Assembly (NCBI GenBank): GCA_030527115.1
Contig: JAUNBM010000019.1
Location: 1 to 36,635 of the forward strand
Origin: Clostridia bacterium
GTDB lineage: Bacteria > Bacillota > Clostridia > Christensenellales > CAG-138
DNA: 36,635 nt
Direction of reading: 5' to 3'
Both the position numbers and the translations under genes were made by a program. The notes below the pieces were generated by a model. The model was not told the origin of the DNA, made no database searches, and worked only from the letters and a program-made list of their open reading frames with translations. Shown in pieces: positions 1-36,635 of this stretch (its first letter is position 1; the number at the start of each line of letters is the position of its first letter).

Positions 1-68
1 CCACGGCGTCCTTCCCTCAGCTTGATTTGCGCAGAAAAACTTGACACGAACGGCGTTTGCAAAAAATG

Positions 69-97
69 TTGCGTAAGCCGCTATTTCCTGTTATAAT
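69..97 (+). promoter_or_regulatory. Promoter of the PAP2 gene, probably giving a leaderless mRNA
   Basis: A perfect -10 box TATAAT (92-97) lies 17 bp after a weak -35 (TTGCGT, 69-74). Only six bases separate the -10 box from the ATG at 104. Transcription normally starts about 6-7 nt after the -10 box, so the mRNA would begin at or next to the start codon. No Shine-Dalgarno sequence precedes the ATG. The perfect TTGACA at 41-46 is too far from this -10 box to serve as its -35. Confidence 0.55.
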
Positions 98-103
98 GAC
101 CGC

Positions 104-799
104 ATGAGTTTTCTTAAAGCTTTATTTAAGCAAGTAGATAAGTACTTGATTGGACTGGTAATAGCCACCGTGCTACAAACCGTAGTGTTTTTTACGGTAG
201 GCAATCTTTCCGATAATGCGCATGTGGTCTGGTGCGGCATGGACGATTATATCCCGTTCGTTCCGGTTTTTGCCATACCCTATGTGCTGTGGTTCGGCTA
301 TATCGCCGTGGGGCTGATCTCTTTCTGGCTCTTTAGACGGAGGAGCGAGCGGGATCATCGGGAGTTTGTCAGAACCATGTGGGTTTTGGGGCTCGGACTC
401 ATCTATTGCACGATATTCTATATTATAGTCCCGACAAGGATTCCCTATGCGGCAAAGCCGGTAGTTGCCGATGACGGCAAGTTTTTGTCATGGTTGCTCG
501 AGGTGGTCTATGGAAACAACGTGGCAAACAATGCGCTTCCGAGCGAACATTGCTATGTTTCGATGGCGCTGTGCCTGGGATTTTGGCGCGCACCCGCGCT
601 CATGGCAAGCAAGCACCGGTTCTGGGTGCTTCCCGCTTGCACGCTCCTGTCGCTGTCGATATGCGCCGCCACCGTGCTTATAAAACAGCATTCGATACTC
701 GACTTCTTTGCCTCGCTGATGCTGTTCGTGGTTATCTGCCTGATAGTATACCGGATTCCCTGGGGCAGGACGAACTCAAAGGAACAGCCCGCTAAATAG
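104..799 (+). CDS. PAP2-superfamily membrane phosphatase
   Basis: A 231-residue multi-pass membrane protein of the PAP2 (type 2 phosphatidic acid phosphatase / inositol phosphotransferase) superfamily. Two of the family's signature blocks are visible: PSEH at about residues 145-148, and the distal block with a His four residues before an Asp (KQHSILD, about 194-200), which form the phosphohydrolase site. About six hydrophobic segments alternate with short basic loops. Members dephosphorylate lipid phosphates or undecaprenyl pyrophosphate at the outer face of the membrane; the substrate cannot be told from sequence. The classical KxxxxxxRP block is not obvious, which favours the inositolphosphotransferase-like branch. 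It appears to be transcribed alone, between its own promoter and a terminator. No ribosome binding site precedes the ATG, in keeping with a leaderless transcript. Confidence 0.8.
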   Translation: MSFLKALFKQVDKYLIGLVIATVLQTVVFFTVGNLSDNAHVVWCGMDDYIPFVPVFAIPYVLWFGYIAVGLISFWLFRRRSERDHREFVRTMWVLGLGLIYCTIFYIIVPTRIPYAAKPVVADDGKFLSWLLEVVYGNNVANNALPSEHCYVSMALCLGFWRAPALMASKHRFWVLPACTLLSLSICAATVLIKQHSILDFFASLMLFVVICLIVYRIPWGRTNSKEQPAK

Positions 800-822
800 A
801 AGTCCGGCGCACCGCGTTTTTA

Positions 823-860
823 GCCTCCTTCCGCCCTATGGCGGGCAGGGGGCTTTTTTT
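823..860 (+). terminator. Rho-independent terminator after the PAP2 gene
   Basis: A GC-rich inverted repeat (about 823-836 pairing with 840-853, with some G-U pairs and one mismatch) runs directly into seven T residues (854-860). Confidence 0.8.
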
Positions 861-938
861 CGCTCGCATTCCGGCGGCGGATTTTGGAGGATTCATAGTA
901 AAGTTACAAATGCTACGCTTTTAATCCGCGCCAAAACC

Positions 939-967
939 TTGTTGTCCGCCCGATTCGGTGGTATAAT
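939..967 (+). promoter_or_regulatory. Sigma-A-type promoter of the anchored protein / M15 peptidase pair
   Basis: TTGTTG (939-944), a 17-bp spacer and a perfect TATAAT (962-967). A second TATAAT follows at 971-976. The leader to the ATG at 1038 is about 60 nt. Confidence 0.6.
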
Positions 968-1037
968 TCATATAATGGTGAGTTGTAGGGCCTTGAGGTT
1001 CTTTTAACGTCGGGGGCTTGAATGCGAAGGAGAGGCA

Positions 1038-1862
1038 ATGGAATACGGAAAAAAGAAGATTAGAATCGAACTCATACTCTTGATCGTTGCGGTAGTCTGC
1101 ATATTAACGGCGGTTATCGCCGCGATAGCCGTATCCGGCGGCGGAGAGGACGAGCCCGAGCCCTCGCCCGCCTCGGCCGAACCCAGCTTCACACCCGCGC
1201 CCACGCCTACGCCCTCGCCCGTGCCGCTCACCCCTGAGACCCCGGTTGTTGCGGACTTGGACATCTATGAGGATATCATCTTCCCCGAAGAACCCTTGGA
1301 TCTCTATATTGGGGAGACGGGACTGGTTTTGCAGGGGATTTTGAGCTATACCGGCAACTACCTTGAGGACGGTTCGGATTCGCCCGTTCAGGGGGTCTGC
1401 GCAATCAAGCTTTTAAACGATTCGGGCAAGGATATAAGCTACGCCACCCTGCAGTTTGCGGATCAGCTCGGGCGCGAACTATCCTTCACGTTCTCAAATC
1501 TGCCCGACGGCTGGAGCATAATCGTGCTGGAAGCCGAAAAATCCTTCTATATGAACGATATGATGCTGTCCTTGGCGGGACAGCTAATTTCCGACGAGCC
1601 GCTCGATTTAATGCCTTCCGAAATATATATCGAGGACGGCGGTGATAACAGCCTCATAGTTCGCAATATTTCGGACGCGGACTTTTCAAATCTGCGCTTC
1701 CATTATAAATATCTCTACGACAGCGAAACCCTTCTCGGCGGCATCTCCTACTCTTGCAGGGTGGGCGAGCTTATAATGGGGGCGGCAGTTTCCGTGGCTC
1801 CGACAAGGTATGTGTCGGGCGGATGCCGCGTCGTGAGAATCTTTGACGGAGATGGAGAATGA
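1038..1862 (+). CDS. Membrane-anchored extracellular protein of unknown function
   Basis: A 274-residue protein I do not recognise. A short basic N-terminus (KKKIR) leads into one hydrophobic segment at about residues 9-33 that ends without an evident signal peptidase site, so it is probably a type II anchor. Next come an acidic and Pro/Thr/Ser-rich linker (about 37-75) and a globular, beta-rich extracellular domain (about 85-270). The start is clear: AAGGAG lies 5 nt before the ATG. The stop overlaps the start of the next gene as ATGA, so the two proteins are probably made in coupled amounts and may act together at the cell surface. The linker resembles those of SpoIIP and of the lipoprotein at 25962. 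Confidence 0.75.
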   Translation: MEYGKKKIRIELILLIVAVVCILTAVIAAIAVSGGGEDEPEPSPASAEPSFTPAPTPTPSPVPLTPETPVVADLDIYEDIIFPEEPLDLYIGETGLVLQGILSYTGNYLEDGSDSPVQGVCAIKLLNDSGKDISYATLQFADQLGRELSFTFSNLPDGWSIIVLEAEKSFYMNDMMLSLAGQLISDEPLDLMPSEIYIEDGGDNSLIVRNISDADFSNLRFHYKYLYDSETLLGGISYSCRVGELIMGAAVSVAPTRYVSGGCRVVRIFDGDGE

Positions 1863-4510
1863 AAATTCTGATGAAAAAACTTTTGTCGCTGTTGCTTATA
1901 ATTTGCGTATTGCTCCCCCTGCTTCCCGCTTCTGCGGAGGACGGAGCTTATTTGCTCGGCGATGCGGACTGCGACGGCACGGTTTCCTCCGCCGACGCTT
2001 CGATTATACTCAGGCATCTTGTGAGATTATCCGAACTTAGCGAACAGGGGCGGCTTAACGCCGACGTCAATGAGGACGGCTCGGTTTCCGCCGCCGACTC
2101 CTCCGCAATTTTGCGGTATATCGTCCGCCTCGACTCCCTGCCGCCCTCCGGACAGGTGATCGTTCATCCGAGCGTGCCGAAGATTGAGTTTGAGAGCGCC
2201 TCTTTGACCCTTGCCCTCGGAAGTAGCGTCCTCCTGAGCTATACCTATGAGATGGAGGAGCTTCCGGCTATCGCGTGGACGTCCTCCGACAGCGGAATCG
2301 TCTCCGTGGACTCGAACGGCCTCGTAACCGGGCTGTCGGTGGGAACTGCCGTGATAAGCGCCAGGCCGGAAGGCGGCGTGTCCTCGTCCGTTTCGGTGAC
2401 TGTGGAGGAGGCTCTGCCCCAGATAAGCTTTATAAACGCCTCGTTCCCCGAATCGGGGGCGCAGTATCAGCTTGGAACGGGCTTTGCGCCCGAAGGGACG
2501 ATAGTCTCCGATTCCCCGATTCTTGCAATCAGTTGTCAAATCTATGACTTTGAGAGCCGGCAATCCGTCGCCTCCTCCTATGTCGGCTATCAGTCCGAAC
2601 AGAATGTGCGCGTCTATCGCATCGAGGGCGACGGCTCGCTGATAAGCGCATTGAAGCTGAAAACCCTGTCCTCCGGGCCAAAGCGCCTGATATTGAGCTG
2701 TACCAGCGCCGAGGGGACGCTGGAGCTGTATCGTTGCAGTTTTACCGTCGTCGATGGAGTCTCCACCCTCCGTCCGGTCGAAACGGCGTCCGTGTCGAAC
2801 GAGAACGGCCGCTTCGTCCTCTATTCCTCCGACGCCGGCTGGGAGGAGGCGCAGGCATGGACGCGGCTGAACGGCGGCTCGCTTGCCATAGTTGCAACCC
2901 GAACCGAAAACGGCATCGTCAGCAACCTCGCGTCAAATGCCAAGCTGGACTGCTATCTCGGCGCATCAAAGGGCGCGGGCGGCTGGTCGTGGGTTCAAAA
3001 TGAGCCGTTCATCTATACCAACTGGGCGGCGGGCTATGATGAAAGCTCCGTCCTGCCCGGCTATCTGACGCTTATCGGGAGCGGGGAACAGAGCGGAAAG
3101 TGGACTGCCGCGACCGCCTCCGAAAAGCTCGGCGCATTTATCGCCGAATACCCGCTTATCACGCTAAAGGTGGTTCAAAACAAGCAACAATACGAGCTTA
3201 ACGAGAAGTTCAACGCCGCCTCGGATATCAGCGTTTATGCCGTATACGCGGACGGCACGGAAACGCCCGTGTCCAACTACAGCCTGTCAGATACGGTTTT
3301 AAACAGCGAGGGCAGGAAGGTCATCGCGGTGCGTTACGGAAGCGTTCAGGCGGTATTTACCGCGCTGGTGGGCACGGATGCGGTTTTGGAGGGAATCTGG
3401 TTTGAACAATGCGAGCATCTTCCGCTCCCGCAGGATAACGAAACCCTCTACTATGAAACCCCCTTCAATCTGCACGGAACGGTTCACAGCACCGAGCCGC
3501 TGTCCAAGGTTATCTTAACGATAGAGCATGAGTCCTCCAGCTCAAGCCGGTATCCCTATGTAACAACTGCCAGCTTCAGCGCCGCCGACGAGCTGTATGC
3601 CTACGATTTAAATACCGCTCTTGCGAGCGAGGAGCTTTCCTTCAACAATACCGTGAAATTCCAAAATCTTGAGACGGGCAACCATAGCTACAGGCTGGAG
3701 GCGGTCGTTTTTGGCAGTACCGAGCGGGTGTTGCTGGCAAGCGGAACTTTTCGCATAGTCAGGGCGGGTTCAACGCGACAGCTCACCTGGCGCAACTTTG
3801 GGCATAACTACGAACAGGTGCTGGAATTTTTCGACGGAGATACCTCGCAGTTCCTGTTCACCTATTCCTTCGGGGAGGGCCGCTATATCAATATCAGCTC
3901 CGAATGGAAGCGGAAGTATCTTACCACAACGCCGGGGTATAACGGCCGCACCTGGGAGGTTCACAAAAAGTCCGTGTCCTACTATGAGGAGGCGCTCAAC
4001 TACCTCAATACCGTCTATCTCCGCGTCCACGGAACCAATGGGGACAGCGGGGTTATCAAGCTCGGTACGCTGGTCAACGAGCAGAGCGGGCCGCAGGTTT
4101 CGCGGTATCAGACCGGCAACAAGATTATCAGCCACCATGCGTTCGGGACGGCTATCGACATCAATCCGAGCATGAAGCCCAACGAAAATGCGCTCTCGAA
4201 TCAGTCGCTGATAAAATTCGAGGTGGGTTCGTGTTTGACCTATAACGGAATCCTCTTTGACGGAACGCGCTATTACTACGATTTTACTTACAGCGGCGCA
4301 TATACGAGCCGGCTGAAGCGGGTCCCCGAGTCGATTATCAACTACCTCATCTATGAGCTTGCCTTTTTCCGCGCAGGCTTCCGCTGGGGTTGTTATTTCG
4401 ATCATACCTCGGACGCCATGCACTATACGCTGATGGAATCGAGCATGGAGAGCCATGAGCCCGAATACGGCGGGCTTAGAAAAGTTTACAGCTATATAGA
4501 GGGGGAATAG
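1859..4510 (+). CDS. Secreted dockerin / Ig-like / lectin-like / M15 peptidase protein
   Basis: An 883-residue exported protein. It has a classical signal peptide (probable cleavage after ASA at 26), then a type I dockerin (about 33-97) with two calcium-loop/helix repeats (GDADCDG... and ADVNEDG...). A BIG2 Ig-like domain follows (about 108-185), then a beta domain (about 190-300), then a C-type-lectin-like domain (about 310-430) with the WxW, YxNW and GKW landmarks but without the usual disulfide cysteines. Next are a second Ig-like domain (about 435-505) and a beta domain resembling the first (about 510-635). The C-terminus is an M15 (VanY/DacB-like) D-Ala-D-Ala carboxypeptidase domain with metal ligands in HHAFGTAID (H760, D767) and DAMHY (H855). 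It probably trims peptidoglycan stem peptides outside the cell. A dockerin normally docks onto a cohesin scaffold; none is in the window. Translation is coupled to the gene before it by ATGA. Confidence 0.85.
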   Translation: MKILMKKLLSLLLIICVLLPLLPASAEDGAYLLGDADCDGTVSSADASIILRHLVRLSELSEQGRLNADVNEDGSVSAADSSAILRYIVRLDSLPPSGQVIVHPSVPKIEFESASLTLALGSSVLLSYTYEMEELPAIAWTSSDSGIVSVDSNGLVTGLSVGTAVISARPEGGVSSSVSVTVEEALPQISFINASFPESGAQYQLGTGFAPEGTIVSDSPILAISCQIYDFESRQSVASSYVGYQSEQNVRVYRIEGDGSLISALKLKTLSSGPKRLILSCTSAEGTLELYRCSFTVVDGVSTLRPVETASVSNENGRFVLYSSDAGWEEAQAWTRLNGGSLAIVATRTENGIVSNLASNAKLDCYLGASKGAGGWSWVQNEPFIYTNWAAGYDESSVLPGYLTLIGSGEQSGKWTAATASEKLGAFIAEYPLITLKVVQNKQQYELNEKFNAASDISVYAVYADGTETPVSNYSLSDTVLNSEGRKVIAVRYGSVQAVFTALVGTDAVLEGIWFEQCEHLPLPQDNETLYYETPFNLHGTVHSTEPLSKVILTIEHESSSSSRYPYVTTASFSAADELYAYDLNTALASEELSFNNTVKFQNLETGNHSYRLEAVVFGSTERVLLASGTFRIVRAGSTRQLTWRNFGHNYEQVLEFFDGDTSQFLFTYSFGEGRYINISSEWKRKYLTTTPGYNGRTWEVHKKSVSYYEEALNYLNTVYLRVHGTNGDSGVIKLGTLVNEQSGPQVSRYQTGNKIISHHAFGTAIDINPSMKPNENALSNQSLIKFEVGSCLTYNGILFDGTRYYYDFTYSGAYTSRLKRVPESIINYLIYELAFFRAGFRWGCYFDHTSDAMHYTLMESSMESHEPEYGGLRKVYSYIEGE

Positions 4511-4537
4511 CCGGGGCTAAGGCTTTGGCAAAGCATT

Positions 4538-6016
4538 ATGCGACAGGGTTTTGACAATCAAAAGTATCTGAAGGTGCAGTCGAGCCACATTTCGGAGCGA
4601 ATCGGTCAGTTCGGCAAGCTGTATCTGGAGTTTGGCGGCAAGCTCTTTGACGACTATCACGCCAGCCGCGTGCTGTTGGGCTTCGCGCCCGATTCCAAGA
4701 TGCAGATGTTGCGCGAGCTGAAGGACGAGGCCGAGGTGCTGGTCGTAGTAAACGCCTGTGACATCGAGTCGAACAAGCTGCGCTCCGACTATGGAATAAC
4801 CTATGAACTCGACGTTTTGAGGATAATCGACACCTTCCGTGCCGCGGATATGCAGGTTTGCGGGGTGGTGATAACCCGCTATGCCGAACAGCCCGCCGCC
4901 CGCGCCTTTGCCGAACGGCTTTCAAATTTGGGCGTGCGCTCCTATTTTCACTATTCCATCCCGGACTATCCCACCAATATCCCGCTCATAATGAGCGCGG
5001 ACGGCTATGGCAAGAATGATTTTGTCGAGACGGACAGGCGGCTGGTCGTCGTAACGGCGCCCGGGCCGGGGAGCGGCAAGATGGCGGTCTGCCTCTCCCA
5101 GATATATCACGAGCATCTTCGCGGGGTGAAGGCGGGCTATGCAAAGTTTGAAACCTTCCCCGTTTGGAATCTTCCGCTCCGTCACCCGGTTAATCTGGCG
5201 TATGAGGCGGCGACTGCCGATCTCAACGACGTAAACTCCATCGACCCCTTCCACCTCGAAGCCTATGGACAGACGGCGGTTAATTACAACCGCGATATCG
5301 AGATCTTCCCCGTTTTGGACGCGATGTTCAAGGAGGTCTGGGGCGAGAGCCCCTATAAGTCGCCCACCGATATGGGCGTGAATATGGCGGGCTTTTGCAT
5401 CTTCGACGACGAGGCGATAGAGCAGGCCGCCAATGCGGAGATAATCCGGCGGTATCTCGGGGAGGTTTGCGCTCAAAAGCGGGGGCTGTCCAACCGGGAG
5501 CGAGTAAACAAGCTCTATCTGCTGATGAAGCAGGCCAACCTTGAGGTGTTCGACCGCTCCGTGGTCGCGCCGGCGCTCAACCGGGAAGCGGACGCGGGGG
5601 TTCCCGCCGCCTCGATAGATCTGGGCGACGGCAGGATAATCACGGGTAAGAGTTCCCATCTGCTCGATGCGGTCGCCGCCATGCTCCTGAACGCGCTGAA
5701 AGCGCTCGGCGGCATCCCCGACGAGATTTTGCTCCTTTCGCCGGTCGTAATCGAGCCTATGCAAAGGCTCAAGCGGGACATCCTGCTCAGCGAGGACGAC
5801 AGCCTTCATGCGGACGAGATCCTGCTCGCGCTATCCATATGCGCGGCGACGAACCCGCTGGCGGATTTGGCGCAGAACCAGATTCCCAAGTTGCGCGGCA
5901 TGGATATACACACCACCGTTATGCCGTCGGCCTCGGATTTGGCGCTGTTTCGCAAGCTGAATTTACAGGTGACGAGCGAACCCAGGCTCAAGTCCGACCG
6001 GCTTTTTTGGGAGTAG
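4538..6016 (+). CDS. DUF1846 (UPF0371) family protein
   Basis: A 492-residue cytoplasmic protein matching the conserved DUF1846/UPF0371 family in full length: the N-terminus GFDNQKYL...SSHISERI, the LYLEFGGKLFDD block, and a P-loop-like APGPGSGKMA at about residues 174-183. The family has known structures but no settled biochemical function; the P-loop-like segment suggests nucleotide binding. It begins 27 bp after the M15 peptidase gene. The start is chosen by the family N-terminus, because there is no good ribosome binding site at normal distance (AAGG lies 15 nt upstream). A hairpin follows the stop codon. Confidence 0.85.
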   Translation: MRQGFDNQKYLKVQSSHISERIGQFGKLYLEFGGKLFDDYHASRVLLGFAPDSKMQMLRELKDEAEVLVVVNACDIESNKLRSDYGITYELDVLRIIDTFRAADMQVCGVVITRYAEQPAARAFAERLSNLGVRSYFHYSIPDYPTNIPLIMSADGYGKNDFVETDRRLVVVTAPGPGSGKMAVCLSQIYHEHLRGVKAGYAKFETFPVWNLPLRHPVNLAYEAATADLNDVNSIDPFHLEAYGQTAVNYNRDIEIFPVLDAMFKEVWGESPYKSPTDMGVNMAGFCIFDDEAIEQAANAEIIRRYLGEVCAQKRGLSNRERVNKLYLLMKQANLEVFDRSVVAPALNREADAGVPAASIDLGDGRIITGKSSHLLDAVAAMLLNALKALGGIPDEILLLSPVVIEPMQRLKRDILLSEDDSLHADEILLALSICAATNPLADLAQNQIPKLRGMDIHTTVMPSASDLALFRKLNLQVTSEPRLKSDRLFWE

Positions 6017-6065
6017 CCCGCCTTAGCTCTCGAAAGCTAAGAGTACGGGCGGAAAAGCCCGTTTT
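6016..6065 (+). terminator. Hairpins after the DUF1846 gene: probable terminator with a competing fold
   Basis: ACGGGC (6045-6050) pairs with GCCCGT (6057-6062) and is followed by a short T run, a weak intrinsic terminator. The same CGGGC can instead pair with GCCCG at 6016-6020, enclosing an internal stem CTTAGCT/AGCTAAG (6022-6028 with 6035-6041). The two folds exclude each other. Confidence 0.5.
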
Positions 6066-6109
6066 AGAGAATATGAGCTTGGGCATGAATACAAAAAGGA
6101 GAAACAACC

Positions 6110-6763
6110 GTGACCGAACTTGAAGCCGTAAAACTCCGGCATTCCGTGCGAAAATATCTCAATAAGCCTTTAAGCTCCGAAACGCTGGAGGCGATCAAGG
6201 AAAGGGTCGCGCTCTGCAACCGCGAGAGCGGGCTGGCAGTTGAGCTGAACACCGACGAGAAGGGGGCGTTCGGCGGGTTTAAGGCGAAATACGGCGGCTT
6301 TGAAAACGTCAGGTATTATCTGGCGGTCAAGGGGCTTCCCTCGCCCGATCTCTATGAGCGGGCGGGATATTACGGCGAACAGCTCGTGCTGTTTATTCAG
6401 CGGCTGGGACTGAACACCTGCTGGTCGGCGGGTTCGCATTCCAAAAGGAACTGCCCCGTCCCCGAGGGGGAAAAGCTCGTTTGCACCATCGCGCTGGGCT
6501 ATGGACAAACTCAGGGCAAGGAGCGCCGCTCGAAGCCGCTGTCCGCGCTGTACCGCGCCGATATCGAGCCGCCCGCCTGGTTTTTAAGCGGCGTTGAGGC
6601 GGCGGCGCTCGCGCCTACGGCCATCAATCAGCAACGCTTCCGCTTCGTTCTCGAAAGCGGACGGGTTCGCCTGGAGGACAGGGGCGGCCCGTTTTCAAAA
6701 ATTGACTTAGGAATAGTGCGATATCACTTTGAGCTGGGGTCGGGAAAAACCCTCGATCCCTGA
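6110..6763 (+). CDS. Nitroreductase-family protein (TM1586-like)
   Basis: A 217-residue protein of the FMN-dependent nitroreductase superfamily, closest by eye to the TM1586-type branch found in anaerobes. The N-terminal RHSVRKY is the usual flavin phosphate-binding segment. The region ERAGYYGEQLVLFIQRLGLNTCW and the C-terminal LAPTAINQQRFRF also follow the family pattern. Members reduce nitro compounds, quinones or flavins using NAD(P)H; the physiological substrate is unknown. The start is GTG at 6110, fixed by AAAAAGGAGA (6092-6101). It follows the weak terminator after DUF1846, so it may be partly cotranscribed. It converges on the ABC operon. Confidence 0.8.
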   Translation: MTELEAVKLRHSVRKYLNKPLSSETLEAIKERVALCNRESGLAVELNTDEKGAFGGFKAKYGGFENVRYYLAVKGLPSPDLYERAGYYGEQLVLFIQRLGLNTCWSAGSHSKRNCPVPEGEKLVCTIALGYGQTQGKERRSKPLSALYRADIEPPAWFLSGVEAAALAPTAINQQRFRFVLESGRVRLEDRGGPFSKIDLGIVRYHFELGSGKTLDP

Positions 6764-6818
6764 CGGCTGATGCGGCGGGGAAAAGGCGATTAAATTTTCG
6801 GCACAGGCTTCAGCCGGC

Positions 6819-7481
6819 TCACAGCTTACTTAGAATACCGCTCACGAGGCGGTATTTTTCATCGGCTTTTTCGGCAATCTCGGAATCGTGCGTAACCACG
6901 ATCACGGTGGCGTTCCGCTCGCGGGAGAGGGCGATAAGCAACGCCATGATGGCGTGCGCATTTTCCTCGTCGAGATTTCCCGTCGGCTCGTCGGCTACTA
7001 TGAGCGGGTATTTTCCGGCGAGACAGCGGGCTATCGCCACGCGCTGTTGCTCGCCTCCGGAGAGCCTGCCGGGCAAACGATGGTAGAGTTCCTCCGAGAG
7101 CCCCACGGCTTCCAGGCAGGCGCGGGCTTCCGTTCGGGCTTTTGCGCGATCCAAATCGCCCAGCTCAAGCGGATAACAGACGTTCTCAAGCACGGTTCGC
7201 GTTTGAAAGAGGAGGAAGGATTGCGAGACGATCCCCGCCTCGTGGCGGCGGTACTCCGTCAGCCGGCTTTTTTGCAGTTCCTGCCCGTCCCAGAGAATCT
7301 TCCCCTCGGGTGCGGAGTCGAAGCCGGCTATGAGGTGAAGCAGGGTGCTTTTTCCCGCGCCCGAACGACCGCGTATGGAGCTGACCGTTCCCGCGCTAAA
7401 GACGGCGTTGCAACCGTCCAAAACCCACCGCTTGCTCCTGCGGTAGCGGTAGCGCACATTGTCCAATATCAGTTCTGCCAT
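6819..7481 (-). CDS. ABC transporter ATP-binding protein, MacB/LolD type
   Basis: A 220-residue ATPase with all the standard motifs: Walker A GRSGAGKST (about 38-46), Q-loop IVSQSFLLF, signature LSGGEQQR (about 140-147), Walker B LIVADEPTGNLD, and the switch His in VVTHDSE. The length and ADEPTGNLD wording are typical of the MacB/LolD/FtsE group that drives FtsX-type permeases. The start is taken at ATG 7481, because GGAGG sits 8 nt before it; a TTG five codons upstream would overlap that site. It is the last gene of a three-gene operon, 17 bp after the 7499-8686 permease. Systems of this class move lipids, peptides or antibiotics, or act by mechanotransmission, rather than classic import. 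Confidence 0.92.
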   Translation of the reverse strand: MAELILDNVRYRYRRSKRWVLDGCNAVFSAGTVSSIRGRSGAGKSTLLHLIAGFDSAPEGKILWDGQELQKSRLTEYRRHEAGIVSQSFLLFQTRTVLENVCYPLELGDLDRAKARTEARACLEAVGLSEELYHRLPGRLSGGEQQRVAIARCLAGKYPLIVADEPTGNLDEENAHAIMALLIALSRERNATVIVVTHDSEIAEKADEKYRLVSGILSKL

Positions 7482-7498
7482 GCTCTTTACCTCCAAAA

Positions 7499-8686
7499 TT
7501 ATTCGTTGCGGCTGCGGGATTGATACAGTTTAATCAGCCCGCCGCCTCCAAACAGCCATACCGTAAGCCAGGCGAGGGGCGGCAGGGGCAGGCTCAAGGC
7601 GAGGGACAGCCCCGCCTGTTTAAGCGCACCGCCGGCTTCCAGCCCCAAAAGACTGCAAACGAGCAATGCCAGCCCCGTAAGCGCGATTCCGGGGAGCATT
7701 CCAAGCAGGATTAGCCCCCATTCCGCGCCCATCGCGACAATGCGGCGCTCCCCAAAGACGAGCCTTATCACCAGATCGTTTTGACGGGACAGTGCGAGCA
7801 ATATTGCCAGCAGGGCGCAACCTGCCATTAGCGCCAGTTGCAGAAGCGGGAGGAGGGTGCTCTGCGTTTGAATCCGTTGCTCGAGCGGCCCGACGGCGTT
7901 TTGCAGTACGCGGCTGTCGCTGTACAGGACGAAGTCGGTCGTATTTCCGAGAGCGGTCTGCAAAGTCGCCTGCGCTTGAACATAGTTCCGGTTATGCTCG
8001 GGGTTAAGCGTAAAGGCAAACTCCGTGTAGTGTTGCCAAAGCCTTTCCATGTCGTCGCTGTACAGAAAAGCCTCGCGCCCTGAAAACAGCGCGTCGGGAA
8101 CTATCACGGATTCGGAGAAGGTAACGTTTCCGCTCGATTCATATACGCCGGCAATCGTCAGCGTCAGCGTTGGGGCTTGGGGTTCGATAACAAAGTTTAT
8201 CCGGCAGGGGACGATGAAAAGCTCGTCGCCCGGCGCGAGCCCATAGTTTTGAGCGAGGCCGCTCTCCATGAGGCAGAGGTCTGACGAGGCGTCGAAAGCG
8301 GCGGAGTCATAGCCTTCGCCGTATTCCACGCTCAGCTGGCGGTTCTGATCAAAGACGTCCGAACTGCTAACGCCATAGGCGGTTTGAAAGGCGATTACGC
8401 CGTCGCCGGAGGCGGTGAGGACGGGGCAGTTTCGCTCGGTGTAGACGTTCTGGGCAAGCCCCGTGTCCATAACGGCGCGCGCCCGCGAAAGCGGCAGTTC
8501 CAGTCCCGCCGGAGCGGAGGTTCCGGGCAGAACGCGGAGCTGGATGCGGGTATTCTCATACATCTCGTCCACCGTGCGCCGGTTTTGCGCCATGTTCTCG
8601 CTAAACAAGAGGGTGAGCGCGACGCCCAAGAGCAAAAGCAGGGCGTAAACGGCGGGGAGCAAGGGTTTTCGGAACAGCTGTTTCAT
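7499..8686 (-). CDS. ABC transporter permease, FtsX type (shorter half)
   Basis: A 395-residue membrane protein with the type VII ABC permease layout: one N-terminal helix (about 9-29), a large extracellular domain (about 30-280), and three C-terminal helices (about 283-303, 323-350 and 355-388) forming the FtsX domain. The helix-linking segment ALSRQNDLVIRLVFGERR, with its charged coupling loop, fits the FtsX family. It lies 12 bp after the first permease gene and 17 bp before the ATPase gene, so the three probably form a heterodimeric permease plus ATPase. The extracellular domain is not one I can assign to a substrate. Confidence 0.82.
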   Translation of the reverse strand: MKQLFRKPLLPAVYALLLLLGVALTLLFSENMAQNRRTVDEMYENTRIQLRVLPGTSAPAGLELPLSRARAVMDTGLAQNVYTERNCPVLTASGDGVIAFQTAYGVSSSDVFDQNRQLSVEYGEGYDSAAFDASSDLCLMESGLAQNYGLAPGDELFIVPCRINFVIEPQAPTLTLTIAGVYESSGNVTFSESVIVPDALFSGREAFLYSDDMERLWQHYTEFAFTLNPEHNRNYVQAQATLQTALGNTTDFVLYSDSRVLQNAVGPLEQRIQTQSTLLPLLQLALMAGCALLAILLALSRQNDLVIRLVFGERRIVAMGAEWGLILLGMLPGIALTGLALLVCSLLGLEAGGALKQAGLSLALSLPLPPLAWLTVWLFGGGGLIKLYQSRSRNE

Positions 8687-8698
8687 ATATTCACCCCC

Positions 8699-10435
8699 TC
8701 AGGACAGAAGCTTTTGCAGGCTCTTTCCCCGATTCGGGAGGATTAAGAGCCACAGCACAAGATAGTTGAGAACAAGACTTATCGCCGCCACCAGCGCGAG
8801 TAGTCCTAAAACGTCCCCCGCGCCGAGGGCCTGGCTCGGAGCAATCTCCGCAAGTCTTGCGGGCAGGGTTTGCGCGCACAGGGCGTAGCACAGCGCCACC
8901 GCTCCGGCGTAACCCGGCAGAGCCGTGAACAAGAAGGGGGCCGAGAAGCTCAGGTGGGCGCGGCGCATGGGAGTTCCGAGGGCGCGGCGCAGGGCAAACT
9001 CACGGCGATAGAGGAAAACGAGCAGGAGGCTGTAGGCGAGCACGACGACGGCAAACGCCAGCACCGAACCGGCAAAGCCCAGCGCATAGCGCCCCTGCAT
9101 GAGCGTATAGGTTTCCTGGACTTCGGGCCAGTCCGAATCCGTCATATGAAGCGCATAGCCCTCGCTCATAAGCGGAGCTTCAACCTGGTTTAAAAAGGCG
9201 TCATAGTCGTTGCCCTGCACGCGAAAGCTGTAGGTATAGGGACGGGCGGGGGTTTGTTCGCCATCGGGAAGGGCTTGCAAAGGCACGAAAATATCGTTAA
9301 AGGAGGCCTGATAGTAGTCCTGCGCGTTTCGGTTCACAAAGTTGTAAGTGCCGATAATCGTAAAACTGCCGAGGGAGCTTTCGCTTCGAGTAAGGTCGCG
9401 CAATATGTCGGTTCTGTCCGGAAAGCCGCTCTCGATTCCGGCAACGAGTTGCGTTTCGCCGGAGGTATAGGCATAGTCGGCGCTGAACAGGTTTATACTG
9501 TCACCGACGGAAAGCCCGTTCGCATTGGCAAAGTGCAGGCTCACGACACAGACGTTCGCGCCGGCGTCGCCGGGGTTGATGCCGCGTCCCTGGGTATAGA
9601 ACAGCGAGCCGTCCGCCACGGGCAGGAGCATGGACATATCGTTTGTGCCGCGCAGAGTAACGCGGTCGTCGAGGGAGTTGATGACCTCGATCATATCCGC
9701 AAGTCCCCTGTCTTCAAGCACCGCCTGCCCGGCGGCTATGGCCTGCTCCGTTGTCAGCGATGTGGAGACCGGAACAACCCCGTTTTGATCCAACACCTCG
9801 TCAGAGACCGTCCCCGGCCAGATAGTCGCGGGCGGCTCGATAAAGACGTGAAGCCTGAAAAGCTCGGGACGGAAGCCGTTGTTGCCAAAGGCTCCGATAA
9901 AAAGATAGCGCCCGTCCTTTTCGAGAAGGGGCTCCGCATCGAGGGGCCGCGAGGCGACGACGAGCATCTCCCCGTTGCGCGCCTCCGTATCGGCGCGTCC
10001 GGCATAGACATACTCCACCCTTACCATAACCTCCTCGTTGAAATAAAGGGAGGTTTGACGCAATGCGGGCGCTTCGCTTACCGTGCCCAAGAATATGCAA
10101 AAATCATCGAGAGCGCGGCTTAAAAAGGAGTCCGGAACGTTTATTGCACCCTCAACGCGGCCAACGCGAGTGACGCGCCTGTCCTCGGCGGACAGCAGGC
10201 CGGTCGCTTGCAGGCTTTCGATAACCTCGTCGGGCAGGGCTTGCACGTCGGGCAGTTCGGCGTAGGTTTGCCGCACCGTGCCAATATAGGAGTAATGTTG
10301 CTCGGCATATGAAAGCCCCAGCCCATCCACATAGGTCTGCAAAAACAACAGCATGGACGCAACGGCGGCCGCGAACAGAAAAAGAAACAGCGGCAATATC
10401 TTCTGTGGACTGCGTAGAATTATTTTGAGTTCCAT
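8699..10435 (-). CDS. ABC transporter permease, FtsX type (larger half)
   Basis: A 578-residue partner permease and first gene of the operon. It has an N-terminal helix (about 12-32), an extracellular domain of roughly 420 residues, and three C-terminal helices with the FtsX-like segment YRREFALRRALGTPMRRAH, a typical coupling sequence in MacB/LolC/E permeases. The extracellular part is much larger than in its partner, so it may hold the substrate- or partner-binding surface. A modest AGG-type ribosome binding site precedes the ATG. Function beyond envelope transport or sensing is not predictable. Confidence 0.82.
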   Translation of the reverse strand: MELKIILRSPQKILPLFLFLFAAAVASMLLFLQTYVDGLGLSYAEQHYSYIGTVRQTYAELPDVQALPDEVIESLQATGLLSAEDRRVTRVGRVEGAINVPDSFLSRALDDFCIFLGTVSEAPALRQTSLYFNEEVMVRVEYVYAGRADTEARNGEMLVVASRPLDAEPLLEKDGRYLFIGAFGNNGFRPELFRLHVFIEPPATIWPGTVSDEVLDQNGVVPVSTSLTTEQAIAAGQAVLEDRGLADMIEVINSLDDRVTLRGTNDMSMLLPVADGSLFYTQGRGINPGDAGANVCVVSLHFANANGLSVGDSINLFSADYAYTSGETQLVAGIESGFPDRTDILRDLTRSESSLGSFTIIGTYNFVNRNAQDYYQASFNDIFVPLQALPDGEQTPARPYTYSFRVQGNDYDAFLNQVEAPLMSEGYALHMTDSDWPEVQETYTLMQGRYALGFAGSVLAFAVVVLAYSLLLVFLYRREFALRRALGTPMRRAHLSFSAPFLFTALPGYAGAVALCYALCAQTLPARLAEIAPSQALGAGDVLGLLALVAAISLVLNYLVLWLLILPNRGKSLQKLLS

Positions 10436-10470
10436 AGCCTGACCTCATTTGACGAAAAGGGGAACAAAAC

Positions 10471-10486
10471 TCAGCGGGAGCGCTGA
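10471..10486 (-). promoter_or_regulatory. Palindrome at the transcription start of the ABC operon
   Basis: TCAGCG-GGAG-CGCTGA forms a perfect 6-bp inverted repeat beginning about 10 bp downstream of the -10 box of the ABC operon. It could be an operator for a dimeric repressor or a hairpin at the extreme 5' end of the mRNA. No regulator gene is adjacent. Confidence 0.4.
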
Positions 10487-10496
10487 AGCTATCTTT

Positions 10497-10523
10497 AGTA
10501 TAGCAGATGAGGGGGGCTGTCAA
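10497..10523 (-). promoter_or_regulatory. Promoter of the ABC transporter operon
   Basis: On the minus strand, a perfect TTGACA (10523-10518) and TATACT (10502-10497) are separated by 15 bp. This is shorter than the 17 bp seen elsewhere in the window, so the promoter may be weak or need an activator. Confidence 0.5.
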
Positions 10524-10631
10524 GACCCGCCCGCAAGCGGGATAAAAGCTTTTGCTCCAAAACGGATTTTACTTTGGCAAGTTACTGGCGGAGATTCGGC
10601 GTCGCGTGGGAGGAGAATCCTCCGGTTTGGG

Positions 10632-10660
10632 TTGCCATTTTAGTCAAAACCGCGTATAAT
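10632..10660 (+). promoter_or_regulatory. Sigma-A-type promoter of murC
   Basis: TTGCCA (10632-10637), a 17-bp spacer and a perfect TATAAT (10655-10660). AAGGAG (10679-10684) follows before the ATG at 10691. A small inverted repeat, GGAGG/CCTCC, lies just upstream around 10611-10625. Confidence 0.75.
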
Positions 10661-10690
10661 AAGATGTTAATGTGATTTAAGGAGAATTCC

Positions 10691-12052
10691 ATGGCAACTT
10701 TGGATGAGGCAAGGAGCATATATTTTGTTGGGATCGGCGGCTGCAGCATGAGCGGGCTCGCCCAGATTCTGTCGTATCAGGGGCACTTGGTTCGCGGGAG
10801 CGACCGGGAGGAGAGCCAGTTCACGCGAAAGCTGGCGCAGGACGGGATTACGGTTTTCATCGGGCATAAGGCCGAGCAGGTGGGAACGGCGGATCTTTTG
10901 ATATACTCCGCGGCAATCAAGCCCGACAACCCTGAGCGCGTGTTTGCGCGGGAGCATGGGATTCCCGAGATGGAGCGGAGCGTTGCGCTGGGCCAGATAT
11001 CCGAGCGCTTTTCCCGTGTTGCCGCCATTGCGGGCTGTCACGGAAAAACCACCATAACCTCGATGCTCGCCTATATCAACGAGGCGGCGAGGCTCGACGC
11101 CACCGTACACGTCGGCGGCTTTATGGAGCTTTTGCAGGGCGGGGTGAAGGTTGGAAAAAGCGACGTTTTCATTACCGAGGCTTGTGAGTATGTCGAGAGC
11201 TTTTTAACGCTTTCCCCGACGATTGCGCTAATCAACAACATTGATAACGATCATTTGGACTGCTACCGCGATATCGACCATATTGTTTCGGCGTTCTTCC
11301 GCTTCTGCTCGCTCGTGCCGCCGGAGGGAAAGATTATTGGGTGCATCGACGACAGCCATGTGCGCGAGTTGCTCCCGGTGGTTGACCGGCAAACGGCGAC
11401 CTATGGACTGCGCGAGGGCGACTATCATGCCGACAGCATCGAATATGACGGGCTTGGCAACCCGTCCTTCGACCTGATCGACAACGGCGAGCGGCGCGGC
11501 AGGGTTGAGCTTTCGGTTCCGGGCACGCATAATATCATCAACGCGATTGCGGCGTATGCGGTCAGCAAGGAGCTGGGCGTGCCCTTCGGCATATATACGC
11601 GGGCAATCTCGGAGTTTGTCAACACAAAGCGAAGATTCGAGTTTATGGGCGAGAAGAACGGGATAAAGGTTTTTCACGATTACAGCCATCATCCGAATGA
11701 GATTCGGGCAATCCTGGAGGCGGCGCACCGCGTTCCGCACAAAAAACTGTTTTGCGTGTTCCAGTGCAACAGCTATACGCGGGCAAAAACGCTGTTCTGC
11801 GAGAACGTCGACTGCTTCCAATATGCCGACGAGGTGCTGGTTCCCGACATCTATCCCGGACGGGAGAAGGACGACGGCTCCGTTCACGCCACGGATATGG
11901 TTGAGGGCATCAACAGGGGCGGAGGTTTAGCAAGCTATATTCCGACCTTTGAGCTGATAAGGGACTATCTCGATAAAAACGCGGCGGAAGGCGATATCGT
12001 TGTAACCGTAGGGAGCGGCGACGTATACCGGCAGACCGCGAAACTGCTCTGA
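10691..12052 (+). CDS. murC: UDP-N-acetylmuramate--L-alanine ligase MurC
   Basis: A 453-residue Mur ligase. It joins L-alanine to UDP-MurNAc using ATP, the first step in building the peptidoglycan stem peptide in the cytoplasm. Visible are the N-terminal nucleotide-sugar domain (IYFVGIGGCSMSGLA), the ATP-binding P-loop AGCHGKTT (about 114-121), the central-domain block EACEYVESFL...NNIDNDHLD, and the C-terminal-domain motif DYSHHPNEI. The usual P-loop Thr (GTHGKT) is Cys here (C116), a tolerable but uncommon change. The length matches the family. Promoter and AAGGAG are well placed. It heads a run of four tightly spaced genes to 14680, which suggests the next three also serve the envelope. 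Confidence 0.95.
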   Translation: MATLDEARSIYFVGIGGCSMSGLAQILSYQGHLVRGSDREESQFTRKLAQDGITVFIGHKAEQVGTADLLIYSAAIKPDNPERVFAREHGIPEMERSVALGQISERFSRVAAIAGCHGKTTITSMLAYINEAARLDATVHVGGFMELLQGGVKVGKSDVFITEACEYVESFLTLSPTIALINNIDNDHLDCYRDIDHIVSAFFRFCSLVPPEGKIIGCIDDSHVRELLPVVDRQTATYGLREGDYHADSIEYDGLGNPSFDLIDNGERRGRVELSVPGTHNIINAIAAYAVSKELGVPFGIYTRAISEFVNTKRRFEFMGEKNGIKVFHDYSHHPNEIRAILEAAHRVPHKKLFCVFQCNSYTRAKTLFCENVDCFQYADEVLVPDIYPGREKDDGSVHATDMVEGINRGGGLASYIPTFELIRDYLDKNAAEGDIVVTVGSGDVYRQTAKLL

Positions 12053-12056
12053 GCGC

Positions 12057-13565
12057 ATGAAGAAGCGCAAAAAAACGGAGTCGCTAAGCCCCTTCGACCT
12101 CTTTCGCCAATCGCTGAGCGAAGGCGAAAGGGCGGCGCTTTGCGCTTTCTTTAACGAGTTTGATACGCACTGCCTGCTTCCGAGGAGCGAGAAGGAGCGG
12201 CTTAAAACGGATTTTGAAAGCGCCCTGCTCCGGTACAAGGAGCTGAACGTTGACCTTCAAACCGCCGTGGAGCGGCTCGATATTGCAAATCTCGGCGGCT
12301 TCTATTCGCGCCCGCCTATCCTCTGGTACGCCTTGGACGATGCGGCGAAGATATATCCGCTGTCGATGCGGCGCGGACAGATGGCGGTATTCCGGTTGTC
12401 GGTTTATTTTTATGAGGACGTAGTGCCGGAGCTTTTGCAGATGGCGCTGACCTTTACGATGAAACGGTTTCCGAGCTTTGCAACCACGGTGAAGCGCGGG
12501 TTCTTTTGGCACTACTTGGACACTTCAAAAAGGCGCTTTGCAATCGAGCCGGACAGCGGGCTCCCCTGCCGTGCGCTGAAAATTGCCCGGAGCGGGTCGC
12601 AGTCCTTCCGGGTGATGTACTATAAAAACCGGGTCAGCGTCGAGTTTTTCCATATCCTGACCGACGGTGTGGGCGGCATGATATTTCTCAAAACGCTTGC
12701 CGCAGAGTATCTTCGGCTATGCGGCTATCCGGCTTCCCCCGCTGAAGGCGTGCTGGACGTTGGCGGACAACCCACGCCGGAGGAGGCCGAAAACGGCTTT
12801 AAGTTCTCGGAGCGAACCTATAAGGCTTCGGGCTTTGTGGACAGGCCCGCTCTGCAAATGAGCGGAAAGCTGTCGCGCTCAAAGCCCTACCGGGTTTTGC
12901 ATTTTAAGATGGACGCCGAGCGGCTCAAAAGCGCCGCTAAGGGCATGAACGCCACCGTAACCGCCTACGTTTTGGCTCAGATCTTTCTTGCCGGACGCTT
13001 TGCAACCGACGAGTTGAACGGGGATATGAATATTCAGGTTCCGGTTAATATGCGAAAGTTCTATCCCTCCCAAACGCTCCGCAACTTCTCGCTGTATTGC
13101 GGCGTCCGCCTGCCGGTTCAGGATATAACTTCGGCGGCGGAGATAGTCCCGGAGATTGCGCGCCAGCTTTCGCAAAAGGCGACGAAGGACGCGATGAGCG
13201 AGATGATGAAGGGGGCGCAGGGGCTGGTTAATGCGGTTCGCTATGTGCCGCTGTTTATCAAAGCCCCGATTGCGAGGCTGGTATACGGCTTCCTCGGAGA
13301 TAAGATTTTCAGCACCACTTTGTCCAACCTGGGCGTGGTGAATATGCCCGAGGAGCTTGCCGGGCACATAGAGAGCATGGATTTCACCCTCGGAACGGCG
13401 CTCTCCAACCGGGCGAGCTGTTCCATGGTGACGTATGGGAACATAGCCACCCTGTCCATCGCAAAGATGACCGCCGATCCCTCCTTCGAGGAGCGGCTGT
13501 TCGAGCTGTTGGCAAAGGATGGGGTGGAAGCCGAAGTGGAAGGGAGCGCGCCCGATGAAAGTTAA
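12057..13565 (+). CDS. Condensation / alcohol-acyltransferase-like protein
   Basis: A 502-residue protein with the fold signature of CoA-dependent acyltransferases (NRPS condensation domains, WS/DGAT and alcohol acetyltransferases). The active-site motif appears as H199-xxx-D203-G204 in FHILTDGVGG, and the C-terminal half has the family's NMRKFYPSQTLRNF region. Such enzymes move an acyl group from a thioester to an alcohol or amine. It follows murC by 4 bp and overlaps the next gene, a membrane protein, by 11 bp. The neighbouring CDP-alcohol phosphatidyltransferase suggests acylation of a lipid or lipid-linked alcohol, but this is inference. The N-terminal 90 residues are charged and helical. 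Only a weak ribosome binding site is seen. Confidence 0.7.
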   Translation: MKKRKKTESLSPFDLFRQSLSEGERAALCAFFNEFDTHCLLPRSEKERLKTDFESALLRYKELNVDLQTAVERLDIANLGGFYSRPPILWYALDDAAKIYPLSMRRGQMAVFRLSVYFYEDVVPELLQMALTFTMKRFPSFATTVKRGFFWHYLDTSKRRFAIEPDSGLPCRALKIARSGSQSFRVMYYKNRVSVEFFHILTDGVGGMIFLKTLAAEYLRLCGYPASPAEGVLDVGGQPTPEEAENGFKFSERTYKASGFVDRPALQMSGKLSRSKPYRVLHFKMDAERLKSAAKGMNATVTAYVLAQIFLAGRFATDELNGDMNIQVPVNMRKFYPSQTLRNFSLYCGVRLPVQDITSAAEIVPEIARQLSQKATKDAMSEMMKGAQGLVNAVRYVPLFIKAPIARLVYGFLGDKIFSTTLSNLGVVNMPEELAGHIESMDFTLGTALSNRASCSMVTYGNIATLSIAKMTADPSFEERLFELLAKDGVEAEVEGSAPDES

Positions 13566-14130
13566 GCTCAGCTACCCCCTGCCCGAGAAAAGAACTCAGC
13601 ATTGGAACCGGCTCGTATCGGCGCTGAACTGGGCGTTTCTGTTTACCGCCTATATCTGCCCGATAGTCAATCTGACTACCGGAGGCAAGGCATGGAGCGT
13701 GGTTGTGCTGTGGTCTTTGTGGATTCTCCGCTCCAATGTCGTTGCGCCCGCGCTGGTGGAATATAACCGCATCAGTCAGTTCATCAAATTCATCGTTCAC
13801 GCCTGCGTTCTGCTCATCCTTATCGACGTGTTTTTATCGCCGGGCTGGGCGGTTGAGGTGGTTCCAATCGTCTGCTTTTCGGGGCTGATTATCGCGGGCT
13901 TCCTGTTCTTTACGAATCTTCAGCGGCAGAAGCAGAATATGTTTCCAATGCTGGGGCTGATTGCCGTGTCCCTGGGCTGTACCATCGTCGGGCTGATAGT
14001 ATGGCGCGAGGAAAGGCTCTGGTCGCTGGTCGTCATGGGCGCGCTCGCGTTTGCCTTGCTTGCGGGTTGCGTTTGCGTCCTCGGCTTGGACTTCCTCCGC
14101 GAGCTGAAAAAGCGGTTTCATGTCAAATAA
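13555..14130 (+). CDS. Small multi-pass membrane protein (DUF6320-like)
   Basis: A 191-residue protein with about five or six membrane segments (about 23-43, 47-65, 78-97, 100-120, 130-150, 155-177) and a basic C-terminal tail. It resembles the membrane part of DUF6320 proteins, which often sit beside acyltransferase-like genes in Clostridia, but lacks the N-terminal zinc-ribbon many of them have; the assignment is tentative. The start is set at ATG 13555, with AAGGGAG a few bases upstream, inside the end of the preceding gene. It overlaps both neighbours by 11 bp, so the three products are likely translated together and may form a membrane complex. Confidence 0.65.
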   Translation: MKVKLSYPLPEKRTQHWNRLVSALNWAFLFTAYICPIVNLTTGGKAWSVVVLWSLWILRSNVVAPALVEYNRISQFIKFIVHACVLLILIDVFLSPGWAVEVVPIVCFSGLIIAGFLFFTNLQRQKQNMFPMLGLIAVSLGCTIVGLIVWREERLWSLVVMGALAFALLAGCVCVLGLDFLRELKKRFHVK

Positions 14131-14680
14131 AGCGGGCAAAGCGCCCCTCAATCTTGCCGACCTGATTACGCTGAGCCGCATAATTGCCGCCCTCGGCCTG
14201 TTGCTCCTCCCCCCGTTTGGCATCGCGTTCCAATGCTGTTATGCCTTTTGCGGCGTCAGCGACGTTTTGGACGGCTTCGTGGCGCGGCGATTGAAGGTGG
14301 CGGGCGAGAGGGGAGCGAAGCTCGACGGAGCGGCGGACACGGTTTTCTTCCTCATAATACTGGCGCTTTCGATAAGATACTTAGAAATCCCGACTTGGGC
14401 TTGGGGCTTGGCGGGGGCTGTTCTGCTCATAAAGGTTGCGGGCGGCGTCGCGGGGCTTATCAAGTTTCGAGCGCTCCCCTTTTTGCATACGCATCTGAAC
14501 AAGGCGGCGGGGGTTGCGGTCTTTCTGTTCTTGCCCCTGTACCGGCTTGCGGGCGCGGCGGGCGCGCTGATTCCCGTGCTTTTAGTCGCCCTGCTTGCCG
14601 CAACGGAGGAGCTGTTGCTGGTTTTAAGAGCCGGGGAGTTGAACCGCGAGCAGGCGGGGATTTTCCGCATTAAGCCTTGA
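14120..14680 (+). CDS. CDP-alcohol phosphatidyltransferase family protein
   Basis: A 186-residue integral membrane enzyme with a complete CDP-alcohol phosphotransferase signature: D48-xx-D51-G52-xx-A55-R56-x8-G65-xxx-D69-xxx-D73. These residues bind the metal ions and the CDP-linked substrate. About six hydrophobic segments match family topology. Members transfer a phosphatidyl or similar group from a CDP-linked donor to an alcohol such as glycerol phosphate, inositol or serine; the acceptor cannot be read from sequence. It is the last gene of the murC run, and its stop codon lies inside the -35 box of the next promoter. No clear ribosome binding site is seen, so translation is probably coupled to the gene before. 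Confidence 0.85.
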   Translation: MSNKAGKAPLNLADLITLSRIIAALGLLLLPPFGIAFQCCYAFCGVSDVLDGFVARRLKVAGERGAKLDGAADTVFFLIILALSIRYLEIPTWAWGLAGAVLLIKVAGGVAGLIKFRALPFLHTHLNKAAGVAVFLFLPLYRLAGAAGALIPVLLVALLAATEELLLVLRAGELNREQAGIFRIKP

Positions 14681-14705
14681 CTAAGCGGGCGGGGGCAGGT
14701 ATAAT
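14677..14705 (+). promoter_or_regulatory. Strong sigma-A-type promoter of the DUF1538-PII operon
   Basis: TTGACT (14677-14682), a 17-bp spacer and a perfect TATAAT (14700-14705). The -35 box overlaps the stop codon of the preceding gene. The leader to the proposed start at 14801 is about 90 nt and includes an ATTCTT/AAGAAT inverted repeat. Confidence 0.8.
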
Positions 14706-14800
14706 ATATATGTAGAGATTTGCGGACATTTCCTGACGAACGGGATAGAGCGATTCTTTGTACCAGACTCTTTGAAGAATGATAGAAAGAAGGTGCCCTT

Positions 14801-16324
14801 ATCAACAAAAGCGAGTATATTAAAAAACGCGCCCTGCTGGCGGAGAAGATCAAGGAGGCTGCCGTATCGGTAGTCCCGATTATTGCAATTGTAGTTATCC
14901 TGTGCCTGTCCATCACCCCCGTCCCCACCGACTTGCTCCTGTCGTTTTTGATAGGCTCCGTTATGGTTGTAGTCGGCATGGGGCTGTTTTCGATAGGCGC
15001 GGAGACCTCGATGACTCCGATAGGAACGAGAATCGGCTCCGCCCTTACCAAATCGCGCAAGCTGTGGCTCATTCTCCTCGTAAGCTGTATTCTTGGAATA
15101 GTAATCACGATAGCCGAGCCCGATCTTCAGGTGCTGGCGACTACCGCTCCGCATATCAACAGCACCGTTTTGCTATTGACCGTGAGCGTCGGCGTGGGGC
15201 TGATGCTGGCGGTCTGTATGTGGCGCATACTGGCGGGAGTGCGGCTTAGAAACCTGCTTATCATTCTGTATGCGGTTGCCTTTATCCTCGCTTTTTTCTC
15301 CGATAAGAGCTTTTTGAGCATAGCGTTCGACTCCGGCGGGGTAACGACCGGGCCGATGACGGTTCCCTTCATCCTCGCGCTCGGCATGGGCGTTTCCCAT
15401 ATCCGAAGCGACAAGAAAGCCGCCGCCGACAGCTTTGGACTGGTTGCGCTCTGCTCCATCGGGCCCATCATCTCCGTGCTTATCCTCGGCCTCTTTTATA
15501 AGGGCGACGGCGCATCGGCTCAAATATCCACCGTCTCGTGGGGCAACACGGCGGAGATAGGCGCTTCCTATATAGGCGCGATTCCGCATTACCTGTCGGA
15601 GATGGCGGTAGCGCTTGCCCCGCTCGCCGTAATCTTCCTGCTGTTTCAGGTTTTCTCGTTTAAGCTTGCCCGGCGGCCGTTTTTAAAGATACTTCTCGGC
15701 TTTTTGTTCACCTATGCCGGCCTGGTGCTGTTTTTAACCGGGGTCAACGTCGGCTTCTCCGCGCTCGGAACGGTTCTCGGCGCGGGGCTTTCGCAGGGCT
15801 GGCAAAAGTATATTCTCATTCCGCTGGCGATGGTTTTGGGCTGGTTTATAATCTCCGCCGAGCCGGCGGTATACGTCCTTGAAAAACAGATTGAGGAGGT
15901 AAGCGCCGGCGCGATTCCGGGCAAGGCGATAAAGCTGAGCCTTTCGATAGCCATCGCTGTTGCGATGGGGCTTTCCATGCTCCGCGTGCTAACCGGCGTG
16001 TCAATACTCTGGTTTTTAATCCCCGGCTATGCGATAGCGCTGTTGCTCACGCTGTTCGTGCCGGATATCTTCACCGCGATAGCCTTCGACTCCGGCGGCG
16101 TGGCTTCGGGGCCTATGACCGCCACGTTCATGTTGCAGTTTGCGCTGGGAGCGAGCGTGGCGCTCGGCGGCGAACCGGTTACCGACGCTTTCGGGCTGGT
16201 AGCCATGGTTGCGATGATGCCGCTTATCACGATACAGGCGATGGGCTTTATCTACGGCAGGAAGAAGGAACTCGAAGAAAAACCTGTCTACGGCGACCTC
16301 GATATCGTCGAGCTTTGGGGGTGA
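14801..16324 (+). CDS. DUF1538 family membrane protein, apparent ATC start
   Basis: A polytopic membrane protein of the DUF1538 family, built as two related halves. Each half carries the conserved block AFDSGGVxxGPMT (about residues 175-187 and 428-440) flanked by hydrophobic helices. It is probably a permease with unknown substrate. The reading frame is open from 14786, and the coding character (charged N-terminus NKSEYIKKR, then a first membrane helix) starts well before the first TTG at 14933. The only start that fits the ribosome binding site (GAAAGAAGG at 14785-14793) is ATC at 14801, giving 507 residues. No ATG, GTG or TTG exists in frame between 14786 and 14932. If TTG 14933 is used, the protein is 463 residues and loses most of the first helix. 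A PII-like gene follows 4 bp after the stop. Confidence 0.82.
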   Translation: MNKSEYIKKRALLAEKIKEAAVSVVPIIAIVVILCLSITPVPTDLLLSFLIGSVMVVVGMGLFSIGAETSMTPIGTRIGSALTKSRKLWLILLVSCILGIVITIAEPDLQVLATTAPHINSTVLLLTVSVGVGLMLAVCMWRILAGVRLRNLLIILYAVAFILAFFSDKSFLSIAFDSGGVTTGPMTVPFILALGMGVSHIRSDKKAAADSFGLVALCSIGPIISVLILGLFYKGDGASAQISTVSWGNTAEIGASYIGAIPHYLSEMAVALAPLAVIFLLFQVFSFKLARRPFLKILLGFLFTYAGLVLFLTGVNVGFSALGTVLGAGLSQGWQKYILIPLAMVLGWFIISAEPAVYVLEKQIEEVSAGAIPGKAIKLSLSIAIAVAMGLSMLRVLTGVSILWFLIPGYAIALLLTLFVPDIFTAIAFDSGGVASGPMTATFMLQFALGASVALGGEPVTDAFGLVAMVAMMPLITIQAMGFIYGRKKELEEKPVYGDLDIVELWG

Positions 16325-16328
16325 GACA

Positions 16329-17003
16329 ATGAACCTTGTGATCTCGATTATCAACCCGAACGGAGTTTCAACGCTCAGCGACATTCTCCAAAAGCTCAAG
16401 CTTCCGCTGATGCTGACGCTGATGGGCCACGGAACGGCAACCAAGGGGATGCTGGAGCTTTTGGGCATGGACTCCAAGGAGCGGCGCGTGGTTTTAACCG
16501 CCGCCGACACGGAAAAAACCCGCGAGCTGATTCAGGCTCAGCGCAGAAGGCTCTATATAGACGCGCCGGGGAACGGAATTTTGTTAGCGGTACCGATTAA
16601 AAGCGCAGGAGGAGGCAAAACGATGGAAATGCTCAGCGAAGGTCAGGTGGTAAAGCAACCGCCCGTATTCAATCCGGATTATGAGCTTGTGCTCGCCATA
16701 GCCAACGAGGGCTGTAACGAGCAGGTTATGGACGCCGCCAGGGAGGCGGGAGCCCGGGGCGGCACGGTTTTGCACGCCAAGGGCACCGGCGCGAAAAAGG
16801 CGGCAAAGTTCTTCAAGGTATCCATAGCGCAGGAGAAGGAGATAGTTTTGATCGTCGCCGCCTCCGACAAGAAGTCCGATATAATGAAAGCCATATTGGA
16901 AAAGGCGGGGCCCGGCACGGAGGCGGGGGCAATAGCTTTCTCGCTTCCGGTGAGCGAGGTGGTGGGCTTCGCCACGATGAATGTGGAAAAGGATACGGAT
17001 TGA
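16329..17003 (+). CDS. Tandem PII-like signalling protein
   Basis: A 224-residue cytoplasmic protein made of two PII/GlnB-like domains (about 1-100 and 112-218). The second is closer to the family, with GARGGTVLHAKGTG, FFKVSIAQEKEIVLIV and FSLPVSEVVG. The first keeps the same order of elements (HGTATKG, LGMDSKERRVVLT, APGNGILLAVPI) but is more diverged. PII proteins bind nucleotides and small molecules at subunit clefts and control transporters or enzymes; the standard one is a trimer of single domains. A two-domain chain could form a pseudo-hexameric or mixed ring. It sits 4 bp after the DUF1538 gene with GGGGTGAG as ribosome binding site, so it probably gates that membrane protein, by analogy with AmtB-GlnK. 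Confidence 0.82.
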   Translation: MNLVISIINPNGVSTLSDILQKLKLPLMLTLMGHGTATKGMLELLGMDSKERRVVLTAADTEKTRELIQAQRRRLYIDAPGNGILLAVPIKSAGGGKTMEMLSEGQVVKQPPVFNPDYELVLAIANEGCNEQVMDAAREAGARGGTVLHAKGTGAKKAAKFFKVSIAQEKEIVLIVAASDKKSDIMKAILEKAGPGTEAGAIAFSLPVSEVVGFATMNVEKDTD

Positions 17004-17012
17004 GCTTTTTAG

Positions 17013-17078
17013 CGGAGGGTTAAAAAACCTCCGATTAAAGCTTCTTCGCCGCAGATAGAACTCTGCGGCTTTTATTTT
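17013..17078 (+). terminator. Double hairpin terminator after the PII-like gene
   Basis: The main hairpin is GCCGCAGA (17048-17055) with TCTGCGGC (17062-17069) followed by TTTTATTTT, a strong intrinsic terminator that overlaps the last codons of trkH on the other strand. A smaller CGGAGG/CCTCCG hairpin (17013-17033) precedes it. Confidence 0.85.
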
Positions 17079-18523
17079 GCGTGTTTACGCCAGACTGCAG
17101 GGGAGAACAGGAGCAACACCGGGAAAAATTCCAGCCTGCCCAGCAACATATCGAAGGACAGCACCAGCTTGCTCAGCGGCGAAAACACCGAATAGTTGCC
17201 GACCGGGCCGATAACGTCGAGCCCCGGGCCGATGTTGTTGACGCAGGCGAGAACGCCGGAGATGGAGGTGTCCATGCTGTGATTGTCCAGCGATACTATG
17301 AGCAGGGAGGCGCAAACCGAAAGGAAGTACGCCATGGAGAACCAATGGACTGAGGCGAGGTTCTCCCGGTCGATCCGCTTTCCGTCGAGGGTAATCACCT
17401 TGACGGCGTTCGGATGGATGAGCTTTTTCATGCCGTAACGGAACGATTTAAACAGCACCAGCAGTCTCGATATCTTGAAGCCGCCTCCGGTCGAGCCTGC
17501 GCAGGCGCCGATAACCATGAGGACGAGCAACAGCATACGGGATAATTCGGGCCAGAGGTTGAAGTCCACGGTTGCAAAGCCCGTCGTTGTCATTATCGAG
17601 ACCACCTGAAAGTAGCCGTGATGGAGCGCGTCAAAGAAGGAGGGGAAGGATTTTAGCGTGTTGAGGGTTACTATAAGGGTAGCTGCCAATATCAGGCAGA
17701 GATAGGTACGAAGCTCCTCGTTCTTCCAAACCCGCTTGAGCTGACCCAGCAGAACCAGGTAGTATATCGAAAAGTTCACGCCGAACAGCATCATAAAGAT
17801 GGCGACGACGGTTTGACAATAGTGGCTGTAGGACGCCATGGAGGAATTGAGAACCGAAAAGCCGCCCGTTCCCGCCGTGCCGAAGGCGGTGGTAACAGCG
17901 TCGAACAGCGGCATCCCGCCCGCGAGCAAAAGCAGGGTTTGCAACACGGTTAGAGCGACATATATGAGGTAAAGAATGCCCACGCTCTGCTTGAGTTTTG
18001 GGGTGAGCTTTCCGGTGTCCGGGCCGGGGCTCTCCGCCTTTAAAAGATGCAGGGTGCTTCCGCCGCCCGACAGGGGGAGAACGGCGAGCAAAAAGACTAA
18101 AACGCCCATGCCGCCGAGCCAATGGGTAAAGCTCCGCCAATACAAAAGCCCCATCGACAGAGCCTCAACATCCTTTAAGATGGTGGCTCCGGTCGTGGTA
18201 AAGCCCGACACGGTTTCAAACCACGCGTCGAGCAGCGAGGGGATCTCCCGTGAAATATAGAAGGGAAGCGCGCCGAAAAACGAGAGCAGAATCCACGAGA
18301 GCGCAACGATTATAAAGCCCTCGCGGGCGAAGATGCGCCGGTCGCGCGAGGTTTTTATGTGCAGAAGCAACGAGATAGCCGCCAGCAGGATTATCGCGAC
18401 GGCAAACCCGCGTACCGCGCTCCATTCGCTCTTTAAGAGCGAAAGCAGAAGCGCCGGAAGCATGAACAGGGCTTCGATGCGGAGGATATGACCGAGAAAG
18501 AAGCGTATGGCTCGATAATTCAT
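17072..18523 (-). CDS. trkH: TrkH family potassium uptake membrane protein
   Basis: A 483-residue potassium channel-like subunit. The four pore repeats of the TrkH/KtrB fold can be seen through their selectivity segments: SGFTTTGAT (about 106), GTAGTGGF (about 215), TTTGFATVDF (about 311) and NNIGPGLD (about 434). A long series of membrane helices surrounds them. It forms the K+ pathway and works with a cytoplasmic TrkA ring. It starts 3 bp after trkA ends, with AGGGA from the trkA end as ribosome binding site, so the pair is one operon. The length is the usual for TrkH. Confidence 0.93.
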   Translation of the reverse strand: MNYRAIRFFLGHILRIEALFMLPALLLSLLKSEWSAVRGFAVAIILLAAISLLLHIKTSRDRRIFAREGFIIVALSWILLSFFGALPFYISREIPSLLDAWFETVSGFTTTGATILKDVEALSMGLLYWRSFTHWLGGMGVLVFLLAVLPLSGGGSTLHLLKAESPGPDTGKLTPKLKQSVGILYLIYVALTVLQTLLLLAGGMPLFDAVTTAFGTAGTGGFSVLNSSMASYSHYCQTVVAIFMMLFGVNFSIYYLVLLGQLKRVWKNEELRTYLCLILAATLIVTLNTLKSFPSFFDALHHGYFQVVSIMTTTGFATVDFNLWPELSRMLLLVLMVIGACAGSTGGGFKISRLLVLFKSFRYGMKKLIHPNAVKVITLDGKRIDRENLASVHWFSMAYFLSVCASLLIVSLDNHSMDTSISGVLACVNNIGPGLDVIGPVGNYSVFSPLSKLVLSFDMLLGRLEFFPVLLLFSPAVWRKHAK

Positions 18524-18526
18524 CTC

Positions 18527-19891
18527 TTAATCCCTGAATATGTCATTAAAGTCCAGGATGGGCTTTCCGTCCGCCGCAGTTACGACTATAACGGAATCCC
18601 CCTTTTGCAAGGCGTCGGCGCCCTTTGGAATTATCACCTTGCCGCCGCGGTTGATGCTCGCCAGCAGGATATCGGGCTTTATGGGCAGGCGTGACAACGG
18701 CTCTCCGAGGTGGCGCGTGGAATCGTTTATGATGAACTCCGACGCTTCAACCCTGCCGCCCACGATGCGGTACAGCGTCTGCACCGAGCCCTCGCCGGCG
18801 TTTGCCATGGCGCGGACATAGCGCACGATGAGGTTTGCGGTCGTCTGCTTGGGGCTGATAACGCTGTCGATGCCCCGCGAGGAGAACAGGCGGGCATAGG
18901 AGCCCTGATTGACCTTGGTTATAACGGTTTTCACTCCCATGTGCTTGGCATAGAGCGAGAGGATGATGTTCTCCTCGTCCATGCCGGTAAGCGTCACAAC
19001 CGCGTCGACGGTTTCGATGCCCTCCGCCGTTAAAAGCTCCTGGCTCGTGCCGTCGCCGTGGATGATAAGCGCGTCGGGAAGGGCTTCAGCGAGAACCTCA
19101 CAGCGGTCGAGCCTTTCTTCAAATATCTTAACCGAGATATGCCCCGCCAAAAGCTCGCGGGCAAGATAGGTGGTTATCCGCCCTCCGCCGATAATTATCA
19201 CCGAATGCACCTTCTGCTGTGCGATATTTAAAAGCTTCATGAGCTTAACCAGGTCTTTGGCGGGCGCTACGATGGTTATCTTGTCTTCGGGCTTGAGAAC
19301 AAAACTGCCGGAGGGGATGGCTATGTCGCCCCCGCGGTCGACGGCGCAGATCAGCGCGGTCTGCTTGAAAAGCGCGGGCAACTGGTTGAGGCTCAGCCCT
19401 GCAAGCGGGCTGTTCTCGGAGATCTTTACTTCAACCATCTCCACGTTGCTCTTGTAGAAGGAGTCGCGCTTTAAAAAGGAGGGGAATTGCAAAAGCCTGG
19501 AGATTTCCTCCGCCGCGGCGCGCTCGGGGTTGATGGTCATGGAGAGGCCGAGATCCTCGGACAGCGCCAAAAGCTGCTCGTCATATTCGGGGTTGCGAAT
19601 GCGCGCTATCGTATGCGGACAGCCGAGCTTGCGCGCCGTTATGCAACAGAGCAGGTTCACCTCATCGTAGGAGGTGGCGGCGATGAGCAGCTCGCAATCC
19701 GCAACGCCAGCCATGCGCTGAACGTGCATACTCGCTCCGTTGCCCGCCATAACCATCACGTCCAAAAGCTCCTGCGATTTTTCCAGCACGGAGGCGTCGC
19801 TGTCGATGATAACGACGTCGTGCTTCTCCTTTGAAAGCTGTTCGGCAAGCGTATAGCCGACCTTACCGTCTCCGACGATTGCAATCTTCAT
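18527..19891 (-). CDS. trkA: Trk system potassium uptake regulatory protein TrkA
   Basis: A 454-residue cytoplasmic regulator with two RCK units in tandem, each an N-terminal Rossmann domain plus RCK_C domain. The first nucleotide site is VGDGKVGYTLAEQL (about 6-19), the second IGGGRITTYLAREL (about 226-239). Acidic residues at the end of the second strand (IIDSD in unit 1) suggest NAD(H) binding; ATP/ADP can also regulate such rings. It assembles below TrkH and controls K+ uptake. The start is taken at ATG 19891 (MKIAIVGDG), the family N-terminus, with GGATGG 5 nt upstream; ATG 19900 is the alternative. Confidence 0.93.
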   Translation of the reverse strand: MKIAIVGDGKVGYTLAEQLSKEKHDVVIIDSDASVLEKSQELLDVMVMAGNGASMHVQRMAGVADCELLIAATSYDEVNLLCCITARKLGCPHTIARIRNPEYDEQLLALSEDLGLSMTINPERAAAEEISRLLQFPSFLKRDSFYKSNVEMVEVKISENSPLAGLSLNQLPALFKQTALICAVDRGGDIAIPSGSFVLKPEDKITIVAPAKDLVKLMKLLNIAQQKVHSVIIIGGGRITTYLARELLAGHISVKIFEERLDRCEVLAEALPDALIIHGDGTSQELLTAEGIETVDAVVTLTGMDEENIILSLYAKHMGVKTVITKVNQGSYARLFSSRGIDSVISPKQTTANLIVRYVRAMANAGEGSVQTLYRIVGGRVEASEFIINDSTRHLGEPLSRLPIKPDILLASINRGGKVIIPKGADALQKGDSVIVVTAADGKPILDFNDIFRD

Positions 19892-19924
19892 GATAACCAT
19901 CCAGATAGTGTGAGATTTTGAGAA

Positions 19925-19953
19925 ATTGTATCATGGAGGCATAAAAAAAGCAA
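19925..19953 (-). promoter_or_regulatory. Promoter of trkA-trkH
   Basis: On the minus strand, TTGCTT (19953-19948), a 17-bp spacer and TACAAT (19930-19925), about 25 bp before the upstream ATG. Confidence 0.5.
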
Positions 19954-20065
19954 GCCGCCTGAAGCGACCGCGTTAAGAGTTTTGATTTGACGGAGCAATA
20001 AGGCTCCTTTGGCGGGGAAAGCTTCGTTTTCCGGATGCCTTTGCAGGCGGGCGAAGCGGGACGGG

Positions 20066-20971
20066 CTACTCGCCCACCTCGGTTTGAAGCTGGATTATGT
20101 CTGCAAAAGCCTCGGCAAAGTAGGGAACGCTGTTTAAAACGTCGTCGAGGGTGTTGGCGTTATGCCCCAGCTCCAAAAGCAGGCACATATCCGAAACGTG
20201 CTGGTTATAGCGGCCCACCTTGGTTCGGATATCGAGCGCAAGCTCAGGGTCAATCTCGCGCAACCGCTCCGTTATCGACAGGGCGAGCCGGTAATTCGCC
20301 TCCCAGTTTGGTGCAACGTCGTATTCGCCCTCATAGGTGCCTATCCCGGTTCCGACGACGAAGAACATCTTGGCGCAACGCTCGTCGTTGAGCATCACAA
20401 CATCGTCGCTTTTAAAGCGGACGTTGGCGGCGTTGCGGTGCAGGTCGATAAAGATATCCGCCTCCGGATAGCTCTCCATAACCTTTAGCGAGCGGCTGTA
20501 CGCGCTCAAAAGCTCCGGCGGCTCAACGTCGGTGGTATCGTGAATGACGGTAAAGCCGTAGCTCTCAAGCGCCTCCTTCAGCGCAACCCCAACCGCCACG
20601 ACATTCTTTTCAACATCGAGCGTCCGGTAGCTGTTTTTCTCAGTTTCCTCGTAGGTATAATCGCCCTCCTGCCGGTAGGCTTCCTCGGCGTGGGTGTGGT
20701 ATATCAGGATCACAACGTCCGAGGGCACGGCATAGGTGGTGGGCGTAAGCTCCGCAAGCAGGCCCTCGTTGATAACTATATCGCCGCTGTCGTCCGGCTC
20801 GGAGAAGATGGGCGTGGGGGAGGGTTCGGCGGTGGGCGCGGCGGTAGGCGTGGCGTTTTCAATGATGAAGGTGTTCAAAGAAACCGTCGTTTCGGGGGCG
20901 ACTTCCACCGTCTCCTCGGCGCAACCGAGGATGAACAGGAATGAAAAAATCAAATAAACCAGCCGCTTCAT
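20066..20971 (-). CDS. spoIIP: Stage II sporulation protein P (SpoIIP), lipoprotein-like
   Basis: A 301-residue cell-wall hydrolase of the SpoIIP family, which with SpoIID and SpoIIM thins septal peptidoglycan and drives engulfment during sporulation (amidase plus endopeptidase). Family motifs present are ILIYHTHAEEAY (H92, H94), SYRTLDVEKNVVAVG, FIDLHRN (H178) and the C-terminal LLELGHNANT. The usual HRD after the second His strand is HRN here. The N-terminus is a signal sequence ending ILGC, a lipobox-like site, so it may be a lipoprotein; many SpoIIP proteins instead keep a membrane anchor. A Pro/Thr linker (about 41-55) separates anchor and enzyme. It is shorter than the B. subtilis protein. 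Its -10 box lies 6 nt from the ATG and no ribosome binding site is present. It implies an endospore-forming ancestry. Confidence 0.9.
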   Translation of the reverse strand: MKRLVYLIFSFLFILGCAEETVEVAPETTVSLNTFIIENATPTAAPTAEPSPTPIFSEPDDSGDIVINEGLLAELTPTTYAVPSDVVILIYHTHAEEAYRQEGDYTYEETEKNSYRTLDVEKNVVAVGVALKEALESYGFTVIHDTTDVEPPELLSAYSRSLKVMESYPEADIFIDLHRNAANVRFKSDDVVMLNDERCAKMFFVVGTGIGTYEGEYDVAPNWEANYRLALSITERLREIDPELALDIRTKVGRYNQHVSDMCLLLELGHNANTLDDVLNSVPYFAEAFADIIQLQTEVGE

Positions 20972-20977
20972 GGAGCA

Positions 20978-20983
20978 ATTATA
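20978..20983 (-). promoter_or_regulatory. -10 box of spoIIP, probably leaderless
   Basis: TATAAT on the minus strand ends 6 nt before the ATG at 20971. No -35 resembling TTGACA lies 17 bp upstream, so a sporulation sigma factor (sigma-E-like) is possible. No Shine-Dalgarno sequence is present. Confidence 0.5.
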
Positions 20984-21084
20984 TCACAGAAGCTTTTATT
21001 TTGCTTAAAATACTTGCGTTATTTTTGTAAACCCTCAAGCGAAAGCCAATAAACGGAAAGCTTTGGAGGGGTGCGACCATTTGC

Positions 21085-21113
21085 TTGCTCCGGCTTAGCC
21101 GTTCTGCTATACT
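21085..21113 (+). promoter_or_regulatory. Promoter of the DUF5131 gene
   Basis: TTGCTC (21085-21090), a 17-bp spacer and TATACT (21108-21113). It predicts an mRNA start near 21120 and so excludes an ATG at 21085 as the true start of the gene. Confidence 0.6.
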
Positions 21114-21198
21114 CAAGGCAAAGGAAAGGCAAAGCCCATTTTTTTGGCGGGGCGCTGAAACGGGTTTTAAAACTGAACCGGGGAAAGGAGGGCGGAGT

Positions 21199-21915
21199 TT
21201 GAGCGATATATGGAATCCGTGGCATGGGTGCAGGCGGTATTCGGACGGTTGCAGGAATTGCTATGTATACAGGCGGGACGAGTCCATAGGCGTGGACGCT
21301 TCAAAGGTGCGCAAGACGGCGGCGTTCGATCTGCCGGTGCGCCGCAAGAGGGGCGGCGGGTATAGCGTTCCGCCCCAAAGCGCGCTGTTTCTCTGCATGA
21401 CCTCGGATTTTTTCATCGAGGAGGCGGACGAATGGCGCGGGGATATATGGCGGATGATCCGGCTTCGCAGGGACGTTTTTTTCACGGTGATAACTAAGCG
21501 CATCGCGAGGCTTCCCGCCTGCCTCCCTCCCGACTGGGGCGGGGGCTGGGATAACTTCCGCCTGATCTGCACGATGGAGAATCAAAGGGAGGCGGATAAT
21601 CGCCTGCCGCTTTTGCTGGACGCTCCGATAAAGCACAAGGGAATCGCCTGCGAGCCGCTGTTATCTCCGGTTCGCTTCAACCCGCCCTTGGACGACAGGA
21701 TTGAAATCGTAGTCGCCGGAGGCGAAAGCGGAGTAAATGCGCGCCCGTGCCGCTACGAGTGGATATTGGACATACGCGAGCAATGCAAAAATGCCGGAGT
21801 GAGTTTTTGGTTCAAACAGACCGGCGCGAACTTCATAAAGGATGGCCGCGAATACAAAATCCCGCGCAGGCTTCAGCATGAGCAGGCAAAAAAGGCAAAT
21901 ATCAATCTGGATTAG
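21199..21915 (+). CDS. DUF5131 family protein (phage Gp37/Gp68-like)
   Basis: A 238-residue protein of the DUF5131 family, first known as mycobacteriophage Gp37/Gp68. The N-terminus WNPWHGCRRYSDGCRNCYVYRRD holds three cysteines (C11, C18, C21) spaced C-x6-C-x2-C, which resemble an iron-sulfur cluster site of radical-SAM type. Later blocks FLCMTSDFF, TKRI and VVAGGESGVNARPC also match the family. The reaction is unknown. The start is TTG at 21199, fixed by AAGGAGG (21184-21190) 8 nt upstream and by the family N-terminus. It has its own promoter and lies between housekeeping genes with no other phage gene near, so it is a standalone chromosomal copy. Probably unrelated to its divergent neighbour spoIIP. 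Confidence 0.82.
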   Translation: MSDIWNPWHGCRRYSDGCRNCYVYRRDESIGVDASKVRKTAAFDLPVRRKRGGGYSVPPQSALFLCMTSDFFIEEADEWRGDIWRMIRLRRDVFFTVITKRIARLPACLPPDWGGGWDNFRLICTMENQREADNRLPLLLDAPIKHKGIACEPLLSPVRFNPPLDDRIEIVVAGGESGVNARPCRYEWILDIREQCKNAGVSFWFKQTGANFIKDGREYKIPRRLQHEQAKKANINLD

Positions 21916-21924
21916 CGGGTCTTG

Positions 21925-21975
21925 CTTTGGGCTTTGCGCGCCGTTTTTTAAAAAGGCAACGCGACAGCCCAAAAG
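21925..21975. terminator. Probable bidirectional terminator between DUF5131 and murA
   Basis: CTTTGGGCT (21925-21933) pairs with AGCCCAAAAG (21966-21975), with imperfect continuation of the stem inward to a T6-A5 centre. It lies between the converging 3' ends of two genes. Confidence 0.5.
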
Positions 21976-21986
21976 AAGGGGTGAGG

Positions 21987-23264
21987 CTACTTGCTTCCCC
22001 TTTCGATATAGCCGCCCAGGGCGTTGAACTTATGCTCCAAATGCTCGTAGCCGCGGTCAACATATTCGATGTTCCGCACCGTCGTCGTGCCGTGGGCGGA
22101 CAGCCCCGCAACGATCAGCGCCGCGCCCGCCCTAAGATCGGTTGCGGCAATCTCCGCGCCTCGGAGAGCTTCCACGCCCTTAACCTTGGCGATGCGCTTG
22201 GACACCGATACGGACGCGCCCATTCTTCGCAACTCCTTAACATGGTTGAAGCGGTTTTCAAAGATGTTTTCCTGTATTATCGAGGTGCCCTGCGCACAGC
22301 ACAGATACGCCATCATCGGTTGCTGGAGATCGGTGGGGAAGCCCGGATACACCATGGTTTTCAGGTTGACGCTGCGCGGGCGCTCGTTCATGGTGACGCG
22401 GAGGTAGAACTCCCGTCCGTCGTCGCCCTCGATAACCCGTGCGCCGCTCTCCATCAGCTTGGCGGAAACCGCCTCCATATGCGTGGGAATCACGTTCTTT
22501 ATTATAACGTCTCCGCGGGTTGCGGCGGCGGCTATCATATAGGTGCCGGTTTCAATCTGATCCGGTATGACCGCATAGGTGCAACCGTGAAGCTTGTTTC
22601 TGCCGATGATGCGGATAACGTCGGTTCCCGCGCCCTTTATCGAAGCGCCCATCATGTTTAAGAAGTTGGCAACGTCAACAACGTGCGGCTCTTTTGCAAC
22701 GTTTTGCAAAACGGTCTGCCCCTCCGCCTTGCACGCGGCGAGCATGAGATTTATAGTTGCGCCAACGGAAACGATATCGAAGAAAATCTCCGCGCCTTTA
22801 AGTCGGGTCGCCTGCGCCCGAACGACGTTGCGCGATTCGTCCATATAGACTTTCGCGCCCAGAGCGCGCATACCCTTGATGTGCTGGTCGATGGGCCGCT
22901 GACCTATCACGCAACCTCCGGGCAACGCCAGCTCGACCTCGCCGTAGCTTCCGAGCATCGCGCCCAAAAGATAGGAGGAGGCGCGCATATCCCCAACCTC
23001 GTCAAAGGTTGCGTCGGTCGTTTTGATGGCGGTAGGGTCGATGGTGAGACAGTCGCCACGGGTATAGTCAACCTTTGCGCCGAGCTTTTCAAGTATGGTT
23101 TTAAGCCGCTGAACGTCGGCAATATGGGGCAGGTTTTCAAGGATACAGCATTCGCCCGCCAAAATAGCGGCGGGGATGATGGCGACAGCGGCATTCTTCG
23201 CGCCGCTTATGGTCACTGTTCCCTCAAGACGGCGACCTCCCTGTATGGTATAAAACTGTTTCAT
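21987..23264 (-). CDS. murA: UDP-N-acetylglucosamine 1-carboxyvinyltransferase MurA
   Basis: A 425-residue enzyme that transfers enolpyruvyl from PEP to UDP-GlcNAc, the first committed step of peptidoglycan synthesis in the cytoplasm. Family landmarks are SGAKNAAVA (K23, N24) near the N-terminus, the catalytic loop LPGGCVIGQRPIDQH with the PEP-binding cysteine C118, and the C-terminal DLRAGAALIVAGL. Because that Cys is present rather than Asp, the enzyme should be the fosfomycin-sensitive type. Length is standard. GGAGAG precedes the ATG. Many Clostridia carry two MurA paralogues; this sequence alone does not tell which. Confidence 0.95.
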   Translation of the reverse strand: MKQFYTIQGGRRLEGTVTISGAKNAAVAIIPAAILAGECCILENLPHIADVQRLKTILEKLGAKVDYTRGDCLTIDPTAIKTTDATFDEVGDMRASSYLLGAMLGSYGEVELALPGGCVIGQRPIDQHIKGMRALGAKVYMDESRNVVRAQATRLKGAEIFFDIVSVGATINLMLAACKAEGQTVLQNVAKEPHVVDVANFLNMMGASIKGAGTDVIRIIGRNKLHGCTYAVIPDQIETGTYMIAAAATRGDVIIKNVIPTHMEAVSAKLMESGARVIEGDDGREFYLRVTMNERPRSVNLKTMVYPGFPTDLQQPMMAYLCCAQGTSIIQENIFENRFNHVKELRRMGASVSVSKRIAKVKGVEALRGAEIAATDLRAGAALIVAGLSAHGTTTVRNIEYVDRGYEHLEHKFNALGGYIERGSK

Positions 23265-23290
23265 CTTATCTCTCCAAATTATTCCTTGAT

Positions 23291-23319
23291 ACTATACCAA
23301 AGAATCTTCAAACCGTCAA
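23291..23319 (-). promoter_or_regulatory. Sigma-A-type promoter of murA
   Basis: On the minus strand, TTGACG (23319-23314), a 17-bp spacer and TATAGT (23296-23291), followed by a short leader and GGAGAG before the ATG at 23264. Confidence 0.75.
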
Positions 23320-23367
23320 ATACGACTTTTCCGCGTTCGCCGCGATTTTAAAAGGGAGGCGGCGTCC

Positions 23368-24204
23368 TTAGCGCAGGCCGTGTCGGGCTTGCAGATCTAT
23401 CAAGGTTTCGTCCTGCGCCCAGCCGATGATAAGCTCATCAATCAGCTCCAAAAGCACCTTGTTGGACGAGGCCGCCACCGCGTAATAGTACAGCGTGCCG
23501 ACCGGACGCGGGTATATCACCCAGTTGATATCCTTGTAGGTCTCGGCTACCGAGCGCGGCATACAGAGCGCGTCGACCCTTCCCGCGCGGAATGCGAGCA
23601 ACATATCGTAATATGCCGCGCTCCGCACGATAATCAGCTCCGGCTCGACGTTCGCCTCATATTCGCACAGCAGGTCGTAGCTCGGCGTGTTCTGCAAAAC
23701 GGCGACGCTCGCGCCCTCCAGATCCAAGCTCGCATCCATGCACATCAAAACGCAGTCCTCCGCAAAAAAGGGCTGGGCGCTTTGGGCGTAACCGTTATCG
23801 CTGACTCCGGTTAAGCTCATCAGCAACATATCCACGTCCCCGTCCTCTATGCTCATCAGCGCGGTATGCCGGTTCACGGGAACGAGCGTTACGCAGTCGT
23901 CGGCATTGAAGATCGTCTCACCGATAAGCTCCGCCAAATCGCGCTCATAGCCCTCCCCGTTGCGATACAGCCCGGCGACATTCTCGTCCACCCCTATCCT
24001 GAGCGAGCCGCGGCTTTTAAGCACCTCTATCTCGGGGCTGTTCAAAAGCGAACCGGAGGAGCCGTTGAGCAAAATCAGGGCGGCGAGCAGAATTAACACG
24101 ACCGCACCGAGCAGGATGGGCTTTATCGGAAGCCGCTCCTGCCAGTCGCTGCGGCGCGGCCGCCGCTCGCCCTTTGGCAACTTCTTGTTGATCTTTGTCT
24201 CCAC
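23368..24204 (-). CDS. Membrane-anchored solute-binding protein (SBP family 3-like)
   Basis: A 278-residue protein: a basic cytoplasmic N-terminus (about 1-26), one uncleaved-looking membrane helix (about 27-47), then an extracellular periplasmic-binding-protein-like domain (about 55-278) starting with the typical LKSRGSLRIGVDENVAGL strand. The family binds amino acids or small organic ligands for ABC importers or receptors. No permease or ATPase gene is adjacent, so it may be an orphan receptor or serve a transporter elsewhere. The start is GTG at 24204, 6 nt after a TATACT -10 box, so the mRNA may be leaderless. An alternative is ATC at 24192, which lies 6 nt after GGAG. A murA promoter lies in the following gap. 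Confidence 0.75.
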   Translation of the reverse strand: METKINKKLPKGERRPRRSDWQERLPIKPILLGAVVLILLAALILLNGSSGSLLNSPEIEVLKSRGSLRIGVDENVAGLYRNGEGYERDLAELIGETIFNADDCVTLVPVNRHTALMSIEDGDVDMLLMSLTGVSDNGYAQSAQPFFAEDCVLMCMDASLDLEGASVAVLQNTPSYDLLCEYEANVEPELIIVRSAAYYDMLLAFRAGRVDALCMPRSVAETYKDINWVIYPRPVGTLYYYAVAASSNKVLLELIDELIIGWAQDETLIDLQARHGLR

Positions 24205-24210
24205 ACCGGA

Positions 24211-24216
24211 AGTATA
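24211..24216 (-). promoter_or_regulatory. -10 box of the solute-binding protein gene, probably leaderless
   Basis: TATACT on the minus strand ends exactly 6 nt before GTG 24204. The -35 region is poor (TGTTCA/TTCAAG about 17 bp upstream). Confidence 0.45.
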
Positions 24217-24259
24217 GCATAAACTTGGGCTCTTGAACAGCCCGGCGGACGTTTTCCCC

Positions 24260-24288
24260 TTTACGAATGCCAAAAAATGCGGTAGAAT
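24260..24288 (+). promoter_or_regulatory. Promoter of the HAD phosphatase gene
   Basis: TTTACG (24260-24265), a 17-bp spacer and TAGAAT (24283-24288), then AAGGAG (24302-24307) before ATG 24317. It diverges from the promoter of the solute-binding protein gene. Confidence 0.55.
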
Positions 24289-24316
24289 ATGGCAAGCATA
24301 CAAGGAGATTACGGAA

Positions 24317-24976
24317 ATGAAATTTGTGGCGTTTGATTTGGACGGAACCCTCTGCGATACCATCGAGGACATAACGGACTCGCTGAACCGCTCGCTTGCG
24401 GCATATTCCTTCCCGACCTTCACGGTCGAGCAGGTGAAGGGGATGGTGGGCAAGTCCATCTCCTATATGTGCCAGCGCGCAATGCCGAAGGGCCATGAGA
24501 ATGACTGGGAGAAGGTGCAGAAGGACTACTTCTCGGACTATGCGGAGCATCTGTGCGACAAGACCCTGCCCTATCCGGGGATTCGCGAACTGCTCAAGGA
24601 GCTTAAGGACGAGGGCTATACCCTTGCCGTCGTGACGAACAAGCCCCATGCTCATGCGGTGAAGATAGTTAGGACGCTGTTTGAGCATAACGGGGATATC
24701 TTTTCGGCGGTTCAGGGGCAGGCGGCGAAGTTTTTAACCAAGCCCGACCCGGAGAGCCTGGAGTTTGTTATGGGCTTTCTCGGAGCCGACAAGGGGAACG
24801 GCGTTTATGTGGGCGACTCGGACACCGATATCCTCTTTGCCAAGAATACGGGGCTGAAGAGCATCGGCGTGAGCTGGGGCTATCGCGACACGGAACTGCT
24901 GAAAGCTACCGGCGCAACCGCTATTGCAAAAACCCCCGCCGATATAGCGGGGCTGATACGGGAGCTTATCGGCTGA
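24317..24976 (+). CDS. HAD-family phosphatase, phosphoglycolate phosphatase-like
   Basis: A 219-residue haloacid dehalogenase-superfamily hydrolase. Motif I is FDLDGTLCD (D7 nucleophile, D9 acid/base), motif II VVTNK, the Lys lies in TKPDPES, and motif III is VYVGDSDTDILFAKN, with the metal-binding aspartates. A helical cap lies between motifs I and II, as in Gph/PGP-type enzymes that remove phosphate from phosphoglycolate or other small phosphoesters. The start is the ATG with AAGGAG 9 nt upstream; an ATG further upstream at 24233 lies before the promoter. It seems to be a single-gene unit. The substrate is not certain. Confidence 0.88.
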   Translation: MKFVAFDLDGTLCDTIEDITDSLNRSLAAYSFPTFTVEQVKGMVGKSISYMCQRAMPKGHENDWEKVQKDYFSDYAEHLCDKTLPYPGIRELLKELKDEGYTLAVVTNKPHAHAVKIVRTLFEHNGDIFSAVQGQAAKFLTKPDPESLEFVMGFLGADKGNGVYVGDSDTDILFAKNTGLKSIGVSWGYRDTELLKATGATAIAKTPADIAGLIRELIG

Positions 24977-25044
24977 ACCTCGAAGGCAACTTTAAAAAAA
25001 GATCGGCTTCCCCCCTCATTTATTACTTGCGCGGGCTTTTGAAA

Positions 25045-25073
25045 TTGACCGCGCTTTTTTTGTATGCTATACT
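25045..25073 (+). promoter_or_regulatory. Sigma-A-type promoter of the methyltransferase-pgcA operon
   Basis: TTGACC (25045-25050), a 17-bp spacer and TATACT (25068-25073). The mRNA would start near 25080, which supports ATG 25100 rather than the upstream candidates at 25064 and 25079. Confidence 0.75.
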
Positions 25074-25099
25074 ATAATATGAGAGAGAAGGTGGACGCG

Positions 25100-25948
25100 A
25101 TGTTTCTTTCGGACAAGTGGAAGGATTATTCGATTATCGACGCGGGCGACGGCAGTAAGCTTGAGCGCTGGAAGGACGTTACCCTTTTGCGTCCCGAACC
25201 GCAGGCGGTTTGGCCGATGAAAAACCACAGCGCGGACGCCGTCTATATCCGCTCCAAGAGCGGCGGCGGGCATTGGGAGTTTTTCCGCGATTTGCCCGAA
25301 AGCTGGAGGATTTGCTATAAGGATCTCGCCTTTATCGTGCGGCCCACCGGCTTTAAGCATACGGGCTTGTTTCCCGAACAGGCGGTAAACTGGGACTGGA
25401 TGCGCGGGCTGATAAAAAAGCGTTCCGCGCCCGTCAAGGTTTTGAACCTCTTTGCCTATACCGGAGGAGCGACCTGCGCTCTTTTGAAGGAGGGCGCGGA
25501 GGTCTGCCATGTGGACGCGGCCAAGGGAATCGTAAGCTGGGCAAAGGAAAACGTTGCGCTCAACGGACTGCAGGAACGCAAGGCGCGTTTTATCGTGGAC
25601 GACTGCGTGAAATTCGTCCGGCGCGAGATAAGGCGGAACAACCGCTACGATGCAATCCTGATGGATCCGCCGAGCTATGGCAGAGGCCCCACGGGCGAGA
25701 TGTGGAGGATGGAGGCGGATTTGTATGCCCTCGTTAAGGACTGCGCCACGCTCCTGTCCGACGAACCCTGCTTCTTTTTGCTCAATTCCTATACGACCGG
25801 CCTTGCGCCGTCGGTTTTGTCGAACGTGCTTGAACTGGCGTTGCCCAAGGGAACGATAGCCGCGGAGGAGATCGGACTTCCGATTGAGCGCGGCGGGCTC
25901 GTCCTCCCCTGCGGAGCGAGCGTGCGCTGGACTCCTGCCAAGGATTAG
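25100..25948 (+). CDS. Class I SAM-dependent methyltransferase, RlmI-like
   Basis: A 282-residue methyltransferase of the RlmI/RlmK-like group (rRNA cytosine-C5 type). The SAM-binding motif I is [12 protein letters not shown] (about 114-125), an acidic residue follows motif II (CHVDAAKG), and motif IV is [10 protein letters not shown] (about 188-197). The N-terminal part (about 1-100) is shorter than in RlmI and has no clear PUA domain. It probably modifies rRNA or another RNA. The start is ATG 25100 with AGAAGGTGG upstream. It is the first gene of a five-gene run with a pseudouridine synthase and a TcdA-like enzyme, so RNA modification is a shared theme. Confidence 0.85.
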
Positions 25949-25961
25949 ATTGGAGGTACTT

Positions 25962-26702
25962 ATGAAAAAAACTTTGATTATCCTGCTCGGCCTCATGCTG
26001 ATTTTTTCGGGTTGCCGGGTGCTTGACGACGCGAGGGAGCTTATCGCTACCGCAACCCCGACCGCCACGCCTACCGCGACCCCAAGCCCAACGCCGACGC
26101 CGACTCCAACTCCAACCCCCACCCCGACGCCTACGCCTACCCCGACGCCGACGCCCACTCCTACCCCCACCCCAACGCCTACGCCCTCGCCTACCCCCTT
26201 GCCCGAACCGTATGTAGTTCAATCCGACGAGGGTGGCTTTACCTATACGAGTACGGAATACAACTTTACAATCGCGATTTCAAATGCGGACTGGACCTAT
26301 GGGATGGCGGAGCTTTCGCCTTTTGGAGTTGAAACAAACGGAGCCGTGTTCCGGCCGCAGGACGCTCAAAAGACCGCGCTTTTGCACCTTAGAAGCGCTC
26401 TGATTGCCGACGTTGCCCCGAACGCCCTGTTCCAAGACAATATCAACGCATTGCGCACTTCGGAGGGCGTTGCGGTTGCGGCAGTATACTTCCTGCCCGT
26501 CCCCAATGCCGACGACGATGCTACCCAATGCTATTATACCCAGCAGATAGACGGCGGGACGATCCATGCGATCGTAACCTACTGGTCGGTGGGAGCGCGT
26601 TGCTATACGCTGACCGCCACCTATGACGAGACGACCCGGCTCGAGGTTGAAACTTTGATTGCGGGCATACTGGAGAGCTTCGTTCCGGCGTTTGAGGAAT
26701 AA
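25962..26702 (+). CDS. Lipoprotein with a Thr-Pro linker, function unknown
   Basis: A 246-residue exported protein. A signal peptide ([18 protein letters not shown]) ends at a lipobox-like Cys18. Then come about 15 residues, a Thr-Pro repeat linker (about 30-84), and a globular domain of about 160 residues ([13 protein letters not shown]... to the end) that I do not recognise; its start resembles small extracytoplasmic domains beginning with a Tyr/Thr-rich strand. The linker would hold that domain away from the membrane. GGAGG precedes the ATG. It lies 13 bp after the methyltransferase gene and 1 bp before the next gene. The tract is unusual for a gene inside an RNA-modification operon. Confidence 0.75.
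26049..26210 (+). repeat. Degenerate ACN-CCN hexamer tract coding for Thr-Pro
   Basis: About 160 bp of alternating ACN and CCN codons within the lipoprotein gene. Third positions vary freely, so it is not a perfect tandem repeat. It may vary in length between strains. Confidence 0.8.
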
Positions 26703-26703
26703 T

Positions 26704-27969
26704 TTGAAAATTCTGTATGAGGACAACCACCTGCTGGTTGTGGACAAGCCAATAAACGTGCCTGTGCAGGCGGACGCAAGCCGCGACGACGATCTTTTGA
26801 CGTTGCTCAAGGCCTATGTCAAGGAAAAATACAACAAGCCCGGCGATGTATATCTCGGACTTGTCCACCGCCTTGACCGTCCCGTGGGCGGGGTTATGGT
26901 TTTTGCGCGAACCTCCAAGGCGGCGGCAAGGCTTGCCTCACAGTTTAAGAGCGGACGCGCCAAGAAGCGCTATATAGCCATAGTCGAGGGCGAAGCAAAG
27001 CCGGACGACGTTCTCGTTGACTGGCTCAAAAAGGACGAGATAACCTTTTCGTCCTCGGTGGTTACCGAGCAGGACAAGGGCGCGAAGCTCGCCCGGCTCG
27101 CCTACCGCCGCCTCGCGCAAAGCGGCAATACCTCCCTGCTCGATGTGGAGCTGTATACCGGACGGCCGCACCAGATAAGGGTACAGCTTGCCCACGCAGG
27201 GCTTCCGATTCAAAACGATCAGCGCTACAATGCCAAAGCGGAGATTGGAGCGCAGATCAGGCTCTGGGCTTACGCGCTAACGCTGACGCATCCCACGCTC
27301 AACGAACCCATGACGTTTTTCTCGGTTCCGGACTGGGAGGAATATCCGACTCAGCTCAAATACCTGCCCGCGTTTTCGGTTTGCAACGCCGTATACGAGG
27401 ACGAGGAACTGCTGGTGGTCGATAAGAACAGGGGCGTGGAGGTTACCGAGGGGCTGTACTATGAGCTTTTGAGCATCACGGAGCCGCTGTATCCGGTTCA
27501 CCGGCTGGACGCGAATACCGAGGGCCTCGTTGCCTTCGCCAAGACGGAGCGGATGAAAGACCTCCTTGAAGAAGATTTTTATGAGCATAGGGCGGAGAAG
27601 CTCTATCTCGCCATTGTTGCCGACGGAGGCCTTCCCGACGAGGGGAGGTTGCTCCACTTTGCCAAAAAGGACGGCGAGGGGATGCGGCTCTGCGACAAGG
27701 GCGAGGCGGGCGCTCAGCGGATGGAGCTTTTTTATCGGGTCGTTGCGCGAAAAGAGGGACTGTGCAAGGTGAGGATAAGGCTGATTACCGGCAGGACGCA
27801 CCAAATCCGGCTTCAGTTCATGGCGATAGGACATCCCGTTTTGGGCGACGACCGCTATGGCGATCATGAGCTGAACCGCCTGCATAAAAAAAGAACCCAA
27901 CAGCTTTTGGCAAAGCGGCTGACGCTTCAAAACCGGACGTTCGAGAGCAACAAGGAGCCGGAGCTATGA
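26704..27969 (+). CDS. Tandem RluA-type pseudouridine synthase (double domain)
   Basis: A 421-residue protein made of two complete-looking RluA-family catalytic modules in one frame. Module 1 (about 1-212) has YEDNHLLVVDKP, the catalytic HRLDRPVGG (D58) and GRPHQIRVQLAHAG. Module 2 (about 228-421) has YEDEELLVVDKN, HRLDANTEG (D269) and GRTHQIRLQFMAIGHPVLGDDRYG. Module 2 is shorter between the first two motifs. Both keep the catalytic Asp, so both may be active. Such enzymes turn uridine into pseudouridine in rRNA or tRNA. No S4 domain is present. The start is TTG 26704, with GAGG 6 nt upstream at the end of the lipoprotein gene. The stop overlaps tcdA as ATGA. Confidence 0.88.
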   Translation: MKILYEDNHLLVVDKPINVPVQADASRDDDLLTLLKAYVKEKYNKPGDVYLGLVHRLDRPVGGVMVFARTSKAAARLASQFKSGRAKKRYIAIVEGEAKPDDVLVDWLKKDEITFSSSVVTEQDKGAKLARLAYRRLAQSGNTSLLDVELYTGRPHQIRVQLAHAGLPIQNDQRYNAKAEIGAQIRLWAYALTLTHPTLNEPMTFFSVPDWEEYPTQLKYLPAFSVCNAVYEDEELLVVDKNRGVEVTEGLYYELLSITEPLYPVHRLDANTEGLVAFAKTERMKDLLEEDFYEHRAEKLYLAIVADGGLPDEGRLLHFAKKDGEGMRLCDKGEAGAQRMELFYRVVARKEGLCKVRIRLITGRTHQIRLQFMAIGHPVLGDDRYGDHELNRLHKKRTQQLLAKRLTLQNRTFESNKEPEL

Positions 27970-28646
27970 GCCTTGAACGCACCGAACTGCTCTTTGGAGC
28001 GGAGAATATGCAAAGGCTTAAAAGGGCGAAGGTCGTCGTGGTGGGACTGGGTGGCGTTGGCGGTCATGCGGCTGAGAGCCTGGCAAGGAGCGGCATTGGC
28101 AGACTGCATCTTATCGACGCCGACATCGTTGAAAGGAGCAATCTCAACCGTCAGCTTTTTGCCTGCAAGTCCGCGATTGGCAGGGACAAGGTTTTGGCGG
28201 CAAAGGAGAGGCTGGAGGAGGCGTCCGACTGCATAATCACCGTTGAGAAGGCCTTTTTAACGGCGGAGAATGTTGAGCGGTTGATTCCGCCGGATACGAG
28301 CTTCGCGATTGACGCGATAGACAGTCTTTTTTCAAAGGTCGCTTTAATAAAGTGTTTAAAGGAGCGGCAAGTTCCTTTTATCAGTTGCTTGGGAGCGGGA
28401 AACAGGCTGGACCCGTCCGCCTTTACCGTTACCGATCTGTTCAAGACCGAGGGTTGCCCGCTCGCAAGAAAATTGCGGAGCGAACTTAGAAAGCTGGACG
28501 TTTGCGATGTTCCTGTGGTATTCTCAAGGGAGAAGCCGAAACGAACGGGAGCCATTGGGAGCTTCGCGCCGGTTACGGCGGCCTGCGGTCTGCTGGCGGC
28601 GGCTTATGTCTGCACACAACTATCTATATGGGAGGAAGGCTTATGA
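27966..28646 (+). CDS. tcdA: tRNA threonylcarbamoyladenosine dehydratase-like (TcdA/CsdL)
   Basis: A 226-residue E1-like ThiF/HesA family enzyme. The adenylate site is VVVGLGGVGGHAAESLARSG (about 24-43), followed by DADIVERSNLNRQ and KVLAAKERL, the standard ATP-binding series. A late Cys-containing strand (SCLGAGNRLDPS) and the C-terminal SFAPVTAACGLLAA also match. TcdA converts t6A37 of ANN-decoding tRNAs to the cyclic form ct6A; other ThiF proteins activate sulfur carriers. No sulfur-carrier gene is next to it, and the length and lack of CxxC zinc pairs favour TcdA. It overlaps both neighbours by ATGA. Confidence 0.87.
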   Translation: MSLERTELLFGAENMQRLKRAKVVVVGLGGVGGHAAESLARSGIGRLHLIDADIVERSNLNRQLFACKSAIGRDKVLAAKERLEEASDCIITVEKAFLTAENVERLIPPDTSFAIDAIDSLFSKVALIKCLKERQVPFISCLGAGNRLDPSAFTVTDLFKTEGCPLARKLRSELRKLDVCDVPVVFSREKPKRTGAIGSFAPVTAACGLLAAAYVCTQLSIWEEGL

Positions 28647-30346
28647 ACGCATTGGAACGCTATCAAACCTGGCTGAACAGCCCGCTCGTCGATGAAAAGA
28701 CTAAAGCGGAGCTGTATGGAATCAAGGACGATATGCACGAGATCATCGAGCGGTTTTACACGGAGCTGAGCTTTGGCACGGCGGGGCTGAGGGGAGTTAT
28801 CGGCGCAGGGGACAACCGCATGAACGTTTATAACGTTCGCAAGGCGACCGAGGGGCTGGCGCGGTATCTCAAAACGCTGGCAATAGCTCAGCCGAGCGTA
28901 TGCATCGCCTACGACAGCCGCCGCTGTTCGGAGCTTTTTGCGCGGGAGAGCGCCTGCGTTTTGGCGGCGCACAATATCAAGGTCTATCTGTTTTCCACCC
29001 TCCATTCGGTGCCGCAACTGTCGTTTTCCATCCGCCACCTCGGTTGCGCCGCCGGAATAGTGATCACCGCGAGCCACAATCCGCCCAAATATAACGGCTA
29101 CAAGGTCTACTGGTCACACGGCGGTCAGGTTGCGCCCAAGGAGGCGGATGCGATTTTGAGCGAGATACGGAAGGTGGAGGACTTTAAAACCGAGTATGTA
29201 AGCTATGTTTCGGCGGTCAAAAACGGCGGGATAACGCTTATCGGCGAGGAGGTCGACGAGGCCTATTATTCCGCGACTCAAAGCCTGCTGTTACAGCCGG
29301 AGCTTTTAAAGCGCAAGGGCAGATACTTGAAGCTCGTTTACACCCCGTTGCACGGGAGCGGCAACGTTCCGGTAAGAACCCTGCTCGAGCGGGTCGGCGT
29401 TACCAATGTTCAGGTGGTGCGGGAGCAGGAGCTTCCCGATTGCGCCTTTCCTACGGTTTCAGCCCCGAATCCCGAAAATCCGGAGGCATTCACGCTTGCG
29501 ATAAAGCTTGCGGAGCGAACCGGAGCGACGGTCATTCTTGCCACCGACCCCGATTCCGACAGGCTGGGGGTCGCGGTCAAAAAGCAGGACGGCGGCTGGG
29601 CGGTTTTGACGGGCAATCAGATTGCGGGCATCCTCCTGCATTCCCTGCTAACCGGCTATAAAACGACGGGCAGACTGCCCAAGGACGGGCTTGTAGTAAA
29701 GTCGCTCGTGTCGACCCGGCTTGCGGACGCCATCTGCAAAAGCTTCAACGTGGAGATAAGGGAGGTGCTTACAGGCTTCCGCTTCATTTCGGAGCTGATT
29801 GACCGCTGTGAGAAAACCCATGAGCGCAGCTTCCTCTTTGGCTTCGAGGAGAGCTACGGGTTCCTTGCCGGTGGCTTTGCCCGCGACAAGGACGCAATCT
29901 GCGCCTCCATGCTTATCGCGGAGGCCTGCGTGGTCTATAAGGAGCGCGGCATGACGCTCTACGATGCGTTGCAGGAGATATACAGGACTTACGGGTATTT
30001 CAAGGAGCAGGTTAAATCCTATACCCTCGAGGGCAAGGCGGGAATCGAAAAAATCCAGGCCGCGATGGCAAGCCTGCGCAAAAACGCGCCCGCTTCGGTG
30101 GCGGGAGTTGAGATATCCCGAATCGAGGACTATGAAAGAACTGAGCAAACCGGCCTGCCCGCGTCCAACGTACTGCGCTATTCCTTAAAAAACGGCGCAT
30201 GGATAGCGGTGCGCCCGAGCGGCACAGAGCCAAAGCTCAAGCTCTATATAGGCGCTAACGCTCCGGGGGAAGCCGAGGTTGACGCGCTGTTGAACTCGCT
30301 GTTCACCGATATGGATTCAAAGCTCTCAGCCCTGCTTAAAATATAG
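28643..30346 (+). CDS. pgcA: Phosphoglucomutase / phosphomannomutase family enzyme
   Basis: A 567-residue alpha-D-phosphohexomutase that interconverts sugar 1- and 6-phosphates. Motifs: active-site serine loop ITASHNPPKYNG (S144, phosphorylated in the working enzyme), metal loop TDPDSDRLGV (D302, D304, D306), sugar-binding loop FGFEESYG, and phosphate-binding RPSGTEPKLKLYI near the C-terminus. The length and ELSFGTAGLRG near residue 42 fit the PgcA type of Bacilli and Clostridia, making glucose-1-phosphate for cell-surface glycans. The start is ATG 28643 with GGAGGAAGG upstream, overlapping tcdA by ATGA. It ends the operon, before a terminator. Confidence 0.93.
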   Translation: MNALERYQTWLNSPLVDEKTKAELYGIKDDMHEIIERFYTELSFGTAGLRGVIGAGDNRMNVYNVRKATEGLARYLKTLAIAQPSVCIAYDSRRCSELFARESACVLAAHNIKVYLFSTLHSVPQLSFSIRHLGCAAGIVITASHNPPKYNGYKVYWSHGGQVAPKEADAILSEIRKVEDFKTEYVSYVSAVKNGGITLIGEEVDEAYYSATQSLLLQPELLKRKGRYLKLVYTPLHGSGNVPVRTLLERVGVTNVQVVREQELPDCAFPTVSAPNPENPEAFTLAIKLAERTGATVILATDPDSDRLGVAVKKQDGGWAVLTGNQIAGILLHSLLTGYKTTGRLPKDGLVVKSLVSTRLADAICKSFNVEIREVLTGFRFISELIDRCEKTHERSFLFGFEESYGFLAGGFARDKDAICASMLIAEACVVYKERGMTLYDALQEIYRTYGYFKEQVKSYTLEGKAGIEKIQAAMASLRKNAPASVAGVEISRIEDYERTEQTGLPASNVLRYSLKNGAWIAVRPSGTEPKLKLYIGANAPGEAEVDALLNSLFTDMDSKLSALLKI

Positions 30347-30382
30347 CCCGGGACGGCGATAATCCAACAACAGCTAATAAAC

Positions 30383-30415
30383 GAAAGCGGGCGCAAGGCT
30401 CGCTTTCTTATCCTT
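30383..30415. terminator. Bidirectional terminator after pgcA
   Basis: GAAAGCGGGC (30383-30392) pairs with GCTCGCTTTC (30398-30407, one G-U pair) around a 5-base loop, followed by a T-rich stretch. On the minus strand the stem is followed by GTTTATT, so it may also serve the converging gene at 30426. Confidence 0.75.
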
Positions 30416-30425
30416 TGGCTGTTCG

Positions 30426-31259
30426 CTAAGCTTCGGTTGAATCGTGGCCGCCCGGCTTCCGCTCCCTCCGCGGCCTCCGCCTTTTTATCTCGCCAAGCTC
30501 GATTTGAGCGCGTTGCAGTTTTGCATTGCAATCAGCATATTCCTCGTAAGCCTCGCGGGTTCTCTTGTCGAGCCGCTGAATCTCAAGCTCAAGCTTTTCA
30601 ATATCATAGGAGGAAAGCACATCCTCCGCATTGAAATCGTTTTCCTTATAGAGCCACCACATTACAAAGAACAGGAAGATGCTTCCCCCTATAACGCAGG
30701 TCGCCTCCGTGATCCATTTGGCTCTGAAAAAGGAGAACAGGGTTATCATCGCGACTATAAGGCAGGACATCGCGGCCGCCGACTTGTGAAAAAGTCGGGG
30801 ATAGTCGCGCCGGAACGTCAAAACCAGGATGCAGAGCGTTCCGACCAGAAAGACCACCGAAAACATCGCGACATAATTGTGCAGTTTTGCCAAAACCGGA
30901 TACTTGTCCGGAAAGAAGGGGATTGCGTTGGTGAAGAGAAGCAACCAGGTTCCTATCAGAATCATCCGCCGCATCGCCTTTGCGCGAATGTTACGGGTAA
31001 GTATGACGATGGCGAACACGGCGGCGGAGAAATAGGCGCAAAGCGCGAGCGTCCATATTATGAAGGCGAGCCGCATTCCCTCGCTGTTTCCGATGGCGGA
31101 AAATGAGTCCTCAAAGGGATTGCCGTGCAGTCCCAGGGAAAAAGTGAGCAGAGGAACGACAACGAACGACAAAACGCCGAATATCCACAGCAAAGCCCGC
31201 ATTCTTCGCTGGTACTCAAATCGGTTCTTCCTTCTTGCCGTTTCGTTCTGCCGTTTCAT
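30426..31259 (-). CDS. Six-helix membrane protein with a C-terminal coiled coil
   Basis: A 277-residue protein. A basic N-terminus (about 1-20) is followed by about six membrane helices (about 22-44, 63-88, 97-115, 125-148, 163-180, 186-205), then a charged helical tail (about 215-262) rich in Leu, Glu, Lys and Arg that looks like a coiled coil, and a basic end. The conserved-looking loop NPFEDSFSAIGN between helices 1 and 2 resembles the DUF998-type membrane proteins, but the match is tentative. Function unknown. AAGGGAG precedes the ATG. It begins 26 bp after proS and so is probably cotranscribed with it. Confidence 0.7.
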   Translation of the reverse strand: MKRQNETARRKNRFEYQRRMRALLWIFGVLSFVVVPLLTFSLGLHGNPFEDSFSAIGNSEGMRLAFIIWTLALCAYFSAAVFAIVILTRNIRAKAMRRMILIGTWLLLFTNAIPFFPDKYPVLAKLHNYVAMFSVVFLVGTLCILVLTFRRDYPRLFHKSAAAMSCLIVAMITLFSFFRAKWITEATCVIGGSIFLFFVMWWLYKENDFNAEDVLSSYDIEKLELEIQRLDKRTREAYEEYADCNAKLQRAQIELGEIKRRRPRRERKPGGHDSTEA

Positions 31260-31285
31260 CGTCTCCCTTGCTTCGCTTCTTTGGC

Positions 31286-32995
31286 TCAGCGGGTTATCAT
31301 CGACTCAATCAGCGCTTTCAGCTCCCCAACGGCTGTGTCGGGGGCGATATCGCGCTTGATGCTCTTATCCCTCGACGCCAGCTCGTAGGCGTTCCGCGCC
31401 AGAGTCTTGGGGCTTATTATCACGCGCAGGGGCACTCCGAGAAGGTCTGCATCGGAGAACATAAAGCCCGCCGAAACAGCCCTGTCGTCGATTATCGTTT
31501 CAACGCCGGCGGAGGTAAGCTCCAAATAAAGGCGCTCCGCTTCCTCCTTTACCCGCGGATCGTCAACACGCAGGGCGCAGATATGCACCTGCCAGGGAGC
31601 TATGCTCATCGGCCAGATCGGGCCGTAATCATCGTGCTTCGCCTCGCAGACCGAAGCCATCAGCCTGCCCACGCCGATACCGTAACAGCCCATGATGGGG
31701 TATTGCCTGCTACCGTCCGCCGCATCGTACTGCATCTCCATCGCCTCGGTATAGCGCGTGCCGAGCTGGAAGATGTTGCCGACCTCGACGCCGTTTTTAA
31801 TCGTAATCCCGTGCTTTTTGCAGTCGGGGCAGATGCCGCCCTCCATCGCCTTGCCAACATCGACCGTTTCGACCTTGCCGACGTCCCGAAGGAGATTCAT
31901 ACCCGAATAATGGTAGCCCTCGCGGTTGGCTCCGCAAACGAGGTTTTTGCGGGAAAGAAGCGAACGGTCGAAAACGGCGGTTACGCTCTTTGCCAGACCC
32001 ACAGGCCCGATGTTGCCCGCGCACAGCTCGTGGCTTTCCAGCTCGATTGCGGGATGTATTTCCGATTTCAGGTAGTTGCGGAGCTTAGTCTCGTTCACCT
32101 CGATATCCCCGCGGATAAACACGACCACATAGCTGTCGTCGGCGTTGCGCTGGTAGACCACAGCCTTACAGCTCTTTTCGGCGGGGGCTTTGAGGAAGCG
32201 GCACACCTCCTCTATCGTCTTATGCTCAAAGGTTTCGACCAAGGTCAGCGGCGCTTCCGGCTCATCGTCGAGTTCGTCAACGATACAGTCGGCGGCCTCC
32301 ATGTTGGCGCGGTAGCCGCAATGGGGGCAGAGCGCCAGGGTGTCCTCGCCGATGTCCGCAAGGAGCATAAATTCGTGGCTCACCTTGCCGCCCATCATGC
32401 CCGAATCGGACTTAACTGCGATAACCTCGGGAATGCCGCAACGCGCAAAGATGCGCTCGTAGGCATGAAAGCACAGCTCGTAATAGCGCTCCAAATCCTC
32501 CTTGCTCGTGTGGAAGGAATAAGCGTCCTTCATCGTAAACTCACGAACGCGAATCAGCCCGCCGCGTGCGCGAGGCTCGTCGCGGAATTTGGTTTGTATC
32601 TGATAGATCATAAACGGGTACTTCTGATAGGTGCCTGCAACGTTGCTTGCAAGATGCACCGCCGCCTCCTCGTGGGTCATGCCAAGCACCATGTCCGCAC
32701 CGCTCCTGTCCTTAAAGCGGAGCAGTTCGCTGCCCACCGATTCAAAGCGGCCGCTCTTTTGCCAGAGCGAGGCGGGCATCACGACGGGAAAGAGAACCTC
32801 CTGCCCGCCGATTGCATCCATCTCCTCGCGAATGATGTTTTCAATCTTTCTTGCAATCCGCTTTGCCGGCATAAACAGCGAGTAGATGCCGTTCCCCACC
32901 TGCTTGATATAGCCGCCGCGTGTCATTAGGTTCTGGCTCTCTATCTCAAAAGCGCGCTCCTTGTAACGCTCACCCAAAAGCTGACTTACTCTCAT
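31286..32995 (-). CDS. proS: Prolyl-tRNA synthetase, bacterial type
   Basis: A 569-residue class II aminoacyl-tRNA synthetase that charges tRNA-Pro. The N-terminus (LMTRGGYIKQVGNGIYSLFMPAKRI) and motif 2 region (KFRDEPRARGGLIRVREFTMKDAYSFH) are typical of bacterial ProRS. The YbaK-like editing insertion that removes mischarged Ala lies at about 225-400. The C-terminal anticodon-binding domain follows motif 3 (CYGIGVGRLMASV). Cys pairs in CPHCGYRA and CPDCKKHG resemble short zinc-ribbon-like turns found in many members. GGAGGG precedes the ATG. The leader is about 25 nt, too short for a T-box. Confidence 0.96.
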   Translation of the reverse strand: MRVSQLLGERYKERAFEIESQNLMTRGGYIKQVGNGIYSLFMPAKRIARKIENIIREEMDAIGGQEVLFPVVMPASLWQKSGRFESVGSELLRFKDRSGADMVLGMTHEEAAVHLASNVAGTYQKYPFMIYQIQTKFRDEPRARGGLIRVREFTMKDAYSFHTSKEDLERYYELCFHAYERIFARCGIPEVIAVKSDSGMMGGKVSHEFMLLADIGEDTLALCPHCGYRANMEAADCIVDELDDEPEAPLTLVETFEHKTIEEVCRFLKAPAEKSCKAVVYQRNADDSYVVVFIRGDIEVNETKLRNYLKSEIHPAIELESHELCAGNIGPVGLAKSVTAVFDRSLLSRKNLVCGANREGYHYSGMNLLRDVGKVETVDVGKAMEGGICPDCKKHGITIKNGVEVGNIFQLGTRYTEAMEMQYDAADGSRQYPIMGCYGIGVGRLMASVCEAKHDDYGPIWPMSIAPWQVHICALRVDDPRVKEEAERLYLELTSAGVETIIDDRAVSAGFMFSDADLLGVPLRVIISPKTLARNAYELASRDKSIKRDIAPDTAVGELKALIESMITR

Positions 32996-33026
32996 GTTCC
33001 CTCCAAATAAGAATTCATTGCTCTAC

Positions 33027-33055
33027 ATTATAGCATCATCGTTTGCGGCTTTCAA
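33027..33055 (-). promoter_or_regulatory. Sigma-A-type promoter of proS
   Basis: On the minus strand, TTGAAA (33055-33050), a 17-bp spacer and a perfect TATAAT (33032-33027). Confidence 0.8.
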
Positions 33056-33070
33056 GGCTTGACACCGAAT

Positions 33071-33121
33071 GAAGTTTGCGCTTGCAGTCGAAACTTCCTT
33101 TTAGCGCAGTTTTTAAGCTAA
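33071..33121. repeat. Two adjacent inverted repeats between proS and tRNA-Met
   Basis: GAAGTTT (33071-33077) pairs with AAACTTC (33091-33097), followed by CTTTTAG; then TTAGC (about 33103-33107) pairs with GCTAA (about 33117-33121). They could be leftover terminator hairpins, but no gene ends here. Confidence 0.35.
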
Positions 33122-33190
33122 GGCACGCTCAGGCTCCAACTTTGCAGGCATTCTGCGCCCGGGTCGGAAAGGAGATCGGGTAAAAAATAC

Positions 33191-33219
33191 TTGACAGTTA
33201 AAAACGAATTCGCTATAAT
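33191..33219 (+). promoter_or_regulatory. Consensus promoter of tRNA-Met
   Basis: A perfect TTGACA (33191-33196), a 17-bp spacer and a perfect TATAAT (33214-33219), the strongest-looking promoter in the window. Transcription would start about 5 nt before the tRNA. Confidence 0.9.
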
Positions 33220-33230
33220 CAATTAGTCGC

Positions 33231-33307
33231 GGCGGCGTAGCTCAGTTGGCCAGAGCATTCGGTTCATACCCGGAGTGTCATCCGTTCAAATCGGATCGCC
33301 GCTACCA
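33231..33307 (+). tRNA. tRNA-Met (CAU), elongator type
   Basis: A full cloverleaf of 77 nt with CCA encoded. Acceptor GGCGGCG pairs with CGCCGCT (first pair G-U); D arm GCTC/GAGC; anticodon stem TTCGG/CCGGA around loop TTCATAC (anticodon CAT); T arm ATCCG-TTCAAAT-CGGAT. The anticodon stem lacks the three G-C pairs and the C1-A72 mismatch of initiator tRNA, and the sequence is close to B. subtilis elongator tRNA-Met, so it is not initiator; a lysidine-modified Ile tRNA is less likely. Confidence 0.95.
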
Positions 33308-33309
33308 TA

Positions 33310-33350
33310 AAAGAACGGTAATTTTGATAGAAAGTTACCGTTCTTTTTCT
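33310..33350. terminator. Terminator after tRNA-Met
   Basis: A perfect 12-bp stem, AAAGAACGGTAA (33310-33321) with TTACCGTTCTTT (33335-33346), then a T-rich stretch. On the other strand the stem ends in TTCTTTTATGG, so it may work in both directions. Confidence 0.88.
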
Positions 33351-33409
33351 TTGCCCGAAATGCCAGTAATATGGGCATTTTCCGCACTTTGGCACAAATT
33401 ACGCAACCG

Positions 33410-33466
33410 TTATGGAACTTTTACACAGCGGTTTTTGTGCTTATTTGGACGGATAGTCATGTCCAT
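33410..33466 (-). pseudogene. Possible gene remnant or 18-codon peptide near the hsdR end
   Basis: A minus-strand ATG at 33466 with AGGGG a few bases upstream opens an 18-codon frame (MDMTIRPNKHKNRCVKVP) ending at TAA 33412-33410. The composition looks like the start of a longer basic protein. It could be the stump of a mobile-element gene, a small peptide, or chance. Confidence 0.2.
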
Positions 33467-33544
33467 AGCCCCTGCTATCGTTAAATTATTGGGGTATCGT
33501 TGATTTTATGGCTATCGTTGAATTATTCCTCAATTATCCGTCCA
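33446..33544. repeat. 10-bp perfect inverted repeat spanning the end of hsdR
   Basis: TGGACGGATA (33446-33455) and its exact reverse complement TATCCGTCCA (33535-33544) lie 79 bp apart. The second copy encodes the last residues of HsdR. The three short direct repeats lie between them. Confidence 0.55.
33476..33529. repeat. Three direct repeats, 18-19 bp period
   Basis: TATCGTT recurs at 33476, 33495 and 33513, each followed by an AT-rich continuation of the form RAWTTATT or close to it. The regular 19- and 18-bp steps put them on nearly the same face of the helix. They could be protein-binding sites (an integrase arm region or operator) at the edge of the acquired DNA. Confidence 0.5.
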
Positions 33545-36541
33545 CATTTCACACTGCCCGATGACAGTAGCTATGGCATCTTCCATGCCTTCCGGTGGGT
33601 ATTTGTATTTTTTAAGGAGCTTCTTAACCATGCGACGCATACCGGCACGGGCAGACTCTTTCTTTTGCCAATCAATCGTGCGACTCCTTCGCAGTAGGTC
33701 TGTAAGCTCGCGAGTCATAGATACAAGCTCATCATTCTGGTAAATATCCTTAATAGCTTCAGGCCGCGTTAAGGCGTCATAGAATGCCATTTCTTCCTCT
33801 GTTAGCCCCATAGCATCGCCTTCCGCTTGGGAGTTTGCCATATCTTTCGCCATTCTCAACAGTTCTGCAATAACCTCCTCGTTGGAAAGCATGCCATTAA
33901 GGTACGCTTTCATGGCACGGGATAGCATTTCTGAAAATTTCTCGCTCTTGACGAGGTTCGTTTTACGGTAGAGCGACACTTGTTCGGCGAGCAGCTTTTT
34001 CAAAATCTCTACAGCAAGATTCTTTTCCTTCATTTTTGCGATTTCGTCAAGGAACTTCGGATCGAACAGGGAGAAGCCTGTGTCCACATCCGAAAACAAA
34101 TTGATAACGCCTTCACTCTGTATGCTCGCTTTCAGCAGCTCATTGATACGAGCATTTATTTCTTTTAAAGACAAGGGCTTCCCTTCGCCGGTGATGCGAG
34201 TGAGCAGAGTTCGAACCGCCTCAAAATATGCTGCCTCAAAACGTTGTTCCGAATTGAGCAATGACCGGCAAAGAGACAGTGCCTGACGCAAAAGCATAGC
34301 TTCTTTGATAAAGGCTACCTTTTTCTTCTCTTTCGGAACGCCGGACAGGAAGTTTACGCCGCCACTTATGGCCTTGGCGCGGGACAGGTCGGTAGCGTTT
34401 GCCTGCATGAATCCTGAGTAGTCGAAGCCATGTAGCAGGTCACGGCAGACCTCCAGTTTTTCAATAAACTTCGGCAGGGCTGTCTTGGCAATGTCCGTAT
34501 CTCCATAATTGTGCTTGTCACGGTTAGTATAGTCATTCATCGCCTGTTTCAGTGCGGAAGCGATTCCAACATAATCGACTACTAATCCGCCCTCTTTATC
34601 CTTATAAACGCGGTTGACACGGGCAATTGCCTGCATAAGGTTATGGCCGGACATTGGTTTGTAAACATACATTGTAGCAAGCGACGGTACATCGAAACCC
34701 GTCAACCACATATCCACGACGATGACAATCTTCATCGGATCATCGTTATCCTTGAACCTTTTTGCCAACTCGTCGCGGCGGCGTTTATTGCCGATTACGC
34801 TGCGCCATTCTTCGGGGTCTTTATTGCTCTCTGTCATCACAACACCTACCTTCTCCTCCCATTCGGGGCGGAGTTCAAGCAGCTTGCGGTAGATTGCCAT
34901 TGCTATAGCGCGAGAATAGCCAACAATCATTGCCTTGCCTGTAAGCTCATACTGGCGGTTATCCTCGTAATGCTTTACGATATCCTCACACAGTGCGGTA
35001 ATGGTCTGTTCTGCACCGAGGATAGATTCCATTTTGCCAAGCTCTTTTTTGCTCTTTTCAATTGCGAAGTTTTCGGCATTTTGCGCCAAAATGTCATATT
35101 CGGCATCAATGAGATGCAAAATATCTTCGTCCAGTTTGAGGTGAATAACGCGGCTCTCGTAGTAGACGGGCCGCGTGGCGCCATCCTCCACAGCTTGGGT
35201 CATATCATAGATGTCGATGTAATTGCCGAACACTTCAATGGTGGAACGGTCTTTACTGGAAATCGGCGTTCCCGTGAAGCCGATATATGTGGCATTGGGG
35301 AGACTCTCCCGAATAATCAGTCCGAAGGACTTCTGTATACGTCCGGTTTTGCTATCCACCCGCTCATCAATAAACTGACTGCGATGTGCTTCGTCCGCCA
35401 TAACGATGATGTTTCTGCGGTCGGAGAGGCAATCGGAGCTTTCTTCGAACTTTTGCGCCGTAGTAAAGATGATTCCGTTTGCCTGTCGCCATGCGAGTAG
35501 TTCTTTCAGATGTAAGCGGCTTTCGGCTTGTTGTGGCACTTGGCGCAGGAAGTCGGAACATTTGGCAAACTGGCCGAAAAGCTGGTCGTCAAGGTCGTTG
35601 CGGTCGGTCAGAACTACTATGGTCGGAGAATTCAGAGCCTCTTGTAGCAGATGGGCGTAAAAAACCATTGACAACGATTTACCGCTGCCTTGTGTATGCC
35701 AGAACACCCCGCCCTTGCCGTCCGTAATGGTTGCGTTGACGGTAGAAGCGACAGCTTTTCTCACAGCGAAATACTGGTGATAAGCACCAAGGATTTTTGC
35801 TTCGCCGGAGAAACAAATAAAGTTCTTGATAATATCGAGTAACCGTGCCTTATCGAAAATGCCCTCAATAAAGGTGTCAAACTGGGCGTATTGCGTGTTT
35901 TCGTAGCTGCCGTCCTTCGTTTTCCATTCCATGAAGCGATCTTCACCCGCGGTGATCGTCCCGGCTTTGGAGATGGCGAGGTCGCTCATAACGAGAAAAG
36001 CGTTGTAGATAAAAAGCGACGGTATCTCGTGCATATAGTTCCGAAGCTGAAAGAACGCCTCCGATGCATCCGTTTCCTCACGGCTTGGTGACTTTAACTC
36101 AAAGATAACCACAGGTAGACCATTTAAGAAGACAATTACATCCGGGCGTTTCTCGCTGTTCTCGACAATCGTCCACTGATTGGCTACAGTAAAGGTGTTG
36201 TTGGAGACGTTTTCATAGTCCACAAGACAGACCAGAGCCGTCCGCTGCTCGCCTTTGTCGTAAAAATTGACGGATACGCCGTTTTGCAGGTAATCCATGA
36301 ACTGGATATTCTTCTGTAGCATTGTTCCGTTTTCAAAATTGCGAAGCTTATAAACCGCCTCGGTTATAGCGGTATCCGGCAGCTTCGGGTTGATGCGGTG
36401 CAACGCAGATAAAAGCTCATCGGAATAAAGCGGGTCGGTATAATCTCGCACAAGGTCTGGAGCATAGATGTAATTATACCCCAGCGTGTCGCGGAATATC
36501 TCGATTACCGCATTTTCATAGTTTGCTTCAGTGTATGGCAT
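33530..36541 (-). CDS. hsdR: Type I restriction enzyme, R subunit (HsdR)
   Basis: A 1003-residue motor and nuclease subunit of a type I restriction-modification system; with HsdM and HsdS it cuts unmodified foreign DNA far from the recognition site. The N-terminal nuclease has the PD-(D/E)xK pattern in RPDVIVFLNG...FELK (D134, E148, K150). The helicase part has Walker A GSGKS (285-289), DEAH (383-386), the SAT-like GFTGTP and the C-terminal motor block AIARVNRVYKDKEGG. A helical C-terminal part (about 770-1003) would contact the methylase core. AAGGAGG lies 8 nt before the ATG. The gene is visibly AT-richer with different codon choice from the rest of the window, a sign of transfer. hsdM and hsdS are presumably beyond the right edge. 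Confidence 0.93.
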   Translation of the reverse strand: MPYTEANYENAVIEIFRDTLGYNYIYAPDLVRDYTDPLYSDELLSALHRINPKLPDTAITEAVYKLRNFENGTMLQKNIQFMDYLQNGVSVNFYDKGEQRTALVCLVDYENVSNNTFTVANQWTIVENSEKRPDVIVFLNGLPVVIFELKSPSREETDASEAFFQLRNYMHEIPSLFIYNAFLVMSDLAISKAGTITAGEDRFMEWKTKDGSYENTQYAQFDTFIEGIFDKARLLDIIKNFICFSGEAKILGAYHQYFAVRKAVASTVNATITDGKGGVFWHTQGSGKSLSMVFYAHLLQEALNSPTIVVLTDRNDLDDQLFGQFAKCSDFLRQVPQQAESRLHLKELLAWRQANGIIFTTAQKFEESSDCLSDRRNIIVMADEAHRSQFIDERVDSKTGRIQKSFGLIIRESLPNATYIGFTGTPISSKDRSTIEVFGNYIDIYDMTQAVEDGATRPVYYESRVIHLKLDEDILHLIDAEYDILAQNAENFAIEKSKKELGKMESILGAEQTITALCEDIVKHYEDNRQYELTGKAMIVGYSRAIAMAIYRKLLELRPEWEEKVGVVMTESNKDPEEWRSVIGNKRRRDELAKRFKDNDDPMKIVIVVDMWLTGFDVPSLATMYVYKPMSGHNLMQAIARVNRVYKDKEGGLVVDYVGIASALKQAMNDYTNRDKHNYGDTDIAKTALPKFIEKLEVCRDLLHGFDYSGFMQANATDLSRAKAISGGVNFLSGVPKEKKKVAFIKEAMLLRQALSLCRSLLNSEQRFEAAYFEAVRTLLTRITGEGKPLSLKEINARINELLKASIQSEGVINLFSDVDTGFSLFDPKFLDEIAKMKEKNLAVEILKKLLAEQVSLYRKTNLVKSEKFSEMLSRAMKAYLNGMLSNEEVIAELLRMAKDMANSQAEGDAMGLTEEEMAFYDALTRPEAIKDIYQNDELVSMTRELTDLLRRSRTIDWQKKESARAGMRRMVKKLLKKYKYPPEGMEDAIATVIGQCEMWTDN

Positions 36542-36557
36542 AAGGGCAGCCTCCTTC

Positions 36558-36635
36558 TTAGTCTATCAAAACGCACATAGGCGGTAAATCATCATTTAGC
36601 GGCTTGATCCTTGAGAACCGCATATTGCCTTTTCC
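36558..36635 (-). CDS. C-terminal end of an upstream gene, partial
   Basis: A minus-strand frame open from the window edge for 25 codons (ending ...NDDLPPMCVLID) stops at TAA 36560-36558, 16 nt before hsdR and just before its ribosome binding site. That position fits the end of a gene in the same operon, but too little is left to identify it. A second frame ending at 36592 (...KRQYAVLKDQAAK) is the alternative. Confidence 0.35.
   Translation of the reverse strand, partial: GKGNMRFSRIKPLNDDLPPMCVLID

Follow-up and report, generated by a model that had tools for sequence, protein, structure and literature searches.

Within a 36,635-nt stretch of the Clostridia contig JAUNBM010000019.1 (the window), a gene for a DUF1538 membrane protein is followed by a gene for a tandem PII-like protein, which raises the question of whether the second protein is a signalling partner that controls transport by the first. 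The preliminary description of this locus placed the two genes 4 bp apart behind one strong promoter, and we confirmed this layout: the stop codon of the DUF1538 gene (14801 to 16324, + strand) ends at 16324 and the PII-like ATG lies at 16329, also on the + strand, while a sigma-70-type promoter (TTGACT-17-TATAAT, 14677 to 14705, + strand), recognized by consensus match only, agrees with the consensus at 11 of 12 positions and overlaps the stop codon of the upstream CDP-alcohol phosphatidyltransferase gene. The DUF1538 reading frame opens at 14786 and contains no ATG, GTG or TTG codon until 14933, which is already past TM1 and inside the protein. Its start is likely the ATC at 14801, 7 nt after the Shine-Dalgarno-like sequence AAGAAGG (14787 to 14793, + strand). 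A terminator-like hairpin (17048 to 17069, + strand; 8 pairs, 6 of them GC, with a T-rich tail) is common to the convergent trkH end, and no RNA element reached its gathering score between positions 14000 and 17200. In our preferred reading, to which we assign a probability of about 0.6, the two-gene operon would encode a cation/proton antiporter regulated by a dedicated PII-like gate, by analogy with SbtB/SbtA or GlnK/AmtB.

To evaluate the conservation of this arrangement, we surveyed PF07556. The family was present in about one third of the sampled phylum genomes (101 of 299), in 49 of 148 genomes of the class and in 27 of 149 genomes of a second phylum sample, centred on a Breznakiella genome. 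We retrieved 140 regions from the phylum and class samples (part of the matches listed) and 20 from the Breznakiella-centred sample, and sought PII-like neighbours with profiles built in this analysis. These profiles detected a PII-like domain next to DUF1538 at 138 of the 141 phylum and class loci (the window counted), at 78 of the 80 named loci, and at every one of the 20 spirochaete-phylum loci and the 4 plasmid records; overall, a PII-like gene adjoined DUF1538 in 240 of 245 sampled loci, which are partly non-independent (L181/L205 and L268/L298 look like identical sequences). In four of the five loci without such a neighbour (L165, L190, L202, L242), the sequence runs into or close to a contig edge shortly past DUF1538; the fifth, L098, is a real miss, although another contig of its genome (G218) carries a match. 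All 238 downstream PII-like pairs were on the same strand, with a median spacing of 17 nt between the DUF1538 stop and the start of the PII model, and in two further loci (L168 and L171) a separate PII gene lies upstream of DUF1538. In Chelativorans, Methylocystis, Vescimonas and Peptoclostridium, the neighbour of DUF1538 is publicly annotated as a 'P-II family nitrogen regulator'.

Co-inheritance was evaluated in the 299 genomes with a tandem-protein profile (A2), built from loci picked for proximity to DUF1538, which matched 101 of them. Both families occurred in 100 genomes and neither in 197, with one genome carrying DUF1538 only (G056) and one the PII-like protein only (G049, a 54-residue match), giving a phi of 0.985 (Fisher p 4e-78, uncorrected for shared ancestry). 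Of the 101 DUF1538-bearing genomes, 100 carry the PII-like partner. No third gene family recurred at the pair, the largest flanking clusters occurring on both sides and on both strands, and none of 93 pattern matches on viral contigs encoded a relative. The DUF1538 gene and the PII-like gene are a strongly conserved unit, and the pairing proposed in the preliminary description was borne out by this neighbourhood survey, in which linkage was near-universal and natural fusions of the two were found. As sensor and transporter are so faithfully co-inherited, the PII-like sensor probably switches the DUF1538 transporter on and off. The ion-balance theme suggested by the neighbouring trkA-trkH genes did not extend beyond this locus: TrkH relatives were near the pair in 2 of 244 other loci and TrkA in 1 of 244, so that this theme is local and not conserved.

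The DUF1538 protein matched PF07556 in two stretches (458.9 bits against a gathering score of 22.6, E 2.2e-138), and the helix list of its AF2 model (pLDDT 88.2, pTM 0.87) fell into two similar halves, which correspond to fused UmpA-UmpB-like repeats D1 (14879 to 15496, + strand) and D2 (15626 to 16252, + strand). Helices of the model are broken at A-E-P (residues 104-105 and 352-353) and near F-D-S-G-G (174-178 and 427-431). The acidic residues E104, E352, D175 and D428 showed no variation across 63 sequences and, in a diverse set of 20, were either fully or at least 90% conserved; at two broken helices per repeat, they are candidate ion/proton sites. We then compared K+R bias in alternate loops, leaving out duplicates and DUF1538 domains shorter than 200 model positions; the loop boundaries were set after viewing the charge profile and follow its alternation. 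In fused proteins the bias was positive in 179 of 179 D1 repeats (mean +9.3) and negative in 179 of 179 D2 repeats (mean -7.1), and in separate DUF1538 pairs it was positive in 31 of 31 first genes (mean +4.6) and negative in 30 of 31 second genes, with one zero (mean -6.3). Because homologous halves and gene pairs carry opposite bias, we read the halves as inverted repeats of seven crossings each with opposite positive-inside patterns, D1 being predicted N-in/C-out and D2 N-out/C-in. Single-domain members (n = 14) had a near-neutral bias (mean 0.86, range -6 to 8; 10 positive, 4 negative), and are dual-topology candidates. Our best reading of these sequence data is an inverted-repeat family that occurs as singletons, pairs and fusions, the inverted-repeat evidence being new here. 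A precedent for these forms is the UPF0016 family of cation/Ca2+ exchangers, which includes single-domain, adjacent-pair and fused antiparallel two-domain members, but which differs in its 3-TM units, its unrelated sequence and an abstract that mentions no PII-like partner (PMC4067407).

The preliminary description regarded the substrate of DUF1538 as unknown, a statement that was not supported for the family: UmpAB of Halomonas zhaodongensis, a DUF1538 pair, is reported to be a Na+(Li+,K+)/H+ antiporter, and NCBIfam holds models for both of its subunits. UmpA and UmpB have seven predicted TM segments each and are required as a heterodimer (PMC5484666); like the window protein, UmpAB has two DUF1538 domains of 7 TM each, but these are encoded by two genes rather than by one fused gene. 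The cloned fragment with the umpAB genes, 4.2 kb in length, lists ORF1-4 with umpB as the last gene, and gave the phenotype in E. coli (PMC5484666). As this clone ends at umpB, the phenotype needed no neighbouring PII-like gene, and the experiment bears on transport and not on its regulation; the text of the paper has no match to 'PII' or 'P-II'. UmpAB is the only experimental support that we found for transport by the DUF1538 family, and the transfer of its function to the window protein is distant, as scores against the NCBIfam UmpA and UmpB equivalogs (NF041627, 163.4 of 490; NF041628, 149.3 of 500) were far below the cut-offs. It is therefore conceivable, although we consider it rather unlikely, that the pair is a PII-gated transporter of a substrate other than Na+ or K+, such as a metabolite or an anion, to which the Halomonas antiport does not transfer. 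The missed cut-offs are consistent with this, as is the absence of a significant fold match of the DUF1538 model to any transporter of known substrate: Foldseek returned no PDB match at E<=0.001 and the best VIA match had a Z of 5.1 with an rmsd of 25, a result that does not amount to a new fold. However, Na+(Li+,K+)/H+ antiport is the outcome reported by the sole experiment that we found on the family, and the conserved acids at the DUF1538 helix breaks also argue for cation/proton exchange.

The downstream gene (16329 to 17003, + strand) encodes a protein of 224 aa that was described as two PII-like domains in one chain, the first diverged, and the domain analysis agreed. That description also proposed that one of the two may act as the sensor while the other docks on the transporter. 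Its AF2 model (pLDDT 86.1, pTM 0.81) has two ferredoxin-like domains, P1 (16329 to 16637, + strand) and P2 (16680 to 16967, + strand), both with a predicted PII-type double beta-alpha-beta fold. PF00543 matched residues 120-212, that is P2 only (E 2.4e-11, 44.3 bits against a cut-off of 25), while P1 had no Pfam match and scored 55 bits, against 105 bits for P2, with the family model built in this analysis; 75 of 76 aligned homologues matched PF00543 at E<=0.01. The P1 model (residues 1-103) matched CPII chain 5ds7_C with a Z of 10.8 (rmsd 2.3, 89 aligned), and the P2 model matched PII, SbtB and CutA chains with Z of 8.4-9.3, where unrelated chains reached 8.8, so that for P2 the structural match shows the fold and PF00543 the family. 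The tandem protein was the sole PF00543 match in its own genome (94.5% complete), in which PF00909 (Amt) had no match. The motifs G-G-T, G-R-G-T-G, E-K-E and G-I-x-F were conserved in P2 and in single PII-like domains, with PII domains shorter than 80 positions left out of the comparison, but in an alignment with E. coli GlnB the columns of R38-Q39 and K90 were not R, Q and K in the P1, P2 or single-domain consensus. We take R38-Q39 to be the T-loop base and K90 the B-loop of GlnB/GlnK-type ATP/2-oxoglutarate sensors, and as these residues lack a counterpart, canonical 2-oxoglutarate sensing is unlikely. Adenine-nucleotide binding is common among PII-like proteins, and the ligand here would probably be such a nucleotide.

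The number of PII-like domains followed the form of the transporter. In 144 clusters of the phylum and class sample (DUF1538 matches below 25 bits dropped), 13 combined a single DUF1538 with one PII-like domain, 9 combined separate DUF1538 pairs with one PII-like domain (plus two double units, L091 and L099), 14 + 7 had separate pairs with a double PII, fused or separate, and 78 + 5 had a fused DUF1538 with a double PII; L089 is in addition a tandem duplication, and L113 and L163 are split by frame or fragmentary. Whole single-domain DUF1538 proteins were accompanied by one PII-like domain and fused ones by two or more; wherever both the fused DUF1538 and the stretch around it were complete and a PII-like neighbour was present, that neighbour never had just one domain. 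Apparent exceptions were at contig edges (L064 and L154, DUF1538 cut; L173, PII cut) or were a long tail with PII-like domains counted apart (L162), DUF1538 fragments (L065, L084) and L098. Six loci of the spirochaete-phylum sample had three PII-like domains per chain, and in three natural fusions (L168, L171, L188) a PII-like domain was joined to the DUF1538 C-terminus (D-D-P). Nine of the 13 singleton genomes had one PF07556 match each among the matches listed, so that those singletons must act as homo-oligomers or alone. As PII-like domains number one in singletons, one or two in gene pairs and two or three with fused forms, each cytoplasmic face may be watched by its own domain, and we tentatively suggest that this antiporter family is of dual-topology origin and that its PII-like regulator underwent duplication and fusion in parallel with the transporter, giving a two-faced nucleotide gate with one PII-like domain per cytoplasmic face.

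Subunit stoichiometry would account for the same copy numbers and fusions if the PII-like domains were structural subunits needed for assembly or stability of a DUF1538 complex, and not ligand-responsive switches; that canonical PII ligand residues are not conserved also fits this explanation. We nevertheless consider it unlikely, as the fragment from which UmpAB assembled in E. coli lists no PII-like gene and, furthermore, G-x-G-T-G, E-K-E and K-P-G-x-G-I-A-F are conserved in the PII-like domains, in the loops that bind ligands in PII proteins.

That the PII-like protein instead senses c-di-AMP, which would make the antiporter part of the K+/osmotic c-di-AMP network, would agree with a diadenylate cyclase domain match in the same genome and with c-di-AMP binding by the PII-like PstA/DarA (PMC6516651), but appears very unlikely. 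Pfam assigned PF00543 and not a c-di-AMP receptor family, no match to the PstA/DarA family (PF06153) was seen for the tandem protein at E<=1, and the DUF1538/PII-like pair is also found in alphaproteobacteria, most of which are without c-di-AMP. Although classical PII proteins have many soluble targets, it is highly improbable that this one is merely co-transcribed and acts elsewhere, as it was missing, with one exception, wherever DUF1538 was missing, and as natural DUF1538-PII fusions exist.

In the preferred reading of a gated antiporter, the two homologous 7-TM repeats, in opposite orientation in one chain, would carry out cation/proton antiport, and the tandem PII-like protein would be located on the cytoplasmic side near the transporter C-terminus, gating transport in response to a small ligand, probably an adenine nucleotide. 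We infer the physical contact, the direction of control, the ligand and the antiport by this DUF1538 protein. The linkage, the phi of 0.985, the D-D-P fusions, the lack of a recurring third gene, the charge inversion, the UmpAB antiport, the PII fold and the sole PF00543 match count for this proposal, whereas UmpAB activity without a PII-like gene, a null mutual-information result (below), the non-canonical ligand residues and the low NCBIfam scores count against it. If the switch is real, it would be a widespread, unstudied means by which the energy or metabolite status of the cell is coupled to its balance of sodium, potassium and protons, and the single-domain, split, fused and DUF1538-PII fusion forms offer a system for the co-evolution of inverted-repeat transporters and their regulators.

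Gating of a transporter by a PII-like protein from an adjacent gene is known already. In AmtB-GlnK, a PII protein is encoded with and acts on a membrane protein; this system differs from the window pair in its canonical ATP/2-oxoglutarate PII, its long T-loop and its ammonium substrate. CPII is carboxysome-linked (ADP/bicarbonate), and that of Thiomonas intermedia (PDB 5ds7), the nearest structural match of P1, is a single domain without a transporter of the DUF1538 family. SbtB, described as a valve plug, responds to adenyl nucleotides and resembles the proposed regulator in being dedicated to one transporter, SbtA (PMC13249358), but is a single-domain trimer with a redox CGPxGC hairpin, and SbtA is an unrelated bicarbonate transporter of cyanobacteria; the tandem protein lacks this C-terminal hairpin, with no cysteine beyond residue 130. 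A search gave no support for a CrcB-DUF190 parallel. Searches confined to open-licence papers found no link between DUF1538 and PII, and no mention of PII chains with two or three domains, of the fusions or of the inverted-repeat evidence.

The cytoplasmic C-terminal tail of the DUF1538 protein (16277 to 16321, + strand) is of low confidence in the model (pLDDT <50 at residues 493-500 and 502-505), is probably flexible and ends in a clade-conserved D-x-[IV]-[IV]-E-L-(W). Because this motif and the natural fusions share the same place, the C-terminus is the first candidate docking site for the PII-like protein. A pattern of the D-x-[IV]-[IV]-E-L type, formulated after the tails had been inspected, was present in 102 of 166 distinct loci, all in a single clade. 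An association of the motif with P1 divergence (p 4e-13, uncorrected, 171 loci) did not hold up when independent contrasts were computed over the 166-locus tree (r 0.09; sign-flip p 0.87), so that the motif and the diverged P1 coincide as one clade and not through repeated co-evolution. Removal of duplicates and short domains had reduced the 171 loci to 166 for the tree and to 161 for weighted mutual information (Neff 108), which gave a null result for DUF1538-PII-like coevolution, with no enrichment for cytoplasmic loops and higher scores for periplasmic ones; among its top 100 pairs, in which P2 columns dominated, 9 were in cytoplasmic loops and 19 in periplasmic ones.

The sequence of the DUF1538 gene in the window suggests that its initiation codon is ATC, the putative start lying at positions 14801-14803 of the forward strand. 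Among the 276 DUF1538 frames whose starts we surveyed, 15 were flagged, and a canonical start was present closer to the domain in 10 of these. No canonical start was found in the other five flagged frames, which were those of the window and of four other DUF1538 loci: L201, L202 and L147, with the non-canonical starts ATT, ATC and ATA, respectively, and L099, which may carry a frameshift. At a further locus, L203, the start is probably ATA, with a TTG also present further in. Rare start codons on a single membrane gene may indicate that initiation is weak by design or regulated.

Upstream of this gene lies a run of three genes (12057-14680). One product is a 502-aa protein whose only matches were acyltransferase-like and below threshold; the other two are a membrane protein of the DUF6320 family and a CDP-alcohol phosphatidyltransferase. 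This run looks like a small lipid-modification operon, and no complete copy of it was found near the other DUF1538 loci surveyed.

Searches of the genome that holds the window (94.5% complete) detected neither a second PII match (PF00543), besides the tandem PII-like protein of the window, nor an Amt match (PF00909); a SpoIIP gene was present. In the spirochaete-phylum sample, a single chain with three PII-like domains was encoded 3' of the fused DUF1538 gene at six loci (L310, L311, L313, L314, L315 and L316), possibly as a covalent equivalent of the PII trimer.

DUF1538-DUF1538-PII units were also carried by alphaproteobacterial plasmids, one conjugative (Chelativorans, L281) and one mobilizable (Methylocystis, L282). 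Transposase genes (IS66 and IS4) flank the Methylocystis unit, and the first DUF1538 gene of the Chelativorans unit was truncated.
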